Positions 1-64,000 of a stretch of DNA of 64,000 nucleotides are shown piece by piece. The stretch is from Clostridia bacterium (GTDB lineage: Bacteria > Bacillota > Clostridia > Oscillospirales > Acutalibacteraceae), in NCBI GenBank assembly GCA_017416765.1, contig JAFQBE010000013.1, positions 62,001-126,000 on the forward strand, written 5' to 3'. A program made the position numbers and the translations under genes. The notes below the pieces were generated by a model. It saw only the letters and a program-made list of their open reading frames with translations. It did no database searches and had not been told where the DNA came from. How positions within the stretch are numbered: the stretch's first letter is position 1; every line of letters starts with the position of its first letter.

Positions 1-367
1 CAAGCCCGAATTTTTTGAAAGCGCCTTCCGCGTGCCAAAGCTGAACAATAACCGTTTCTTTGCGGAAATTGAGGTAACCCAGCGGCATAAAATTATCGTT
101 CATAAAAACATAGCCGCTCGTAGCAAGAAGATACGCTTTTTTTGTAAAGAACAAAGCCGCTTTTAAAAGTGAAGAAAAATCCGCATGGGAAATGAAATTA
201 AATTCATACTTGTCCTTTTTTTCAAGCTCTGTTTTTATTTCGCCGAGGCTGTCATTAAACGAAGCATTGTGCGGTGAAAGCAGAGTAACCCTGTTCTCCT
301 TTACGGAAAACAGGGCACTTGAAATATTAAAGAATAAAGCGAAAAGTCTGTAAAAAAGCTCTTTCAT
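1..367 (-). CDS. TagB/TagF-like CDP-glycerol (or CDP-ribitol) polyol-phosphate transferase, N-terminal part
   Basis: The gene starts with ATG at 367 and runs off the left edge, so only about 122 N-terminal residues are present. The readable peptide ends with an LNFRKETVIVQLWHAEGAFK segment, typical of the N-terminal half of teichoic acid polyol-phosphate transferases (TagB/TagF/TarL family), where a Q-x-W-H motif precedes the catalytic domain. Such enzymes transfer glycerol- or ribitol-phosphate units from a CDP donor to the growing polymer on the inner face of the membrane. The start codon shares one base with the tarJ stop (TAATG), so the two are translationally coupled. With TarI and TarJ making CDP-ribitol upstream, a TarL/TarK-like ribitol-phosphate polymerase is the best guess; a glycerol-phosphate enzyme remains possible. 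Confidence 0.75.
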   Translation of the reverse strand, partial: MKELFYRLFALFFNISSALFSVKENRVTLLSPHNASFNDSLGEIKTELEKKDKYEFNFISHADFSSLLKAALFFTKKAYLLATSGYVFMNDNFMPLGYLNFRKETVIVQLWHAEGAFKKFGL

Positions 368-1392
368 TACTTCGCCCAATCAACAACAGTTTTGCCGAAG
401 CTGCGGTGTATATCCTTATCGAATGCACCATGAATATCCTGTATCGTTTCAACCTTTATGACATCGCCTACAAGGTTATCAAGGTAGGATACCAGCTTGG
501 GATATTTTTCGTAAAGCTCAACCGTTTGAACAAAATCCTCTCTGCCGCTGCGAGATGAGCCGTAAAGGCGCAAGCCCTTTTCGAGCACCATGCGGGTGTT
601 GATATCAACAAAGTTTTCGCTGACACCCATGAGCGACATTGTACCCTCCGGATTGATAAGGTCAATCATCTGATTTATTGCGCTGCGCGAACCTGCACCG
701 CCAACACATTCAAAGCCGTGGTCAACCGCCACGCCTTCGGGCACATGGTCAACATGGTAGGTTGCTTTTGCAAAAGAAAAATAGGAAAGCTTTTCTTCCA
801 CCGTACCGAAAATATAAAGCTCGGTTTCAGGATAGAGATAATGGAAAATAAGTGCAGTGATATAACCTACATTGCCGTCACCCCAGATGCCGATTTTTTT
901 GCGGCGGCTGTGAGCAATTTTATCAAAGCGTCGGATAGCATGAACGCTGACGCTGACAAGCTCTGAAAAAGAAGCAACATTCATATTCATTTTTGCAGGC
1001 AGCTTCACAACTCTGTCAGGTGTTGCGGTGATAATATCCTGCAGGAAGCCGTCGTTGCCGCTTGAACGGAAATAGCTTGAACGAAGGTAATTTTCTGCAA
1101 TGACCTCATCAGTTTCGGTGGGAACGGTGGGAATAGGCACAACAAAATCGCCTACATTGAATGTTCCTGTAGGGTCATAAATTACCTGCGCAACACATTC
1201 GTGTACAAGTGCCATAGGAAGCTTTGCTTTAAGGGCAGCCTGTGAACGCATACCCTGGTAATAGCGCTGGTCCGCCTTGCAGATTGACAGCTTGTAGGGG
1301 CGCATTACAACCTCACCTGCGGCAAGGTCAACCTCTTTATAGGTAACGTCAATCATTCGCGGGGCAACCAGCTGATAGACTGCGTTAATCAT
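367..1392 (-). CDS. tarJ: Ribulose-5-phosphate reductase (TarJ-like, zinc alcohol dehydrogenase family)
   Basis: A 341-residue medium-chain dehydrogenase, the usual length of TarJ. The N-terminal half has the KLSICKADQRYY segment with the catalytic-zinc cysteine, followed by LVHE, as in this MDR branch. A nucleotide-binding fold follows around residue 165 (IGIWGDGNVGYI). TarJ reduces D-ribulose 5-phosphate to ribitol 5-phosphate with NADPH, feeding TarI, which activates it to CDP-ribitol for wall teichoic acid. Its start overlaps the stop of the upstream cytidylyltransferase by four bases (ATGA), and its stop overlaps the next start. The pairing with a TarI-like gene is what separates it from general sorbitol or alcohol dehydrogenases. 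Confidence 0.85.
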   Translation of the reverse strand: MINAVYQLVAPRMIDVTYKEVDLAAGEVVMRPYKLSICKADQRYYQGMRSQAALKAKLPMALVHECVAQVIYDPTGTFNVGDFVVPIPTVPTETDEVIAENYLRSSYFRSSGNDGFLQDIITATPDRVVKLPAKMNMNVASFSELVSVSVHAIRRFDKIAHSRRKKIGIWGDGNVGYITALIFHYLYPETELYIFGTVEEKLSYFSFAKATYHVDHVPEGVAVDHGFECVGGAGSRSAINQMIDLINPEGTMSLMGVSENFVDINTRMVLEKGLRLYGSSRSGREDFVQTVELYEKYPKLVSYLDNLVGDVIKVETIQDIHGAFDKDIHRSFGKTVVDWAK

Positions 1393-2099
1393 TTCTGTTC
1401 CTCTCCTATCAGGGACTGTGCAACCTTCATATCGAAGGGATATGTGATTTTAATGTTGAAAACCTCACCCTTGAGGACGTGCACATGCTCACCTTTAAGC
1501 ACATACATTTTACAGGCATCGGTAAGAATATTCTTTTCTTCTTCTGTCAGAGATTCAAAAATTTCTTTAAGGCGCTTTGCCTTGAAGGACTGCGGAGTCT
1601 GACCCTGATACATATGGTCGCGCACGGGAATTGATGAAATAACCTTACCGTCAACGCTTTCAACAATTGTATCTGCCGCGGGAATCATAGTATCACATGC
1701 GCCGTATTTTGCAGCACAGTCAATATTTTCGTCAATAATTCTGTGTGTTACAAAAGGACGGACAGAATCGTGTGTTACAACAATTGTATCGTCATCAAGT
1801 CCGTAGTTATTTTCAATATAGGCAATGGCATTCATAATTGTATCGTTGCGGGATTCACCGCCGTCGATTACAACCACTCTGTCTGTTTTGCCGAAATTCT
1901 TTTCTACAAGGTTCTTTGCGTGTTCAACCCATGATTTATGGGTGGGCACAATTATCTTTTCAATTCTGGGGTTTACAAAAAACTTTTCAACAGTGTGCAT
2001 GAGTATCGGCTTTGAGCCGAGCTTCATAAACTGCTTGGGCATATCTGTGTTGCCCATTCTGCTGCCCTTGCCGCCTGCAAGAACTACACCGAAAACCAT
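1389..2099 (-). CDS. tarI: Ribitol-5-phosphate cytidylyltransferase (TarI-like, IspD family)
   Basis: A 236-residue nucleotidyltransferase of the IspD/TarI family. The N-terminal signature VVLAGGKGSRMGNTDMPKQF binds CTP, and VTHDSVRPFV is the second family motif. TarI makes CDP-ribitol from ribitol 5-phosphate and CTP. IspD (2-C-methyl-erythritol 4-phosphate cytidylyltransferase) has the same fold and length, so sequence alone is ambiguous; the 4-base overlap with a TarJ-like reductase and the surrounding teichoic acid transport genes favour TarI. A promiscuous role in isoprenoid synthesis cannot be excluded. Confidence 0.82.
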   Translation of the reverse strand: MVFGVVLAGGKGSRMGNTDMPKQFMKLGSKPILMHTVEKFFVNPRIEKIIVPTHKSWVEHAKNLVEKNFGKTDRVVVIDGGESRNDTIMNAIAYIENNYGLDDDTIVVTHDSVRPFVTHRIIDENIDCAAKYGACDTMIPAADTIVESVDGKVISSIPVRDHMYQGQTPQSFKAKRLKEIFESLTEEEKNILTDACKMYVLKGEHVHVLKGEVFNIKITYPFDMKVAQSLIGEEQK

Positions 2100-2122
2100 A
2101 ATATCAGCCCTCTTTAAAAATT

Positions 2123-2866
2123 TTATTTTGATTTGACCTTTTTATCATAAATATCGCAGACCTCGTCCGCCGTACCTGCGGCGATAATTTCGCCGTGGTC
2201 AAGCAGAATTGCCTTTGTGCAAAGGCGGCGCACCTGCGCTGTGTTGTGCGAAACGAAAAGCACGGTAACACCCTTGTCGAACATGGACTTGATTTTTGCT
2301 TCGCTTTTAATTTTGAATTTCGCATCGCCTACAGAAAGAACCTCGTCAAGTATAAGCACCTGCGGTTCAACAGCCGTAGCAATAGAAAAGCCGAGCCTTG
2401 CACGCATACCCGAGGAATAATTCTTTACGGGTACATCAATAAAATCGCCAAGTTCGGAAAAAGCAACTATTTCATCGTAGCGTTCCTGAATATACTTTCT
2501 GGAGTAACCCATGGTTGCACCGTAAAGGTATATATTTTCAGAGCCCGAATAGTTCATATCAAAGCCCGCACCGAGTTCCAGAAGCGGCGCAATAACGCCG
2601 TTCACCTCAACCGAACCCTTTGTGGGCTTGAGTACACCGGCAATAACTTTAAGCATGGTGCTTTTGCCTGCACCGTTAAAGCCGAGTATACCTATTCTTT
2701 CGCCCTGCTTGACTTCAAATGATATATTCTTCAGCGCCCAGAACTCCGTAAAGCGAAGCTCACGCTTAACCATTTTAATAAGGTATTCTTTTATATTATC
2801 AACTTTTTCTTTATTAAGGTTGAACATGACGCTGACATTTTCAACCTTGACTGCCGTTTTAGCCAA
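2123..2866 (-). CDS. tagH: Teichoic acid / polysaccharide ABC transporter ATPase (TagH/Wzt-like)
   Basis: A 247-residue ABC ATPase. It has Walker A GFNGAGKST (about residues 63-71), the ABC signature YSSGMRARLGF and Walker B VLILDEVLSVGD, in the arrangement of the RfbE/Wzt/TagH branch, which also carries the LLELGAGFD motif seen here. It powers export of the lipid-linked teichoic acid or similar polymer across the membrane with the adjacent TagG-like permease. It lacks the long C-terminal extracellular domain of Bacillus TagH and the carbohydrate-binding domain of long Wzt proteins, so it is the minimal form. It lies 11 bases after the permease gene and upstream of tarI. Confidence 0.87.
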   Translation of the reverse strand: MAKTAVKVENVSVMFNLNKEKVDNIKEYLIKMVKRELRFTEFWALKNISFEVKQGERIGILGFNGAGKSTMLKVIAGVLKPTKGSVEVNGVIAPLLELGAGFDMNYSGSENIYLYGATMGYSRKYIQERYDEIVAFSELGDFIDVPVKNYSSGMRARLGFSIATAVEPQVLILDEVLSVGDAKFKIKSEAKIKSMFDKGVTVLFVSHNTAQVRRLCTKAILLDHGEIIAAGTADEVCDIYDKKVKSK

Positions 2867-2877
2867 ACGCCGTCACC

Positions 2878-3714
2878 TCATATATGAAGAATAAACTTGT
2901 CCTGCTTTTTGTAGAACACAAGCGAGCCTATACCAAGCATTGCAAGGCTGAAAACACTTGCGTAGAAGAAGTGGTTCCAATTCCACATTTCACCGAAAAG
3001 AACGCATGAACGGAACATTGAAACTATTGAATAAAGGGGATTTGCCATAAGACCCATCTGAACAAACTTGTTTGCGCCCAATGCATCGACCTTGTAGAAA
3101 ATAGGCGTTGCGTAGAAAATAAGCATACAGAAAACTTCGTAAAGGTATTCTATATCCTTAAAGAAAACATTTAGCGTGGAAAGAATCAGACCAATGCCCG
3201 TGCAAAGCACAAGCAAAATAATTATCGGCACGAATGAAAGCAGAATATACGGAGTAATGCGTATTGCAACATCCGTAAATATCATGTAGTACGCCATCAT
3301 TACAACAAGAACTGAAAGCGAAATTGCAAAGGTTACAAAGTTTGAAAGCACATTTGCAATGGGGTAAATGTACTTTGGCACATAAACCTTTTTTATAACG
3401 CTTGCGCTGTTGCGGATTGAGCGCATTGCACGCTTTGTGGACTGCGTGAAAAATTCATAAAGCAGTCTGCCGCAAAGCAGGTAAATCGGGTAACAGACTA
3501 TGCCTTCGTTGCTTTTGCCGAAGATACCGCCGAAAACAAGCACAAGCACAAGCGTTGTAAGAAGCGGCTGCAAAAATGTCCAGAATATACCCAGCACCGA
3601 ATTGCGGTATTGCAGCTTTACATTTTTACGCACTATTTCAACCAGCAGAAAACGGTATTTCCACAGGTTCTGAAGATAGGCAGATATTTTAATTTTTTTG
3701 CTTGCAGTATTCAT
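2878..3714 (-). CDS. tagG: ABC-2 type permease for teichoic acid / polysaccharide export (TagG/Wzm-like)
   Basis: A 278-residue integral membrane protein with about six predicted hydrophobic segments. Its N-terminal region includes VRKNVKLQYRNSVLGIFWTF, typical of Wzm/TagG ABC-2 permeases, where an amphipathic interface helix precedes the first membrane span. A cluster such as YATPIFYKVDALG before the last spans is also characteristic. It forms the channel of the exporter with the ATPase encoded just downstream. The gene sits between a glycosyltransferase and the ATPase in one minus-strand operon, consistent with assembly of a surface glycopolymer on the inner membrane face before export. Confidence 0.87.
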   Translation of the reverse strand: MNTASKKIKISAYLQNLWKYRFLLVEIVRKNVKLQYRNSVLGIFWTFLQPLLTTLVLVLVFGGIFGKSNEGIVCYPIYLLCGRLLYEFFTQSTKRAMRSIRNSASVIKKVYVPKYIYPIANVLSNFVTFAISLSVLVVMMAYYMIFTDVAIRITPYILLSFVPIIILLVLCTGIGLILSTLNVFFKDIEYLYEVFCMLIFYATPIFYKVDALGANKFVQMGLMANPLYSIVSMFRSCVLFGEMWNWNHFFYASVFSLAMLGIGSLVFYKKQDKFILHI

Positions 3715-3726
3715 GCAGCAATTCTC

Positions 3727-4500
3727 CTATTTCCCAAGCCATTTAGTAAAAAACTTAATCATTGACGAAATCTGAACAAGCATGAGCTTGAAATTCTTTT
3801 TGCTTTCTCTGCCCCATACATGGTAGATTGTTGCATCGGGGTAGAAAATAAGCTTTGCGCGCTGTCTTACAGTGCGCGAAATATCACAATCCTCAAAATA
3901 CATGAAGTAGCGTTCATCAAAGCCGCCGATTTCCCTAAATAAATCAGTACGGAACATCATAAAGCAGCCTGTTGCGTTTTCGATTTCGCAGGGCTTTGAT
4001 AAATCCTCATCAAGCATTGCGTATTCGCGCAGGGCAGCACTCGGGGAGGATTCGTCGCGCATACGGCTTGCAACAAGATACTTTATTTTAGGCGTGCGCT
4101 TGCCGAGAATTTGGCTTCTGCCGTCAGGGAAGCAGATTTTGGGCGACAGCAGACCGATTTCGGGATGCTCGTCCATATAAGCTGCCATTTTTGTGATAAC
4201 ATCATCACTTATGCTGATATCGGGGTTGATAACACAGTGATATTTTGAATCAAGCGCAGGTATAACAATATTATGTCCGCTGCCAAAGCCATTGTTCGTG
4301 CCTGGTTCGATAACTTCAACCTGAGGATAATTCTTTTTTATATGTTCAACCGTACCGTCTGTTGAAAGGTTGTCAACCACGGTAAGCTTGAACGGCACAC
4401 CTTTGGTATGCTCAAGCAGGGTTGACAGCGTTTCATCTATGCTGCTCATGTTGTTATGCGTAACAATGCAGCCTGTTACTGAACTGTTAATGAATACCAT
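3727..4500 (-). CDS. Family 2 glycosyltransferase (rhamnosyltransferase-like)
   Basis: A GT2 enzyme of about 257 residues. It shows the NNMSSIDETLSTLLEH and VVDNLSTDGT segments near the N terminus, an NPDISISDD stretch in place of the DxD nucleotide-sugar site, and a C-terminal FMYFEDCDISRTVR motif, all typical of WbbL/rhamnosyltransferase-type GT2 proteins. It probably adds a sugar to the lipid-linked carrier of the neighbouring exporter. I place the start at the ATG at 4500; a TTG at 4515 is in frame, and the AAAGGA before the ATG is unusually close, so the exact start is unsure. The acceptor and sugar cannot be read from sequence. Confidence 0.78.
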   Translation of the reverse strand: MVFINSSVTGCIVTHNNMSSIDETLSTLLEHTKGVPFKLTVVDNLSTDGTVEHIKKNYPQVEVIEPGTNNGFGSGHNIVIPALDSKYHCVINPDISISDDVITKMAAYMDEHPEIGLLSPKICFPDGRSQILGKRTPKIKYLVASRMRDESSPSAALREYAMLDEDLSKPCEIENATGCFMMFRTDLFREIGGFDERYFMYFEDCDISRTVRQRAKLIFYPDATIYHVWGRESKKNFKLMLVQISSMIKFFTKWLGK

Positions 4501-4536
4501 TCCTTTCGACCGCAAAAGCGGCAGCCAAAGCCGATA

Positions 4537-5229
4537 TTACGGCTTATAAGTCAGTATATCTTTAGTTATGTCAATTCGCCATTTTATTTTCTGAAGGGCA
4601 GAGGTTCTGCCGCCGGTCATGCTGCCTTCGTTGCGCCGCCAGAGAATCAGCGGTTCGGCAATAAATTCGACTTTTCCGCTTTTTTCGCAGACAAGACCCA
4701 GCCATTGGTCATGCATGGGTATATCCTTGGGAAAGGGCAAAGCAGCTTCAAAGCCTTCGCGCGTTACCGCCATGCACGCACCGGTATAGCAGTTTTTAAG
4801 TATATTGTGAAAAATGCCTTTTTTCGCATTTCTTGTATCAAAAAGCCTTTCACCCGTTTTTACAAGGTTTTCATCGGTAAGGTACGCATCGTGCAGAACA
4901 CAGCAGGCACCGCTTTCAATCGCCGCCATACAGCGTTCAACCTTGCCGGGCAGCCATACATCGTCCTGGTCGCACAGAAAAGCGACATCACCTGTGCATT
5001 GAGTAAACAAAAATTCTTTGTTTGCATCAACACCCTTTCGCGGACCGATAACATATTTCACCCTTGAATCAGTTAAAAACGGTTCCAGCGCCTGACGCGT
5101 TTTACCGTCAGGACTGTCATCGGATATAATCAGTTCACCGTCAGCAGGAAGCTGACAAAGAACCGACTCAACCTGGGCAGCTATATATTTTTCGCCGCAG
5201 TAAGCGGCAAGCAAAACCGATATTTTCAT
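4537..5229 (-). CDS. Family 2 glycosyltransferase
   Basis: A 230-residue GT2 enzyme opening with MKISVLLAAYCGEKYIAAQ, the classic first beta-strand of the GT-A fold. A LIISDDSPDGKT segment follows, then CDQDDVW, the DxD-containing metal and nucleotide-sugar motif, and HDQWLG, the region that holds the catalytic base in this family. It is the first gene of the surface-polymer operon as visible here, 21 bases upstream of the next glycosyltransferase. It likely transfers a hexose or rhamnose in the cytoplasm. It is short for the family but looks complete. The sugar specificity is unknown. Confidence 0.8.
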   Translation of the reverse strand: MKISVLLAAYCGEKYIAAQVESVLCQLPADGELIISDDSPDGKTRQALEPFLTDSRVKYVIGPRKGVDANKEFLFTQCTGDVAFLCDQDDVWLPGKVERCMAAIESGACCVLHDAYLTDENLVKTGERLFDTRNAKKGIFHNILKNCYTGACMAVTREGFEAALPFPKDIPMHDQWLGLVCEKSGKVEFIAEPLILWRRNEGSMTGGRTSALQKIKWRIDITKDILTYKP

Positions 5230-5344
5230 GCCGCAGCCTTTCCTGAAAGCGCAAACAGGCGCAAATACACAAATACTGAATGTAGTCTAACATATAAATA
5301 TTAACAGATTATTAATAAAAAGGAACAAGCAAAACTGTTTGCGC

Positions 5345-5588
5345 CAAGAGAAAATGGGGGGCTGACATTTTCTTTGACCCGAAGGAATACATTTCAAAAA
5401 GTTGACAAATTATGTTGAGAAAAAATAGTCGGATTGGTGTTTTCTTTACCCCGAAAACAGTCAAAGCCGTTTGTGGCAAGAGAAAATGGGTGGGCTGACA
5501 TTTTCTTTGATCCGAAGGAATACATTTCAAAAAGTTGACAGTTTATGCTGAGAAAAAATAGTCAGATTGGTGTTTTCTTTACCCCGAA
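5345..5588. repeat. Imperfect tandem direct repeat, two units of 111 and 112 bp
   Basis: Unit 1 is 5345-5455 and unit 2 is 5477-5588, separated by 21 bases. They differ at only a handful of positions. Each contains a short inverted repeat, AGAAAATG ... CATTTTCT, and ends with TTTCTTTACCCCGAA. The similarity extends weakly a few bases to the left (GTTTG before each unit). The repeat lies just beyond the terminator of the 5S genes and upstream of the glycosyltransferase operon, in a 460-base stretch without genes. I see no coding potential in it. Its origin is unknown. Confidence 0.8.
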
Positions 5589-5650
5589 GGTGTGCATAGG
5601 CACATCGAGAGGGTAAAAAAACATCAAGATGGCTGTTTTTTCCGCAACAT

Positions 5651-5677
5651 AAAAAAATAACCACCCTATTGGGTGGC
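5651..5677 (-). terminator. Rho-independent terminator of the 5S rRNA pair
   Basis: On the minus strand the stem CCACCC-AATA-GGGTGG is followed by TTATTTTTTT. It begins about 14 bases after the end of the second 5S gene, so it fits as the transcript end of the tandem 5S unit. Confidence 0.85.
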
Positions 5678-5690
5678 TACTTCTAATAGT

Positions 5691-5806
<116 letters not shown>

Positions 5807-5812
5807 TATTGT

Positions 5813-5928
<116 letters not shown>

Positions 5929-5961
5929 TTGTCTGCAAGTTCTCTCGCAGAACGCTTTGCT

Positions 5962-5990
5962 ATAATATCACCTTGAAACACATTTGTCAA
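5962..5990 (-). promoter_or_regulatory. Strong sigma-A promoter for the tandem 5S genes
   Basis: On the minus strand a perfect -35 TTGACA (5985-5990) and a -10 TATTAT (5962-5967) are separated by exactly 17 bases. It lies between the glycerate kinase stop and the first 5S gene. Its near-consensus form fits a stable-RNA promoter. Confidence 0.8.
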
Positions 5991-5998
5991 GCATTTTT

Positions 5999-7105
5999 TT
6001 AAAATTTTTTCAAAAACTGTAAAACTTCGCCTTTTACCGTATTGTAAAGCATATTTTCACACATAGGTAAAACCGTTTCAAAGGGCAGATGCTGCGGATT
6101 GGTTTCAAAAATGCGGCATACACCGTCAGCCTTTTCAAGCAGGCTCATTCCGCAAAGCACTGCAACAGGCACATTGCCCGCCCTGCTTATAATTTCACCC
6201 GGCACTTTGCCCATAAGGCTCTGGCTGTCAAACCTGCCCTCGCCCGTAATTATCAGGTCAGCTTGCTGTTTCCTTTCATCAAAGCCGCAAATATCAAGTA
6301 CAGTTTTTGCACCGCTCTGAAGCTTTGCACCGAGAAACGCTTTGAGTCCGTAGCCCATTCCGCCTGCTGCACCTGCACCGGGCAGATTCGCAAAATCCGC
6401 ACCGAGGCTTTTTATTACGGCTTTTTCAAGGTTTCGCAAGGCATTATCCAGAAAAACAACCTTTTCCTTGTCTGCACCCTTCTGCGGCGCATAAATAAAA
6501 GCTGCACCGTTTTCGCCGTAAAGCGGATTTTCAACATCACACAGAACGGTAATCTCGCATTCTGCAAGGCGCGAATCCATACCGCCCAAATCTATGGCGG
6601 CGACTTCACTCATGCCCTTGCCGTTGGGTTCAACTATATTGCCGCTTTTACCGGTAAAGCGTGCGCCGAGAGCCATGGCAAGCCCTATACCGCCATCGTT
6701 TGTGGCACTGCCGCCGATGCCTAAAATTATTTTCCTGCACCCTGCATCAAGCGCCGAAAGAATCAGCTCACCCGAGCCGAAGCTTGTTGCCAGCACGGGA
6801 TTATTTTTGCTTCCGACAAGCGGCAGACCGCTTGCCTGTGCCGTTTCAATTACGGCAGTATCGTCCATAACTGCATATTCTGCTATAACTCTTTTGAAAT
6901 CAGGTGCCGTTACTTCGGTTTTTCTGATTTTTGCATCGCAGGAAAAAACAAAGCTGTCAACCGTACCCTCGCCACCGTCCGCAACGGGAATACAGTCAAC
7001 AGTACTTTCCGGTATTTCACTTTGAATAACGGCTTTAATCGCCGTACAGACCTGCAACGCTGAAAGTGAGCCCTTGAATGAATCGGGCGCTAACAGAATC
7101 CTCAC
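5999..7105 (-). CDS. glxK: Glycerate kinase (GarK/GlxK family)
   Basis: A 368-residue protein opening with MRILLAPDSFKGSLSA, the signature of the bacterial glycerate 2-kinase family. Other family segments are CIPVADGGEGT, LGIGGSATNDGGIG and PGAGAAGGMGYGL. It phosphorylates D-glycerate to 2-phosphoglycerate (or 3-phosphoglycerate in some members) with ATP, feeding lower glycolysis. The length is within the usual 370-380 range. Its start overlaps by four bases the stop of a small Cys-rich protein. The 5S rRNA promoter follows immediately after its stop codon on the same strand. Confidence 0.92.
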   Translation of the reverse strand: MRILLAPDSFKGSLSALQVCTAIKAVIQSEIPESTVDCIPVADGGEGTVDSFVFSCDAKIRKTEVTAPDFKRVIAEYAVMDDTAVIETAQASGLPLVGSKNNPVLATSFGSGELILSALDAGCRKIILGIGGSATNDGGIGLAMALGARFTGKSGNIVEPNGKGMSEVAAIDLGGMDSRLAECEITVLCDVENPLYGENGAAFIYAPQKGADKEKVVFLDNALRNLEKAVIKSLGADFANLPGAGAAGGMGYGLKAFLGAKLQSGAKTVLDICGFDERKQQADLIITGEGRFDSQSLMGKVPGEIISRAGNVPVAVLCGMSLLEKADGVCRIFETNPQHLPFETVLPMCENMLYNTVKGEVLQFLKKF

Positions 7106-7320
7106 AGCTCAAAATCCTCCGCAGAAAATTCCGACATGGTAACCGGGCGTACCGGAACACGGTTGAGCGGGTCATATTCAAACCTGCGGCAGGATGAATC
7201 CTTATACATAATACCTTTTTTTATGCAAAGTACGCTATCCCCGTCAGGCGAATGTCTGCCGTGGATACAGTTTGCGCATATTTTGTCAATAGAGGCGGTG
7301 TTAAACAATTTCTTTTTCAT
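7102..7320 (-). CDS. Small Cys-containing protein of unknown function
   Basis: A 72-residue protein from the ATG at 7320, which has a GGAGG ribosome site eight bases upstream; an in-frame ATG at 7335 lies before that site and is less likely. Four cysteines are arranged as CxxC near residues 14-17, then one Cys after about 15 residues and one after a further 11 or so, a spacing that could bind a metal ion. I do not recognise a named family. It overlaps the glycerate kinase start by four bases, so the two are co-translated, but this does not reveal a function. Confidence 0.65.
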   Translation of the reverse strand: MKKKLFNTASIDKICANCIHGRHSPDGDSVLCIKKGIMYKDSSCRRFEYDPLNRVPVRPVTMSEFSAEDFEL

Positions 7321-7344
7321 ATCAAATTCCTCCATTGTTCTATA

Positions 7345-8385
7345 TTAACACATTTTTTTGCTTCTATCAAGGTCTATAACAAAAACTGCGCAAAGGCACA
7401 TCAATGCCGCCGTAGCAGGCACGGAATACGAAAAGCCGTTTGCGGTTACGGCAGCAACATTTGAAAAAACATCCGTTTCAACAGGAAACACTTTCAGCAG
7501 TACCGAACATATCACCGCCGCAAGTGCGGCATGCAATGCACGAAAGGCAAAAAACACGCTCAGCTTTGCTCCTGTTTTACGCACACTTTCCATAACCTGA
7601 CAGCAAACGCACAGTCCGCCCCAGCCGAGTGCGGCGGCAATTGTACATAGGTTACTGCCCTTTGCAAGCTCTCGGCAGCCACCCGTAACTTCAAACAGAC
7701 ATTCAAAAGCGGTAAGTATTTCTTTTTTTGCTCCCGAATTTTCAACAACCGCATATATACAGGCAAAAAGCACCGTCCATGCACAGATTTTTATAATGGA
7801 AGCTGCTGCCTTTTCTGTTGCTTCAACAAGCGCCTGAATATCGCTTATATTGCTTATCGGCTTTGCTTTATCTGCAATGGGCTTTTCTGCCGTAAATCCG
7901 AGCATTATACCTATAAGCAAGGAAGCTGCCATACAGGAAGCAAACAGAATAACGCCCGCTTTAATGCTCGACAGCATAACCGACCCCACCGCGGTAATAA
8001 CAAAAGCGGGGCCCGCATTGACACAAAAGCAGGTTATACGCTGTGCCTGCTCGGTATTTATTTCACCGCGTGCGTAAAGCTGCGCGGCAGTTGTACAGCC
8101 GACTGGATAGCCGCCTATCAGCCCGAAAAGCACCGCAGGTGCCGCCGCAGACGGCAATCTGAAAACATGGCGCATTACGGGCGACAAAAAACGCATAGCT
8201 GACTTGCACGACGGCGACACAGCCGCAAATGCACTAACTGCAAGAAAAGGAAACAGCGACGGAATAATTACACCCGCGCAGGTTTCAAGCCCCTTTGCCG
8301 CACCGCACACAGCCTGCCGCGCAAACACAAGAAGCATTGACGCACAAAGCACCGCAACGCCTGCAACCGCCGCATTTTTCACCAT
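7345..8385 (-). CDS. ylbJ: Sporulation integral membrane protein YlbJ
   Basis: A protein of about 346 residues with around eight hydrophobic segments and the nucleoside-recognition (Gate) type segments GLIGGYPVGCTTAAQLY and CFCVNAGPAFVITAVGS. These mark the YlbJ family, a mother-cell sporulation membrane protein needed for spore cortex formation in Bacillus; its transported substrate is not firmly known. I choose the ATG at 8385 because GAGGG lies seven bases before it; a GTG at 8412 is also in frame. It is divergent from the sporulation pair yqfC-yqfD, and the short gap between them probably holds sporulation promoters that I could not define. Confidence 0.85.
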   Translation of the reverse strand: MVKNAAVAGVAVLCASMLLVFARQAVCGAAKGLETCAGVIIPSLFPFLAVSAFAAVSPSCKSAMRFLSPVMRHVFRLPSAAAPAVLFGLIGGYPVGCTTAAQLYARGEINTEQAQRITCFCVNAGPAFVITAVGSVMLSSIKAGVILFASCMAASLLIGIMLGFTAEKPIADKAKPISNISDIQALVEATEKAAASIIKICAWTVLFACIYAVVENSGAKKEILTAFECLFEVTGGCRELAKGSNLCTIAAALGWGGLCVCCQVMESVRKTGAKLSVFFAFRALHAALAAVICSVLLKVFPVETDVFSNVAAVTANGFSYSVPATAALMCLCAVFVIDLDRSKKMC

Positions 8386-8466
8386 AGCTTTTCCCTCAAT
8401 CATTCCGAACACCCCGTAACATTTTTATTATGCAGTCAGCGTATATATTCATGGGAGTGATTAAAT

Positions 8467-8739
8467 ATGGAGATAGATAAAAAGCTGAAAAGTATAATAC
8501 TCAATGAGCTTGATATACCGCCGCTTGCTTCAAAAAGCTGTGCGCACATTGAGCTTTTTGCCAATACCGCCGCCAGCATAGAGGGCTGCCGCGGAATAGT
8601 TGAATACGGCGAAGATAAAATAGTAATGAACCTCGGCAGCGTGTGCGCAAAATTCTGCGGAAGTGACCTGATTATACGCTCGTTCGACGGTGAAGCCGCC
8701 GTATTGTGCGGCACATTTCACACAATAGAATTCTGCTGA
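8467..8739 (+). CDS. yqfC: Sporulation protein YqfC (YabP/YqfC family)
   Basis: A 90-residue protein of the YabP/YqfC family, recognisable from IEGCRGIVEYGEDKIVMNLG and the terminal segment FDGEAAVLCGTFHTIEF. It is a small sporulation protein, sigma-E controlled in Bacillus and required for normal spore formation; its molecular role is unclear. GGGAG upstream of the ATG serves as ribosome site. It is followed 12 bases later by yqfD, the conserved gene order in endospore formers, which strengthens both calls. Confidence 0.88.
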   Translation: MEIDKKLKSIILNELDIPPLASKSCAHIELFANTAASIEGCRGIVEYGEDKIVMNLGSVCAKFCGSDLIIRSFDGEAAVLCGTFHTIEFC

Positions 8740-8751
8740 CGGGGGTATCAC

Positions 8752-9903
8752 ATGGTATTCATAAGGCTGTTAAGGCTTATCTGCGGCTGCGTCGGCTTTT
8801 ATGCCGAAGGCGGCTTCCCCGAAAGATTTATAAACCTTTGTTCTTTGCGGGAGATTCCTCTGTGGGGCTTAAACACGCGCAACGGCAGACTTTTTGCCTA
8901 TACTACGCTGAACGGTTATATGCGTATACGCGAATGTGCGGTAAAATCCGGTATGCGGCTGAAGCACACCAAAACCGTAGGCATGCCGTTCTTCGCAAGT
9001 AAATACCGCCGCCGTGCAGGTGTACTCTGCGGCTTGGGTATATTTTTTGCGGTTATAGGTATGCTGTCAAGCATGGTGTGGACAATTGACATAACATCAA
9101 ACAGTAAGGTAACCGACGAAGAAATACTTACCGTACTTGCTCAAGCAGGGTTAAAGCCCGGTGTTTTTAAAGACAGCATAAATGCGCCTGAAATACGCTT
9201 TTTTGCCCTTTCGCGCCTGCCCGATGTAACCTATCTTACCGTAAACCTCATCGGTTCAAGCGTTCAGGTAGATGTAACCGAGCGTATTGACCGCCCCGAA
9301 ATTCCCACCGACGAAACACCCTGCGATGTAATCAGCGCGGTTGACGGTCAGCTTGCCGTGCTTGAACTTTATTCGGGTACAAAGCTGCACTCTGTCGGCG
9401 AAGCGGTAAGCAAGGGCGAAGTGCTTGTCGGCGGCTTTGCCGAGCTTGCCGACGGGTCGGTGCGGTTTCAGCACGCCGCAGCATACGCGGTAATCAACAC
9501 ACAAATCAGCATAACATCGGATACGGCTTATCCCAACACTACACTTTACAGAGAAGCTGAAGAAAAGCATACCACACTGCATTTTTTCGGGCTTGATATT
9601 CCGCTTTTTGTTTCTTCCAAAGCAAAGCCCGACTGTGTGCGCAGCAGCTACCTTACAGCAAATGATGTAAGACTTCCCATAGGCTATACGCAAAAAATAT
9701 ACACAAGCTTTCATGAAAAAAAGCTTGTGTATAAAAAAGAATATCATGCTTTAAGCACCGCAGAAGATTACTTTATTCAAAAGATAAACACATTAGGCGG
9801 TGCCAAAATAATCAGCGAAACTGTATCTGCCGACACCTGCATCAGCGGCGAATTCACCGCCGCAGTAAGCGCAGGCAAGGCACAGCAGATGCTGATAGAA
9901 TGA
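8752..9903 (+). CDS. yqfD: Sporulation protein YqfD
   Basis: A 383-residue protein with an N-terminal cytoplasmic region, a single membrane span around residues 90-110 (following the basic KYRRRAG stretch) and a large extracytoplasmic domain. The domain opens with a POTRA-like segment (VTDEEILTVLAQAGLKPGVF). This is the architecture of YqfD, a stage IV sporulation membrane protein of the forespore-engulfing compartment. It directly follows yqfC. Length is close to the Bacillus protein (about 398). Confidence 0.9.
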   Translation: MVFIRLLRLICGCVGFYAEGGFPERFINLCSLREIPLWGLNTRNGRLFAYTTLNGYMRIRECAVKSGMRLKHTKTVGMPFFASKYRRRAGVLCGLGIFFAVIGMLSSMVWTIDITSNSKVTDEEILTVLAQAGLKPGVFKDSINAPEIRFFALSRLPDVTYLTVNLIGSSVQVDVTERIDRPEIPTDETPCDVISAVDGQLAVLELYSGTKLHSVGEAVSKGEVLVGGFAELADGSVRFQHAAAYAVINTQISITSDTAYPNTTLYREAEEKHTTLHFFGLDIPLFVSSKAKPDCVRSSYLTANDVRLPIGYTQKIYTSFHEKKLVYKKEYHALSTAEDYFIQKINTLGGAKIISETVSADTCISGEFTAAVSAGKAQQMLIE

Positions 9904-9907
9904 TTAC

Positions 9908-10651
9908 TTATTTTTTATTAATTCTTATTGCGTAGCTTACAGCCTCGTAAATACCTACAGCTGAAATTGCCGCAACGGCAAGAATTATTGACCAGCGAAG
10001 CTCAATCTGACCGCGGCGCTGCATATCAAAAAGAATTTCAATGCCGAGGCAAAGCAGCGCACCCTGAACGGTAATTGCGGAAGCAATATGGTTCATGGGT
10101 ATAATCTTGTAAGCCATGAGTATACTCATTATCGCCGAAGAAACCGTAAGCATCAGGCAAACAGGCATTACATAATCAACATACCAGCCTGCGCTGTGGT
10201 TTATGTACGACAGGAAGAGCAGATAAAGCGAAATTACAACCATGCATATACAAACGGTTATTGCAGGGCGCTTAGGCTTGATTGCGGGCAGAACTATCAT
10301 CATCCAGGCACACATTGCTATACCGAGTATGTATGCCGACCATGTGACTATACCTGCCTGCGCCCAATCGTGGTTGGGAAAAAAGTTGCGTATCCATTCG
10401 GGCGGACCGAGATAATCCGCCACAAGGCAGATAAGCGTCGGGAAAGCTATAAGTGCCGAAACAACAGCTGCATAGCCCTTACCCTTGGCATTTTCAACCT
10501 TTTTGTTTTCCTTTGCCGGTGCTTCATAAACAGGTGCCTTTTTGGGCTCCGGCTGGGGTGAAGTACCCATACTTGAAGAAAGCTGTGCGTTGCAAACAGG
10601 GCATATTACCGCCGTGTTTTCAATCTGTGAGCCGCAATGCTGACAAAACAT
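9908..10651 (-). CDS. Zinc-ribbon membrane protein, unknown function
   Basis: A 247-residue protein that begins with a zinc ribbon, MFCQHCGSQIENTAVICPVC (CxxC ... CxxC), then a polar Pro/Lys-rich linker to about residue 55. Six or so hydrophobic spans follow to the C terminus. Such zinc-ribbon plus membrane proteins are frequent in Clostridia and mostly uncharacterised. It is convergent with yqfD with only a few bases between the stops. It is 16 bases downstream of an HTH regulator gene on the same strand, so the regulator may control it. Confidence 0.7.
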   Translation of the reverse strand: MFCQHCGSQIENTAVICPVCNAQLSSSMGTSPQPEPKKAPVYEAPAKENKKVENAKGKGYAAVVSALIAFPTLICLVADYLGPPEWIRNFFPNHDWAQAGIVTWSAYILGIAMCAWMMIVLPAIKPKRPAITVCICMVVISLYLLFLSYINHSAGWYVDYVMPVCLMLTVSSAIMSILMAYKIIPMNHIASAITVQGALLCLGIEILFDMQRRGQIELRWSIILAVAAISAVGIYEAVSYAIRINKK

Positions 10652-10667
10652 GCCAACCCCTCCTTAT

Positions 10668-11063
10668 TTATTCTTCTTCCTTGTTCTGCTGACGGTCGTA
10701 TTCTTCCTTCAGCAGTTCAAGAATTTTTTCTTTATTTTCTATCTGTCTGAACCAGGCAACGAGTACTCTCTCTTCTGCCGAGCATTCCCCAAGTGTGCGT
10801 ACACCGGGCTGTGCATCGTGGCGGTAGCCCGACACCTGCTCCGAGCCGAATTCAAGCTGCTGACTTGCTTTATTATTACCGATAAGCTCATCCACATCAA
10901 CTTTGAACATATGCGCAATTTTAATAAGGTTAGTTAAGCTGGGCTGGGTTTTTCCGCCTTCGTAGTACGAATAGGCTGAACGGTCAATACCTAAAACCTT
11001 TGCCACATCCTCCTGCTTAAAGCCGCAGCTTTTGCGCAGTGTTTTAAGGTTTTCACTGAACAT
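10668..11063 (-). CDS. Helix-turn-helix (XRE family) transcriptional regulator
   Basis: A protein of about 131 residues whose N-terminal 60 residues form a Cro/CI-type HTH: FKQEDVAKVLGIDRSAYSYY is the helix-turn-helix core. The C-terminal half is charged and helical, ending in a Glu-rich tail, with no clear sensor domain. I prefer the ATG at 11063, preceded by an AAGGAAGTG ribosome site; a GTG at 11081 is in frame. It lies between a HAD phosphatase gene and a zinc-ribbon membrane protein gene and may regulate this small operon. No operator was identified. Confidence 0.85.
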   Translation of the reverse strand: MFSENLKTLRKSCGFKQEDVAKVLGIDRSAYSYYEGGKTQPSLTNLIKIAHMFKVDVDELIGNNKASQQLEFGSEQVSGYRHDAQPGVRTLGECSAEERVLVAWFRQIENKEKILELLKEEYDRQQNKEEE

Positions 11064-11084
11064 GTACACACTTCCTTTCACAAA

Positions 11085-11873
11085 TCAAAGGTAATCCGCA
11101 AGTGCAGCAAGGTCATCTACCACCACAGATGCGCGTATATCGCTTGCGTTGTATTCTTCAATGCTCGTTACGCCGCTTAATACAAGTGCGCTGGGGATAC
11201 CGTGATTGTAGCCTATTGCTATATCTGTTGCAAGTCTGTCACCGACAAAGGCTATTTCTTCGCGGGTACAGCCAAGCAAATCTGTAACATAGTTTACCGT
11301 TTCTTCCATAGGCTTGCCCATAACCTTCGGGCGTTTACCGGTTGAAGCGGCAAACATTTCAATCATCGAACCTGTGTCCGGCATAAAGCCGTCTGCCATG
11401 GGGCAGTTGAGATCGGGGTGAGAGGCAATATAGGTTACACCGGCAGCAAGATAATTTGCTGCTTTGCTTATTTTTTCATATGTGAGTGTTGTATCAAAGC
11501 CAAGCACAACAACATCGGGATTTTCATTAACAAGGTTAATTCCTGCCGCTTCAAAATCCGCTGTCAGGCGTTCGTTACCGAGAAGGTAAACCCTTTCGCC
11601 CGCATGATTTTTCTGCAAATAATCAATTGTTACATGGGAAGAAATAATAATCTTGTCTTCCGATACGGGGAAGCCCATTTTTTCAAGCTTATCACAGCAA
11701 ACCTTTACATTGTTTGAAGAATTGTTTGTGAAAAAGCGGAAATCCCTGCCCGATGCCTGAAGGCTTCTGATAAAGCCGTCAGCTCCTTCAATCAGACGGT
11801 TGCCGAGATAAAATGTACCGTCCATATCAATTATAAAATATTTTGTTTTTTCAAACACTTTTTTATCTGCCAC
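11085..11873 (-). CDS. HAD-IIA family phosphatase (NagD/phosphoglycolate-type)
   Basis: A 262-residue HAD hydrolase. Motif I is FIIDMDGTFYLG with the nucleophile Asp; motif II is FFTNNSSNN, whose TNNSS form is typical of subfamily IIA; motif IV is AFVGDRLATDIAIG. Subfamily IIA covers NagD, p-nitrophenyl phosphatase and phosphoglycolate phosphatase-like enzymes, often of broad specificity on sugar and nucleotide monophosphates. It sits between an HtrA protease and an HTH regulator. The substrate cannot be assigned here. Confidence 0.87.
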   Translation of the reverse strand: MADKKVFEKTKYFIIDMDGTFYLGNRLIEGADGFIRSLQASGRDFRFFTNNSSNNVKVCCDKLEKMGFPVSEDKIIISSHVTIDYLQKNHAGERVYLLGNERLTADFEAAGINLVNENPDVVVLGFDTTLTYEKISKAANYLAAGVTYIASHPDLNCPMADGFMPDTGSMIEMFAASTGKRPKVMGKPMEETVNYVTDLLGCTREEIAFVGDRLATDIAIGYNHGIPSALVLSGVTSIEEYNASDIRASVVVDDLAALADYL

Positions 11874-11896
11874 TTTTTAACCCCTCTTGTATACTG

Positions 11897-13504
11897 TTAA
11901 AATCCGAAATTGAATCCGAAATAATCGCCGTAGTTATCGTTGCCGTAAACGCCTGCGGTGGTCACTTCTTCCTTGGCAACATTCTTTTCTTCAATAAGCT
12001 TTGCCTTTACTTCAAACTCGGAGGTCTGATATCTGCCGCCTGTAACCGTAATACGGAACAGCTTGAGAGTAAGAACATCGCCTACAGATGAATCCTCAAT
12101 TGTTTCAAGCAGAACATCTGCCTTGTCAAGTTTTTTGCCGTTTACCGCAATAATCATATCACCGGGCTGTGCATCGGTGCCGGAAAGTGCGCTGTTTTCA
12201 TCAATTGAGTAAATAACAAGCGAACCGCTGGGCAGGTCCTTCATCTGGACAGCCATGCTGTAAATGCTGCTGATTGATGAATTATCGTTTTCAACATAAG
12301 AAATGCCGAGCTTTGCTCTGCCGGGTACATAACCGTAGGTAATAACCTTATTAATAATATCCTGTGCCTGAGTAATCGGAATTGAGAAGGCTATACCCTC
12401 GAATTCCGTTGCGGCAATTTTAGCCGAGTTGATACCTATAACCTGACCGTACTCGTTGATAAGCGCACCGCCGGAATTGCCGGGGCTGATTGCGGCATTG
12501 TGCTGAATACATACCATATCGTATCCGATGCTGCTTGTGATGTTTCTGCCGATAGCGGAAACCTTACCGTCGGTAAATGTGCCGAAAAGTGCCGAACCGC
12601 CGGGATTACCTATTGCATAAACGGTGCTGCCGACCTTGAGCGAATCGGAATTGCCGAATTCTGCGGCTTTAAGCCCTTTTGCTTCAATACGGAGTACACC
12701 GATATCGGTTCTTGCATCGTAGCCGACAATATCCGCATCGTAACGCTTGCCGTTTTCAAGCTGAACAACTGCTTCAATTCCCGCATCGGAAATAACATGT
12801 GCGCAGGTGAGGATATAGGTATGTGTACCTTTTTCATTTTCACCCATGATTATACCTGTACCTTCGGTATAAAGGCTGTCGCTTGCATAAATCATAACAG
12901 CAACATTTATTTCGGCAACCTTTTCGTAAATTTCGGTTGCGGAAAGTGTTTTACCGTCGGAAACAATGTTAGACTGCGGTGTTTCGTTTATTTCAAGCTG
13001 AGGTGCATTTTCATCAAGAATACTCGGCTTTTCGGGATTATTGTCATTAAAGCTGCCGTTGATACCATGCTTATCCCTGCTGAGTGAAACAGGAATAGCA
13101 ATTGCGGAAACAATAACAACTATAGCCAGCAGAATACAGAAAACCTTTCTGCCCTTCTTTTTCTTTTTTTTGCCGTCATTCTGTTCGGGCTGCGGGTAGG
13201 AAGGCTGCCATCCGTACTGCTGTGTTGCCCCTGTATTAGGGTTGTAGGTGTAATTCGGCACACCGTTATTCTGTGTATAGTTATACGAAGGCTGTTGAGG
13301 CTGTGTGCTGCTTGTGTACGGCTGCTGTACAGGCTCTTTCACCTCAACGGCTTCTACTTCAACCGGCTCTGCTGCGGAATATTTATCCGTAAGTCTGTCA
13401 ACTTCCTGCTGTGTGGGTTCAACCGCCTCAACAGGCTCGGCAGGCACTGTGTTTTCCTGCTCACCGTCGGGTTTGAAAATATTATCTCTTTCGTCCATTT
13501 TCAT
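11897..13504 (-). CDS. htrA: Membrane-anchored HtrA/DegP-like serine protease with PDZ domain
   Basis: A 535-residue S1C protease. Residues 1-110 are a cytoplasmic Glu/Pro/Gln-rich region, followed by a poly-Lys stretch and one membrane span at about 121-140, so the protease domain is extracytoplasmic. The catalytic triad is visible as His236 (TCAHVISD), Asp267 (ARTDIGVL) and Ser344 (SPGNSGGAL). A PDZ domain follows from about residue 395 (RAKLGISYV ... PGDMIIAVNGKKL). It degrades or refolds damaged surface proteins. Downstream of the two-component system on the same strand, which could belong to the same envelope-stress circuit, though that link is inferred. Either of two ATG codons at 13504 and 13498 could be used. 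Confidence 0.92.
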   Translation of the reverse strand: MKMDERDNIFKPDGEQENTVPAEPVEAVEPTQQEVDRLTDKYSAAEPVEVEAVEVKEPVQQPYTSSTQPQQPSYNYTQNNGVPNYTYNPNTGATQQYGWQPSYPQPEQNDGKKKKKKGRKVFCILLAIVVIVSAIAIPVSLSRDKHGINGSFNDNNPEKPSILDENAPQLEINETPQSNIVSDGKTLSATEIYEKVAEINVAVMIYASDSLYTEGTGIIMGENEKGTHTYILTCAHVISDAGIEAVVQLENGKRYDADIVGYDARTDIGVLRIEAKGLKAAEFGNSDSLKVGSTVYAIGNPGGSALFGTFTDGKVSAIGRNITSSIGYDMVCIQHNAAISPGNSGGALINEYGQVIGINSAKIAATEFEGIAFSIPITQAQDIINKVITYGYVPGRAKLGISYVENDNSSISSIYSMAVQMKDLPSGSLVIYSIDENSALSGTDAQPGDMIIAVNGKKLDKADVLLETIEDSSVGDVLTLKLFRITVTGGRYQTSEFEVKAKLIEEKNVAKEEVTTAGVYGNDNYGDYFGFNFGF

Positions 13505-13610
13505 TTTTCTCCTTTTAGGTTGATGCCATCATATTATCCGAGGTGTATTATATTCACTTATCGGTTTTATGAATAAACTTTAAAATATTTGCGTTTTTAT
13601 TTTTACAAAA

Positions 13611-15119
13611 TCACTTTTCGGAAACATACGGAAGCTCGAAAATAAATTCGGTATATCTGCCCTCTTCGCTGACTGCGTGTATTTTTCCGCCATGAAGCTC
13701 AAGTATACTGCGCACTATGTGCAGACCGAGTCCCGTACTTTTGGTATCGGTGCTGCGGGACTTATCGACCTTGTAAAAACGCTCGAAAATTTTATCAAGC
13801 TCTTCCTGTGCAACACCCGAGCCGCTGTTTGAAATACGGGTCTGAACCATGCCGTCAGCTTCTTTTATGCTTACGCTGATATAACCGTGTTCCGGTGTAA
13901 ACTTAACAGCATTGTCAATAATATTGTAAACCACCTGACCGAGCATATCCTCATCCGCACGCACGGTATGCGCATCAAGATATTCCAGACCTCTGACTTC
14001 AATTTTAGCTTCGCTTATTTTGCGTTCAAAGTTGAGGAAGCTTGTAAGCACAAGCCCCGAAAGGTCAACATTTTTTATATTCAGGTCAAGCTGACCTGCT
14101 TCTATTTTTGAAAGGTTGAGCATTGAAACAACCATTCGCGAAAGGCGCTTGACTTCACCCGAAACAATTTTAAGGTAACGCTCCTGCTGCTCCGGAGTAA
14201 TTGTACCGTCAAGCATACCGTCAATAAAGCCGCCTATGGTTGTCATGGGAGTTTTGAGTTCATGCGAAACATTGGCAACAAAGTTGCGTCGTGAGCTTTC
14301 AAGCTGTTCAAGGCTGTTCGCCATAGTGTTGAAAGCCTGTGCAAGCTCGCCTATTTCATCGTTGCGGTGAATGTTTATCCTCGGGCTGAAATCGCCCGCA
14401 GCATAGCTGCGTGTGGCACGCGCCATTTTTTTCAGCGGACGCGTAAGGCTGTGCGCAAGAAAATAAATTGCAACAACAGCAAACGCAAGCGCAACCAGCA
14501 TTGAAACAAACATAAGCTGAACTATAGGTTCAATAAAGCTGACAATTGAATTTGAAACGGGCGCTATTGCAAAAACAACGGCAACGGTTCTGCCCATAAC
14601 GGTAACGGGTTCGCCTGCGATATAGTGATTTTCCTGATGCAGCTCATCAATACTGCCTACGGTAAGATACTGCCCTTCAAGCGAACGGGCTAAAGTTTCA
14701 CCGCGGATTTTAATTTCATCGTGCAGCTCGCAGTAATTGCCTACATACGCACCCTTTTCAAAATAATCGCGGCACATTATTATACTGCCCGATGTATCGC
14801 ATATAAAAACATCGGCATTGATTGATGTTGAAATAAGGTCCAGCGAAGAACCGAGTGCCGCCATAGACGAATCGCCCTCGCCAAACATTGATATATAGCC
14901 TCCGGAAAGCAGCGTTGACGCAGAATCGGCAACATTGTGTGCATTTTCGGAAAGCAGATTGCCGTGCTGATTGTATGCATACCTGCCCGAAAAAATAACA
15001 AGCGATGCACCCAGCAGAGCAAACGAGAAAAGCAATATGAGAGAAAGCATGAGGGTATACCTTGCGCGCAGCGAAAAGCGCCTGACCCTGCTTTTATTGC
15101 GGTTTGTTTTCTTTTTCAT
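13611..15119 (-). CDS. Membrane sensor histidine kinase (HAMP, HisKA, HATPase_c)
   Basis: A 502-residue kinase. Span 1 is at about residues 21-43 and span 2 at 201-222, enclosing an extracellular sensor domain of roughly 155 residues. A HAMP linker follows to about 270, then the HisKA domain with His286 in FVANVSHELKTPMTT, and an ATPase domain with the N-box NAVKFTPEHG, then STGLGLHIV. It phosphorylates the response regulator encoded immediately upstream. The architecture resembles PhoR/VicK-type kinases, but without a PAS domain. The signal is not known. Confidence 0.92.
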   Translation of the reverse strand: MKKKTNRNKSRVRRFSLRARYTLMLSLILLFSFALLGASLVIFSGRYAYNQHGNLLSENAHNVADSASTLLSGGYISMFGEGDSSMAALGSSLDLISTSINADVFICDTSGSIIMCRDYFEKGAYVGNYCELHDEIKIRGETLARSLEGQYLTVGSIDELHQENHYIAGEPVTVMGRTVAVVFAIAPVSNSIVSFIEPIVQLMFVSMLVALAFAVVAIYFLAHSLTRPLKKMARATRSYAAGDFSPRINIHRNDEIGELAQAFNTMANSLEQLESSRRNFVANVSHELKTPMTTIGGFIDGMLDGTITPEQQERYLKIVSGEVKRLSRMVVSMLNLSKIEAGQLDLNIKNVDLSGLVLTSFLNFERKISEAKIEVRGLEYLDAHTVRADEDMLGQVVYNIIDNAVKFTPEHGYISVSIKEADGMVQTRISNSGSGVAQEELDKIFERFYKVDKSRSTDTKSTGLGLHIVRSILELHGGKIHAVSEEGRYTEFIFELPYVSEK

Positions 15120-15137
15120 AAATCTAAATGCTTTTAT

Positions 15138-15836
15138 TTATTCTTTGGTTTCAAACTTGTAGCCTACGCCCCACACCGTGCGAAGCTCCCACTTTTCCGA
15201 AACATTTTCGAGCTTTTCGCGCAGACGCTTTACATGGACGTCAACCGTGCGCGAATCGCCGTAGTAATCAAAGCCCCACACTTCATCAAGAAGCTGGTCG
15301 CGTGTAAAAACGCGGTTGGGATTGCTTGCAAGGTGGAAAATAAGCTCCATCTCTTTGGGCGGGGTATCAATCTGAACTCCGTTTACTTTAAGCTCATAAT
15401 TTGTAAGGTTGATTGAAAGCTTATCGTAAACAACCTCCTGTACCGCAGCTGCTGCGGAAGCACCGCCGGAACGGCGAAGCACAGCCTTTATTCTTGCAAC
15501 AACTTCCTTGGTATCAAAAGGCTTTACAACATAGTCATCCGCACCGAGCTCAAGACCGAGAACCTTATCAAAGGTTTCGCCCTTTGCGGTAAGCATGATT
15601 ATGGGCTTATCGGAAAACTTACGGACTTCGCGGCAGACCTGCCAACCGTCAAGTTTAGGAAGCATAATATCAAGCAGCATAAGGTCGGGCTGCTGTTCGC
15701 GGAAAATTTTAACCGCAGATGCACCGTCGTTAGCGATGATTACATTGTAGCCTTCCTTCTCGATATAAAGTCGGAGAAGCTCGCAGATGTTGGTATCATC
15801 ATCAACGATAAGGATTTTTTCAAGTAGCATTTTCAA
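15138..15836 (-). CDS. OmpR/PhoB-family response regulator
   Basis: A 232-residue regulator. The receiver domain carries the acidic pocket VDDD and phospho-acceptor Asp56 in MLLDIMLPKLDGW, then TAKGE and DDYVVKPFD with the conserved Thr/Lys. The C-terminal winged-helix DNA-binding domain includes the recognition region YYGDSRTVDVHVKRLREKL. It is 18 bases upstream of its partner kinase and shares a transcript with it. It probably regulates envelope functions; the HtrA gene downstream is a candidate target. Confidence 0.93.
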   Translation of the reverse strand: MKMLLEKILIVDDDTNICELLRLYIEKEGYNVIIANDGASAVKIFREQQPDLMLLDIMLPKLDGWQVCREVRKFSDKPIIMLTAKGETFDKVLGLELGADDYVVKPFDTKEVVARIKAVLRRSGGASAAAAVQEVVYDKLSINLTNYELKVNGVQIDTPPKEMELIFHLASNPNRVFTRDQLLDEVWGFDYYGDSRTVDVHVKRLREKLENVSEKWELRTVWGVGYKFETKE

Positions 15837-15952
15837 ATTCCTCCCATATCAAACGGTGGTAAACCATTATACAGAGTTGATTATATCATAGTTTGTGAAA
15901 AAATAAAACATTTTTAATAAAAAATTTTTACAAACTTCGCCACACTTACCCA

Positions 15953-15981
15953 TTGACTACAAAAGGATTATTTGGTATTAT
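15953..15981 (+). promoter_or_regulatory. Promoter for the MFS / hydrolase / GDPD operon
   Basis: TTGACT at 15953-15958 and TATTAT at 15976-15981 are separated by 17 bases. The site is about 75 bases upstream of the MFS start and is the only good promoter I see before this plus-strand run of genes. Confidence 0.65.
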
Positions 15982-16054
15982 ATTTTATTATAAATAGTGA
16001 GGTATTATAATTATTAAAACCTTACGGATATCAAACAACGAAAGGATACAGAAC

Positions 16055-17377
16055 ATGAGCAAATCAAACAAGCTTTCCAAATCCTTATGGCTCAACATAG
16101 TGCTTTTCGGCTTTATGGGTCAGATAGCATGGGCTGTTGAAAACAACTTCTTCAACCTTTTCCTCTTCAACGAGGTCGGCGGCACACCCGAAGACATTTC
16201 ACGAATGGTTACCGCAAGCTCCGTTGTAGCTGTTATCACCACGCTGTTTATGGGCAGCCTGAGCGATAAAATCAACAAGCGTAAAATTTTCATCTGCGGC
16301 GGCTACATAGTATGGGGCTTTACCGTTATGGCATTTGCCGTTATCTCCCCGGAAAATGTGGCAAAGATTATGGGTACAACACCTGCCGCAGCTGTTTCAA
16401 CAACTGTTATTCTCGTTATCATAATGGACTGCATCATGACCTTTATGGGTTCAACAAGTAACGATGCCGCATTCAACGCATGGATTACCGATGTTACCTC
16501 AACCAACAACAGAGCTAAAACAGAAACCGTGCTTGCCATTCTTCCTGTTGTTGCCCTGCTCGGTGTTACCGCAGCCTTCGGCAGCCTTTCCGTCAAATTC
16601 GGCTATCCCGCCTGCTTTATAGGACTCGGTCTTATCGTTACAATCTGCGGTGTAATCGGTATATTCTCAATAAAAGAATCCCGAACCGGCGTAAAGACAA
16701 CCGCAGGCTTTATAGAAACAATGACCTACGGCTTCAAGCCTTCCGTTATCAAGGGCAACAAGAGCCTTTACCTTTCACTTTTATGCATGGGCATCTTCTC
16801 CGTTGCAAGCCAGGTTTTCTTCCCCTACCTTTTCATTTATGTTGACCACTATATCGACATGAGCACACTCAAGCTTACCGCACCCATCATAATACTTGCT
16901 GCCGTTGTGGTAATAGCCTGTGTTACAACACTTGTTTCCTTCATCATTTTAAGCGACAAAAAAGGCAAGACTCCGTTCCTCTATCCTTCCGCAGCCTTCT
17001 TTGTAGTCGGTCTTGTGCTTGTATTCTTTGCAGACAAGAACATTATCTTCTTCGCCCTTTCCGCACTTATTGCAATGGTCGGCTACGGTCTGCTTATGAT
17101 TATGCTCAACGCCGCAATACGCGACTTCACACCCGAGGATAAAGCAGGTCAGCTCCAGGGTATCAGAATGATATTCTCTGTTCTGCTTCCCATGACCATA
17201 GGTCCTGCTGTTGCCGTTAAGGTTACAGATGCATTTGCAACCGCACAGTACATTAACGAATACGGCACAGCCGTTAACATTCCCGCACCGCATATTTACC
17301 TTGCCTCAGCGGTAATAGGCGCACTTATTTTTATTCCGCTTGTTCTCCTTGGCAAGAACCTGAAAAAAGTAAAATAA
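16055..17377 (+). CDS. MFS transporter (SLC45/GPH-like)
   Basis: A 440-residue transporter with about twelve hydrophobic spans. The loop between spans 2 and 3 carries GSLSDKINKRKIFI, the conserved MFS loop motif, and an equivalent basic loop is near residue 310 (SDKKGKTPF). AAFNAWITDVTSTNNRAKTE in the centre is typical of the sugar-cation symporter-like MFS proteins of Clostridia. Substrate unknown. It precedes by 31 bases two LCAT-like secreted hydrolases and a glycerophosphodiesterase, so uptake of a product of lipid or ester degradation is a reasonable but unproven idea. Confidence 0.83.
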   Translation: MSKSNKLSKSLWLNIVLFGFMGQIAWAVENNFFNLFLFNEVGGTPEDISRMVTASSVVAVITTLFMGSLSDKINKRKIFICGGYIVWGFTVMAFAVISPENVAKIMGTTPAAAVSTTVILVIIMDCIMTFMGSTSNDAAFNAWITDVTSTNNRAKTETVLAILPVVALLGVTAAFGSLSVKFGYPACFIGLGLIVTICGVIGIFSIKESRTGVKTTAGFIETMTYGFKPSVIKGNKSLYLSLLCMGIFSVASQVFFPYLFIYVDHYIDMSTLKLTAPIIILAAVVVIACVTTLVSFIILSDKKGKTPFLYPSAAFFVVGLVLVFFADKNIIFFALSALIAMVGYGLLMIMLNAAIRDFTPEDKAGQLQGIRMIFSVLLPMTIGPAVAVKVTDAFATAQYINEYGTAVNIPAPHIYLASAVIGALIFIPLVLLGKNLKKVK

Positions 17378-17408
17378 AGACGGTAGATTCCGAAAGGACG
17401 GATAAAAT

Positions 17409-19142
17409 ATGAAAAAGTTTATCAGCATTATTCTCTGCCTTGCAATGCTTATAGGCACCGTTGCCGTAAGCACTCACGCACAGCAGGGCGAAATCACATG
17501 GGACGGCGACCCTGTAGTATTCATTCAGGGCTATACAGGCTCAGCCCTTGTTAAGGACAGAGGGCTTGAAACCGAAGCCGCAGTATGGGGCGCAGGCAGA
17601 GAGCTTGACATAGCAAAAATAATTATTTCCGTACCCGGCATACTTGCAGGCATAGTTCTGCACGCAATGGGCGACAGCAGCCTGCTGCTTTCCAGCTTCG
17701 GCGCACTTGCAGAAGATATGCTCGGCGGCATCGAAATACTTGAGGACGGCACATCAAAGTACAATGTAACACCCTACCCCTACTACGCAGAAGAAGCTTC
17801 TATTGCAACACTCCGCGCAAACGGTAAGGAAGACTATGTACCCGAAAAGGACATAACAAATTCAATCCTTGAAACAGTACCGGCAGAATATGTTTTCATT
17901 TTCAACACCGACTGGCGACTGGGTCAGATTGACAACAGCGAAATGCTTGCCGCATTTATTGACGGCGTCCTTGCATGCACAGGCAAGGACAAGGTTGACA
18001 TTTACGCGCTCAGCCACGGCGGTCAGACTGCCGCAGCCTACCTTTACTACTACGGCACTCAGGCTAAGGTTGACAACGCAGTGCTGAATGTTCCCGCAAT
18101 CGGCGGTACAACAATTGCCACAGGCCTGCTCGGCGGCAACATCAACTTTGGCATGGACGAAATTTCCCGTTTCCTTGCAGTTATGCTCCGCACCGAAACC
18201 GACCTTCGCTTCCTCGGCAAAATTCTCCCCGGAGATTTTCTCAACGGACTTATCAACACCGTTTTCAGCGAAATGTTCCTGCCCGTTGCACTTAATTTCG
18301 GCAGCGTGTGGGACTTTATGGATATTGATACTTACACCACATACAAAGCAAAGTATCTCAACAACCCCATTATTCACGGCGAAAGAATCGAAAAGCACGA
18401 TAAAATGCACTACGACTGCATGGCAAACATGAGCAAGGGCCTTAAAGCCGCTCAGACTGCAGGAGTAAACATTTACATTACTGCAAACTACGGCACACAG
18501 CTCGGCACAGGTGAAACGGTTGATTCCGACTTCATCATTGACACAAAGAACACCACGGGCGCATACACAGCCGATTACGGTACGCACTTTGTAAAGGGCT
18601 ACACCGCAAAGGGTACAAACTGCTCCGACCCGACTCACAACCATGTTTCACCGTCATACACCGTTGACGCTTCAACAGCATTCCTGCCTGAAAATACATG
18701 GTTCATTTACGGACAGTACCACGGTCAGGTATACTGGGACGATTATACCCGCCCGATGATTATGGAAATGCTCCTGACCGACAACATCAAGGATGTTCAT
18801 TCAGACCCGCGCTATCCGCAGTTTGAGCTGGCACAGTGCCCTGTAGACGGCGTATACGCAAAATTCACAAACGAAAAATCCGGTTATTACAATGCCGACA
18901 GCAAGAAGCTTTTAATCCGCAACATATGCGATGAAAACAGCATGGTAATCACCGCAATAAAAGCAGACGGCTGTGAATTCAACCTCGACAGCAAAAAGGT
19001 ACTCGCACCCGACGAAGAAATGACTGTTGACTGCTCAAAGCTTTCAGACAACGGCTGTTTCATCATGGAAATCGAATATAAATACAGCGGCAGCCTGCTT
19101 GCGCAGCCTATGAGCAGAACACTTTACTTCTGCGAAAACTAA
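17409..19142 (+). CDS. Secreted LCAT-like alpha/beta hydrolase (lipase/esterase), copy 1
   Basis: A 577-residue protein with a cleavable signal peptide (about residues 1-24, ending THAQQ). The mature part opens with a WDGDPVVFIQGYTG strand and oxyanion region. The fold markers of LCAT/PGAP1-type hydrolases follow: NTDWR at 166-170 and the nucleophile elbow IYALSHGGQ with Ser202. The elbow is A-x-S-x-G, not the classical G-x-S-x-G. Late Asp and His of the triad lie in the C-terminal part, but I could not fix which. It has a close tandem paralogue just downstream (26 bases) and a more distant one at 43124-44566. Substrate may be phospholipid or another ester outside the cell. Confidence 0.72.
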   Translation: MKKFISIILCLAMLIGTVAVSTHAQQGEITWDGDPVVFIQGYTGSALVKDRGLETEAAVWGAGRELDIAKIIISVPGILAGIVLHAMGDSSLLLSSFGALAEDMLGGIEILEDGTSKYNVTPYPYYAEEASIATLRANGKEDYVPEKDITNSILETVPAEYVFIFNTDWRLGQIDNSEMLAAFIDGVLACTGKDKVDIYALSHGGQTAAAYLYYYGTQAKVDNAVLNVPAIGGTTIATGLLGGNINFGMDEISRFLAVMLRTETDLRFLGKILPGDFLNGLINTVFSEMFLPVALNFGSVWDFMDIDTYTTYKAKYLNNPIIHGERIEKHDKMHYDCMANMSKGLKAAQTAGVNIYITANYGTQLGTGETVDSDFIIDTKNTTGAYTADYGTHFVKGYTAKGTNCSDPTHNHVSPSYTVDASTAFLPENTWFIYGQYHGQVYWDDYTRPMIMEMLLTDNIKDVHSDPRYPQFELAQCPVDGVYAKFTNEKSGYYNADSKKLLIRNICDENSMVITAIKADGCEFNLDSKKVLAPDEEMTVDCSKLSDNGCFIMEIEYKYSGSLLAQPMSRTLYFCEN

Positions 19143-19168
19143 GCATTTACTAAAAAGGAAAGATAGAA

Positions 19169-20911
19169 ATGAAAAGAGTAATCAGTATAATCCTTTGTAC
19201 TGTACTTGTTTTCTGCACGGTTGCCCCGTGCGTAACCGCTAATCAGGAGAATATCCCCTCCTTTGATTGGGACGGCAACCCCATTATTTTCATTCAGGGC
19301 TATTCGGGTCCTATTCTCATAAGGGACAGAGGTCTTGAAACCGAAGAGCAGATATGGGGTATCAATGCAAAGGATTTAATTAAAAAGTTAGCATCAAACC
19401 TGCCCGGTCTTATATCGGGTCTTGCAAAATACCACAACGGCGATACAGAGCCCTTTGTTGAAAAGTTCAGAGAATTTTCCGCAGAGCTTGTAGACGATAT
19501 TTCAATGATGCCTGACGGCAGTTCAAAATACAATGTCGTGTCCTACCCCACCTATGTTGAAGAAGCAAGTGTAAAATACATCAACGAGGAAAAGGATGGC
19601 GACTACCTGCCCATGACAGAGGGCGAGCTGATTGAAGCAATGGCGCAGACCGTACCGGAGGATAAAATATTTATCTTCAACACCGACTGGCGCAGAAGTC
19701 AGATTGTAAACTGCGAACATCTCGACGAGTTTATTGACAGCGTGCTTAAATACACCGGCGCAAAACAGGTAGATATATACGCACTCAGCCACGGCGGTCA
19801 GCTCACCGCAACCTACCTTTATTACCACGGCACAAACGGCAAAATTGACAATGTTGTTATGAATTCCCCCGCTGTGCGCGGTACAAGCCTGCTCATGGAA
19901 TTACTCGGCGATAAGCCGATTAATTTCAACCTTAAAGAGCTGTTACATTTCGGCGGTGTCATGCTCGGCACAGAGCTTGATATACGCTGGGCCACAGAGC
20001 TTCTGCCCGCAGAATTTCTCAACAGCCTTGTAAAAACTGTATTCAACGAGGTTCTTTTGCCGCACGCAATTTATTTCGGCAGTGCTTGGGATTTTATGGA
20101 TATTGAAACCTACACCGCCTTGCGCGATGTTTACCTTGACCCCATAGAAAATGCCGCGATTATTGAGCGCGCAGACAAAATGCATTTTGACTGCATGGCA
20201 AATATTGATAAGGGTCTTAAAGCGGCACAGGCTGCCGGTGTAAACATCAGCATTATTGCAGGCTACGGCACGCAGATGGGTACGGGCAAAATGGTTGATT
20301 CCGACTATATTATTGATACCGTCAGCACAACGGGCGCTGCTGCCGCACCCTACGGCACAACCTTTGCACAAAAGCCCAAAATATATGGCGGCTGTACAAA
20401 TGAAGCCCACAACCATATGTCACCTACGCAGGCTGTTGATGCTTCCGGCGCATATCTGCCCGAAAACACATGGTTCGTTTACGGACTGTGTCACACTCAG
20501 GCGAAGTGGGACAAGTATGTTCTTCCGCTGATTCTTGAATTGCTTCTGACAGATAACATTAAAGATGTTCATACCGATGAACGCTATCCGCAGTTTGACC
20601 TTTCGCAGTGTCCGCTGGACGGTGTATATGCAAAGTTCACCGATTCACCGTCGGGTACTTTCACACAGGACAGCACAACGCTTTTAATCCGAAACCTTTC
20701 GGACAACCACAAGCTCACAATTACCGCAGTTACGCTCAACGGCGAACCTCTGCGCACAGGTGAAATAATAATTGACAGCGGCGAAGAAGCAACAGTCCCC
20801 TGCATACCCGCAAGCGACGGCAAGCCGCAGGAAATTACAATCACCTTCCAGCGAAGGGGCGGCTTCCTTTCCAACGAATATTCCAGAACAATTTATTTTT
20901 CGGCAGCTTAA
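19169..20911 (+). CDS. Secreted LCAT-like alpha/beta hydrolase, copy 2
   Basis: A 580-residue paralogue of the preceding gene, aligning along its whole length: signal peptide to about residue 24, WDGNPIIFIQGYSG, FNTDWR at 170-175, and IYALSHGGQ with predicted nucleophile Ser207. Shared C-terminal segments such as LLLTDNIKDVH and RYPQFDLSQCP are also near-identical. The two arose by tandem duplication and have since diverged in the helical insert around residues 65-115. AAAGGAAAG precedes the ATG. Probably acts on the cell surface or in the medium; the GDPD gene 18 bases downstream suggests glycerophospholipid breakdown. Confidence 0.72.
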   Translation: MKRVISIILCTVLVFCTVAPCVTANQENIPSFDWDGNPIIFIQGYSGPILIRDRGLETEEQIWGINAKDLIKKLASNLPGLISGLAKYHNGDTEPFVEKFREFSAELVDDISMMPDGSSKYNVVSYPTYVEEASVKYINEEKDGDYLPMTEGELIEAMAQTVPEDKIFIFNTDWRRSQIVNCEHLDEFIDSVLKYTGAKQVDIYALSHGGQLTATYLYYHGTNGKIDNVVMNSPAVRGTSLLMELLGDKPINFNLKELLHFGGVMLGTELDIRWATELLPAEFLNSLVKTVFNEVLLPHAIYFGSAWDFMDIETYTALRDVYLDPIENAAIIERADKMHFDCMANIDKGLKAAQAAGVNISIIAGYGTQMGTGKMVDSDYIIDTVSTTGAAAAPYGTTFAQKPKIYGGCTNEAHNHMSPTQAVDASGAYLPENTWFVYGLCHTQAKWDKYVLPLILELLLTDNIKDVHTDERYPQFDLSQCPLDGVYAKFTDSPSGTFTQDSTTLLIRNLSDNHKLTITAVTLNGEPLRTGEIIIDSGEEATVPCIPASDGKPQEITITFQRRGGFLSNEYSRTIYFSAA

Positions 20912-20929
20912 AAACCAGGGTGATTAACA

Positions 20930-21796
20930 ATGAAACAAAAGCTCATAAAAATACTGATTCCTGCCGCAGTAATTATTGCGGCGGTGATAATCATCATAGC
21001 GGCAGCCTCCGCTCAAACCGACAAGCCAATTCCGCTTTCAAAGGCAGAGCTTCCCGAAGGTGCGCAGGTAACGCTCATTTCTCACAGAGGTATGAGCATA
21101 TCCGCACCCGAAAATACAATTGAAGCCGCATTGAAATCTGCCGAAGCAGGCTACACGCACATTGAATTTGATATCAGGCGCACACTTGACGGCGTGTGGG
21201 TGCTGATGCACGATGAAGACATCAAGCGCACAACCAACGGCAAGGATGAAATCAGCCTGCTGACCTATAAACAGATTCTGCGCCACAGCATTGACAGCAA
21301 AGACGGCTATGTTGCCGTACCTACGCTTAAAATGATGCTCAATACCTGCGCCAACAACAAGCTGACACCCGTTATTGAAATAAAGCAGAGCGGCACGGAA
21401 TATATCAAGGAAATGCTTAATGTCGTTGCAGATAATTGGAACAGCGAATGTATGTTCATAACCTTTGACCGCGAACAGGCAGAGCTGATTTATTCCCTGC
21501 TTGAAGACGGTGTGACAACACTTTACAAAAGCGATGTAACGGTTATGTGGCTTACAAGCGAGCTTGATAAACAAACCCTTGAAACCGCAAAAAGCAATAC
21601 CGATATCGGTGTTTCCTTTAACGGCAACAAGGCAGGCACGGAAAAGGAAATAAAAGCCTTCACCGACGCCGGCATTTCCCTTGCAGCATGGACTGTCAAC
21701 AAGCCCAAACGGCTTAAAGAACTTCATTCTCTCGGCATAACCACGTTTACAACAGATACTATAGTTTATAACGAAATAACCGATGGGGAAGATTGA
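20930..21796 (+). CDS. Membrane-anchored glycerophosphodiester phosphodiesterase
   Basis: A 288-residue GDPD-family enzyme. An N-terminal hydrophobic segment (about residues 9-28) anchors or exports it. The catalytic barrel starts with LISHRGMSISAPENTIEA (HRG and PENT motifs), then EFDIRRTLDGVWVLMHDE, which gives the metal-binding Glu and Asp and the catalytic His. The end of the barrel has AWTVNKPKRLKEL. It hydrolyses deacylated phospholipids to glycerol 3-phosphate and an alcohol. Coming after two secreted LCAT-like hydrolases, it may act on their products. Teichoic acid turnover is another possible role. Confidence 0.9.
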   Translation: MKQKLIKILIPAAVIIAAVIIIIAAASAQTDKPIPLSKAELPEGAQVTLISHRGMSISAPENTIEAALKSAEAGYTHIEFDIRRTLDGVWVLMHDEDIKRTTNGKDEISLLTYKQILRHSIDSKDGYVAVPTLKMMLNTCANNKLTPVIEIKQSGTEYIKEMLNVVADNWNSECMFITFDREQAELIYSLLEDGVTTLYKSDVTVMWLTSELDKQTLETAKSNTDIGVSFNGNKAGTEKEIKAFTDAGISLAAWTVNKPKRLKELHSLGITTFTTDTIVYNEITDGED

Positions 21797-21798
21797 TT

Positions 21799-22533
21799 AT
21801 GCACAAGCCCGACCTTATCATACCTTTTGAAATAAACAGAGAGCAGGCAGCGCAGATTTTTCTGCGCAGGTTTTCTGCGGACAAAATGGCTCCGTCGGAA
21901 TTTGCGGAAGCAGTTCACCACAACCGCTTTGAACGCAGATTTATGTCGGCATATCTGGTTGACTGCAATGTTATAACATCAGTCAGCGCTGAATGTACAA
22001 AACGGCACGATGATAAAATTGATACCTACTCTTCCGAACGGACTGTAAGTACGCAGTTTTCAGAAATTCTGCTCAATGCCGATGATATGGCGGATGATTT
22101 TCTGCTGCGCATGCTCGAACCCTATGACCTTGAAAAGGCAACGGCTTTTTCAAAGGACCTGCTTGGAGATACGGATTACGGAATTTCCCGACAGACTGCT
22201 GACGAAATATTTGAAGCGGCAAAGCCGGAGCTTGAAAGAAAAGCTCTTGAAGCAGCTGAAAAAGCCTTCAGGGGTTTTACAGACCGAAAAACCACAGGCT
22301 GCACTCACAGCTTTGCGGATAAGGCTTACAAGCATCTGCTTTTGCCCGTATGGGTGCTTGACTGCACATGCTACGGACAGAGTTACCGTATATTCTTAAA
22401 CGGACAAACCGGCAGAGTTGTCGGCATTCCGCCCCGCAGCCGTAAAAAAGCAGCGGCAATAATAGGCATTGCGGCAATAATAGGTGCCGCTGCGGCACAG
22501 ATTTTATGGACGGCGGTGACTTTACTATGGTAA
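21799..22533 (+). CDS. Unknown protein resembling the C-terminal part of zinc-ribbon (TFIIB-type) membrane proteins
   Basis: About 244 residues. It starts IIPFEINREQAAQIFLRRF and later has LLPVWVLDCTCYGQSYRIF, NGQTGRVVGIPP and a hydrophobic Ala-rich span at about residues 220-242. I know this arrangement from Clostridial proteins annotated as TFIIB-type zinc ribbon-containing, but the N-terminal zinc ribbon is absent here. The function of that family is unknown. I choose the ATG at 21799 (GGGGAA nine bases before). It starts two bases after the GDPD stop and overlaps the next small gene, so it belongs to the same operon. Confidence 0.6.
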   Translation: MHKPDLIIPFEINREQAAQIFLRRFSADKMAPSEFAEAVHHNRFERRFMSAYLVDCNVITSVSAECTKRHDDKIDTYSSERTVSTQFSEILLNADDMADDFLLRMLEPYDLEKATAFSKDLLGDTDYGISRQTADEIFEAAKPELERKALEAAEKAFRGFTDRKTTGCTHSFADKAYKHLLLPVWVLDCTCYGQSYRIFLNGQTGRVVGIPPRSRKKAAAIIGIAAIIGAAAAQILWTAVTLLW

Positions 22534-22862
22534 AAAAAATAATCTGTCTGCTGTCTGCTTTGCTTTGTGCATTTGCGCTGAATTTAACCGTATTCTGCCA
22601 GGAAGCAGACGAATACCTTGAAGAATATGACAACTACGAAGAATTTGAAGAAGATTATATCAACAACCATGTTGTTGACAAAATAAATACAAAACTGCCC
22701 GGTGTTTCTGTACCCGCGTTACTCATAGGTGCGGCTGCAGGCGCGGGCGTAAGCTGGCTTGTACTGCGCAGATATCTTTTTGCACCGCAGGCACAGCCCC
22801 ACATACGCAAACCCAAACAAAAAAGCAAAACCGTTTTAGAAAACGACAGCTTGGTTTTATAA
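22527..22862 (+). CDS. Small secreted or membrane protein, unknown
   Basis: A 111-residue protein. It begins with a signal peptide (about residues 1-24, ICLLSALLCAFALN), has an acidic stretch rich in Glu, Asp and Tyr (residues 27-48), then a hydrophobic segment VPALLIGAAAGAGVSWLVL (about 64-82) and a basic C-terminal tail. In related Clostridia the gene next to the zinc-ribbon-like protein is often a TPM-domain protein of the same outline; this could be a shortened relative that lost the TPM domain, which is inference. Its start overlaps the previous stop by seven bases. Confidence 0.55.
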   Translation: MVKKIICLLSALLCAFALNLTVFCQEADEYLEEYDNYEEFEEDYINNHVVDKINTKLPGVSVPALLIGAAAGAGVSWLVLRRYLFAPQAQPHIRKPKQKSKTVLENDSLVL

Positions 22863-22884
22863 CAAATTGAAAGGTACATCAGAA

Positions 22885-24546
22885 ATGACAAACAACGAAA
22901 AACTTGCACAGCTTCTGTTTCCGGACATCACCAAAACCCCCGAGGATTTGGAAAAGCTTTATCCCCCGCGCAACCTTCCCGAGGGCGCAAGGGTAACGCG
23001 TTTCGCTCCCAGCCCCACAGGCTATCTGCATATGGGCGGCTTCTTCGGCGCACTTGTTGATATACTTACTGCCGAATCCACCGGCGGCGTATCCTTCCTG
23101 CGAATTGAAGATACTGACAAAAAGCGCGAGGTTGAGGACGGTGTTTCCGCAATCATCAAGGGCTTTGATTACTTCGGCGTAAACTTTACCGAAGGTGTAA
23201 CAGGCTTCGGCACAGAAAAGGGCGAATACGGACCCTACACGCAAAGCCAGCGTGTTGAAATTTATCAGACCGTTGCAAAGAGCCTTGTTGAAAAGGGCTT
23301 TGCATACCCCTGCTTCTGCTCAGCGGACGAGCTTACAGCCCTGCGTGAAAAGCAGGAAACCGACGGCGCACTTATCAAGGGCTATTTCGGCAAATACGCA
23401 AAGTGCCGCGATATGAGCTTTGAAGAGCAGGAAAGAAGAATAAACGCTGGCGAAAGCTATGTGCTGCGTCTTCGCTCACAGGGCGATGAAAACAAGCGCA
23501 TTGCATTCGACGATGTGATTAAGGGCAAAATTGAAATGCCCGAAAATACAATTGACGAAGTGCTTCTCAAATCAGACGGTATACCCACCTACCACTTTGC
23601 ACATGTCTGCGATGACCACTTCATGCGTACAACCCATGTTATCCGCGGTGAGGAATGGATTTCTTCCGTACCCAAGCACATCGAGCTTTTCCGTGTCTGC
23701 GGCTACAAGCTCCCCAAGTTTGCGCACACTCCGCAGGTACTTAAAATTGACGAAGAAACGGGCGACAAGCGCAAGCTTTCCAAACGCAAAGACCCCGAAG
23801 CGGCAGTAGGCTACTTTATAGAGGAGGGCATTCCTAAGGAAAGCGTACTCGAATACCTGCTGACCCTTATCAACTCTAACTTTGAAGATTGGCGCAGAGC
23901 CAACCCTAAGGAAGATATTTCCAAATTCCCCTTCAACCTTAAAAAGATGAGTGTAAGCGGCTGTCTTTTCGACCTTGTAAAGCTCAATGATGTAAGCAAA
24001 AATGTAATTTCCATTATGAGCGCAAAGCAGGTTTACGAAAATGTTGCAGCCTGGGCAAAGGATTTTGACGCTGAATTCTATAATGTATTCACCGCAAACC
24101 CCGAATACTCAACAGCTGTACTCAACATTGACCGCGAAAGCCCCAAGCCCCGTAAGGATATTGCAAAATGGAGCGAGGTCAGGGACTTTGTCAGCTACTT
24201 CTACAACGAATTCTATACACCCGATGTGAAGTTTGACGAAAAGCTCAACAAGGAAGATATAAAGGCTATCCTTGAAAAATATCTTGAGGTTTATGACCCT
24301 GCAGACGAAAAGGATGTATGGTTTGCTAAAATCAAGGATATGTGCGAGCCGCTCGGTTTCACACCGAATGTTAAAGAATACAAGAAAACCCCCGAAGCCT
24401 TCAAGGGTCACGTAGGTGATGTTTCGGGTGTAATCAGAATTGCAGTTACCTCACGCTCCAACACACCCGACCTTTGCGCAATTATGCAGCTGCTCGGCAA
24501 GGACGAGGTAACGGCAAGAATCAACAACGCTATATCAACTCTCTAA
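22885..24546 (+). CDS. gltX: Glutamate--tRNA ligase
   Basis: A class I synthetase of about 553 residues. The signature [20 protein letters not shown] contains the HIGH motif as HMGG, and [13 protein letters not shown] contains the KMSKS motif as KLSKR. Family segments [14 protein letters not shown] and [12 protein letters not shown] are also present. It charges tRNA-Glu with glutamate. An ATG at 22885 is preferred to a TTG at 22867 because the GAAAGG ribosome site lies between them. A glutaminyl-tRNA synthetase gene follows after 26 bases, so direct Gln charging exists and this enzyme may be the discriminating type. Confidence 0.95.
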
Positions 24547-24572
24547 TTTTCACATACACGGAGGACAAAACC

Positions 24573-26210
24573 ATGGAAGAAGAAAAAGTAGTATCAAATT
24601 TTATTCACGATTTTATCGATGAAGATTTAGCCGCAGGTGTCAACACCAGAGTTCAGACCCGTTTTCCCCCCGAACCCAACGGCTACCTGCACATCGGCCA
24701 TGCAAAGGCAATATGCATTGACTTTACAACAGCTGAAAAATACGGCGGCATCTGCAACCTCCGCCTTGACGATACAAACCCGTCAAAGGAAGATGTTGAA
24801 TATGTAGATGCAATAAAGGAAGATATCGAATGGCTCGGCTTCAAGTGGAACGAGTGCCTTTATGCTTCCAGCTATTTTGATTTCATTTACGAATGTGCAA
24901 TCAAGCTCATTAAAGACGGTAAGGCATATGTCTGCGACCTCAATGCCGACGAAATCAGAGAATACCGCGGCACGCTTACCGAGCCCGGTAAAAACAGCCC
25001 CTACCGCGATAGAAGCATTGAAGAAAACCTTGACCTTTTTGAAAGAATGACAAAGGGCGAATTTGCAAACGGCGAACGCGTACTGCGCGCAAAGATTGAT
25101 ATGGCTTCCCCAAACATCAATATGCGTGACCCCGTTATTTACCGTATTGCCCATGTACACCACCACCAGACAGGTGATAAATGGTGCGTATACCCGATGT
25201 ATGACTTTGCGCACCCCCTTTCCGACGCAAAGGAAAGAGTAACATATTCACTTTGCTCACTTGAATTTGAAAACCACAGACCGCTTTACAACTGGTTCCT
25301 TGAGCAGATTGGCTTTGACGAGCCCCCCAGACAGATTGAGTTTGCTCGCCTTAACGTAAACTACTGCCAGACAAGCAAGAGAAAGTGCCTTGAGCTTGTT
25401 GAAAAGGGAATAGTCAGCGGTTGGGATGACCCGCGAATGGTAACGCTCAGCGGTATGCGCCGCAGAGGCTACCCCGCAGCCGCAGTGCGCGACTTTATAG
25501 ACCGAGTTGGTGTTTCCAAGGCCCACAGCGTTGTTGACTACGGTCTGCTTGAAGCCTGCGTACGCGATAACCTTAATGCAAATGCCCCCCGCGCAATGGC
25601 TGTACTCAAGCCCCTCAAGGTTGTTATCGACAACTACCCCGAGGGTCAGACAGAAACAATAGAGGTTGAAGTCAACCCCGACAAGCCTGAGCTTGGCAAG
25701 CGCGCTGTTACCTTCTCACGCAACCTTTATGTTGAGCGTGATGACTTCATGGTTGAGCCTGTCAAAAAATACTTCCGCCTCTACCCCGGCAACGAGGTCA
25801 GACTCAAGAGCGCCTACTATGTAACCTGCACAGGCTACGAAACAGACGAAAACGGCGAAGTCACCTGCCTGCACTGCACATATGACCCCGCAACAAAGGG
25901 CGGCGACGCACCCGACGGCAGAAAGGTAAAAGGCACACTCCACTGGGTAAGCGCTGACGACTGCATTGATGCTGAAATCAGAATGTATGACCGCCTTTTC
26001 AAGGTTGAAACACCCGAAAGCCTTGACGACCTCAACCCCGATTCACTTACCGTACTTGAAGGCTGTAAGCTCGAAGGCGGCTTAAAGGGCATCAAAGCCG
26101 GCGACACCTTCCAGTTCATGCGTCAGGGCTACTACTGCGTTGACAAGGATTCAAGCGACGAAAAGCTCATCATTAACCGCACAGTTGCGCTCAATTCTTC
26201 ATGGAAATAA
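24573..26210 (+). CDS. glnS: Glutamine--tRNA ligase
   Basis: A 545-residue class I synthetase from the ATG at 24573 (GGAGG seven bases upstream). It carries [18 protein letters not shown] (HIGH motif and the FPPEPNG form typical of GlnRS) and the [16 protein letters not shown] block. The KMSKS equivalent is [10 protein letters not shown], and the C-terminal anticodon-binding beta-barrels close the protein. It charges tRNA-Gln directly. Many Firmicutes lack GlnRS and use GatCAB instead, so its presence is a lineage trait of some Clostridia and a known case of transfer into this group. Confidence 0.96.
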
Positions 26211-26223
26211 GGGGTAACAGAAA

Positions 26224-26898
26224 ATGAAAGCTCTTTACAGAATTGTTGCGGCAGTTACGGTGCTGCTTACCGTACCCGCATTCTATTTCATGAAGCTGTG
26301 CAGAATAGTAATCGACTTAGGCTTTGTCGATGCGTATTTTGACGACGCTTTTTCGGTTGAAGATATCATTAATCTGATTCAACAGCACGGTATTGAATTG
26401 AATGAAGAAACTTTTACACTGTCCGAAAACCTTGCTACCGTGCTTGCACCCATGAAAGCTCCCGCAATTGCAACTCTTGTTTTCCTTTGTCTTATGGTGC
26501 TTATGGTGCTTGCCGTATTTATCTGTTCAGCATTCACAAACGCTAAAAAGGTAAACCTTGTTTTCAGTGTACTCGGTGCGGTATCCGTTATCGGTGCAAT
26601 AGCATCATTCAACAGCCTTTCCGGTGTTATTATTTCGGGCGAAGTTCCGCTTTCGACAATTATCAATGCCCTGCTTGCCGATTCTTCAAGTGCCATTGCA
26701 GGCATAGCAGCTCTGCTCGGCGCAGGCAGCCTTGTTGACTTTGTCGGCGAGCTTATAATCTGCCAGCTCGGCACAGCATTCAATGCCGCACTGATTATAT
26801 TCATCGCCATAGCTGTATGGACAGCATCCTTTATTCTTATCAGCCTTGGTGAACCCAAAATGCCCAAGGAAAAGAAAAGCAGGAAAAAGAAATCTTAA
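26224..26898 (+). CDS. Integral membrane protein, unknown function
   Basis: A 224-residue protein with four to five hydrophobic spans: about residues 7-25, 75-97, 105-130 and 190-210, with a less certain one near 145-165. It ends with a Lys/Arg-rich cytoplasmic tail (KEKKSRKKKS). No enzyme motif or named domain is recognised. It is 13 bases after glnS and 19 bases before lepA, so it is probably co-transcribed with translation genes, though that tells little about its role. Confidence 0.65.
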   Translation: MKALYRIVAAVTVLLTVPAFYFMKLCRIVIDLGFVDAYFDDAFSVEDIINLIQQHGIELNEETFTLSENLATVLAPMKAPAIATLVFLCLMVLMVLAVFICSAFTNAKKVNLVFSVLGAVSVIGAIASFNSLSGVIISGEVPLSTIINALLADSSSAIAGIAALLGAGSLVDFVGELIICQLGTAFNAALIIFIAIAVWTASFILISLGEPKMPKEKKSRKKKS

Positions 26899-26917
26899 AT
26901 AAGTAGGTGCTACCCCC

Positions 26918-28732
26918 TTGTCCAACAAAAAGGAAAATATACGAAATTTCTCAATAATAGCCCATATTGACCACGGCAAGTCCACCCTTGCCGACCGTCT
27001 GCTGGAGCTGACAGATTCCGTTGCCAAGCGCGATATGACAGCACAGCTGCTTGACAATATGGACCTTGAGCGTGAACGCGGTATCACAATCAAGGCTCAT
27101 GCCGTAAAGCTCAACTACAAAGCTGATGACGGTCAGGAATATGTGCTTAACCTTATAGACACCCCCGGTCATGTTGACTTCAACTATGAGGTTTCGCGTT
27201 CGCTCGCAGCCTGCGACGGTGCGATACTTATTATCGACGCTTCGCAGGGTGTTGAAGCTCAGACGCTTGCAAACACCTACCTTGCACTTGACCATGACCT
27301 GGAGCTTGTACCCGTTATAAACAAAATTGACCTGCCTGCCGCAGACCCTGACAGAGTTGCGGCAGAGGTTGAAGACATTATAGGACTCGACTGCTCCGAA
27401 GCACCCCGTGTTTCCGCAAAAACGGGCGAAAACATTGAGCAGGTGCTTGAACGCATAGTACGCGATATTCCTGCACCAACAGCAGACGAAAATCTGCCCC
27501 TGCGTGCGCTTATATTCGATTCAATTTATGACAGCTACCGCGGAGTTATTGTTTATGTGCGCGTTATGGACGGCAAAATCAAAGCCGGCGATACAATGCG
27601 CATGATGGCTACGGGCGCACAGTTTACCGTTGTTGAAGTAGGCTATATGCGTGCAACATCGCTTGAGCCTACTGACGAGCTTACTGCAGGCGAAGTTGGT
27701 TATATTACCGCTTCCATTAAAACAGTCGGTGACGCACGCGTGGGCGACACCGTTACAACAGCGGAAAACCCCGCCGCAGAGCCTCTGCCCGGCTACCGCA
27801 AGGTTAACCCGATGGTTTTCTGCGGTATTTACCCCGCCGACGGTGCCGATTACGAATCTCTGCGCGATGCGCTTGAAAAGCTGCAGCTCAACGATGCCGC
27901 ACTTTCATATGAGCCTGAAACCTCAGGCGCACTCGGTTTTGGCTTCCGCTGCGGTTTCCTCGGTCTGCTTCACCTTGAAATAATTCAGGAAAGGCTTGAA
28001 CGCGAGTACAACCTTGACCTTGTCACAACAGTACCGAGCGTTATTTACAAAATTCACTTATCCGACGGCAGCATAGTTGAAATTGATAACCCTACAAACT
28101 ACCCTGACCCTGCATACATCACCGCCTGTGAAGAACCCATGACTAATGCCCACATCTACGCACCGAGCGATTATGTAGGCGCAGTTATGGATTTGTGTCA
28201 GGACAGACGCGGTGTATTCAAGGATATGTCGTACATCACTAACGGCAGAGTCGATATCCACTATGAGCTGCCGCTCAACGAAATCATTTACGATTTCTTC
28301 GACACCCTTAAATCACGCACAAGAGGCTATGCCTCATTTGACTATGAAATTTCCGATTATCAGCCCTCAAAGCTTGTCAAGCTTGATGTTCTGCTCAACG
28401 GCGATATAATTGACGCACTCTCATTCATCATACATTCCGATAAGGCTTACGGCAGAGCAAGAAAAATTGCCGAAAAGCTCAAGGACAATATTCCGCGTCA
28501 GATGTTTGAAATTCCGATTCAGATTGCAATCGGCGGCAAGGTTATTGCCCGCGAAACCGTAAAGGCAATGCGCAAGGATGTTCTTGCAAAATGCTACGGC
28601 GGCGATATTACGCGTAAGAAAAAGCTGCTTGAAAAGCAGAAGGAAGGCAAAAAGCGTATGCGCCAGTTCGGTACTGTTGAAGTACCGCAGGAAGCATTTA
28701 TGGCGGTGCTTAAACTTGATGATGACAGCTGA
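26918..28732 (+). CDS. lepA: Elongation factor 4 (LepA), back-translocating GTPase
   Basis: A 604-residue translational GTPase of normal LepA length. G1 is [14 protein letters not shown], the switch II region is [13 protein letters not shown]4 is [10 protein letters not shown], and the C-terminal LepA domain shows [20 protein letters not shown] and [18 protein letters not shown]. It acts on the ribosome to remodel or rescue stalled complexes. The initiation codon appears to be TTG at 26918 with only a weak ribosome site. The hemW start lies inside its last codons, the classic lepA-hemW arrangement. Confidence 0.96.
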
Positions 28733-29831
28733 TAAACCGGGACTGTATATTCACATTCCCTTCTGCCGCAGCAAATGTCCGTATTGCGATTTTTATTCGT
28801 TCACGGCAGACGAAGCAACGAAGGAAGAATATACGGCTTCTATTATTAAAAACATTATAATATGGCAAGCTGAAACGGGTGCCGAATTTTCAACCGTCTA
28901 TTTCGGCGGCGGCACTCCGTCACAGCTTGGCAGTGAAAATTTAAGCAAAATTATAAAAGCAATCAACAAGCAGCCCGACTGTGAGGTTACTGTTGAGTGC
29001 AATCCGTTTGATTTGAGCGAAAGCTGGAGCGCTGACGATATGCTACGTTTAGCTGACAGCGGAGCAAACCGCATATCCATGGGAATGCAGTCCGCCATTG
29101 AAAACGAGCGCAAGGCACTCGGCAGAAAAGCGGGCAGAGAACAGGTTGAAAAAGCCGTAAAACTGATTAAACAAAGCGGAATTGACAATTTTTCGCTCGA
29201 CCTTATGCTTGGAATACCGTACCAGACGGTTGACACAATAAAAGAGAGCATAGCTTTCTGTACAGAAAGCGGCGCAAAGCATGTCAGCAGCTACCTGCTT
29301 AAAATTGAGCAGGGCACGCCGTTTGAAAAGGTGGAAAAGCTGCTTGATTTGCCCGATGAGGACGGCTGCTGCGAAATGTACCTTGCCGCATGCGAAGAGC
29401 TTGAAAAGCAAGGCTATAAGCAATATGAAATTTCCAACTTTGCCGTACCTGGCTTTGAAAGCAGGCACAACCTTATTTATTGGGATTGCCGGGAATATCT
29501 TGGCATCGGTGCTGCGGCACATTCATTTTTCGGCGGCAAACGCTTTTACTATCCGTCAGATGTACAGCAGTTTATCAGCGGTGTAAAACCCGTTGATGAT
29601 GGCGAGGGCGGCAGCTTTGAAGAATATGTCATGCTGCGTTTAAGGCTTACCGAAGGCTTGACAAACAGCGGCTGTATGAAGCGTTTCGGGCATGATATTC
29701 CAAAAGAAATGCTCGAAAAAGCGAGTATTAACGAAAAACACGGTTTGCTTAAAGCAGATGAAAGCGGTATTCGCCTTAATCCCAAGGGCTTTCTTGTTTC
29801 AAACGCAATTATTGCGGATTTGCTGAGTTAA
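28719..29831 (+). CDS. hemW: HemW-like radical SAM protein (putative heme chaperone)
   Basis: About 370 residues from the ATG at 28719 or the next ATG three bases later; both overlap the end of lepA by 11 to 14 bases. The radical SAM cluster motif is [14 protein letters not shown] (CxxxCxxC), preceded by LYIHIPF. Further segments are [11 protein letters not shown] and SMGMQSA. The protein lacks the extra conserved residues expected of true coproporphyrinogen dehydrogenase HemN and carries the HemW-type HNLIYW segment in the C-terminal half. HemW delivers heme to target proteins; it was formerly annotated as HemN-like. Confidence 0.9.
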
Positions 29832-29852
29832 AAAAGTTTTTCACAAAAAGGC

Positions 29853-29881
29853 TTGCAAATAGGTTTAAGTTATATTATAAT
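29853..29881 (+). promoter_or_regulatory. Promoter of the SRP RNA gene
   Basis: TTGCAA (29853-29858) and a consensus TATAAT (29876-29881) with a 17-base spacer. It lies a few bases before the predicted 5' end of the SRP RNA. Confidence 0.75.
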
Positions 29882-29893
29882 AATATCTATCCG

Positions 29894-30045
29894 TGACAGC
29901 TTTGTTTTGGTCATGCGGTGTGTGGGTTCTGTGCGACGGTGCACTGCGAACCATGTCAGGCGGGGAACCGAGCAGCATTAAGCAGAAAGTACTGTGCGCC
30001 ACAGTTTTGCCTGCACACCGTGTGACCAAGACAAGGCTGTTGTTT
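29894..30045 (+). ncRNA. ffs: Signal recognition particle RNA, small bacterial type (about 150 nt)
   Basis: The conserved apical helix of SRP RNA is visible: ATGTCAGGCGGGGAACCGAG followed by CAGCATTAAG, with the asymmetric loop and GGAA tetraloop that bind Ffh. The two ends pair over more than 20 bases (ACAGC...TTGGTCA...CGGTGTG with CACACCG...TGACCA...GGCTGT), giving one long hairpin without an Alu domain. It precedes dnaX, its usual place in many Clostridia. Exact ends are estimated from the pairing. Confidence 0.88.
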
Positions 30046-30065
30046 TATCAAAAGGAGTGAGCTTT

Positions 30066-31664
30066 ATGTACCGTGCGCTTTACCGCACCTGGCGTCCGCA
30101 GACCTTCAGCGATGTTGTAGGTCAGCAGCATATTACAAATACCTTGCAGAATGAGCTCAAGGCTAACAAGCTCGCTCACGCCTACCTTTTCACAGGCTCA
30201 AGGGGTACGGGCAAAACAAGCTGCGCAAAAATACTTTCAAAGGCTGTCAACTGCGAAAATCTGCAGGACGGCAACCCCTGCAACGAGTGTGAGGTCTGCC
30301 GCGGAATTGATTCGGGCGCAATACTCGATGTAGTTGAAATTGACGCAGCAAGCAACAACGGTGTAGACAATATCCGCGATTTGCGCGACGAAGCAAACTA
30401 TACCCCTGTACGCGCAAAATACAGGGTTTATATAATCGACGAGGTTCATATGCTTTCCGTCGGCGCATTCAATGCACTGCTAAAAACGCTTGAAGAACCG
30501 CCCGAGCATGTTAAATTCGTGCTTGCCACAACGGAAGTACACAAGCTTCCCGCAACTATACTTTCGCGCTGTCAGCGCTTTGATTTCAAGCGAATTGAAC
30601 CCGAAGACATAGCCTATCAGCTCAATAAGGTTGCTGAAGGTGAAGGCTTCAGCGTCGAACCCGAAGCGGCATCGCTTATAGCAAAGGTTGCCGACGGCGG
30701 TATGCGCGACGCACTTTCTCTGCTTGACCAATGTGCAGGTCAGAGCAGCAATGTGACCGCAGAGCTTGTCAGCAGTGTTGCAGGCTTAACGGGGCACGAC
30801 CACCTTTTCGCCCTTGCAGACTGCATTAAACAAAACGATTGCGCACGCGCACTTTCTATTATAAACGATTTGCATGCCTCCTCCTGCGATATGGAGCGGC
30901 TTTGCACGCAGCTTATTGACCACTACCGCAACCTTATGATTATCCGTTCAGTCAAAGACTGTGCGGGGCTGATTGTATGCACAGCGGCAGAATTAAAACA
31001 GCTTGAAGCGCAGGCAATGAGCTACACGCTCGAACACATTATGCATATTTTAGCTGTGCTTGAAGCTACCTGCGCAAACCTGCGCAAGGGGCTTAACCGC
31101 CGCGTTGAAACCGAAATGGCTTTTGTTCGCCTTTGTACGCCAAGCCTTGATTCTTCGGTTGATTCAATATTAAAGCGCGTAGGCGAGCTTGAAAAGGCTG
31201 TGCGTTCCGGCATTGCTCCCGCAGCACCTCAGCCGCAGACAGAAACTGTACAAGCCCCCACAACAGAGCCTGCACCGCAGCAACAAGCTGCTGCTACCCT
31301 TCCCGAGGGTGACCTTGGCTGTTGGCCCGACATTATACAGGAACTTAAAACAATCAATGCACCGCTTGCAAGTCTGCTGTTCAACACCTATGCGGTAGTT
31401 AAAGACGGTGTAATTAACATCTGCTCCAACAACGCTTTTCTTGCAAAGAACTTCAAGAATGAAGAAAGCCGCAAGGACCTGAAAAAGGCAGTTGCAAATG
31501 TTGTAGGCTTTGAATGCATGATGTGCATAAAAAAGGCCGCAGAGCAACCGCCAGAACCCGAATATTCCCTGCCCGAGCCTCCACCTGTACCGCAGAGCAA
31601 TGACCCGCTGGCAGATTTTTTGGGCAAGGCAAAGGAAAGCGGAATTGAAATCAAAATCAATTAA
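30066..31664 (+). CDS. dnaX: DNA polymerase III gamma/tau subunit (clamp-loader ATPase)
   Basis: A 532-residue protein from ATG 30066 with AAAGGAGTGA upstream; longer in-frame readings to the left run through the SRP RNA and are discarded. It opens YRALYRTWRPQTFSDVVGQ, then Walker A FTGSRGTGKTSCAK, the zinc-binding cysteine cluster CNECEVCRG, Walker B YIIDEVHML and sensor 1 region. After the AAA+ and collar domains (to about residue 360) a Pro/Gln-rich linker and a short C-terminal domain follow. It loads the beta clamp and links the replisome parts. Followed by ybaB and recR, the classic order. Confidence 0.95.
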   Translation: MYRALYRTWRPQTFSDVVGQQHITNTLQNELKANKLAHAYLFTGSRGTGKTSCAKILSKAVNCENLQDGNPCNECEVCRGIDSGAILDVVEIDAASNNGVDNIRDLRDEANYTPVRAKYRVYIIDEVHMLSVGAFNALLKTLEEPPEHVKFVLATTEVHKLPATILSRCQRFDFKRIEPEDIAYQLNKVAEGEGFSVEPEAASLIAKVADGGMRDALSLLDQCAGQSSNVTAELVSSVAGLTGHDHLFALADCIKQNDCARALSIINDLHASSCDMERLCTQLIDHYRNLMIIRSVKDCAGLIVCTAAELKQLEAQAMSYTLEHIMHILAVLEATCANLRKGLNRRVETEMAFVRLCTPSLDSSVDSILKRVGELEKAVRSGIAPAAPQPQTETVQAPTTEPAPQQQAAATLPEGDLGCWPDIIQELKTINAPLASLLFNTYAVVKDGVINICSNNAFLAKNFKNEESRKDLKKAVANVVGFECMMCIKKAAEQPPEPEYSLPEPPPVPQSNDPLADFLGKAKESGIEIKIN

Positions 31665-31701
31665 AATTAATTTATAAATTATTCGAAAGGACAAGATAAA
31701 A

Positions 31702-32040
31702 ATGAAAGCAAGAATTCCCGGTGCCGCAGGCGGCGGTCAGCAGGCAATGCTCCAGAGACTTCAGGATATGCAGGCAGAAATGCAGAGAACACAGGAAGAG
31801 GTTGAAGCAACCGATTTCACAGCCTCCGCAGGCGGCGGTGCGGTTGAAGCAACTGTTACCGGCGCAAAGGTTGTTAAGGATATCAAAATAAGCCCCGAGG
31901 TTGTTGACCCCGAAGATGTCGAAATGCTCCAGGATATGGTTATTGCCGCAGTAAACGAAGCTCTCCGCAAGGCAGAGGACGCTATGATGCAGGGCATGGA
32001 AAAAGCAAAGGGCGGACTCAATATCCCCGGTATGTTCTAA
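31702..32040 (+). CDS. ybaB: YbaB/EbfC family nucleoid-associated protein
   Basis: A 112-residue protein with the conserved YbaB core: helical MLQRLQDMQAEMQRTQEEVE at the start, the strand segment ATDFTASAGGGAVEATVTG, and KISPEVVDPEDVEMLQDMV. It forms a DNA-binding dimer thought to shape the nucleoid or assist recombination. It lies between dnaX and recR as in most Firmicutes, 3 bases before the recR start. Confidence 0.95.
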   Translation: MKARIPGAAGGGQQAMLQRLQDMQAEMQRTQEEVEATDFTASAGGGAVEATVTGAKVVKDIKISPEVVDPEDVEMLQDMVIAAVNEALRKAEDAMMQGMEKAKGGLNIPGMF

Positions 32041-32043
32041 GCC

Positions 32044-32643
32044 ATGGCATACGAAATTGCAACCCTTGCCAAGCTCATAGAGCAGTTTGAGCGCATGCCG
32101 AGCATAGGTCACAAAACGGCACAGCGCCTTGCTTTTTATGTGCTTGACATGAGCAAGGAACAGGCGAATAACTTTGCAAAAGCTATACTTGATGCACATG
32201 AAAAAATTCACCGTTGCAGCGTTTGCTGCAACCTGTCCGAAGATGAACTCTGCCCGATTTGCTCTAAAAACGGCAGAGATAAAAGCGTTGTTTGCGTAGT
32301 TGAAGACCCACGCGATGTTATTGCAATTGAGCGCACACACGAATTCAACGGCACATACCATGTTTTAAACGGCGTTATCTCACCGCTCAACGGTATCGGG
32401 CCGGAGGAATTGAGCATAAAAGAGCTGATTGCCCGAATGGGTGACGGCGAAATAAAAGAGGTAATTATGGCAACCAACCCGACAGTTGAGGGCGAAGCCA
32501 CAGCGATGTATATATCCCGCTTGCTCAAGCCCCTCGGCGTTGCGACAACACGCCTTGCCTACGGTGTACCCGTCGGTGCAGACCTCGAATATGCCGACGA
32601 AGTAACACTGCTGCGCGCATTAGAGGGCAGACAGGAAATATAA
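32044..32643 (+). CDS. recR: Recombination protein RecR
   Basis: A 199-residue protein of the standard length. The N-terminal helix-hairpin-helix region has RMPSIGHKTAQRLAFYVL; the zinc finger is CSVCCNLSEDELCPIC; the Toprim domain shows VCVVEDPRDVIAIE and TNPTVEGEATA. RecR works with RecO (and RecF) to load RecA at gaps. It is the last gene of the dnaX-ybaB-recR operon and is followed by a strong terminator. Confidence 0.97.
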   Translation: MAYEIATLAKLIEQFERMPSIGHKTAQRLAFYVLDMSKEQANNFAKAILDAHEKIHRCSVCCNLSEDELCPICSKNGRDKSVVCVVEDPRDVIAIERTHEFNGTYHVLNGVISPLNGIGPEELSIKELIARMGDGEIKEVIMATNPTVEGEATAMYISRLLKPLGVATTRLAYGVPVGADLEYADEVTLLRALEGRQEI

Positions 32644-32646
32644 CAA

Positions 32647-32683
32647 AAAAAGACTGATTTTCGTTTTGAAAATCAGTCTTTTT
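32647..32683 (+). terminator. Rho-independent terminator after recR
   Basis: A stem of about 15 base pairs, AAAAAGACTGATTTT paired with AAAATCAGTCTTTTT, around a CGTTTTG loop. It starts three bases after the recR stop and works in either direction. Confidence 0.9.
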
Positions 32684-32712
32684 CAGTATGGAGTATATAT
32701 AGCGATGAGTAC

Positions 32713-32904
32713 AAATTATAATTTATCGGCATAGCCAAAAATTATAATTCAAGTAAAAGGTAATAGTGAATAACGAAGAAGTGTGGGTGGGCTAAAGCCC
32801 ACACCCATTATATATTCGGGTGCGAGTGTCCCGCCATTACTTCTTCACCATTACTTCTTACTTATTACTTGAATTACAGTTTTGCAACGCTAAACTGTAA
32901 TTTA
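32713..32904. repeat. Palindromic MITE-like element, copy A
   Basis: A roughly 190-base imperfect palindrome. Outer ends are AAATTATAATTTA on the left and the complement of AAATTACAGTTTA on the right. Inside these are an inverted pair AATTCAAGTAA (32746-32756 and 32865-32875) and GT/AA-rich short repeats (AGTAATAAGTAAGAAGTAAT on the complementary strand), then a central hairpin GTGTGGGTGGGC ... GCCCACACCC followed by ATTATA. The right end includes the stop codon of the MerR-like gene. The same plan occurs at 49305-49485. No ORF inside. Confidence 0.6.
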
Positions 32905-34245
32905 CCACTCCACTTCCGCAAGATACGGTTCAGGGTGGTCTGACAGAATATATCGCAGGGTCTGTGTTTTATCATTGTATGCAAAAATCATGTAATTGTT
33001 GTCCCAATCCTTAAAGGAGCTGTCACCGCTGAAAAAATAGCACACCCAATCGCCTTTATTTACCGGATTAATTCTATTAATCTCATATTTAAGCTCTGAA
33101 TCTAAAAATTCACCTGTATCATAGTCAATATCATAATCCGTAAAAGTTCTGATGCTTAATGTCTTTTCCAATACCCTTGCCTTTGCTTTTTCATATTCCT
33201 CATTTTTCACTTCATAAAAATTGTTATCCTTTAATTCCTTAATAAACGCATCTGAATCTTCAACATATACATTCTCCAGTAGTTCTTTCCATTCTTCAGC
33301 GGAAGCAGTATATTCGGGTATTGTCCATTCAGCAAACACATCGTAATAATCGCCGTTCAGGCGGTAATAATATTTCACATTTTCGGCATATTCGGGTATT
33401 TCTGACGTAAATATTTTAATTGCCTCTCTATATAACCAGTTGGCATTATCACTAAAATCAAGATAGTGTTCGGGCTTATCTGTTTCACAGTAAATTTCGC
33501 CGTCAAAAACCAAAGCAGTAAACGCGAACCAAAGAAATATACCCGGTATTGCCACAGCACATACAGCAGACAAAACAACATTTGTTTTTATAGCGTTTTT
33601 GGTTTTCTTTCTGAAAAAACGGTTTTCAGTATTGCCTCTGTACAGATAAAGCCACACCAAAGCAAGTGCAAGCCACCACATATTGGAAACAAAAGCCCAC
33701 ACAATCATTCCGCTGTTAAACTGTAAATGCTTATAGCTTAACCAATTCCATATAAACCACCCTACGGGAATCAGACTGATAACCGTACCGACAATGCCGA
33801 TAATGCTAAAAGCCTGCCGCACAATTCTTCCACCAATCGACGGATTCATATCCTCTTTCGGTACCGCTTTTTCTGCAGCAGAATTCATAAGCACCGCACA
33901 TAAGCTTTCAAGTGTTATCCCCTGACCAAAGTCAGCGTTTTCAAGTGTTGTCACAGTATCGCTCTGATGCTCTATTTGCTTTTTCGCTTCTTCAATAAAA
34001 CTTTTAACTGTATCTTCTGCCGCTTCACCGCCAGATATTATTTCCTTAATATCGTTTATTGAAAAACCTGCTTTTCGCAGTATAGCAATATTTTTCAAAC
34101 GGTCGGCATCAGCTTGAGAAAAATCAATTTTCTTTCTGCCGTTATAAGCTTCTTCTATGACAGGTGAAACCAGTCCGTTTTCAATATACAGCCTTATCGC
34201 TTTATCGGTTAAGCCCGTTTGCAGCGTTATCTCTTTAATTTTCAA
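32902..34245 (-). CDS. Membrane-bound MerR-family transcriptional regulator
   Basis: A 447-residue protein. Residues 1-70 are a MerR winged helix-turn-helix (MKIKEITLQTGLTDKAIRLY, then NGLVSP and the RKKIDFSQADADRL segment). A helical region follows to about 120, typical of MerR dimerisation. After that come three hydrophobic spans (about 147-170, 180-203 and 222-248) and a soluble C-terminal domain of about 195 residues with many Tyr, Asp and Glu, likely outside the cell. I do not recognise that domain. This is an unusual fusion: most MerR proteins are soluble. The gene is AT-richer than its neighbours, suggesting acquisition. Its promoter has a MerR-style operator. Confidence 0.8.
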   Translation of the reverse strand: MKIKEITLQTGLTDKAIRLYIENGLVSPVIEEAYNGRKKIDFSQADADRLKNIAILRKAGFSINDIKEIISGGEAAEDTVKSFIEEAKKQIEHQSDTVTTLENADFGQGITLESLCAVLMNSAAEKAVPKEDMNPSIGGRIVRQAFSIIGIVGTVISLIPVGWFIWNWLSYKHLQFNSGMIVWAFVSNMWWLALALVWLYLYRGNTENRFFRKKTKNAIKTNVVLSAVCAVAIPGIFLWFAFTALVFDGEIYCETDKPEHYLDFSDNANWLYREAIKIFTSEIPEYAENVKYYYRLNGDYYDVFAEWTIPEYTASAEEWKELLENVYVEDSDAFIKELKDNNFYEVKNEEYEKAKARVLEKTLSIRTFTDYDIDYDTGEFLDSELKYEINRINPVNKGDWVCYFFSGDSSFKDWDNNYMIFAYNDKTQTLRYILSDHPEPYLAEVEW

Positions 34246-34268
34246 ACAGATAACCCCCTTTCGGTACT

Positions 34269-34299
34269 ATTTTAATATTTTGCCCTGGGTAAAAGTCAA
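34269..34299 (-). promoter_or_regulatory. MerR-type promoter with 19-base spacer and central dyad
   Basis: On the minus strand, -35 TTGACT (34294-34299) and -10 TAAAAT (34269-34274) are separated by 19 bases, the long spacer typical of MerR-regulated promoters. Centred in it is the near-perfect palindrome TTTTGCCCTGGGTAAAA (34278-34294). It lies just upstream of the MerR-like gene, so autoregulation by DNA twisting is likely. Confidence 0.7.
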
Positions 34300-34381
34300 G
34301 CAAAAAATATAATAAAAAAACAAAACTGCGCAAAACATACCGCTTTGATATGCCTTGCACAGCTTTATGTACTGATTATTC

Positions 34382-34603
34382 TTATTCGTAGCGCTGAGAA
34401 AGAATCTTCTGGATTTCCTTTGCTTCTTCCTCGGTAAGGGTTACGCCCTTGCCCATTTTCTCGTGTTCGGGAGCCCACTCGCGGATATCGAGCTTCGGCT
34501 CGCGACCGTTCCAGCTGATGAGATTAAGTTCTTTTGTCCAGCCCTTTGCTGTTTCGGAAAGGACTCCGAGGGTTTCAACGATTTCATAGGTGAATTCCGG
34601 CAT
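34382..34603 (-). CDS. YdbC/PC4-like single-stranded DNA-binding protein
   Basis: A 73-residue protein with the family core EIVETLGVLSETAKGWTKEL, then LNLISWNGREPKLDIREWAP and the terminal helix LTEEEAKEIQKILSQ. This matches the bacterial YdbC family, whose fold resembles the human coactivator PC4 and binds single-stranded DNA. Role in the cell is unclear (transcription, repair or replication). It is transcribed alone, with AAGGAGCG upstream of its ATG, on the strand opposite the decarboxylase operon. Confidence 0.85.
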   Translation of the reverse strand: MPEFTYEIVETLGVLSETAKGWTKELNLISWNGREPKLDIREWAPEHEKMGKGVTLTEEEAKEIQKILSQRYE

Positions 34604-34803
34604 TTTTGTTCGCTCCTTATTTTAATTTAGTTTAATGCTATTATATATTTGTATTATAATATATAAAAATATAAAATCAAGTATTATAATAAAATTTAAT
34701 AAAAAATTTATAATTTTGTCGGTATAATCAATATTTTATATCAATTTGTTTGTGTTGAATAAAATAACAAAAATATAATTTGCAAAAATTTACCGATTTA
34801 TTA

Positions 34804-34832
34804 TTGCAATTCAGCGTAAAAAAGGGTACAAT
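34804..34832 (+). promoter_or_regulatory. Promoter of the Na+-pumping decarboxylase operon
   Basis: TTGCAA (34804-34809) and TACAAT (34827-34832) separated by 17 bases, in an AT-rich stretch of about 280 bases between the YdbC gene and the operon. No other structure was noticed in that stretch. Confidence 0.6.
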
Positions 34833-34901
34833 AGCAATGATTAAATATTTTTAAAATGGGAAGATTTTGCAACACGCATTACTTTCATGAAAGGAAAAGA
34901 A

Positions 34902-36293
34902 ATGGCTAAAAAGACAGTTCAGTTCACAGAAACCGTACTCCGTGACGCCAACCAGTCTCTCATTGCTACAAGAATGCCTATTGACGATTTCAAGGGTGTT
35001 CTCAGCGAGCTTGACAAAGCGGGCTACTACTCGCTCGAATGCTGGGGCGGCGCAACCTTCGACTCCTGCCTTCGTTACCTTGACGAGGACCCGTGGGTAA
35101 GACTGCGTACAATCAAAGCAGCCTGCCCCAACACAAAGCTGCAGATGCTTCTGCGCGGTCAGAACCTTCTCGGCTACAAGCATTACCCCGACGATGTTGT
35201 TCGCAAGTTTGTTTCCAAGAGCGTTGAAAACGGCATTGACATTATCCGTATTTTCGATGCGCTCAACGACCTGCGCAACGTAGAAGTAGCAGTTGACGAA
35301 ACGCTCAAAAGCGGCGCTATCGCTTCCGGTACAATCTGCTACACAACAAGCCCGATTCACAACATCGAAAGCTATGTAAAGGTTGCTGAAGGCTTTGAAA
35401 AAATGGGCGTTCAGACAATTTGTATCAAGGACATGGCAGGTATTCTTGCTCCGCAGGAAGCCTACGACCTTGTCAAAGCTCTCAAGAGCGCAGTAAAGCT
35501 TCCGATTGTTGTTCATACACACTCAACAACAGGTCTTGGCATGATTACACTTCAGAAGGCTGTTGAAGCCGGTGCAGATGTTATCGACACCGCTATTTCC
35601 GCACTTTCAGGCGGTACAAGCCAGCCCCCGACGGAAACACTTGCATATGCCCTTAAAAACCAGGGCTACAAGGTAGACCTTGACACAAAGGCACTTTCAA
35701 AGATTAATTCTTACTTTAAGCCCCTGCGTGCAAAGTACCTTGAAAGCGGTGTGCTTAACCCCGTTGTTATGGCAACGGAAACCGATGCGCTCGACTACCA
35801 GATTCCCGGCGGCATGCTTTCAAACCTTGTTGCACAGCTCACCGCACAGAACAAGCTGGACAAGCTCGACGAAGTTCTTGCAGAAACACCCCGTGTCCGT
35901 GAGGACCTCGGCTATCCGCCCCTTGTTACTCCCATGAGCCAGATGGTAGGCGTTCAGGCTACCTTCAACGTACTCCTCGGCGAAAGATACAAGAACATTT
36001 CCAAGGAAGTAAAGGCTTACATCAAGGGCGAATACGGCAAGGCACCCGGCAAGGTGAGCAAGGACCTGCAGAAGCTTGTACTCGGCGATGAAAAGCCCTT
36101 CACAGGCAGATTCGCAGATACACTTGAACCCGGCTTTGAAGCTGCAAAGGAAGAAATCGGCGCACTCGCACACAGCGAAGAAGACGTACTTTCTTACATC
36201 GCTTTCCCGCAGCAGGCTAAGGCTTTCTTTGAAAGCAGAGCAGAAAAGGAAAAACGCACATTCAAATACACAATTCAGGAAATCAAGGAGTGA
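34902..36293 (+). CDS. oadA: Oxaloacetate decarboxylase alpha subunit / carboxyltransferase (5S-like), without biotin domain
   Basis: A 463-residue carboxyltransferase. It has the HMG-CoA-lyase-like TIM barrel: TVLRDANQSLIATRM near the start, the metal and pyruvate site segments DMAGILAPQEAYDLV and VVHTHSTTGLGM, and the PPTE turn. A helical PYC-OadA domain follows. It transfers carboxyl groups between a keto acid (oxaloacetate) and biotin. The biotin carrier is encoded separately three genes on. I take the ATG at 34902 (AAGGAAAAG before it) over ATG 34887. Together with the downstream genes it forms a Na+-pumping decarboxylase; a methylmalonyl-CoA or malonate-type partner cannot be fully excluded. 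Confidence 0.88.
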   Translation: MAKKTVQFTETVLRDANQSLIATRMPIDDFKGVLSELDKAGYYSLECWGGATFDSCLRYLDEDPWVRLRTIKAACPNTKLQMLLRGQNLLGYKHYPDDVVRKFVSKSVENGIDIIRIFDALNDLRNVEVAVDETLKSGAIASGTICYTTSPIHNIESYVKVAEGFEKMGVQTICIKDMAGILAPQEAYDLVKALKSAVKLPIVVHTHSTTGLGMITLQKAVEAGADVIDTAISALSGGTSQPPTETLAYALKNQGYKVDLDTKALSKINSYFKPLRAKYLESGVLNPVVMATETDALDYQIPGGMLSNLVAQLTAQNKLDKLDEVLAETPRVREDLGYPPLVTPMSQMVGVQATFNVLLGERYKNISKEVKAYIKGEYGKAPGKVSKDLQKLVLGDEKPFTGRFADTLEPGFEAAKEEIGALAHSEEDVLSYIAFPQQAKAFFESRAEKEKRTFKYTIQEIKE

Positions 36294-36299
36294 TAAACT

Positions 36300-36890
36300 A
36301 TGTTGGCAGGAAAAGCACTCGGCTTAACTGATGCGCTTCTCGTTTCCGGTGTCGGCATAGTTGTTGTTATGGCAGAGCTTGCATTGCTCGCCGTACTTGT
36401 ATGGCTGCTTTCAAGGCTTGTACGCACTTTGGAAAGCAAAGCTGAAAGCAACGAAGCAACCTCGGTTGCAATCATCGGAGGTACAGACGGTCCCACGGCT
36501 GTTTTCAAAGCACCCGCAGGTACAGCAACCGCAAGCAGCCGCGTTGAGCTTTACGGTGTAGACGATACAACAGCCGCAACAATTATGGCAACGCTCAGCC
36601 ATCAGCTCGGCAAGCCGCTCGAGCACCTTGATTTCAAATCAATCAGAGCGGTTGACCAGCCCCTACAGCTCATCGGTGTTGATGAGCCTACAGCAGCAGT
36701 TGTTATGGCAACGCTCAGCCATCAGACAGGTATTCCGCTTGAAAAGCTCGATTTCAAATCAATCAGAGCGCTCGAATGGAACGGAATCGACGAACCCACA
36801 GCCGCAATTATTATGGCACTTGTCAGCCACCAGACAGGTATTCCGCTGGAAAGGCTTGACTTTAAATCAATTAAACTTATAGAAGAATAA
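36300..36890 (+). CDS. OadG/delta-like small subunit with three tandem 33-residue repeats
   Basis: A 196-residue protein. One membrane span (about residues 16-38) and a basic/acidic linker resemble OadG or the delta subunit of biotin-dependent decarboxylases. Residues 56-68 are TSVAIIGGTDGPT, a copy of the key motif of the OadB subunit. The rest is three near-identical repeats of about 33 residues (86-118, 126-158 and 162-194), each of the form G-[VI]-D-x-x-T-A-A-x-x-M-A-x-x-S-H-Q ... L-D-F-K-S-I. The unit resembles the single C-terminal helix-strand motif of delta subunits (AITAAI ... SIRR). It sits between the alpha subunit and the biotin carrier and likely organises the complex at the membrane. 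Confidence 0.7.
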   Translation: MLAGKALGLTDALLVSGVGIVVVMAELALLAVLVWLLSRLVRTLESKAESNEATSVAIIGGTDGPTAVFKAPAGTATASSRVELYGVDDTTAATIMATLSHQLGKPLEHLDFKSIRAVDQPLQLIGVDEPTAAVVMATLSHQTGIPLEKLDFKSIRALEWNGIDEPTAAIIMALVSHQTGIPLERLDFKSIKLIEE

Positions 36891-36910
36891 GAAAGGTACG
36901 GTAAACCAAA

Positions 36911-37342
36911 ATGAAATATATTGTAACACTTAACGGCAAAAACTATGAAGTAGAAGTAAACGAAACAGATGCAGTTATCACTAACGTAACAACAGTTGCA
37001 GGCGCAGCTCCCACTGCTGTTGCAGCACCCGTTGCAGCTCCTGCTCCCGTAGCTGCTCCCGCACCCGCTGCAGCACCTGCTCCCGCTGAAGCTCCCGCAG
37101 CACCCGCACCCGTAGCTGCTCCCACAGCAGACGGCAAAAAGTGCGTAAGCCCCATGCCCGGCACTATCCTCAAGGTTCTTTGCAGCCAGGGACAGGCAGT
37201 CAAGGCAGGCGACACACTCTTCATCCTTGAAGCTATGAAGATGGAAAACGAAATCACAGCAGAGCAGGACGGCACAATTCAGCAGATTCTTGTAAGCAAC
37301 GGCGCAGTTGTTAACACAGATGATGTTCTTGCTGTATATTAA
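36911..37342 (+). CDS. Biotin carboxyl carrier protein of the decarboxylase
   Basis: A 143-residue protein. The N-terminal 28 residues are a short beta-strand module ([18 protein letters not shown]), then a 50-residue Ala/Pro linker (repeats of APVAAPAPA), and a C-terminal biotinyl domain from about residue 72. The biotinylation motif EAMKMENEI is intact, with the modified Lys in the centre. It carries carboxybiotin from the carboxyltransferase to the membrane beta subunit. The arrangement is that of the gamma subunit of glutaconyl-CoA or methylmalonyl-CoA decarboxylases. Confidence 0.93.
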
Positions 37343-37361
37343 TTCGGAGGCTAATTAAAAT

Positions 37362-38537
37362 ATGGATTTTTTAGGTGTTCTTACGGGCATCTGGGAAAGC
37401 TCAGGCTTCGCTGCCATTACATGGCAGGAAGGTGTAATGCTTCTGGTTTCTTTCGGCTTACTCTACCTTGCAGTAGTCAAAAAATTTGAGCCTATGCTGC
37501 TTATCCCCATCGCTTTCGGTATGCTTCTTGCAAACCTTCCTGCAACAGGACTTATGGCAGACCCTGCCGGTCTTATGGATGCAACGCAAAAGGTTGAAGG
37601 CGCGCACTGGTACGATGACGGTGTATTGAGGCTTATTTACGCCGGTGTAAAGAGCAGTATTTTCCCCTGCCTTATCTTTATGGGTGTCGGCGCTATGACA
37701 GACTTCGGTCCCTTGCTTGCCAACCCCTCAAGCCTTCTTCTCGGTGCAGCAGCACAGCTGGGCATTTATGTTGCATTTATTCTTGCAATTCTGCTTGGCT
37801 TTGAGCCGGCAGAGGCGGCATCAATCGCAATTATCGGCGGTGCAGACGGTCCTACAGCCATTTTCACAGCTTCAAAGCTTGCTGCTGACCTGCTTGCTCC
37901 GATTTCCGTTGCAGCATATTCCTACATGGCCCTTATTCCGCTGATTCAGCCGCCCATAATGAAACTTCTCACAACAAAAAAAGAAAGAGAAGTCAAGATG
38001 GAACAGCTTCGCAAGGTAAGCAAAAAGGAAAAAATCCTTTTCCCGATTATTGTTACCGTACTTTGCGCATTGCTCATTCCGTCTTCCGCTCCGCTTATCG
38101 GCTTCCTTATGCTGGGCAACTTCATACGCGAATGCGGTGTTGTTGAAAGGCTGAGCGATGTTTCACAGAACGCGCTATGTAACATCATCACTATTCTGCT
38201 TGGCACAACAGTCGGTGCAACCGCCAACGGTCAGCAGTTCTTACAGCTTAAAACAATCGGCATCATTATTATCGGTCTTGTAGCATTCTCATTCTCAACC
38301 GCAGGCGGTGTTCTGCTCGGTAAGGTAATGTATATCATTACTAAGGGCAAGGTCAACCCCCTTATCGGTGCGGCAGGTGTTTCCGCAGTACCTATGGCAG
38401 CCCGTGTTGCCCAGGCTGAAGGCAAAAAGGCTAACCCGACTAACTTCCTGCTCATGCACGCTATGGGTCCCAATGTTGCGGGTGTTATCGGCTCCGCAGT
38501 TGCCGCAGGCTTTATGATGCTTCTTTTCCAGAGCTGA
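37362..38537 (+). CDS. oadB: Na+-translocating decarboxylase beta subunit (OadB/GcdB/MmdB family)
   Basis: A 391-residue integral membrane protein with about nine to eleven spans. It carries the family signature AASIAIIGGADGPTAIF (about residues 153-168), whose Asp is a known essential residue of Na+ transport in OadB. The region SSIFPCLIFMGVGAMTDFGP and the later GVSAVPMAARVAQ are also family features. It decarboxylates carboxybiotin and pumps Na+ outward, conserving decarboxylation energy. Last gene of the four-gene operon; its 3' end overlaps the convergent mecA by 26 bases. Confidence 0.95.
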   Translation: MDFLGVLTGIWESSGFAAITWQEGVMLLVSFGLLYLAVVKKFEPMLLIPIAFGMLLANLPATGLMADPAGLMDATQKVEGAHWYDDGVLRLIYAGVKSSIFPCLIFMGVGAMTDFGPLLANPSSLLLGAAAQLGIYVAFILAILLGFEPAEAASIAIIGGADGPTAIFTASKLAADLLAPISVAAYSYMALIPLIQPPIMKLLTTKKEREVKMEQLRKVSKKEKILFPIIVTVLCALLIPSSAPLIGFLMLGNFIRECGVVERLSDVSQNALCNIITILLGTTVGATANGQQFLQLKTIGIIIIGLVAFSFSTAGGVLLGKVMYIITKGKVNPLIGAAGVSAVPMAARVAQAEGKKANPTNFLLMHAMGPNVAGVIGSAVAAGFMMLLFQS

Positions 38538-39087
38538 GCAAATTAACAGCCCCTTCTTTTATCAGACAGTGCCAATGCTCATCGGTAAATTCGGTGAGCA
38601 TGGCACTTTCCCCGATTATTTTACCGAATTCATTCAGGCAGTTTTTTACTCCTGCCGCACCCGTCAGCGGGCGCACAAGCAGACGGTACTTATTATCAAG
38701 GCTGTACAGTCTGCTTTCACAGCAGCTTTTGTACAGGTGTTTCGCACAGTTCATCATAACATCTGCATTTTCAAATTCACAGGTTATGTATTCACCCTTT
38801 TTTACAAGATAGCGTTTGTTTTTCCGTCGGCTTTTTTCTTCGCGGTCAACCGAAAAGAAAAGCACACAACCGCCCGACTCACAGCGCATGGCTTCAACAA
38901 AAAGCCTGCCCGATGTATCAAGCTCACGCCCGAGGGTACGCCTTGCGCGTGAAAGTATAGTCCAGATAACTCTTTTTGTTTCAACCTTTGAATAATCCAT
39001 CTCTTCATAAGTTATGTTGAGATTTTTCATATCGTCATCAGACAGCTCTACAATTATTGTTTCATCTGTCAGAGCTTCAATTTTCAT
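38512..39087 (-). CDS. mecA: Adaptor protein MecA
   Basis: A 191-residue protein with the MecA N-terminal substrate-recognition segment (MKIEALTDETIIVELSDDDM, then LNITYEEMDY) and a C-terminal domain that binds ClpC. The central linker is moderately short. MecA delivers unfolded or regulatory proteins to the ClpCP protease. It converges with oadB and its stop lies inside the last codons of that gene; a terminator could not be recognised there. Family sequences diverge strongly in Clostridia, so the call rests mostly on the N terminus, length and domain plan. Confidence 0.85.
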   Translation of the reverse strand: MKIEALTDETIIVELSDDDMKNLNITYEEMDYSKVETKRVIWTILSRARRTLGRELDTSGRLFVEAMRCESGGCVLFFSVDREEKSRRKNKRYLVKKGEYITCEFENADVMMNCAKHLYKSCCESRLYSLDNKYRLLVRPLTGAAGVKNCLNEFGKIIGESAMLTEFTDEHWHCLIKEGAVNLLSSGKEAS

Positions 39088-39185
39088 AGCGCAACCCCCA
39101 AAGTATAAAATTTTGTTACATACCTATCGTAACTCGCAAAAGACCTTGAAATCAAGGCACAAATAATGGTATTAAAGGAGGAGAA

Positions 39186-40142
39186 TTGTCCGTGAAAGAA
39201 AACTTTTCAGCAAAAGAAACACGCGCTTTACAACTTGATATGCTTGCAATTCTCATCCTGCCCTGCGTCAGCGCATGGTATTTCTACGGCTCAAAGGCGC
39301 TTGCACTTGTTGCAGTAAGCGTAATCACCGCTGTATTAAGTGAGTTTTTCGGCAGAAAAGTTTTAAAGCAGGATTCTACCGTTTCAGACCTGAGTGCTGT
39401 TGTAACAGGCATTATCGTTGCTCTCATGCTGCCCGCAAATGCTCCTCTGTGGCTTGCCGCAACAGGCAGCAGCTTTGCAATTATTGCGGCAAAGCTACCG
39501 TTCGGCAGAGTTGAAACGCTTCCCTTTTCACCGGCTGCTGCAGGTATGGCTTTCTTAACTATATGCTTTTCCGACCTGATTTTTGACTATCCGCAGATTA
39601 CTGCTTCAAGCTCCGCGCTTTCCGGTTCAACCGGCTCATCGCTGGCATATATGCTTTCACAGAATATGTCTGTAAGCCTCGGTTCGGTAAAGGCTATCGA
39701 CATTTTCACAGGCAACCATCCCGGTCCTATGGGTGCAGGCTGTATTATTGTGCTTTTCGGCAGTGCGCTTTATATGCTTATCCGCCGCACAAAGCTCTTT
39801 ATCAGCGTTGCAGGCTTTGCTATAGGTACCGCAATTACAGCTCTGCTTTTCCCGCGCGTAGGCAATGCTTTATCTTCTGTTGTGCTTGAACTTGCCGCAG
39901 GATATATGATTTTTGCCGCTCTTTTCCTCCTTACGGAGCAGGGTGCTCAGCCGCACCACCCCATAAGCTGTCTGCTTTACGGAGCATTTACCGGTATAAT
40001 CTGTATGCTTATGCGCCGTTTCGGTGCGTTTGAAGAAGGTGCCTGCTTCGGTATACTTGTTTCGCAGGCGGCCTGGCCCGTAATCAACAAATACCTCAAT
40101 ATTCTCCTTTACAAAACAATACAAAGGAGGAAAAAAGCATGA
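39186..40142 (+). CDS. rnfD: RnfD/NqrB-family membrane subunit
   Basis: A protein of about 316-318 residues with eight or more spans. It fits RnfD over its length: SDLSAVVTGIIVALMLPANA corresponds to the RnfD D-G-S-A-x-V-T-G segment; SPAAAGMAFL to the NPA-x-x-G-R-A-F block; and FTGNHPGPMGAGC to the LFxGNxxGSxGE block. SALSGSTGSSL (Thr149) may be the covalent-FMN site, which is SGAT in usual RnfD. It is diverged at each block. Start is TTG at 39186 or GTG at 39192 (AGGAGG lies 4 or 10 bases before). No rnfC precedes it; mecA does, on the other strand. It overlaps the next gene by four bases. Confidence 0.8.
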   Translation: MSVKENFSAKETRALQLDMLAILILPCVSAWYFYGSKALALVAVSVITAVLSEFFGRKVLKQDSTVSDLSAVVTGIIVALMLPANAPLWLAATGSSFAIIAAKLPFGRVETLPFSPAAAGMAFLTICFSDLIFDYPQITASSSALSGSTGSSLAYMLSQNMSVSLGSVKAIDIFTGNHPGPMGAGCIIVLFGSALYMLIRRTKLFISVAGFAIGTAITALLFPRVGNALSSVVLELAAGYMIFAALFLLTEQGAQPHHPISCLLYGAFTGIICMLMRRFGAFEEGACFGILVSQAAWPVINKYLNILLYKTIQRRKKA

Positions 40143-40957
40143 AACCCATAAAAGTCATTTCCGCTTTGCTTGCTACCGCTATTTTATGCTTTGGCTTTGC
40201 TTCCTGTTCCGACGGCAATGAACCCAACAAGCCAAACTTTAATTTCGGTCACAATTCCGTTGTAACAAACGAACAGGGTGAAGAAATCACAACCGCACCC
40301 GCAGAAGAAAGCACAACAGCAAAAAAGCAAAGCAACGATTCAACAGATAATAATACAACGGAAGAAATTTCTTCTGATACGACCTCGGCAAAGGAAACTA
40401 CCACAAGAAAGCCCTACACCTTCCCCACAAGACCTACAACCACGGCTGCCCCATCAACACAGGCTACAACAGTACCTACGACACAGCCGACAACGAAGCC
40501 CACTACCACGGCAAAGCCCATACAGACCGCGCCTGTTGAGCTGCCCGAAACCACCACGCAGCCTACCACGCAGGAAAGCTCAAGCAACGATATAATTGAA
40601 AATGCCGCAAAAGCAATTTTTGATTTTGTAAATGAAGAACGCAAAAAGGCCGGTCAGGACACGCTTACTTATTCAGATGACCTTGCAGAAGCTGCAGAAA
40701 TACGAAGCCGTGAGCTTTCGGAAAACTATTCACACATCCGCCCTGACGGAAGTGCGTGGCACACCGTAAGCGACAATGCCTTCGGCGAAAATATAAGCTC
40801 CGGCTATAAAAGCGCAACAGAAGTGATGAACGCATGGATGGCAAGCATGGGACACAAAGCCAATATTTTAAGCGAAAACTATTCTTCCATCGGCATTGGC
40901 GTATTTTTTGACGAAAAAACCAATACATATTTCTGGGTTCAGCTTTTCGGTAACTGA
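40139..40957 (+). CDS. CAP/SCP-domain lipoprotein in the Rnf-like operon
   Basis: A 272-residue lipoprotein. The signal sequence ends in the lipobox FASC, so Cys23 is lipidated. A Thr/Pro-rich linker spans about residues 40-150, followed by a CAP (SCP/PR1) domain, recognisable from FVNEERKKAGQDTLTYSDDL, the SHIRPDGSAWHTV segment with the conserved His, FGENISSG and GHKANILSENYSSIGIG. Its ATG overlaps the rnfD stop (ATGA), so the two are coupled. In standard rnf operons this place between D and E holds the FMN-protein RnfG, which has no similarity to CAP domains. The function of bacterial CAP proteins is mostly unknown. Confidence 0.88.
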   Translation: MKPIKVISALLATAILCFGFASCSDGNEPNKPNFNFGHNSVVTNEQGEEITTAPAEESTTAKKQSNDSTDNNTTEEISSDTTSAKETTTRKPYTFPTRPTTTAAPSTQATTVPTTQPTTKPTTTAKPIQTAPVELPETTTQPTTQESSSNDIIENAAKAIFDFVNEERKKAGQDTLTYSDDLAEAAEIRSRELSENYSHIRPDGSAWHTVSDNAFGENISSGYKSATEVMNAWMASMGHKANILSENYSSIGIGVFFDEKTNTYFWVQLFGN

Positions 40958-40993
40958 ACATAAAACAAAAAACTAAAACAAGGAGGTTAAGCT

Positions 40994-42106
40994 ATGGCAA
41001 ATAAAGCACACAGCCCGGGTTTGCTGCTTCGCAACGCAGGTATATTCAACCCTGTACTTGTTCAGGCAGTCGGTCTTTGCCCGGTAATAGCAATGGCTAC
41101 AACGCTTGAAGGCTCTGCCCTGCTGGCTCTCGTTGCCGCAACAGCCATAACGCTTTGCGAGCTTATTGCCTCCGTTTTTTTGAAAGCCGTACCCCGTTGG
41201 GTAAGAACAGGACTTTACATCATTTTCGGCGGTGCAATTATTACACCGTTCATGATTTTAATTGAAAAGCTCAACCCGGAGCTTTTCGGCTCACTCGGTA
41301 TCTACCTGCCCGTTATGGCAGTTAATTCCCTGCTCGTACTGCGCTGTGAACGCTTTGCCGTAAAGCTCAGCCCCTCTGCCGCATTAAAGGACGGATTAAC
41401 TGCTTCACTCGGCTATGCAGCCGTGCTTCTGCTTGTAGGCACCGTACGCGAAATACTTGGCAGCGGCAGTATTGCAGGCTTTAAATTTTATGAAGGCAGA
41501 ACTCTGTCGGGTCTGCTCCTTCCCTTCGGCGGTTTCCTTATGCTCGGCTTTGCCGCTGCTGCATTGAGAACCTTTATTTCAGAATACTGGCCGAAATTCC
41601 TTGACAAAAAGCAGCCCAAGCCCGACGCTAAAAAGCACCGCACCAAAAAGCCGGCTGCACCCAAGCCCGCGCCCGAACTGCCCGACCTTACGCCGGAAGA
41701 AAATCCGTTCACCTTCCTTGAAATTGCAGGAGAATCAAGCCCCGAAGCGCTTGATTTAAGCTTTGATTTTACACAAGCGGCTATAAAAGAAGAAGCTGTG
41801 CAGGCTCAACCCGAACCTGTCATTACCGAAAAAGCGGTAACTGTGGAAAAAGTTTCTGCTATACCAACACCGGAAGAAACCAAACCGCAAATTTTTGCAG
41901 AACCTGTTGAAACACAGAAACCCGATACTGCTGACATTGCAGAAGATATCCCCGAACCCGAAACCGAAGAGGTTGAAGAAGTGCCAAAAGAAACGGTACA
42001 GCAGCCGACAAGCAGCTTTGAAGAAGTTGACGATGAAGAGCTTGAAATGCTGCTCAACCGCCCGGTAAACGATATTTTTGCCAAGCACAAGGAGGATGAA
42101 AAATGA
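40994..42106 (+). CDS. rnfE: RnfE/NqrD-family membrane subunit with long charged C-terminal tail
   Basis: A 370-residue protein. Residues 1-200 match RnfE: VQAVGLCPVIAMATTLEGSA keeps the first cluster cysteine (Cys29), and GTVREILGSGSI is the conserved loop. The second conserved site, usually V-N-C, reads VNSLLVLRC: Ser112 replaces the Cys, and a Cys appears six residues on at 118. Residues 205-370 are an unusual hydrophilic tail, first Lys/Pro-rich, then strongly acidic, ending in a helical DDEELEMLLNRPVNDIFAKH segment. Normal RnfE ends near residue 200-230. AGGAGG precedes the ATG. The gene overlaps rnfA by four bases. Confidence 0.82.
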   Translation: MANKAHSPGLLLRNAGIFNPVLVQAVGLCPVIAMATTLEGSALLALVAATAITLCELIASVFLKAVPRWVRTGLYIIFGGAIITPFMILIEKLNPELFGSLGIYLPVMAVNSLLVLRCERFAVKLSPSAALKDGLTASLGYAAVLLLVGTVREILGSGSIAGFKFYEGRTLSGLLLPFGGFLMLGFAAAALRTFISEYWPKFLDKKQPKPDAKKHRTKKPAAPKPAPELPDLTPEENPFTFLEIAGESSPEALDLSFDFTQAAIKEEAVQAQPEPVITEKAVTVEKVSAIPTPEETKPQIFAEPVETQKPDTADIAEDIPEPETEEVEEVPKETVQQPTSSFEEVDDEELEMLLNRPVNDIFAKHKEDEK

Positions 42107-42690
42107 TTTTTGCATTTTTAAACGCCTCTGTTTTTGCACTTCTTCTCCAGAACCTTGTATTCAACGGCGGCTTCGGCATGAGTGAAGCTATAAGAATTGC
42201 AACCAAGCCTAAGGATTTCTTCCCTATTGCATTGCTTGTTGCATTCTTTACAAGTACAACTGCGGCAATATGCTCCGCGCTTGATTTCATACCGCAGATA
42301 AATGCTTACAGCACCTCAATCCACCTTGCAATCTACTGCCTGGTGCTTGCTGTAATTTACCTTGTTTCAACCGCAATAATAACCCTGCTTATGAAGCGCA
42401 ACAAGCAGGATATACACCGCGTAGGTATGGCGGCGGTAAACACGCTTGTGCTTGCTGTCCCGATGATTAACCGCCGCGCCGCATTCGATATTGTTGAATC
42501 AATCGGTCTTGGCATAGGCGCAGGCATTGCGTTTATAATTGCCGTTTCCCTTATTGGTGAGGCAGAAGAAAAGCTCACACATAGCGACAGCATTGCCACA
42601 CCTTTCAAGGGTAAACCCGCACTTTTCATTTATATTGCGCTTATTTCCCTGGGCTTTGCCGGTCTGTCCGGTCAGTCACTCTTTGTATAA
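42103..42690 (+). CDS. rnfA: RnfA/NqrE-family membrane subunit lacking cluster cysteines
   Basis: A 195-residue protein with six predicted spans, the usual RnfA length. Shared blocks: QNLVFNGGFGMSEA for the N-terminal half-helix, AAVNTLVLAVPMIN for the second, ESIGLGIGAGIAFIIAVSLI and the terminal LISLGFAGLSG. In ordinary RnfA each half-helix has a cysteine (GICPF and NCAVLG) that helps hold a [2Fe-2S] cluster with RnfE. Here these places are Ser27 (GMSEA) and Thr114 (VNTLV). This reading is by eye against remembered family sequences. Start overlaps the rnfE stop (ATGA). Confidence 0.82.
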   Translation: MIFAFLNASVFALLLQNLVFNGGFGMSEAIRIATKPKDFFPIALLVAFFTSTTAAICSALDFIPQINAYSTSIHLAIYCLVLAVIYLVSTAIITLLMKRNKQDIHRVGMAAVNTLVLAVPMINRRAAFDIVESIGLGIGAGIAFIIAVSLIGEAEEKLTHSDSIATPFKGKPALFIYIALISLGFAGLSGQSLFV

Positions 42691-42703
42691 AGGAGTTCTG
42701 AAA

Positions 42704-43069
42704 ATGGACGAAAAAGAAAAACAGCTCAAGCCCAATGAACCTGAACAGCTGCCCGAAGATTTCAGACCCGTTATACCCGAGCCGGAATATCACCGCAGGG
42801 CTATAATGCAGTTCACCAAGGATTATGAGGACGATTCGCCGACTTCCACCCATACAATGAGCTTCCAGCAAGAGGAAGCACAGCGCAAGCTGCGCAACCG
42901 AATTATTTACGCATTTGTACTTATCGCAGTTTTTATTCTCGCTTTTATAATTACGGACACCTGCATTAAAATTTCCAACACTCCTCTGCCGCCCACCACA
43001 GCCTATGTTCCCACAACCACGCAGGCAGAAACGAGTTCAGAGGAAGAATCAGTTCCACACGAGCAATAA
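42704..43069 (+). CDS. Small single-span membrane protein at the end of the Rnf-like operon
   Basis: A 121-residue protein starting at ATG 42704 with AAAGGAGTT before it, 13 bases after rnfA. Residues 1-65 are hydrophilic and acidic (EQLPEDFRPVIPEPEYHRRA), a basic stretch RKLRNR leads into one span (about 69-91, IIYAFVLIAVFILAFII), and the outside tail is Thr/Pro/Glu-rich. I do not recognise it. It occupies the place of rnfB (an iron-sulfur protein of about 270-330 residues) but shares nothing with it and has only one Cys. A terminator follows, so it ends the operon. Confidence 0.7.
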   Translation: MDEKEKQLKPNEPEQLPEDFRPVIPEPEYHRRAIMQFTKDYEDDSPTSTHTMSFQQEEAQRKLRNRIIYAFVLIAVFILAFIITDTCIKISNTPLPPTTAYVPTTTQAETSSEEESVPHEQ

Positions 43070-43072
43070 AAT

Positions 43073-43107
43073 AACAGCTTTTGAAGTTCAAGCCTTCAAA
43101 AGCTGTT
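43073..43107. terminator. Bidirectional terminator between the Rnf-like operon and the LCAT-like gene
   Basis: AACAGCTTTTGAAG pairs with CTTCAAAAGCTGTT around a TTCAAGC loop. It serves the two converging genes, with TTCTT on the plus side. Confidence 0.85.
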
Positions 43108-43123
43108 TTCTTATAATTATATA

Positions 43124-44566
43124 TTAATATCTGTAAAGATTCTGCTGTGCATCAGCCAAGGTAAACTGCGGATAGCGGATATTGTCGTTTACGGTAGGCT
43201 GAGTTTCTGAACCGATAAGCCAGAATACCAATTCAGCAACCTGAGAGCCGTAGCGGCAGCATACATGCGGTGCATCCTTAATAAACCATGTGTTATCGGG
43301 GAAAAGACAGGTTGATGCGTCAATAACTCTGTCGGGTGAAAGCTTTGCAGGGTCGGCAGCAACATAATCGTCACCGAGTGTTTTACCAAAGGGAGCAACG
43401 GTTGCACCCGCGGACATAAGCTCCGTTTCAAGCACCTGGTCGCTGTTGACATATGAGCGCTCAAATGCGGGAATTGCAGGCTTGTTGTATGAAGCTATAA
43501 GCGAAATCTTAACACCGTCTGCCTGCATACCGCGCAGGAAATCGTCACGCTTCAGGCGATAGTTCTGGTATCTGTCCATCTTTTCGATAAGCTTTGCATA
43601 CTTTGCTGTTTCGTTACCGAAAATTGTAACCTTTGCGGCTTCGTAATCTTCGGTCTGCTGCATACCCCAGAGTCCCGGCCATGTGCCGAAGGTTTCACGC
43701 ATAACCTGAGCATAGATTTCTTCTTTATAATCCTCTGCAAGGTTGTTTGCAAAAGAAAGCAGAGAATCTGTAATACCCATCATGTCAAGCATAGTCCACA
43801 GCCAGCCCATATCGGAAAGAGTTGTGTTAAGGAAATTGTAAAGTATCTCCTTATCAAAGCCAACCTTACCTGCATACGGGTCAGATGAACAGTATGAGCC
43901 GTAAATTGCAGAAGATAGGAACAGGCAGCTGTCAACCTTTTCGTAGCCGAACGCATCAAAATAAGCCTGAGTCATTACACCGCCTAGGCTGCAGCAGATA
44001 ATATCAACCTTATCTGCCTTATGCTCTTTAAGTGCAAGATTTACGCGGTCGTTAATCTTCTTGGCGGTTTCATACGGGTCAAGCCGCCAGTCGTAGGTTA
44101 CATAGTAAACCTTATCTGCGCCGTAAATGTCACAGGCTGTAGCAACCACACCGGGTTCACTGTCAGTACCTTCCGAACGGTAGCTTGCAACTTCTTCGGG
44201 GTAGTTGCTCATAGCCTTCGGGAATTCTTTAACAGTAATTTTTTCAATTGTGTTACCGTTTGCATCGCAGGCAAGGGGAGCAAAAATGCCGCCGACTATG
44301 TCGATTACACCGTCAACCAGACCGTCCATACCGCCGAACAAACCCATAAACAAAGCCTTGAACACACCGAGAACTATAAGACCTGCTTCAACGGAAAGTG
44401 CGGGTCTTTCGTTTTCTGTGCCCTGGTCAATAATAAGACCGCCAAAATCCATACCGCGGACTATAACTACGGGAACAACCTTGCTGTCTGCTTCAGCGGC
44501 AACAACGCCAAATGTGCAGGAAAACAGCACAACCGCCGCAAGCAGCATCGCAATAAATTTTTTCAT
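43124..44566 (-). CDS. Secreted LCAT-like alpha/beta hydrolase, third copy
   Basis: A 480-residue protein from the ATG at 44566, which has GGAGG nine bases upstream; an in-frame ATG further up lacks this. The signal peptide covers about residues 1-24 (ending VVAAEA). YDWR at 158-161 and VDIICCSLGGVMT with Ser193 as predicted nucleophile match the other two LCAT-like proteins; the elbow is C-x-S-x-G. Shorter and more diverged than the pair at 17409-20911, but it shares RYPQF, the DNTWF segment and the DASTCLFP block near the end. It is transcribed alone, between two terminators or promoters. Confidence 0.72.
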   Translation of the reverse strand: MKKFIAMLLAAVVLFSCTFGVVAAEADSKVVPVVIVRGMDFGGLIIDQGTENERPALSVEAGLIVLGVFKALFMGLFGGMDGLVDGVIDIVGGIFAPLACDANGNTIEKITVKEFPKAMSNYPEEVASYRSEGTDSEPGVVATACDIYGADKVYYVTYDWRLDPYETAKKINDRVNLALKEHKADKVDIICCSLGGVMTQAYFDAFGYEKVDSCLFLSSAIYGSYCSSDPYAGKVGFDKEILYNFLNTTLSDMGWLWTMLDMMGITDSLLSFANNLAEDYKEEIYAQVMRETFGTWPGLWGMQQTEDYEAAKVTIFGNETAKYAKLIEKMDRYQNYRLKRDDFLRGMQADGVKISLIASYNKPAIPAFERSYVNSDQVLETELMSAGATVAPFGKTLGDDYVAADPAKLSPDRVIDASTCLFPDNTWFIKDAPHVCCRYGSQVAELVFWLIGSETQPTVNDNIRYPQFTLADAQQNLYRY

Positions 44567-44669
44567 AACACTGTACCTCCGTGTATGTGATAAAAAAATT
44601 ATACTATTTTTTGTCATTTTAATCAATGCCGTATTTCTAAAATATAAATAAAAAAATTATAAAATACAC

Positions 44670-44698
44670 TTGACAAAACGGATTTACTGATATATAAT
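44670..44698 (+). promoter_or_regulatory. Consensus promoter of the tRNA-Gly gene
   Basis: Perfect TTGACA (44670-44675) and TATAAT (44693-44698) with a 17-base spacer, ending 16 bases before the tRNA. Confidence 0.85.
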
Positions 44699-44714
44699 TG
44701 CAAATGTTGTTTGT

Positions 44715-44790
44715 GCGGATGTAGCTCATCTGGTAGAGCGCCACCTTGCCAAGGTGGAGGTAGCGAGTTCGAGCCTCGTCATCCGCTCCA
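44715..44790 (+). tRNA. tRNA-Gly (anticodon GCC)
   Basis: A 76-base cloverleaf. The acceptor arms GCGGATG and CATCCGC pair fully; the D arm is GCTC...GAGC; the anticodon arm CCACCTTGCCAAGGTGG holds GCC in its seven-base loop; the T arm contains GTTCGAGCC. The CCA end is encoded. It is transcribed alone from a consensus promoter and ends in a strong terminator. Confidence 0.96.
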
Positions 44791-44792
44791 AC

Positions 44793-44829
44793 AAAAAAGG
44801 AACTTTTGGTAAACAAAAGTTCCTTTTTT
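44793..44829 (+). terminator. Terminator of the tRNA-Gly transcript
   Basis: A stem of 16 base pairs, AAAAAAGGAACTTTTG with CAAAAGTTCCTTTTTT, starting two bases after the CCA end of the tRNA. Confidence 0.9.
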
Positions 44830-44835
44830 GTTTAT

Positions 44836-45022
44836 CCAAGCCGCAGGCTTGGCATATCATCGCCGCGCAAAGCACGGCGTATATCATCAAGGGCGGTACT
44901 CCGCCCTTGTATCTCATCACGCACCAGCGTGCATCTTCCTGCAGCTTGATGAGATGCAACACTTCGTGTTGATAAGATTCAATTCCTTCGCAATTGATGA
45001 TATACAAGGCTTCGCCTTGATT
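44836..45022. repeat. Array of six or more short GC-rich hairpins
   Basis: A run of small palindromes: CCAAGCC-GCA-GGCTTGG (44836-44852), CGCCGCGC-AAA-GCACGGCG, AAGGGCGG-TACT-CCGCCCTT, an ACGC/GCGT stem, CAACAC-TTC-GTGTTG, CAATT...AATTG and CAAGGC-TTC-GCCTTG. They are joined by short links of the form TATCATC, TCTCATC or their complement GATGAT. Stem sequences differ but loops and links recur, so this is a patterned element, not random. There is no ORF. It fills the gap between the tRNA terminator and the TPP riboswitch promoter. Confidence 0.7.
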
Positions 45023-45066
45023 CATTTACAAAAGCGTCGTATAATACAGAAAGATAAATTCCCGTC

Positions 45067-45095
45067 TTGACAAAGCTTTCGCTTCGCTATATAAT
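45067..45095 (+). promoter_or_regulatory. Consensus promoter of the TPP riboswitch / thiT transcript
   Basis: TTGACA (45067-45072) and TATAAT (45090-45095), spacer 17 bases, about 24 bases before the riboswitch. Confidence 0.85.
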
Positions 45096-45118
45096 CATCT
45101 CAACAATTGAAAAAGCCA

Positions 45119-45206
45119 ATAGGGGTGCTGATGTTATCGGCTGAGAGTCGGGCTTGTGAGCCCGTTACCCTTGAACCTGATCCGGGTAATGCCGGCGTAG
45201 GAATTT
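45119..45206 (+). ncRNA. TPP (THI-box) riboswitch
   Basis: All sequence blocks of the TPP aptamer appear in order: AGGGGTGC at the start, GGCTGAGAG, the variable P3a stem, then TACCCTTGAACCTGATCCGG and GTAATGCCGGCGTAGGAA. It binds thiamine pyrophosphate. A terminator hairpin at 45227-45259 follows, so TPP binding is expected to stop transcription of the downstream thiT gene. Confidence 0.95.
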
Positions 45207-45226
45207 TAAAAGTTGCAAAATTTATT

Positions 45227-45259
45227 CGCCAACAGGAAAAATTCCTCTTGGCGTTTTTT
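45227..45259 (+). terminator. Riboswitch expression-platform terminator
   Basis: CGCCAACAGGAA pairs with TTCCTCTTGGCG around AAA, with one bulge, followed by TTTTTT. It lies between the TPP aptamer and thiT and has the form of an intrinsic terminator controlled by the aptamer. Confidence 0.85.
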
Positions 45260-45289
45260 GTTGCAAACTTTTTAAAAGGACGTGTTTTT

Positions 45290-45943
45290 ATGTCAACCAC
45301 ACTTACACGAACAGAAAAAACAAAGCGTCTGACCCTGAGCGGTGTACTTATTGCGCTTGGTACAGTGCTTTCCTTGCTGATAGTTTTCAAATGGCCGTGG
45401 GGCGGCAGTATAACCGTTTGCTCAATGCTTCCCTTAGCAGTACTCGGCTACACCTACGGGGTTAAATGGGGGCTTTTATGCGGCTTTGTTTACGGAGTGC
45501 TTCAGGCATTGCTGGGCGCAACAATGAGTCAGGCTTTTGCAGGCATGAACGCAGGCAGCACCGTTGCCATACTCTGCCTTGATTATTTTCTTGCCTTTTC
45601 CGTAATCGGTCTTGCAGGTATGTTCAAGGGTAAAATCAAAAGCCATACTGTTGCCCTTGTGCTTGGCACGGTTGTTGCCGTGCTTGCACGATACCTTGTT
45701 CACACTGTTTCGGGTTATATATTCTATGCCTCATATGCCGATTGGTTTTTCGGCGAAGCTTTTGTAAACAATTTTTCAGCCGCCATTGTCGAAATCTGCC
45801 CCCCGAAAATGCTCGGACTGGTGTATTCAATAATCTACAACGGCTGCTACATGATACCCGAAGTATTCATAACCGCAATTCCTGCGGCAATTCTTTTTAC
45901 CGCTGTACCGCCCATAAGGCGCGAAATGATAAAAACAAGATAA
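45290..45943 (+). CDS. thiT: Thiamine ECF transporter substrate-binding subunit ThiT
   Basis: A 217-residue membrane protein from the ATG at 45290 (AAAAGGACG upstream), with about six spans, the usual size of ThiT. Segments MLPLAVLGYTYGVKWGLLCG and YLVHTVSGYIFYASYA match this family, the latter lining the thiamine site. It binds thiamine and works with the shared ECF module (EcfA, EcfA', EcfT), which is not in this window. Control by the TPP riboswitch and terminator directly upstream confirms the vitamin specificity. Longer readings to the left run through the riboswitch and are discarded. Confidence 0.95.
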   Translation: MSTTLTRTEKTKRLTLSGVLIALGTVLSLLIVFKWPWGGSITVCSMLPLAVLGYTYGVKWGLLCGFVYGVLQALLGATMSQAFAGMNAGSTVAILCLDYFLAFSVIGLAGMFKGKIKSHTVALVLGTVVAVLARYLVHTVSGYIFYASYADWFFGEAFVNNFSAAIVEICPPKMLGLVYSIIYNGCYMIPEVFITAIPAAILFTAVPPIRREMIKTR

Positions 45944-45949
45944 AAAAGA

Positions 45950-45978
45950 TAGACAAATATAATTTATTGTGGTATACT
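45950..45978 (+). promoter_or_regulatory. Promoter of the unknown 307-residue gene
   Basis: TAGACA (45950-45955) and TATACT (45973-45978), 17 bases apart, starting just after the thiT stop. Confidence 0.6.
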
Positions 45979-46013
45979 TTAAAGAGTATATGCTATACGG
46001 AAGGAGCGCAACG

Positions 46014-46055
46014 GTGTTAAACCGTATGCAACCAATAAATTATGTCAGCAATTAA
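46014..46055 (+). CDS. Possible 13-residue leader peptide overlapping the next gene
   Basis: A GTG at 46014 follows a good ribosome site (GGAAGGAG at 45999-46006) by seven bases. Translated, it gives MLNRMQPINYVSN and stops at 46053-46055, inside the next gene in another frame. The main ATG at 46042 has no ribosome site of its own at normal distance. The short frame may therefore serve translational coupling. It may equally be chance. Confidence 0.3.
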   Translation: MLNRMQPINYVSN

Positions 46056-46965
46056 AGAAGCTCTTGCAACAATTCACACATCGGTCGAGCTTTCCATGAA
46101 GGAAGCAGGCATGAAGCCCGTTATACCTGAAGGAATTGAAAAAGATGAAGCACCCATTGCTTCGGGTGCAAACGGTGTGGGTCATGTTATAGAATACCGC
46201 GGTGAAAATGCAGCGGCAAAAATCGAGCATTTCGATACAAAGCTCAACTTCTCCCTTTCCGAAGAAAAGGATGAAGACGGAAACTTTATTAATTTTGACC
46301 TTGTTTCCGTTTCTCTGCTCGATGCAGATAATTACGACCGCAGCGATATCAGCTACATCAGCGGCGAAATTTCCGACACAATAATGGCTAAATACTGCAA
46401 GCCCGACCCTGCTACGCAAAAAGTAAAGGCTCCCAAAACGGTATCCAAGGCTGCAGCAAGAAGCGGTTCTGTATACTACGATGCAAACACACTTGCAAAC
46501 CGTCTTACAGCTTCGCTCTACCCCGAATACAGGGCAGAATACAACGCGAACATCAACCGTTACGGTGAATTCCTTCCCGAAGAATTCTTCTCACGCGGCT
46601 GTTCAGATGCAATTATTGCAACCATTAAGCAGAATGACCCCGCAAAGATGAAAAAGCTGTTCACTCTGCTCAACGAAATATATCTTGATGCAACCAATGA
46701 AACGCAGAGCCTTATTGTTGTTTCAATCCTCGGCAAGATGGATAACGACCAGACTCTGCTTGCCAACTGTGTTGACTATATGTGCGACGATTTGCTCAAG
46801 CCCGTAATTCAGGTTAACAAAATCCTCGGTGGTTCATCAGGTAAATCACTTAAAGAAAAGCTGGCAAATCCCCCCGCATATAAGCCAAAGAAGCAGAAGC
46901 GTCCCGGAATGATGGAGCGCATGATGAACGCTTCCGCACAGCAGCAAAACAATACAAGAAAATAA
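46042..46965 (+). CDS. Unknown 307-residue cytoplasmic protein
   Basis: No signal peptide or membrane span. The N-terminal 120 residues are rich in charged residues with beta character (GHVIEYRGENAAAKIEHFDT). The middle is helical (YDANTLANRLTASLYPEYRA, then KMKKLFTLLNEIYLDATNE), and the C terminus is a basic tail (PKKQKRPGMMERMM). I do not recognise a family, and I do not see catalytic motifs. Codon use is like the surrounding genes, so it looks native. It has its own promoter, is separated from thiT by about 100 bases, and is followed by an IS200-like element. The ribosome site is oddly far from the ATG. Confidence 0.65.
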   Translation: MSAIKEALATIHTSVELSMKEAGMKPVIPEGIEKDEAPIASGANGVGHVIEYRGENAAAKIEHFDTKLNFSLSEEKDEDGNFINFDLVSVSLLDADNYDRSDISYISGEISDTIMAKYCKPDPATQKVKAPKTVSKAAARSGSVYYDANTLANRLTASLYPEYRAEYNANINRYGEFLPEEFFSRGCSDAIIATIKQNDPAKMKKLFTLLNEIYLDATNETQSLIVVSILGKMDNDQTLLANCVDYMCDDLLKPVIQVNKILGGSSGKSLKEKLANPPAYKPKKQKRPGMMERMMNASAQQQNNTRK

Positions 46966-46971
46966 ATCATA

Positions 46972-47742
46972 ACCACCAGTTAAACTGGTGGTTTGCACAG
47001 GCCCTATAAGGGCCGCCTACTGGCCTGCCGACTAAAAGTCGGCACTGAAGTTTGACACCGCATTACTATCTCAAGCAGCCGCTCTCGTGCGGCTGTTTAT
47101 TTTTGCTTAGTTATTCTTGTCACCCGTGAACGGGTCTATGTACTCTTTGAGTGATATTTGGTCATTTGCAAAATCTTCTTCTAATTGATTTTTTATATAC
47201 TTTTCTATCACTTTCTTATTTCGACCGACTGTATCTACATAGTACCCTCTACACCAAAAGTGTCGGTTTCCGTACTTGTATTTCAAATTTGCATGTCGGT
47301 CGAAAATCATTAGTGTACTTTTACCCTTGAGATATCCCATGAATTGTGCTACACTTAAGTACGGTGGTATTGATACTAAAAGGTGTACATGGTCTTTACA
47401 TGCTTCTGCCTCTATGATTTCTACTCCTTTTTGTTCGCACAATTTTCTTATTATCTCTCCGATATCTTTTTTCAGTTTTCCATATATTTCTTTTCTCCTA
47501 TATTTCGGTGCAAATACTATATGGTACTGACATCTGTATGTTGAGTGTGATAATGTTTTTATTTCGTTGTTTCCATCTTTTTTTATCATGTTTTTAACCT
47601 CCTGTATTTTAGTAATGCGGCTGCCAAACCACTTCTATTATACTCGGAGGTTATTTCTTTTCTCTACGTTTTTGTGGCTTGCCTTTGCTCGCCACTCTTT
47701 ATTTTTACTAAAGCTTTTTTATTCCCCCGGTAGAACCGGGGG
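46972..47742 (-). mobile_element. IS200-like insertion sequence (IS200/IS605 family, tnpA only)
   Basis: A TnpA gene flanked by strong imperfect hairpins, with no terminal inverted repeats, as in this family. At the left are AACCACCAG-TTAAA-CTGGTGGTT (46972-46995), GGCCCT-ATAA-GGGCC, GCCGACT-AAA-AGTCGGC and AGCCGC...GCGGCT. At the right is CCCCCGGT-AGA-ACCGGGGG (47724-47742). There is no TnpB. Exact ends and target site are not fixed; the first hairpin might instead be the terminator of the upstream gene. Confidence 0.65.
47107..47589 (-). CDS. tnpA: IS200-type Y1 transposase TnpA
   Basis: A 160-residue HUH transposase. HVH at residues 67-69 in CKDHVHLLVSIPP is the metal-binding motif, and the catalytic Tyr is likely Tyr131 in KVIEKYIKNQ. 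YRCQYHIVFAPKYRRK at the start is typical of the family. It cuts and rejoins single-stranded DNA during excision and insertion (peel-and-paste). All key residues are present, so the gene is likely active. AGGAGG lies upstream of the ATG. Confidence 0.95.
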   Translation of the reverse strand: MIKKDGNNEIKTLSHSTYRCQYHIVFAPKYRRKEIYGKLKKDIGEIIRKLCEQKGVEIIEAEACKDHVHLLVSIPPYLSVAQFMGYLKGKSTLMIFDRHANLKYKYGNRHFWCRGYYVDTVGRNKKVIEKYIKNQLEEDFANDQISLKEYIDPFTGDKNN

Positions 47743-47771
47743 TTTTTTCTTTGCTGAAGAAACAAAAACAA

Positions 47772-47806
47772 GCCGTAAACTTCATTGAAAAGTTTACGGC
47801 TTTTAT
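47772..47806 (-). terminator. Terminator after the cyclophilin lipoprotein gene
   Basis: GCCGTAAACTT pairs with AAGTTTACGGC around TTCAATG; on the minus strand it is followed by TTGTTTTTGTTT. It starts just after the stop codon of the cyclophilin gene. Confidence 0.8.
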
Positions 47807-47808
47807 CT

Positions 47809-48468
47809 TTACTCAACAACAGTTGCTGAAGCAATTTCAATATCTACAGTAGGCGTAGCAGGTTTTGAGTCAAATGAATTATAGGTTCTCGGAACATCAA
47901 GGAAGGAATCAACAACCTCCATGCCTTCAATTACTTTACCGAAGGCGGCATAATTGCCGTCGAGCGAGCTTGAATAAGTGTCCGAATAACATATAAAGAA
48001 CTGGCTGCTTGCTGAATTTGGATCGTTGGTGCGTGCCATTGAAACAACACCGCGTTCGTGGTTATCCGCAAGGGGATTATTCACACCGTTTGCGGCAAAT
48101 TCGCCCTTGATTGCGGCGGCAGATTCGCCCTTTGGCGCACCGCCCTGAGCCATGAAATCGTCCACAACTCTGTGGAAAATCAAGCCGTCATAAAAGCCTT
48201 GTTCAACAAGCATTACGAAGTTTGCGGCTGTAATGGGAGCATATTCGGGATATACTTCTATAACAAAGCTGCCCATGCTTTTGCCGTCACATTCCATTTC
48301 AAACTTAACCTTTGTGTTTTCCATCGGCTCACCTGTTACAACAACTTCCGGTCCGTCTTCACCGCCGATAATGCCTATATCCGTATTATCGCAGGCTGAA
48401 AACATTACGCAGGTAAGTGCAACGCAAAGCACCGCACAGAAAATTTTAAAAATAATACTTTTTTTCAT
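47809..48468 (-). CDS. Lipoprotein peptidyl-prolyl cis-trans isomerase (cyclophilin)
   Basis: A 219-residue protein. The signal ends in FSAC, so Cys26 is lipidated. Next to it is the segment TDIGIIGGEDGP (residues 29-40), which copies a motif of the decarboxylase beta subunit. The cyclophilin domain follows: GSFVIEVYPEYAPITAANFV, FHRVVDDFMAQGG, NGVNNPLADNHERGVVSMAR and SQFFIC with the catalytic Arg, Phe and Gln region. It accelerates proline isomerisation in exported proteins. The Trp normally responsible for cyclosporin binding is not obvious, as is usual in bacterial forms. Confidence 0.92.
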   Translation of the reverse strand: MKKSIIFKIFCAVLCVALTCVMFSACDNTDIGIIGGEDGPEVVVTGEPMENTKVKFEMECDGKSMGSFVIEVYPEYAPITAANFVMLVEQGFYDGLIFHRVVDDFMAQGGAPKGESAAAIKGEFAANGVNNPLADNHERGVVSMARTNDPNSASSQFFICYSDTYSSSLDGNYAAFGKVIEGMEVVDSFLDVPRTYNSFDSKPATPTVDIEIASATVVE

Positions 48469-48608
48469 CTTTTGTCACCTTTTCACAATATTTATTTGCT
48501 TTAATAATTATAACACAACCTGCATATATTTTCAATCGCCGTTTTTTGCTTGACGGCAATAAATATTCGGTATAAAATAAAACCATTCGGTACAAAGGAG
48601 TAAACCTG

Positions 48609-49295
48609 ATGTCACACCTTATTGATGTTAAAGACGTATATAAAATTTACAACCCCGGTGAAAACGAAGTTCATGCGCTTGACGGGGTAAGCCTTACGAT
48701 TGACCGCGGTGAATTCGTTGCGATTATAGGCCAGTCAGGTTCGGGCAAATCAACGCTGATGAATATGCTCGGTCTTCTCGATATCTGTACAAGCGGCAGC
48801 TACCTGCTTGACGGAATTGATGTTTCCACAATGAGCGATGATGAACTCAGCGAAATCCGCAACAAGGAAATCGGTTTCATTTTCCAGGGCTTCAACCTTA
48901 TACCCAGCCTTACCGCGCAGGCAAATGTTGAGCTGCCCCTTGTATACCGCGGTGTAAAAAAAGACAAGCGCAACGAATTGAGCAAAGCCGCCCTTGCAAG
49001 GGTAGGGCTTGAAAACCGTATGCATCACCTGCCCAACCAGATGTCTGGCGGTCAGCAGCAGCGCGTTGCAATTGCGCGTGCGGTAGCCGCTAAGCCGCCA
49101 GTTATCCTCGCAGACGAGCCTACAGGCAACCTCGACAGCCGTTCGGGTAAAGAGGTTATGCGTATTCTTCACGAGCTTCATGAAGAGGGCAGAACCGTTA
49201 TTTTAATCACACATGATAACGGCATTGCCGCCGAAGCTCAACGCGTAATCCGAATTCAGGACGGCAAGATAGTAGAAGATTATAAAAATGAGTAA
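48609..49295 (+). CDS. ABC transporter ATPase, MacB/LolD-like
   Basis: A 228-residue ABC ATPase of the LolD/MacB/FtsE-like branch. Walker A is [13 protein letters not shown], the Q-loop is [19 protein letters not shown], the signature is [15 protein letters not shown] and Walker B is [12 protein letters not shown]. This branch pairs with FtsX-type permeases in antimicrobial-peptide efflux, lipoprotein sorting or signalling. No permease gene follows; a palindromic element and a methyltransferase on the other strand come next. It is therefore an orphan ATPase here, or its partner lies elsewhere. A promoter is likely in the 140 bases before it (TTGACG at about 48550), but I could not pair a -10 firmly. 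Confidence 0.88.
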
Positions 49296-49304
49296 TTTTG
49301 TGTG

Positions 49305-49485
49305 AAAAATTACAGTTTGTTTAAGTGCAGAGTGCAGAGTTCAGAACGCAGAACGGTGGGAGGGCTTCGCCCTCACCCATTATAATAATCGCTTTAAATC
49401 AACCTTTTATAAATCGGAGCGAAGCGACCCTTCGTTCTGCACTCTGCGTTCTGCATTCTGCACTCATTGCTAAACTGCAATTTTT
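49305..49485. repeat. Palindromic MITE-like element, copy B
   Basis: About 181 bases. Ends: AAAAATTACAGTTT at the left and the complement of AAAAATTGCAGTTTAGC at the right. Inside is an inverted pair built of 7-base units around GTGCAGA (GTGCAGAGTGCAGAG... on the left and its complement on the right), then a central hairpin GGTGGGAGGGC-TTC-GCCCTCACC followed by CATTATA. The outer end and the central hairpin plus CATTATA match copy A at 32713-32904, but the inner repeats differ in sequence. It ends 9 bases from the stop of a methyltransferase gene. No ORF. Confidence 0.6.
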
Positions 49486-49494
49486 CCTGCTATC

Positions 49495-50103
49495 TTATCT
49501 CTTCCTTACAACCAATTTATTAGATGCATGTTTATGCAGCGGTACACCCGGGTGCTCTTCTTCAAATTCATATGATAAATACTGTAGCACTTCCCAATCT
49601 TGATAAAGTTCTTTTATCTCTCCGTCTTTCGCCATACCAACAGCAAAAGGTGCAATATCGGGTGACGGTTCAACATTATCGTTAAACAACTGTATAATGT
49701 GAATACCGCCGGGTTTTGTGTTTTCTTTAGCCTTTATTATAAAATCTTTCCATTTTTCCTTTTCAACAAAATGAAACACACCGAAAGACAAAACCAAATC
49801 ATACTGTTTTTTAAACTCAAATTCATCAAGAGATTGAACCCCTGCGTTTATTTCAATATTATGCTTTTTACATAGCCTTTTTACTTTTTCAATTGCTGTT
49901 TCGGATATATCAAAAGCATCTATATCATTAAAGCCCTGTTTAACAAGGTAGATTGAGTTTTTTCCGTCACCGCAGCCGACATCAAGAACCGAACCCGATT
50001 TATTAAACTCATTTTTAAATTCTACTATCGTTTTATTGGGTTCCGAACCGAATAAGAAAGTATTATCCTTTTTAAAAGCCTTTTCCCAAAATGGTATTTT
50101 CAT
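49495..50103 (-). CDS. Class I SAM-dependent methyltransferase
   Basis: A 202-residue methyltransferase. Motif I is SVLDVGCGDGKNSIYL, motif II includes IDAFDISETAIEKVK, and the catalytic-strand region has YDLVLSFGVFHFVE. It is similar to tellurite-resistance TehB or small-molecule methyltransferases, but the substrate cannot be deduced. The gene is AT-richer than the window around it, with more AAA and ATA codons, and has a palindromic element at its 3' end, both consistent with horizontal gain. Confidence 0.85.
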   Translation of the reverse strand: MKIPFWEKAFKKDNTFLFGSEPNKTIVEFKNEFNKSGSVLDVGCGDGKNSIYLVKQGFNDIDAFDISETAIEKVKRLCKKHNIEINAGVQSLDEFEFKKQYDLVLSFGVFHFVEKEKWKDFIIKAKENTKPGGIHIIQLFNDNVEPSPDIAPFAVGMAKDGEIKELYQDWEVLQYLSYEFEEEHPGVPLHKHASNKLVVRKR

Positions 50104-50162
50104 ATTATCCTCCGAAATTTACAGAGCATTCCCATCCTTACAAACGGGAATGCTCTTGTTTT

Positions 50163-51098
50163 TTAATCAACTGCTGTGAGTTTCGGTTGATAGATTTTAA
50201 CATAATCCACAATAAATTCCGTGTGGTAGCTATCCTTATCAAGATTTGCAAGCTGTGTTTCATCGGGAATTTCAAGGGAAACTATAACATCTTCCATAAC
50301 CTCGGAAACGCCGTTGCCGAAGGATGTGCGGCAGGTTTCAACACCGTTAACAAAAAAGATATATTCTTCATCTGTCCACATAAGACCGTAGGTGTTGTAT
50401 TCCTTATGGATATTGTTGCCCTTGTAATAACCGAGGCGTTCTGACTGATAGCCCTCTGTTACGCCGTCTACACCTGCGCAGTGAACAGTCTGTGCAACAG
50501 ATTCGTAGCGTTTGTGGGTTTCATCGTTGTAGCTTTCCATTATATCAATTTCAGCGCCGCCGACACCGCCCTTGGAAATTGAAGCGGTATAGGGTGCATC
50601 TGCCTGAATCCAGAAAGCGGACCAGAAACCTGAACCCTCATTGAGGATACAGCGGATTTCAAAGTAACCCTTGCAGTAACGCTCCTTGAGCTTTATCATG
50701 CCGGTGTACCAGCCTTCGCCGTAGGTGCCGTCGGTCTGATAATCGCCTGTCATAATCATATTGCCGTTTTCAACCTTTACCTGGCTTTCGGCATTGAAGC
50801 CGCCTCTGCGCGGACCGCTTCCCCTGTAATCCCATACAGCTGTGTTAAGCGCATTGCCTTCAAACTCATCCTCAAAAACAAGCTCATAACCGGTAAGGTC
50901 AAGTTCTTCGCCAACGGGTTTTGCCGGATAATCAAAAACCGTAAGACCGATAAGCTCCAGAACAACGAGTATTGCCGCAATCGCTTTTTTTACGGAGCCT
51001 GCGGTGAAAGCTCTTTTTAAATAAACTTCCTGCCACCTGACGCCCCTCATCTGCCACGGAGCAAGTTTAAGAACTTCTGTCAAAAATTTATCAAACAT
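50163..51098 (-). CDS. Membrane-anchored family 16 glycoside hydrolase, copy 1
   Basis: A 311-residue GH16 enzyme. A 30-residue cytoplasmic start (FLTEVLKLAPWQM) and one span at about 38-56 precede the catalytic jelly-roll. The catalytic motif AEIDIMES supplies nucleophile Glu183 and acid/base Glu188. GSGFWSAFWIQAD and the C-terminal DYVKIYQP strand are typical. Members cleave beta-1,3 or mixed beta-1,3-1,4 glucans (laminarinase, lichenase). The enzyme would face outward and remain bound to the membrane. It follows its tandem copy by 20 bases. Confidence 0.88.
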   Translation of the reverse strand: MFDKFLTEVLKLAPWQMRGVRWQEVYLKRAFTAGSVKKAIAAILVVLELIGLTVFDYPAKPVGEELDLTGYELVFEDEFEGNALNTAVWDYRGSGPRRGGFNAESQVKVENGNMIMTGDYQTDGTYGEGWYTGMIKLKERYCKGYFEIRCILNEGSGFWSAFWIQADAPYTASISKGGVGGAEIDIMESYNDETHKRYESVAQTVHCAGVDGVTEGYQSERLGYYKGNNIHKEYNTYGLMWTDEEYIFFVNGVETCRTSFGNGVSEVMEDVIVSLEIPDETQLANLDKDSYHTEFIVDYVKIYQPKLTAVD

Positions 51099-51118
51099 TT
51101 TTCTACCCCTTTTGTTTA

Positions 51119-52054
51119 TTAATTAACCGCTGTCATTTTGGGCTGATAGATTTTTACATAGTCAACGATAAATTCTGTATGGTAGCTTTCTTTATCAAGC
51201 TTTGCCAGCTTTTCCTCATCGGGAATTTCAAGGGAAACTATAACATCCTCCATAACCTCGGAAACACCGTTGCCGAAGGATGTACGGCAGGTTTCAACAC
51301 CGTTGATGTAGAAGATATACTCTTCATCGTTCCATTCCAGACCGTAGGTGTTGTATTCTTCATAAATGTTCTTACCGTAGAAATCACCCAGCATTCTGGA
51401 CTGGAAGCCCTCCTGCACACCGTCAACACCTGCGCAATGAACCGTTTGTGAAACTGAATTTCTGCCAAAGGTATTATCATAGCTCATAGATTCAAAAATA
51501 TCAATTTCGCAACCGCCGACACCGCCCTTTGATATTGAAGCGGTATAGGGTGCATCCGCCTGAATCCAGAAAGCTGACCAGAAACCGCTGCCCGCATTTA
51601 CAATACAGCGGATTTCAAAGTAGCCTTTGCAGTAACGCTCCCTGAGCTTTACCATGCCGGTATACCAACCTTCACCGTAGGTGCCGTTTTTCTGATAATC
51701 GCCGGTGATAACCATGTTACCGTTTTCAACCTTTACCTGGCTTTCAGCGTTAAAGCCGCCCCTGCGCGGACCGCTGCCTCTGTACTGCCATACATCTGTA
51801 TTAAGTGCATTGCCTTCAAATTCATCTTCAAATACAAGCTCATAGCCTGTAAGGTCAAGCTCCTGACCGCGGGGAGTTGTAGGTGTATCAAGAATTGCAA
51901 GACCGAAGCATTCGGCAATGGCAACAAGGCAGGCTATAACAGCCTTTGCACCTTTAGCCGAAAACAGCTTTTTAAAATAAATTCCCATTTGTTCAACGCC
52001 CCACATCTGACGCGGAGCGAGTTTAAGAGTTTCGGTTAAAAACTTTTCAAGCAT
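51119..52054 (-). CDS. Membrane-anchored family 16 glycoside hydrolase, copy 2
   Basis: A 311-residue tandem copy of the enzyme just downstream, equal in length and nearly identical in the catalytic half. It has the same N-terminal FLTETLKLAPRQM stretch and single span, and the catalytic motif CEIDIFES with Glu183 and Glu188 intact. The N-terminal 60 residues differ more than the catalytic part. Substrate likely a beta-glucan, as for the partner. It lies 26 bases after a YhcH-type gene, so all three are probably one operon. Confidence 0.88.
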   Translation of the reverse strand: MLEKFLTETLKLAPRQMWGVEQMGIYFKKLFSAKGAKAVIACLVAIAECFGLAILDTPTTPRGQELDLTGYELVFEDEFEGNALNTDVWQYRGSGPRRGGFNAESQVKVENGNMVITGDYQKNGTYGEGWYTGMVKLRERYCKGYFEIRCIVNAGSGFWSAFWIQADAPYTASISKGGVGGCEIDIFESMSYDNTFGRNSVSQTVHCAGVDGVQEGFQSRMLGDFYGKNIYEEYNTYGLEWNDEEYIFYINGVETCRTSFGNGVSEVMEDVIVSLEIPDEEKLAKLDKESYHTEFIVDYVKIYQPKMTAVN

Positions 52055-52080
52055 TTCTTATATCCCCTTTTGTTTATAAA

Positions 52081-52545
52081 TTAAAGAAGAACCTTGAAAA
52101 CTATTTTTGTTGCGGGTTCTGCATTCTCACAGGGCTTTACGCAAGGCTTGTGTGCATCTTCGGGGAACATAACCATAAATTCGCCCTCATAAAGTGTTAC
52201 TGCACTTGAAAATTCGGGATCTTCATAAAATGCGATATCGCCGCCGGTTGAATATTCCTCGCTAACCATTGCTCCGCAGTTGCCAAGGTCAGTCCAGTCG
52301 ATACGCTCCGTACCCTTTACGATAACCTGAACATCGGCATATTTTTTATGAGCCTCAAACTTTTTAGTTTCGGCATCGCCAAGCTCGTTTGTGGCAACTA
52401 TAGCCTTGAGCCTGCCGGGAAGGATTTCATATTCGCCGCTGTCCTTGGGCTGAGCCTTGTACTCGTCAAGGAACTTTGCGATAAACTCAAACGCAGGGTT
52501 AACGGGATAATAACGCTTGAGGTCTGATACTTTACCTGAAATCAT
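52081..52545 (-). CDS. YhcH/YjgK/YiaL family protein (cupin-like sugar enzyme)
   Basis: A 154-residue protein of the YhcH/EbgC family. Family blocks are HKKYADVQVIVKGTERIDW and FMVMFPEDAHKPCV, which supply the metal-binding His and Glu of a double-stranded beta-helix. Members act on sugars or sugar derivatives; YhcH is linked to sialic acid use and EbgC is a galactosidase subunit, probably a mutarotase-like function. Placed first in an operon with two GH16 glucanases, it may handle their sugar products. Confidence 0.85.
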   Translation of the reverse strand: MISGKVSDLKRYYPVNPAFEFIAKFLDEYKAQPKDSGEYEILPGRLKAIVATNELGDAETKKFEAHKKYADVQVIVKGTERIDWTDLGNCGAMVSEEYSTGGDIAFYEDPEFSSAVTLYEGEFMVMFPEDAHKPCVKPCENAEPATKIVFKVLL

Positions 52546-52590
52546 GTTGTGTTTCCACCTTTCAATATTATAAAAATTATGCTTGATTTA

Positions 52591-52619
52591 ATTATAAATT
52601 TATTTGTAAATATATACAA
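52591..52619 (-). promoter_or_regulatory. Promoter of the YhcH-GH16-GH16 operon
   Basis: On the minus strand TTGTAT (52614-52619) and TATAAT (52591-52596) with a 17-base spacer, 46 bases upstream of the YhcH start. The remaining bases to 52814 show no convincing gene; two overlapping small ORFs there have no family features. Confidence 0.65.
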
Positions 52620-52814
52620 GTAAAATTTCACATTTTTAATAAAAAAAGAATAAAATATATTAATCTTTCCTTTTTCGCCTTTTGTCGCTCGGCAATGTGT
52701 TTAAAAAGGTCAAAAAAAAATGTGCAAAATACACAAAGCAGCTTATTCCAAAAAACGCAGGTTTGGCGTTGCCGCCGATTTTTTCAAAACGGGTCAAGAA
52801 GTGGCGAAATTGCA

Positions 52815-52842
52815 TTGACGAAGGCAGTTTTTGTGGTATAAT
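52815..52842 (+). promoter_or_regulatory. Promoter of the HPr gene
   Basis: TTGACG (52815-52820) and TATAAT (52837-52842) with a 16-base spacer, about 75 bases before the HPr ATG. Confidence 0.75.
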
Positions 52843-52916
52843 ATGTAGTACAAAATGCAAATTCATGTGTATGGCTCATGCCTTCACCAACAATATCAGA
52901 GGGAGATTGTATTACT

Positions 52917-53180
52917 ATGTATGTTAAAGATGTAACTGTTCAGAATCAGGTTGGTCTTCATGCCCGCCCCGCAACATTCTTCATCCAGAAGGCAAATGAG
53001 TTCAAGTCCTCAATCTGGGTAGAAAAGGAAGATCGCCGCGTTAACGCAAAGAGCCTTCTCGGCGTACTTTCACTTGGCATCATGGGCGGCACAGATATCC
53101 GCATCATCGCAGGCGGTGCAGACGAAACACAGGCTGTTGACGCTCTTGTAACACTTGTTGAATCCGGCTTTTCCGAATAA
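52917..53180 (+). CDS. ptsH: Phosphocarrier protein HPr
   Basis: An 87-residue protein of the usual HPr length. VQNQVGLHARPATFF contains His15, the site phosphorylated by Enzyme I, and VNAKSLLGVLSLGI contains Ser46, the site of HPr kinase used in carbon catabolite repression with CcpA. Both sites are intact. Enzyme I and other PTS genes are not near, so HPr acts here as a stand-alone carrier or regulator. GAGGGAG upstream of the ATG. Confidence 0.96.
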   Translation: MYVKDVTVQNQVGLHARPATFFIQKANEFKSSIWVEKEDRRVNAKSLLGVLSLGIMGGTDIRIIAGGADETQAVDALVTLVESGFSE

Positions 53181-53273
53181 TTACTATTCAAATTAAACCT
53201 TTAGCTTTTAAAATCTTGGCGCAGTTGAATTTCATCCGCGGCAAGATTTTTTGCTTTAGTGAGGTGCTGAAAA

Positions 53274-53813
53274 ATGCAGAAATACAAGGCAACGCTTATG
53301 GACGAAACTGCACTCCGGCGTGCAGTGCGCCGCATATCGCACGAAATTGTTGAACGCAACAAAGGAACGGACGGCATTATTTTTGTAGGCATAAAAACAA
53401 GGGGCTTACCCCTTGCGAAAATGATACGCGACAATATAACTGCGCTTGAAGGGGTTGAGCTGCCTATTGAGGAGCTTGATATAGCCCATTTCCGCGATGA
53501 CCTTGAGCGTTCCCCCACAGCACGCCCCCGGCAAAGTCCGCTCATAACCGATATAACGGGCAAAACCGTAATACTTGTAGATGATGTGCTCTACAAGGGC
53601 AGAACCGTACGCGCAGCAATAGAGGCAGTTTTTTCCGCCGGCAGACCAGCCGCAATCCAACTGGCTGTATTAATTGACAGAGGTCACCGAGAGCTGCCCA
53701 TACGCGCCGACTATATAGGCAAAAACATACCCACCGCCCACAGCGAAAAGGTAGCGGTATTCCTGCATGAGCTTGACGGTAAAACCGGTGCGGTAATATT
53801 GGAAAATGAATAA
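53274..53813 (+). CDS. pyrR: PyrR: pyrimidine operon attenuator / uracil phosphoribosyltransferase
   Basis: A 179-residue protein with the PyrR signature. The PRPP-binding loop is VILVDDVLYKGRTVRAAIEA, and the N-terminal region LMDETALRRAVRRISHEIVERN is typical. PyrR binds pyr mRNA in response to UMP and also has some UPRT activity. GAGGTG precedes the ATG. A weak hairpin (AATCTTG...CAAGATTTTTT) between HPr and pyrR may end the HPr transcript. It is followed by a terminator and a promoter before uraA, a usual PyrR target in Firmicutes. Confidence 0.95.
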   Translation: MQKYKATLMDETALRRAVRRISHEIVERNKGTDGIIFVGIKTRGLPLAKMIRDNITALEGVELPIEELDIAHFRDDLERSPTARPRQSPLITDITGKTVILVDDVLYKGRTVRAAIEAVFSAGRPAAIQLAVLIDRGHRELPIRADYIGKNIPTAHSEKVAVFLHELDGKTGAVILENE

Positions 53814-53817
53814 CATC

Positions 53818-53852
53818 AAAGCCTGCAAACCTTTGTTTTGTTTGCAGGCTTT
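53818..53852 (+). terminator. Terminator after pyrR
   Basis: AAAGCCTGCAAAC pairs with GTTTGCAGGCTTT around CTTTGTTTT, followed by TTAAATTTT. It starts a few bases after the pyrR stop. Confidence 0.88.
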
Positions 53853-53863
53853 TTAAATTTTGC

Positions 53864-53891
53864 TTGACATTACTACAATTAGGTATAAAAT
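53864..53891 (+). promoter_or_regulatory. Promoter of uraA
   Basis: TTGACA (53864-53869) and TAAAAT (53886-53891), spacer 16. It is 60 bases before the uraA start; the leader between them is too short for a full PyrR attenuator. Confidence 0.65.
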
Positions 53892-53952
53892 AAAAAATAA
53901 GAGCGAAATATAGTATTATTTCGGTTTAAAACACAACGGAGGTAAAAAAAGC

Positions 53953-55320
53953 ATGAGTAAAAAAGAAAAAATTGCTGTAGGCAGTGAACCCATTTACGAT
54001 GCTAAAAAGCTTGGCGTTCCGAAAATGATTATTCTCGGCTTCCAGCACACATTTGCAATGTTCGGCGCAACGGTGCTTGTTCCCCTGATTACCGGGCTTG
54101 ACATTGCTACAACCCTGCTTATGGCAGGTCTGGGTACCCTCTTTTTCCATCTTGTAACAAAAGGTAAAGTTCCCGCATTCCTCGGTTCATCGTTCGCTTT
54201 CCTCGGCGGCTATGCGGCAGTATCAACCGTTGACGGTATTGTTGACCCGACCCTGCTTCCCTACGCAAATGTAGGTGTTGCCGCAGCAGGTCTTGTTTAC
54301 CTTGTGCTTGCAATACTTTTTGCAGTTTTTGATTCTGCAAAAATAATGAAGTTCTTCCCGCCCGTAGTCACAGGTCCTATTATTATTGCCATTGGTCTTG
54401 GTCTTGCAGGCAGCGCTGTAGATAACTGCCAGACTAACTGGCTGCTTGCTGTTATCGCACTCGGCACAGTCATTATTTTCAACATCTGGGGCAAGGGCAT
54501 GAGCAAGATTGTCCCCATTCTGCTCGGTATCATCATATCCTGCGTTGTTGCTGTTATTATGCACAATGTAGGCGACACACCCGTATTTGACGCGGCTAAA
54601 ATCCAAGCGCTCAAGGATGCTGCATGGCTCGGCTTCCCGATTAAGAAGAGCGGTATCGTTTTCGGCAATGTTCCCGATAAATCAAAAATCATCAGCGCAA
54701 TTATTGCAATTGTTCCGATATCTCTTGCAACCATGATGGAGCATATCGGCGATATCAGCGCAATCGGCGCAACAACAGGCAGAAACTTTATTGCTGACCC
54801 CGGTCTGAAGAGAACACTTGTAGGCGACGGCCTTGCAACCAGCTTTTCCGCACTTTTCGGCGGTCCTGCAAACACAACCTACGGAGAAAACACAGGCGTT
54901 CTTGCACTTACAAAGGTTTACGACCCCAAGGTTGTTCGCATTGCCGCTGTTGTTGCAATTCTCCTCTCCTTCTCCCCGAAGGTAGCAGCCCTTATCAACC
55001 TTATCCCCACATCAATCATCGGCGGTATTTCATTTATGCTTTACGGTATGATTTCCGCAATCGGTGTACGCAATGTTGTTGAAAACAAGGTTGATTTCTC
55101 AAAGAGCCGCAACCTCATTGTTGCCGCTGTTATCCTTGTTGCCGCACTCGGTATGTCCGCAGGTGTCAGCTTCTCAATAGGTTCGGTTTCCATTACACTT
55201 TCCGGCCTTGCAGTTGCTTCAATCGCAGGTATTCTCCTCAACGCCATCCTGCCCGGCAACGATTATGTATTCAAAGCTGACGAATACGACAACGCAAAAA
55301 GGGGCAAAGAAAAGAAATAA
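53953..55320 (+). CDS. uraA: Uracil/xanthine permease (NCS2 family)
   Basis: A 455-residue nucleobase-cation symporter with about 14 spans. It has LGFQHTFAMFGATVLVPLITG near the N terminus, PVVTGPIIIAIGLGL in span 3, the ATMMEHIGDISAIG substrate segment, and TTYGENTGVLALT in the following region, which together mark NCS2 proteins of the UraA branch. It imports uracil (or xanthine). The position next to pyrR favours uracil. Size is normal. It is followed by a bidirectional terminator. Confidence 0.94.
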   Translation: MSKKEKIAVGSEPIYDAKKLGVPKMIILGFQHTFAMFGATVLVPLITGLDIATTLLMAGLGTLFFHLVTKGKVPAFLGSSFAFLGGYAAVSTVDGIVDPTLLPYANVGVAAAGLVYLVLAILFAVFDSAKIMKFFPPVVTGPIIIAIGLGLAGSAVDNCQTNWLLAVIALGTVIIFNIWGKGMSKIVPILLGIIISCVVAVIMHNVGDTPVFDAAKIQALKDAAWLGFPIKKSGIVFGNVPDKSKIISAIIAIVPISLATMMEHIGDISAIGATTGRNFIADPGLKRTLVGDGLATSFSALFGGPANTTYGENTGVLALTKVYDPKVVRIAAVVAILLSFSPKVAALINLIPTSIIGGISFMLYGMISAIGVRNVVENKVDFSKSRNLIVAAVILVAALGMSAGVSFSIGSVSITLSGLAVASIAGILLNAILPGNDYVFKADEYDNAKRGKEKK

Positions 55321-55346
55321 GATAAAACTACAATAATTTATATTAA

Positions 55347-55379
55347 AAGCCGATAGGTTTCAAGGGAACCTATCGGCTT
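55347..55379. terminator. Bidirectional terminator between uraA and ribF
   Basis: AAGCCGATAGGTT pairs with AACCTATCGGCTT around TCAAGGG, with T-rich flanks on both sides. It separates two convergent operons. Confidence 0.88.
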
Positions 55380-55387
55380 GAATTTTA

Positions 55388-56227
55388 TTATCTTTTGTCA
55401 ATATTCAGCTGTGCTTTCAGTTCTTCAAGCGAATCAAATTTCTTTTCACTGCGCTTATATGAAAGCAAACGCACATCAATTTTCTGTCCGTACAAATCGG
55501 CACAAAAATCAATAATATGAGTTTCGCTGCGCTGCTCATCGTTTTCAAACGAAGGTCGTCTGCCGATATTGGTAACCGACCGCAGCTGTTTGCCGTCAAG
55601 CGTTGTAAGGCTTGAATATACACCGTATTTCGGTACGATGAGCTCCGGCGGAAAAAGCTGATTAATCGTAGGACAGTCAAGCAGCCTGCCGATTTTATCG
55701 CCGTGCACAACCTTCAGACTGTAGCCGAAGCTTCTGCCGAGCATGGCATTTGCCTTTTCTATTTCGCCGTTTTTCAGCGCTGTACGGATTCGCGTAGAGC
55801 TTACGGGTTCATTTTCGTATTCAACCGCACCGCATTCACAAAAGGCAATATTCTGCTTTTCACAAAGGCAGCGGAGCAAAGCAGAATCACCGCTGCCGCC
55901 CTTACCGAATCGGTAATTGAAGCCGCAGCAGACTGCGCCCGCATTAAGCTTTCCGACAATAATTTCATCGAAAAACCTTTCAGGTGTCCAATCTTTAATT
56001 ACAGAAAAATCTATTCTGACGGTTTCGACACCGAATGTGTCAAGCAAGCTCTGCTTTTCTTCATCGGTCATAAGTGCTTCGCCCGTTACAGCAGAAGGCA
56101 ACGGCTCTAAAAGCAGAACGCAGGGGAGCATATTATCGTATGCTTTTGCGCTGTTTATTACAGCCGCGTGACCTATATGCAATCCGTCAAAATTGCCCAG
56201 GGCAACCGCCCTTTTCTTTTCAGTCAT
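55388..56227 (-). CDS. ribF: Bifunctional riboflavin kinase / FAD synthetase
   Basis: A 279-residue protein. N-terminal FAD synthetase domain: VALGNFDGLHIGHAAVI is the nucleotidyltransferase HxGH motif, and EPVSSTRIRTALKNGEIEKA closes this domain. C-terminal riboflavin kinase: FGYSLKVVHGDKIGRLLDCPT and YGVYSSLTTLDG. It makes FMN and FAD. It is slightly shorter than usual (about 300-315), mainly in the first domain. It is the last gene of the minus-strand translation operon, after truB, the common arrangement. Confidence 0.94.
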   Translation of the reverse strand: MTEKKRAVALGNFDGLHIGHAAVINSAKAYDNMLPCVLLLEPLPSAVTGEALMTDEEKQSLLDTFGVETVRIDFSVIKDWTPERFFDEIIVGKLNAGAVCCGFNYRFGKGGSGDSALLRCLCEKQNIAFCECGAVEYENEPVSSTRIRTALKNGEIEKANAMLGRSFGYSLKVVHGDKIGRLLDCPTINQLFPPELIVPKYGVYSSLTTLDGKQLRSVTNIGRRPSFENDEQRSETHIIDFCADLYGQKIDVRLLSYKRSEKKFDSLEELKAQLNIDKR

Positions 56228-56245
56228 TAATTTTACCTTTATTGT

Positions 56246-57112
56246 TTATTTTACATAAATGCGTTTTATTGCCATTTCCGGCAAATCTTCGGTTATTTCG
56301 CCAAGACCCAAAAATTCGTTATCGGGCGAATATACCTTATAAAGTCCGCTCTGCGTCTTTATGTACAGACGCTTTCTTTCAAGCGCACCGCCGTTGCAAA
56401 AACGCTTTGCCTGTGCTTCACTTACCGTAACCGACGGATAGGGAAGAAGTATATCAAGCGGCACTATATCCTCCGCCGTAATTTCTTCAAGCCGTTTGCA
56501 CTGCGCTATTTTTACGCCGTGTGCTTCGGTTCTGCGAAGTGAACTTAAAGCCGCGCCGCAACCCAGTGCTTCGCCGATATCGCGTGCGAGCGAGCGCACA
56601 TAAGTACCTGCCGAGCAAGCAACATCAAAGCTGAATTCCTGATTTGCTTCATCCGCTGAAAGCATTTCAAGCGAATAGATATTCACCCTGCGGCTTTCTC
56701 TCTCTATCTCAATGCCCTGACGCGCAAGCTCATAGAGCTTTTTGCCGTCCTTTTTTATTGCTGAATACATGGGGGGAATCTGGTCAATTTCGCCAAGGTA
56801 AGAAAGCATAGCTTTTTCAAATTCTACAGCGGTAATGCAGCTTTCCTTTTGAGAAAGTATTTCACCGTCAAGGTCAAGCGTATCGGTAGTGACACCGAGC
56901 TTAACGCTTGCGCGGTAAGCCTTATCGTGGCTCGGCAAAAAATCAATAAACCGTGTTGCACCACCGAGCATTACTACAAGCACACCGGTTGCCATAGGGT
57001 CAAGCGTACCTGTATGCCCTGCTTTTTTTGCACCTAATTTCCACCGCAGTTTGTTTGCCGCGGAAAACGAGGTCATGCCCTGCGGCTTATCAAGAAAAAC
57101 TACACCCGTCAT
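56246..57112 (-). CDS. truB: tRNA pseudouridine(55) synthase
   Basis: A 288-residue pseudouridine synthase. VVFLDKPQGMTSF at the start, then GHTGTLDPMATGVLVVMLG with the catalytic Asp in the GTLDPxATG motif, and CSAGTYVRSLARDIGEALG. It converts U55 of tRNA to pseudouridine. A C-terminal PUA-like domain is shown by LYKVYSPDNEFLGLGE. Its ATG overlaps the end of the nrnA gene by 4 bases (ATGA). Confidence 0.96.
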   Translation of the reverse strand: MTGVVFLDKPQGMTSFSAANKLRWKLGAKKAGHTGTLDPMATGVLVVMLGGATRFIDFLPSHDKAYRASVKLGVTTDTLDLDGEILSQKESCITAVEFEKAMLSYLGEIDQIPPMYSAIKKDGKKLYELARQGIEIERESRRVNIYSLEMLSADEANQEFSFDVACSAGTYVRSLARDIGEALGCGAALSSLRRTEAHGVKIAQCKRLEEITAEDIVPLDILLPYPSVTVSEAQAKRFCNGGALERKRLYIKTQSGLYKVYSPDNEFLGLGEITEDLPEMAIKRIYVK

Positions 57113-58053
57113 ATAAATTCACCGATTGTTTCAAGCAGCTTCTGCTTTGCTTCTTCAAGCGAATTATATGGAAGAGTACAGCCGCTTGCATTTCTGTGAC
57201 CGCCACCGCCGAGTTTAGCGCAGATTGCGCTTGCATCAACAGGGTCATGCGTGCGTACAGATGCTTTGAAAGTACCGTCGTGCTTTTCGCGTACGGTTGC
57301 ACCGACAAGCACACCTTCTACCTGGCGTGAAAGTGCGGCAATACCGTCGCATTCATTTTCATCTGAACCGCTCTTTTCAAACATTTCGCGCGTTATGGTT
57401 ACAACTGCACACTTACCGTCAAAGTAAAATTCCATGCCGTCAAGCACCATGCGTTCAAGTGCGGCATAGGTGCGGGTTTTTGTTTCAAACATTGCGGTAT
57501 TTATTCTGCTTGCGTTTGCGCCGTAGCCCATAAGCTGTGCGGCCAAAAGATGCGTATGCGGAGTTACATTTGCATAGCGAAAGCACCCTGTATCGGTTGC
57601 AATACCGGTATAAAGCCTGTCCGCAATTTCTGCGGTTATCTCAACGCCGAGCAGTTCAACAATTTCTACTATTATTTCAGCCGCGGCAGCTGCCTTGGCA
57701 TCAACAAAGCTCTGCTTTGCAAAAAGTCTGTTTGCGCCATGGTGGTCAATACACAAATCAACCTTGTTCTCGTACTTTGCCGAAATATTTTTACCCATCA
57801 GCGAAATATCCGCAATATCAACGGCAACTACCGTTTCTTCTTCAAACTCCTGCTTTTCAACATCGAGATAGCGGAATTTTGCAGGAATTTCCTCTTCGTT
57901 GACAACATTCGCCTTTTTTCCCATTGCACGAAGTGCAAGGCAAAGACCAAAGCCCGAACCGAGCGTATCTCCGTCCGGGTGGGCATGGGTGAGTATTGTG
58001 TAATTATCGTGTGTTTTCAAGAAAGAAGCTGCGCTGCCGATATCAATAAGCAT
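57109..58053 (-). CDS. nrnA: DHH family nanoRNase / pAp phosphatase (NrnA-like)
   Basis: A 314-residue DHH/DHHA1 phosphoesterase. Motifs: THAHPDGDTLGSGFGL (the N-terminal His/Asp pair), AVDIADISLMG, then IDHHGANRLF (the DHH motif) and the C-terminal GGGHRNASGCTL of DHHA1. It degrades nanoRNAs (2-5 nt) and hydrolyses pAp to AMP. Its place between rbfA and truB is conserved in Firmicutes. The gene overlaps truB by 4 bases. Confidence 0.92.
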   Translation of the reverse strand: MLIDIGSAASFLKTHDNYTILTHAHPDGDTLGSGFGLCLALRAMGKKANVVNEEEIPAKFRYLDVEKQEFEEETVVAVDIADISLMGKNISAKYENKVDLCIDHHGANRLFAKQSFVDAKAAAAAEIIVEIVELLGVEITAEIADRLYTGIATDTGCFRYANVTPHTHLLAAQLMGYGANASRINTAMFETKTRTYAALERMVLDGMEFYFDGKCAVVTITREMFEKSGSDENECDGIAALSRQVEGVLVGATVREKHDGTFKASVRTHDPVDASAICAKLGGGGHRNASGCTLPYNSLEEAKQKLLETIGEFI

Positions 58054-58077
58054 TGCTCTTCCCTCCTTACAGTTGTT

Positions 58078-58434
58078 TTATTCCTCGCTTGTACCGAGGT
58101 CCTTGAGCATTTTTGCAATGCTCATACCGTGTTCAATTGAATCATCCGCAACAAAACGGATTTCGGGAGTTTTGCGAAGGCGCAGACGCTGACCGACCTC
58201 ACGGCGGATATAGCCCGCAGCATTTTTAAGTCCTTTTGCGGCCTCCTGTGCAGCCTCAAAGCCTTCCATTGCGCTTATATATGCCTTTGCATAGGAAAGG
58301 TCGCCGGAAACTTCAACGCGCACTACTGTCAGGAGCTTGCCCTGAACACGGGGGTCCTTGATTTCATCGCGGATGATTGCGATAATTTCGCGCTTGATAT
58401 CTTCCGCAACTCTGTCTGTTTTATAACCTGCCAT
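58078..58434 (-). CDS. rbfA: Ribosome-binding factor A
   Basis: A 118-residue protein with the RbfA core: RVAEDIKREIIAIIRDEIKD, then LLTVVRVEVSGDLSYAKAYIS and LRKTPEIRFVADDSIEHG. It is needed for maturation of 16S rRNA 5' end and the 30S subunit. It lies between infB and nrnA, the usual order. Confidence 0.96.
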   Translation of the reverse strand: MAGYKTDRVAEDIKREIIAIIRDEIKDPRVQGKLLTVVRVEVSGDLSYAKAYISAMEGFEAAQEAAKGLKNAAGYIRREVGQRLRLRKTPEIRFVADDSIEHGMSIAKMLKDLGTSEE

Positions 58435-58492
58435 ATTTTAAGCCACGGAAAGACCGCGTAAAACGCAGCCTCTCCGTTTAACCTTTCGTTAA

Positions 58493-60892
58493 TTAATCTC
58501 TGTATTCTTCAATGATGAAGGATTCAAATATATCGCCGAGCTTGATATCGTTGAACTTGTTGAGAACGATACCGCATTCGTAGCCCTGAACAACTTCCTT
58601 TACATCGTCCTTGAAACGCTTGAGTGAACCCATTTCATCTTCCGCAACAACAATACCGTCGCGTACAACGCGGATTTTTGACGAGCGGGTTACCTTACCG
58701 TCGAGAACATAGCAGCCTGCAACGTTACCGACAGAGGAAATTGTAATGATGTTACGCACTTCAATTCTGCCCTGTACAACCTCACGCGTTTTGGGAGCAA
58801 GCATACCCTTCATAGCTGCTTCGATTTCTTCGATACAGTCATAAATAATACGGTACATTCTCATTTCAACGCCGTCACGCTCTGCATTAACCTGTGCAGC
58901 AGGGTCGGGACGGACATTGAAGCCAACAATGATAGCATTGGACGCGTTAGCAAGCATAACATCGCTTTCGCTGACTGCGCCGACGCCGTTATGGATAACG
59001 CGTACACGCACTTCGTCGTTGGAGAGCTTTTCAAGGTTCTGCTTGACTGCTTCTGCAGAGCCCTGAACGTCTGCCTTAACAATAACATTGAGGTCCTTGA
59101 CTTCGCCTGCCTGGAGGGAGGAGAAGAGGTTATCGAGTGTAACCTTCTGTACGGAGTTGAACTGCTCATCCTTAATCTTCTGCTTACGCTGTTCAACAAG
59201 CTCGCGTGCAAGGCGTTCGTCAGAAACTGCGTCGAATACATCGCCAGCCTGCGGTGCTTCTGCAAGACCCATAATTTCTACAGGGCAGGACGGACCTGCT
59301 TCCTTAACTGCTTTACCGTGTTCATCGACCATTGCACGAACGCGGCCGACAGCAGTACCCGCAACGATGATATCACCTGAACGCAGTGTACCGTTCTGAA
59401 CAAGAAGTGTTGCAATAGGACCGCGACCCTTATCAAGTCTTGCTTCGATAACAATACCCTTTGCAGCTCTGTTCGGGTTAGCTTTAAGCTCCTTCATTTC
59501 TGCAACAAGAAGTATTGATTCAAGTAGCTGGTCAATACCCATCTTAGTATGTGCAGAAACGGGAACACATATTGTATCGCCGCCCCATTCTTCGGGAATA
59601 AGCTCATATTCTGTGAGCTGCTGCTTGATTCTGTCAGGATAAACATCGGGCTTATCCATTTTGTTTATAGCCACGATTATGCTTACATTTGCAGCCTTGG
59701 CATGGTTGATAGCTTCAATTGTCTGCGGCATGATACCGTCATCAGCTGCAACAACAAGAACGGCTATATCCGTTGCCTGTGCGCCTCTTGCACGCATTGA
59801 TGTGAACGCGGCGTGACCGGGAGTGTCAAGGAAGGTAATAAGCTCGCCGTTTGCCTTAACTCTGTAAGCACCGATGTGCTGTGTGATGCCGCCGGCTTCC
59901 GTTGAAGTAACGGAAGTGTGACGGATTGCGTCAAGAAGAGAGGTTTTACCGTGGTCAACATGACCCATAACAACAACAACGGGGTTTCTGGGTTCAAGGT
60001 CTGCATCGTCGTCTTCCGTAGCGTCGATAATTCTGTCTTCAATTGTAACAACAACTTCCTTGTTGACCTTTGCGCCGAGTTCTGTTGCAACAATTTCTGC
60101 AGTATCGAAATCAAGCACATCGTTGATTGTTGCCATCTGACCAAGCATGAAGAGCTTTTTGATAACTTCAGCCGCAGTCATCTTGAGTTTAAGTGCAAGG
60201 TCGCCGACTGTGATTTCATCGGGAATTGTGACTGTAATTGTTTTACTTGCGCGCTCTGCCGCAATTCTCTTGAGCCTTTCAGCCTCTGTTTCACGGCGCT
60301 GTGAACGCATACCCTGCTTGCGGTACTGCTTCGATTTCTGGTTGAGCTTCTGCTTTCTGACTGCAGAATCGCGTATACCTTCGGACTTGTTTACGGGAAC
60401 AATATTCTCGTAATGCTCGTTGTATTTTTCAAGCTGAACATTGTCTGCTCTTGTGTCAATTGTGCGCTTTTCGCCCTTTGTTCGTGCCTGGAGCGGACCT
60501 GTTTTGTCCTTTTTCTTGGGCTGCTGTTCGGGCTGTTTTGCAGGCTGCTGTGCGGCAGGCTTTTTATCCTGCGGCTTTGCTTCCTTTTTGCCTTCGGGCT
60601 TTTTGTCTGCCTTGGGTTCAGCCTTCTTTTCTTCGGACTTTGCTTCCTTTTTAGGCTCGGGCTTCTTTTCCTCTGCCTTGGGCTGAGAAGCGGTTGCAAA
60701 ATATTCATCAAAGCTTGCAACTGCATTCTGCTGTGTAAAGGTTTCAAAAATTATATCCAGCTCCTTGTCTTCAAGGGCTGTCATGTGGTTTTTTGTGTCG
60801 TCAAAATACTGTGCAAGCAGCTCAAGCACAACCTTGCTCGACTTGCCGAAATCCTTACCGACTTCGTGAATTCTGTATTTAATTGCTGCCAT
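58493..60892 (-). CDS. infB: Translation initiation factor IF-2
   Basis: A 799-residue protein. Residues 1-50 are the IF2 N-domain ([21 protein letters not shown]), then a Lys/Glu/Pro-rich linker to about 190. The second IF2_N follows ([16 protein letters not shown] preceded by [10 protein letters not shown]). The G domain starts near 305 with [14 protein letters not shown], then [11 protein letters not shown] and NKMDKPDV. The C-terminal domains include [14 protein letters not shown]. It places initiator tRNA on the 30S subunit. The linker is shorter than in many species but normal for Clostridia. Confidence 0.97.
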
Positions 60893-60907
60893 GCGTTATC
60901 CTCCTTA

Positions 60908-61177
60908 TTATGCCTGCTCAAGTTCTGCAAGCATATTGTCATATACCTGCTGTTCAATCGAACAGCCGAAAGCTCGTTCAAATCGCTTTGCCTTGATTGC
61001 GGCGGCAAGGCACTTTGAATCGCGGCAGATATATGCTCCTCTGCCGTTTTTCTTTCCCGTAAGGTCAAGCGAAATTTCACCTTCGGGTGAGCGCACCGCA
61101 CGGATGAGCTCCTGCTTCGGCTTCATTTCACCGCAGCCCAAGCACTTTCTCAGCGGAATCTTTTTAATCTTATTCAT
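60908..61177 (-). CDS. ylxR: YlxR (RnpM-like) RNA-binding protein
   Basis: An 89-residue protein of the DUF448/YlxR family: IPLRKCLGCGEMKPKQELIR, then GEISLDLTGKKNGRGAYICR. YlxR modulates RNase P in Bacillus (RnpM). It sits between nusA and infB, its standard site. The L7Ae-like ylxQ gene that often follows it is missing here; ylxR is followed directly by infB after 15 bases. Confidence 0.93.
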   Translation of the reverse strand: MNKIKKIPLRKCLGCGEMKPKQELIRAVRSPEGEISLDLTGKKNGRGAYICRDSKCLAAAIKAKRFERAFGCSIEQQVYDNMLAELEQA

Positions 61178-61198
61178 ACTGCCACCGCCGAATTTGAA

Positions 61199-62257
61199 TT
61201 ATTCCTGAATCTCAAAGAAGCCGCTTTCGGGCTTGATATCGATTTTCCAGCCTGTAAGTCTTGCGGCAAGGCGGGCATTCTGACCCTTGTTGCCGATAGC
61301 AAGTGAAAGCTGGTTGTCGGGAACTGTAACACAGCAGGAGTTGGGAGCATCTTCAAGAACCTCAACGCTGATAACGTCAGCGGGAGCAAGTGAAGCGGCA
61401 ATAAACTCTGCCGGGTCTTCGCTGTACTTAACAATATCAATCTTTTCGCCGCCGAGCAGGTCAACAACCTTGCCTACGCGTGCGCCCCTTGCGCCGATAC
61501 ATGAGCCTACTGCATCAACATCGGCATCTGCACAGTAAACGGCAACCTTTGTTCGGGAGCCTGCTTCACGGGAAATAGCCTTGATTTCAACCGTACCGTC
61601 AAAAATTTCGGGTACTTCTTCTTCAAAGAGTCTGCGGACAAGGCCGGGATGTGTACGGGAAATCATAGCCTTTACGCCGCTTTTTTCACCGTCGCGGATA
61701 TCGACAACATAAACCTTGACAAGGTCTCCGACTTTAAGCACTTCGCCGGGAACCTGCTCGGTCTTGGGAAGAACGGATTCGCCTTTTCCGAGTTCTACGG
61801 TTGCGTTACCTGTTTCAGCATCTATGTTGACTACGCGTACAGTAACAAGCTCCTGATGCTTACTCTGGAATTCCTGCTTGATCTGGCTGCGTTCAGCTTC
61901 GCGGATACCCTGACGGATAACATTTTTGGTTGTGCTTGCGGCAATACGGCTGAAATCCTTTGTTTCAAGCTGAATTTCTACGATATCGCCGGGGACTGCA
62001 CCCTTCTTGTAGCGCTGTGCTTCTTCGGGAAGAAGGTCAGTAATCGGATCGCTGATTTCGGAAACAACATTCTTGCGAAGGTAAACAGCCATTTCGCCTG
62101 CATCAAGGTCGATATCACAGTAGCCGATATCTCTGCCGTATTCACCCTTGATTGCGGAAACAATAGCCGCCTGGATTCTCTCGCAGAGTATATCTGCGGG
62201 AATGTTCTTTTCCTTTTCGAGCATTTTCACTGCTGCAAAAAATTCTTTAGTATCCAT
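61199..62257 (-). CDS. nusA: Transcription termination/antitermination factor NusA
   Basis: A 352-residue NusA. The N-terminal polymerase-binding domain covers about residues 1-130, the S1 domain follows (PGEVLKVGDLVKVYVVDIRDG region upstream of SRTHPGLV), then two KH domains with GSCIGARGARV and the AIGNKGQNARLAARLTGWKI signature. There is no acidic C-terminal repeat, normal for Firmicutes. It controls pausing, termination and antitermination. It follows rimP by about 37 bases. Confidence 0.96.
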   Translation of the reverse strand: MDTKEFFAAVKMLEKEKNIPADILCERIQAAIVSAIKGEYGRDIGYCDIDLDAGEMAVYLRKNVVSEISDPITDLLPEEAQRYKKGAVPGDIVEIQLETKDFSRIAASTTKNVIRQGIREAERSQIKQEFQSKHQELVTVRVVNIDAETGNATVELGKGESVLPKTEQVPGEVLKVGDLVKVYVVDIRDGEKSGVKAMISRTHPGLVRRLFEEEVPEIFDGTVEIKAISREAGSRTKVAVYCADADVDAVGSCIGARGARVGKVVDLLGGEKIDIVKYSEDPAEFIAASLAPADVISVEVLEDAPNSCCVTVPDNQLSLAIGNKGQNARLAARLTGWKIDIKPESGFFEIQE

Positions 62258-62294
62258 TTTTTCTAAATCAATCCTTTCGGTAAATTAACAAAAA

Positions 62295-62774
62295 TTATAT
62301 GATTGCGCTGTCATCAAGGCGCACCCATGAGCATTCCTTGCGCGTGATAAACAGTTGCCTTTCATCGGTTTCAACGGTGAAGCCTTCGCTGTCATGCGAA
62401 ATGAGCTTGCAGTGCAGCTCCCTTTCGCCCGTTTCAAGCGGACGAATTAAACGGACCACAACACCAGCACCTATATAGGCTTCAAAGTGTGCAGGACGGG
62501 TCAATTCTCTGTCCGTACCCGGGGAGCTTACCTCAAGGCAGTAGCTCTGCTCAATCGGGTCAGCCTCGTCAAGGGGCTTGTTGATTGCATGGCTCATATC
62601 CACACAGTCATCAATACTGACACCGCCATCCTTATCAATAAAAATACGCAGGTACCATTGCGCGCCCTCTTTAACAAAGCGCACATCCCACAGCCTTAAA
62701 CCAAGCTGTTCGGCAATGGGCTGTACAATTGCGGTTACCGCTGCAACGGTGTTGCCGCCCTTACCTTTTGCCAT
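62295..62774 (-). CDS. rimP: Ribosome maturation factor RimP
   Basis: About 159 residues from the ATG at 62774, which has AAGGAGTG upstream; a longer reading to 62816 includes terminator sequence and is unlikely. Family segments: GLRLWDVRFVKEGAQWYLRI, FIDKDGGVSIDDCVDMSHAI and CLEVSSPGTDRELTRPAHF. It is required for 30S maturation. It is the first gene of the rimP-nusA-ylxR-infB-rbfA-nrnA-truB-ribF operon. Confidence 0.95.
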   Translation of the reverse strand: MAKGKGGNTVAAVTAIVQPIAEQLGLRLWDVRFVKEGAQWYLRIFIDKDGGVSIDDCVDMSHAINKPLDEADPIEQSYCLEVSSPGTDRELTRPAHFEAYIGAGVVVRLIRPLETGERELHCKLISHDSEGFTVETDERQLFITRKECSWVRLDDSAII

Positions 62775-62802
62775 AAGCTCACTCCTTTTACTTTTGTAAA
62801 AC

Positions 62803-62830
62803 AAAGGAGCGGGCATTTGCCCACTCCTTT
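62803..62830 (-). terminator. Hairpin between the HAD gene and rimP
   Basis: AAAGGAG-C-GGGC pairs with GCCC-A-CTCCTTT around ATTT, with TTTGTTTT on the minus strand after it. It lies between the promoter at 62855-62883 and rimP, so it could end the upstream transcript or act in the rimP leader. Confidence 0.65.
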
Positions 62831-62854
62831 AAAGTCAATCATTCGTACATTGAT

Positions 62855-62883
62855 AGTGTATCACAGTATTATAGAAATATCAA
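62855..62883 (-). promoter_or_regulatory. Candidate promoter of the rimP operon
   Basis: On the minus strand TTGATA (62878-62883) and TACACT (62855-62860) with a 17-base spacer, about 80 bases upstream of rimP. It is the best match in this AT-rich gap of about 190 bases. Confidence 0.5.
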
Positions 62884-62968
62884 TACTTTTTTAATAATTA
62901 TAATATAAATAAATTGTAGCTGTTTGCACATACTTTTCGGCTAAACTGCATAAATTTGGCAAACTGAA

Positions 62969-63613
62969 TCATAGCAATGTCTTGATATCCGCCGTAGTTT
63001 CAACAAAATAATCCGCACCTGCGCCGATTAATGTAGCCCTGTCAAAGCTGCCGGCAACGCCGACTACCATACAGCCTGCGGCTTTGCCTGCCTGCACACC
63101 CGCAACCGCATCCTCAACAACAAGGCAGTTTTCGGGCGCAATACCTACAGCGGCGGCAGCCTTCAGGTATATTTCGGGGTCGGGCTTTTTGTTAGTGATA
63201 TCGCTGCCCGTTATAACGGCATCAAAAACGCTTTCTTCAACACCGAGCACGCGGATATTCACATCAACCTTTCTTCTGTCCGCAGAAGAAGCAACGGCAA
63301 GCTTGAATTTCTTTTTAAGCTCAGGCAAAAGCTCAGCCATACCGGGCGCAGCTTCAACTATACTTTCGGCAAGCTGAATGTAAATTTCGTAGCATTCATC
63401 CTTCATCTGCGGAAGGTATGTGCCGCCGTTTTTTTCAACAACGCCGCCGATAGCCGCATCCTCACCCTTGCCTACAAAATCGGCAAAATCTTCAAACTTT
63501 ACATCAATATTATATTTTGCTTTAAGGTGGTCTATAGCGCATTTCATAAGCGGAGTTTCGGAATCAACCAGTACTCCGTCCATATCAAAAAGTATTGCTT
63601 TAATCTCTTTCAT
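62969..63613 (-). CDS. HAD-superfamily phosphatase (beta-phosphoglucomutase-like)
   Basis: A 214-residue HAD-IA protein. Motif I is AILFDMDGVLVDSETP (DxDGVLxDSE, the phosphoglucomutase-like form), motif II is VASSADR, motif III is the Lys in TNKKPDPEIYLKAA, and motif IV is CLVVEDAVAGVQAG. Members include beta-phosphoglucomutase and sugar-phosphate phosphatases. Distinguishing the two needs the cap residues, which I could not settle. It overlaps the end of the TtcA-like gene upstream by 14 bases. Confidence 0.88.
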   Translation of the reverse strand: MKEIKAILFDMDGVLVDSETPLMKCAIDHLKAKYNIDVKFEDFADFVGKGEDAAIGGVVEKNGGTYLPQMKDECYEIYIQLAESIVEAAPGMAELLPELKKKFKLAVASSADRRKVDVNIRVLGVEESVFDAVITGSDITNKKPDPEIYLKAAAAVGIAPENCLVVEDAVAGVQAGKAAGCMVVGVAGSFDRATLIGAGADYFVETTADIKTLL

Positions 63614-64000
63614 TTTCTATTCCCCATCCGTCAATGCCCTTGTGCTGCAGGGCAGTAATTATTTTTGAGCGTATATCGCCGTATTTCTTTTCAAAGCCCG
63701 TAAGCATTTCTTTCATGCTTTCTCTTTCCGTCACACCGTCAGCAGGACAGCGGCTTTTAACAACAGGCAATTCCATACGGCGCACTATTCTTGCAGGCTC
63801 ACTTTCGCGGCAGAATATCATCGGGCGGATAACATAAATATCCTTGCGTGACATATAGGTCACAGGCGAAAAGCAGCCGATGTAGCCGCCGTTTAACAGA
63901 TTCATTAAAAAAGTTTCCGCAGCATCGTCCATATGGTGTCCGAGTGCCACCTTGTTGCAGCCTGCGGCTTTTGCCGCATCGTGCAAAGCACCGCGGCGCA
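63600..64000 (-). CDS. TtcA-like tRNA 2-thiocytidine synthesis protein, C-terminal part
   Basis: The reading frame enters from the right edge; about 132 residues are seen. The visible start RRGALHDAAKAAGCNKVALG, then HHMDDAAETFLMNL, matches the C-terminal half of TtcA (RG-x-L-x-x-x-A and GHHxDD motifs). The segment CPADGVTERESMKEML follows, with a Cys typical of the iron-sulfur site. TtcA thiolates C32 of tRNA. Some relatives have other thiolation targets. The ATP-binding PP-loop lies outside the window. Confidence 0.8.
   Translation of the reverse strand, partial: RRGALHDAAKAAGCNKVALGHHMDDAAETFLMNLLNGGYIGCFSPVTYMSRKDIYVIRPMIFCRESEPARIVRRMELPVVKSRCPADGVTERESMKEMLTGFEKKYGDIRSKIITALQHKGIDGWGIENERD

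Follow-up and report, generated by a model that had tools for sequence, protein, structure and literature searches.

Rnf and Nqr complexes are regarded as redox-driven ion pumps. The Rnf complex is built from the six subunits C, D, G, E, A and B, in which four cysteines of RnfA and RnfE bind a membrane [2Fe-2S] cluster, FMN is attached to a threonine of RnfD, and RnfC carries the NADH/FMN site as well as 4Fe-4S clusters.

Several reduced relatives have been described. Excerpts of a review present Na+-NQR as an Rnf offshoot that lost rnfB (PMC12174285), while passages on NQR/RNF-like two-subunit systems report an RnfG-like subunit together with an RnfD-NAD-domain fusion, the RnfD-like part being without the conserved Thr (PMC8238504, PMC10979944). 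In excerpts of the open-licence literature, the only reduced Rnf sets found were the 'rnfDEA' of Faecalibacterium duncaniae A2-165, which stands beside a full rnfCDGEAB and is named there as part of a putative NADH:ferredoxin oxidoreductase (PMC10781979), and 'rnfCDEAB' sets that keep B and are reported from other Firmicutes as an ordinary pump (PMC10215811, PMC11456536).

An Rnf-like operon of five genes

The locus described here lies in a window of 64,000 nucleotides, the whole stretch of clostridial DNA that was analysed. It comprises five genes on one strand, with mecA diverging from them (Table 1). The operon is as the initial annotation had described it, with all genes present, ATGA overlaps between rnfD and the CAP gene (40139-40142) and between rnfE and rnfA (42103-42106), and a terminator-like hairpin at the end. 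Of the eight such sites detected in the region, where 5.9 were expected, this hairpin has the longest stem. A promoter scan (8 found, 5.0 expected) was uninformative. The rnfD-like gene may start at GTG 39192 instead of TTG 39186.

Table 1. Features of the operon and its surroundings, in window positions.
Feature	Position	Strand	Remarks
mecA-like gene	38512..39087	-	PF05389 68.1 bits; divergent neighbour, synteny conserved, not claimed as subunit
rnfD-like gene	39186..40142	+	PF03116 192.8 bits (cut-off 27.7); 112.6 bits to RnfD 7zc6
CAP-domain lipoprotein gene	40139..40957	+	PF00188 72.1 bits; occupies the rnfG slot of rnfCDGEAB
rnfE-like gene	40994..42106	+	PF02508 109 bits (cut-off 23.8); extra 176-residue tail
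rnfA-like gene	42103..42690	+	PF02508 70.7 bits (cut-off 23.8); both cluster Cys lost (Ser, Thr)
single-span protein gene	42704..43069	+	121 residues; anchor stub of DUF4015-protein family found 3' of rnfA in related loci
terminator-like hairpin	43073..43107	+	14 pairs, operon end; reads on both strands

The D, E and A proteins pass the cut-offs of their families but miss the NCBIfam subunit cut-offs by far, with 129 of 207 bits required for rnfD, 97 of 213 for rnfE and 42 of 229 for rnfA. Profiles recognised no rnfB, rnfC or rnfG at the locus, so that, with B and C absent, it holds no obvious ferredoxin or NADH site. The CAP protein has a lipobox-like FASC with Cys23, as read from the sequence; the name DalA, after the divisome protein, was not adopted for it, since it scores 46.8 bits where 200 are required.

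The three subunits missing here are found elsewhere in the genome, where contig C11 encodes a complete canonical rnfCDGEAB. All matches to rnfB, rnfC and FMN_bind over cut-off, including the genome's single FMN_bind match, lie on this contig beside their own D, E and A genes, which makes the window set an extra, derived one. Coexistence with ordinary Rnf extends to related genomes, as an ordinary rnfB scores over cut-off in 28 of the 33 family genomes that carry the paralogue. In three genomes (G051, G077 and G090), a genome profile search detected no other Rnf D, E or A: each has two PF02508 genes, both at the paralogue locus, and one RnfD-type match. No rnfB over cut-off occurs in G051 or G090; G077 contains a 262-residue ferredoxin-repeat frame that exceeds the rnfB cut-off by summing (71.4 bits), the N-terminal part of RnfB being unmatched.

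Gene order and redox residues among the relatives

Our census covers 122 distinct related loci of Clostridia; operons of this type are carried by gut Clostridia related to the window's genome. L177, where an RnfD-like gene whose flavin motif is normal stands alone, was excluded as being of another type. The comparison set consists of 20 loci, 17 of them with A and E, and contains L162, which is itself cluster-less. Across the 122 loci the gene orders form a series in which mecA is followed by C-D-E-A-X, D-E-A-X or D-X, with a MecA profile match at 91 loci; RnfG and RnfB were recognised in none of the 122. The order rnfD-CAP-rnfE-rnfA given in the initial annotation is widespread as far as D-E-A is concerned, whereas a CAP gene at the RnfG position was confined, among the loci read, to the nearest relatives of the window (8 loci including the window itself).

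X is a membrane-anchored protein that often bears DUF4015 (PF13200, a putative glycosyl hydrolase), and the 121-residue protein annotated in the RnfB slot proved to be its anchor alone. Of the X proteins submitted, PF13200 was found in all six full-length ones of paralogue loci and in all ten from L191-L195, L197-L200 and L202, while it matched neither the window protein nor anything else in the window's genome. A relative of X lies near D in 58 of the 122 loci, in some cases matched via the anchor alone; stub forms persist in the D-only loci L175, L178 and L183, and several loci have no recognisable single-span partner 3' of A (e.g. L046, L048, L060). DUF4015 genes also stand 3' of complete, cysteine-intact operons of related families (L161, L195, L197, L198, L202). 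Complete operons with no DUF4015 neighbour in view are nevertheless common (e.g. L157-L160, L163, L164), so the link between DUF4015 and Rnf is not universal.

D trees were built with 85 of the 122 paralogue loci in the first and 20 in the second, L074 being left out of both. In the first, the 85 sampled paralogue sequences formed one clade with support of 100. The split from ordinary Rnf received 100 in the D tree, 96 in the A tree and a weaker 94 in the E tree, placing the window genes in a separate clade and not inside ordinary Rnf. Starred branches of the D tree force three separate losses (bootstrap 5-95% range 3-3), and in the two other loss lineages the operon likewise ends in DUF4015. 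Intermediates include a complete or nearly complete operon lacking the full cluster site (genus code g143), C-D-E-A, D-E-A and D alone; C-D-E-A is the form present at locus L135 of Caproiciproducens galactitolivorans. The genes are under purifying selection, with dN/dS values against four relatives of about 0.14-0.21 (D) and 0.08-0.12 (A) at saturated dS.

Of the membrane [2Fe-2S] ligands only Cys25 of E is kept in the window, the second cysteine of E being Ser. Cys25 of A is retained at none and Cys113 of A at 6 of 107 paralogue loci, and Cys108 of E at none of 114, compared to 16 of 17 comparison loci for each residue, where L162 accounts for every exception. Three of the four ligands are hence lost almost everywhere among the related loci. 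Among the 44 loci with C, the GxGG loop of RnfC for FMN/NADH is kept in none (one has a gap there) and in 20 of 20 comparison loci, while each of the eight cluster cysteines persists in 43 or 44. The flavinylation motif of D is lost as well: in the window protein, Ser replaces both the flavinylated Thr and Asn124, while Asp248 is changed to Glu, Asn90 to Met and Glu185 to Ala, the Gly-rich loop around the flavin is altered, and TDYTTCP has become TEQGAQP.

Possible roles of the D/E/A set

Judged from these sequences, the operon may encode a redox-uncoupled Rnf core of D, E and A that, with the single-span protein, provides envelope-acting proteins with a platform in the membrane, a proposal to which we give about an even chance. 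Within it, the non-redox nature of the set is well supported, and we infer the envelope role. D, E, A and the single-span helix would form a stable platform that positions or regulates extracytoplasmic envelope-acting domains, i.e. DUF4015 in the relatives and the CAP lipoprotein in the window. In place of RnfC, the tail of RnfE, which ends in a short acidic motif, could act as a cytosolic docking arm; the tail in the window is judged to be cytosolic from its basic start, and tails of at least 80 residues occur in 45 of the 74 loci lacking C, in 1 of 40 loci with C and in none of the 17 in the comparison set. As the gate pair R67-E115 of RnfE is retained (65/66 and 58/66 C-less loci, respectively; both 8/8 in the window's clade), an inward/outward switch may persist in the E/A pair, with conformational or ion-gradient input being possible.

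Extended to the relatives, the proposal becomes tentative and falls a little short of an even chance: in Oscillospirales-type Clostridia, a recurrent non-redox membrane machine would have arisen, on at least three occasions, through loss of the redox components from Rnf operons that end in an anchored putative glycosyl hydrolase, and D/E/A would now serve there as a platform or switch linked to the envelope. Points against a platform are the Ser at the FMN site of D, the intact cluster cysteines of RnfC where C is present, and the putative nature of the DUF4015 function. The lack of the domain in the window's genome, the loci without a recognisable single-span partner and the complete operons with no DUF4015 neighbour in view weigh in the same sense.

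Alternatively, the set could form a redox-independent channel or transporter for ions or small solutes, with D as transporter, E/A as gated ion path and the extracellular domains as accessories. Passages of the C. tetanomorphum paper liken RnfD topology to urea and ammonium transporters (PMC9588780), excerpts of the A. woodii paper describe RnfA/E as a Na+ channel (PMC11889175), and the retained R67 and E115 point in the same direction. However, Glu185 of D in the proposed ion path is kept in 0 of 122 loci (comparison set 20/20), Asn90 is lost in 121, and Asn124 is missing from 65 of the 70 loci without C that lie outside the window's clade and from 8 of 8 inside it, where E88, T110 and T111 of A are also replaced (7/7). 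Of the seven newly conserved D columns, five are non-polar (Pro, Phe, Ala, Phe, Met), alongside Ser152 and Arg224. With several proposed ion-path residues lost, the channel is weakened and we consider it unlikely. Among the roles first envisaged, ion channel, transporter or envelope scaffold, an envelope function is favoured by DUF4015, CAP and the single-span partners.

A role that is still redox-based, in which a flavin in D, together with the Fe-S clusters of C where present, delivers electrons to an outside acceptor, seems rather improbable. A Ser-linked flavin is possible given the Ser kept at the FMN-Thr position in 107 of 122 loci, the cluster cysteines of RnfC are preserved, and loci with C retain more of the D site (N124 35/44, D248 37/44); the genome also keeps a gene that was identified as ApbE-like by eye (L007:2812-3822). 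Against this stand the absence of C, B and G from the window, the lost membrane-cluster ligands and the changed flavin motifs of D.

We regard it as very improbable that the proteins are alternative membrane subunits plugging into the C11 Rnf and borrowing its B, C and G, as the co-occurrence of both sets might suggest, because the loss of the cluster ligands would leave borrowed B and G unable to exchange electrons through the core. As sole explanation, borrowing is rejected by the three genomes without other Rnf D/E/A, two of which also lack an rnfB over cut-off. A decaying remnant without function, to which long branches and repeated gene losses might point, is hardly credible and, like an assembly artefact, is rejected, since the frames are open, the gene order persists across families and in many genomes, genes overlap and dN/dS is low. 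The initial view of a derived complex instead of scattered remnants is thereby upheld, and it is further supported by the lost cofactor ligands, the tree split and the three genomes just mentioned. The B, C and G genes on C11 do not refute it, as they have D, E and A partners of their own and the window genes branch outside ordinary Rnf.

Comparison with known Rnf-type systems

A selected lineage without membrane cluster and most flavin features would imply that the D/E/A core is useful without ordinary electron transfer. The sequences suggest that a machine for energy conservation has been put to a different use, and the loss intermediates offer a natural dissection of the Rnf machine. Annotations of 'rnfD/E/A' in gut Clostridia, probably including those of Faecalibacterium, warrant a residue check before they are counted as energy conservation.

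The D, E and A proteins of the window are homologous to those of Rnf (rnfCDGEAB; C. tetanomorphum 7zc6, A. woodii 9eri), with scores to the solved chains of 112.6, 75.9 and about 31 bits, respectively, and the order D-E-A is shared. The window set differs in the absence of B, C and G, in the loss of cluster ligands, flavinylation motif and ion-path residues, and in the added E tail, CAP and single-span proteins. Like Na+-NQR it is an Rnf offshoot without rnfB, but NQR kept its flavins and [2Fe-2S] and gained NqrF, whereas the window set has no recognised input module and has lost the cluster ligands. It resembles the two-subunit systems as a reduced Rnf relative having an RnfD-like protein without the conserved Thr; unlike them, it keeps E and A and has neither G nor a NAD domain, with no PF00175 among the profile matches of the window D and the sole FMN_bind of the genome on C11. 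The 'rnfDEA' of F. duncaniae, genes CG447_09830-09840, likened by gene set from the published excerpts, is probably the same system, although it is presented there as a redox pump and the window set is read here as non-redox.

The window operon and the ordinary Rnf of its genome

The D, E and A proteins of the window (Table) clearly belong to the Rnf/Nqr Pfam families, yet score far under the NCBI cut-offs for rnfD, rnfE and rnfA, and a terminator-like hairpin lies 3' of the single-span gene. The initial annotation had read the operon as a derived set lacking RnfB, RnfC and RnfG. The genes rnfB, rnfC and rnfG (an FMN_bind protein) exceed their cut-offs in this 2.77 Mb, 98% complete genome on another contig (C11) only, inside a complete ordinary rnfCDGEAB operon, and the two PF03116 and four PF02508 genes found genome-wide are divided between C11 and the window. 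The window also holds an ORF (36300–36890) that contains a stretch resembling DEPTAAIIMALVSHQTGIPLERLDFKSI in about three imperfect copies and lies before a biotin-carrier-like and OadB-like pair; recognised by eye, the three look like a Na+-pumping decarboxylase.

Features of the window operon and the adjoining divergent gene (window positions)
Feature	Position	Strand	Remark
mecA-like gene	38512-39087	minus	divergent
rnfD-like gene	start 39186 or 39192, end 40142		Rnf/Nqr Pfam family
CAP-domain lipoprotein gene	40139-40957
rnfE-like gene	40994-42106		Rnf/Nqr Pfam family
rnfA-like gene	42103-42690		Rnf/Nqr Pfam family
single-span protein gene	42704-43069		121 residues

Occurrence and arrangement of the reduced loci

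From 132 loci with a D of the window's type, removal of nine duplicates and of L177, a locus of another type, left 122 paralogues. L177 (4666–6420, genome G076) holds a standalone RnfD-like gene of 585 residues with a normal flavin motif next to a lipoprotein-like gene; this may be an NQR/RNF-like system. RnfG was recognised at no locus with a paralogue-type D, which is partly a matter of definition, as loci bearing it were assigned to a comparison set (20 loci, 17 with A and E), and RnfB gave only two weak opposite-strand matches at paralogue loci (L068, L150). An RnfC-like gene is present in 44 of the 122, E in 114 and A in 107, contig ends explaining some missing E and A. With X as the single-span protein after A, the D-CAP-E-A order of the window recurs as D-CAP-E-A-X in its own clade (eight loci), while elsewhere the loci run C-D-E-A-X or D-E-A-X from the divergent mecA, or consist of C-D (L172, L173, L174, L176) or D-X (L175, L178, L183) only. 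The RnfC-like frames of two C-D loci (L173, 2967–5321, ~785 residues; L174, 6396–9080, ~895) have nearly twice the usual length, and in L074 a tandem pair of CAP genes (5762–7261) separates D from E. mecA was found at 91/122 loci and a ribulose-phosphate-epimerase-like gene, named by eye, at 104/122. Two genomes of family f20 (L157, L159) carry a complete rnfCDGEAB likewise divergent to mecA, which points to an origin of the paralogue set in place, from an ordinary operon.

Using an RnfD profile made from paralogues (A2), matches of at least 270 bits were obtained in 33 of the 100 genomes sampled from the window's family, the next match listed having 232 bits; mecA-linked loci scoring below 270 bits also exist. 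We read 31 of these 33 loci, window included, leaving out G012 and G038. Reduced D-E-A sets, which the initial annotation had proposed to look for, recur in other Clostridia; in this family, 28 of the 33 genomes also have an ordinary rnfB over cut-off. In G072 and G096, both of which carry a second RnfD, rnfB stays under the cut-off at 53.4 and 66.3 bits. A second RnfD is missing from G051, G077 and G090, and each of the three has just two PF02508 genes, both within the paralogue locus; no rnfB exceeded the cut-off in G051 and G090, and in G077 a 262-residue ferredoxin-repeat frame was flagged at 71.4 bits summed, its rnfB-model match confined to the ferredoxin part. Order and class searches led to 20 further loci. 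Ten are paralogues, one of them from the window's own family f1, six from f26 and one each from f15, f5 and f9; the other ten are operons in which C, D, G, E, A and B are all present. Outside the family, matches of 240–277 bits are mixed, and order and class tallies are not paralogue counts. Of 174 relatives in named genomes, the best 80 were retained; almost all of these are Clostridia assembled from metagenomes, and Caproiciproducens galactitolivorans is among them as well.

Loss of redox ligands, phylogeny and selection

Residue numbers were taken from excerpts on solved complexes (PMC9588780, PMC11889175). Among paralogues versus the comparison set, Cys25 of A is retained in 0/107 versus 16/17, Cys113 of A in 6/107 versus 16/17, Cys108 of E in 0/114 versus 16/17 and Cys25 of E in 67/114 versus 17/17. 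RnfC lost its GxGG loop (0/44, one gapped, versus 20/20) and kept each cluster cysteine (43–44/44 versus 19–20/20).

The cysteine exceptions within the comparison set trace to L162, one of the ten added complete operons and without cluster ligands. It belongs to genus g143 (L162, L191–L194), where both A cysteines are replaced and E Cys108 is Gly in 5/5 loci, E Cys25 being retained in 4/5. The operon is still C-D-G-E-A-B-DUF4015 or close (L193 without recognised G, L194 without recognised B), and these are natural intermediates, complete or near-complete rnfCDGEAB without membrane cluster cysteines; in L195, L197 and L198, relatives from the same family, this operon has all four cysteines intact. 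The independent C-D-E-A-DUF4015 operons of g113 (L199, L200) have 0/4 cysteines left and an RnfE-like protein of ~505 residues; L202 of their family has an intact operon with DUF4015. In an RnfD tree of 55 rows, including 20 of the 122 main-group paralogues, g143, g113 and the main group take three separate positions, and starred branches force three changes (bootstrap range 3–3).

The initial annotation had asked whether the D/E/A genes form a separate clade. In a 106-row D tree, the 85 sampled paralogues form one clade (100) away from the group of the C11 copy, nested among RnfD of related families, with the window inside a C-less clade of 33 rows (99). The A and E trees give broadly the same picture, separating paralogues from canonical copies at 96 and 94, though long branches meet in the E tree; the window clade receives 100 in both. 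NG86 dN/dS of the window against L038, L070, L071 and L072, rough values at dS >1.2, was ~0.14–0.21 for D, 0.17–0.23 for E, 0.08–0.12 for A, ~0.10–0.20 for the single-span protein and 0.25–0.33 for CAP; the fifth relative, L073, gave no dS for four of six genes.

Judged by sequence, we show an Rnf-derived membrane set that is conserved and under selection, with its ordinary redox parts gone and a single-span partner often bearing DUF4015.

Possible role of the reduced set

The N-terminus of X looks cytosolic and is followed by a single helix; many relatives add a DUF4015 domain (PF13200) at the C-terminus. This domain was matched at 60–109 bits in 6/6 full-length X submitted from paralogue loci, but not in the L175 stub; L161, L162 and 10/10 proteins from the other loss lineages and their kin match it too. 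Profiles found X at 67/122 loci, 47 with long frames; by eye, 13 of 40 inspected among the other 55 have a single-span frame directly 3' of A. DUF4015 has no match anywhere in the window's genome. In the window and its closest relatives only the anchor of X is left, so what is conserved seems to be the helix region. One figure legend in PMC12700454 gives a DUF4015–YkyA fusion, YkyA being tied there to polysaccharide deacetylases, a weak pointer to a cell wall link. We propose that the set may be a platform or switch serving envelope-acting proteins. RnfE tails of at least 80 residues, found in 45/74 C-less loci, 1/40 with C and 0/17 of the comparison set, many finishing in a short acidic motif by eye (e.g. 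ELEELMSKSLDDII), could be a docking arm acquired upon RnfC loss.

A channel is an unlikely alternative in our estimate. Glu185 of D is retained in 0/122 paralogues versus 20/20 comparison loci and Asn90 in 1/122 versus 11/20. Asn124 of D is retained in 35/44 loci with C, 5/70 without and 0/8 of the window clade, R67 of E in 25/40, 65/66 and 8/8, and E115 of E in 4/40, 58/66 and 8/8; the old D site is thus better preserved with C and the E gate pair in C-less loci, and D is stripped furthest in the window clade. We rate as less likely still a redox function with a Ser-linked flavin on D, where Ser occupies the flavin Thr position in 107/122 paralogues (Thr in 4) versus 2 of 20 comparison loci (Thr in 18).

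A partial literature search returned no description of this loss of Rnf redox parts. As excerpted, a 2024 paper (PMC10781979) names an 'rnfDEA' operon of F. duncaniae alongside rnfCDGEAB, both being attributed there to a putative NADH:ferredoxin oxidoreductase.
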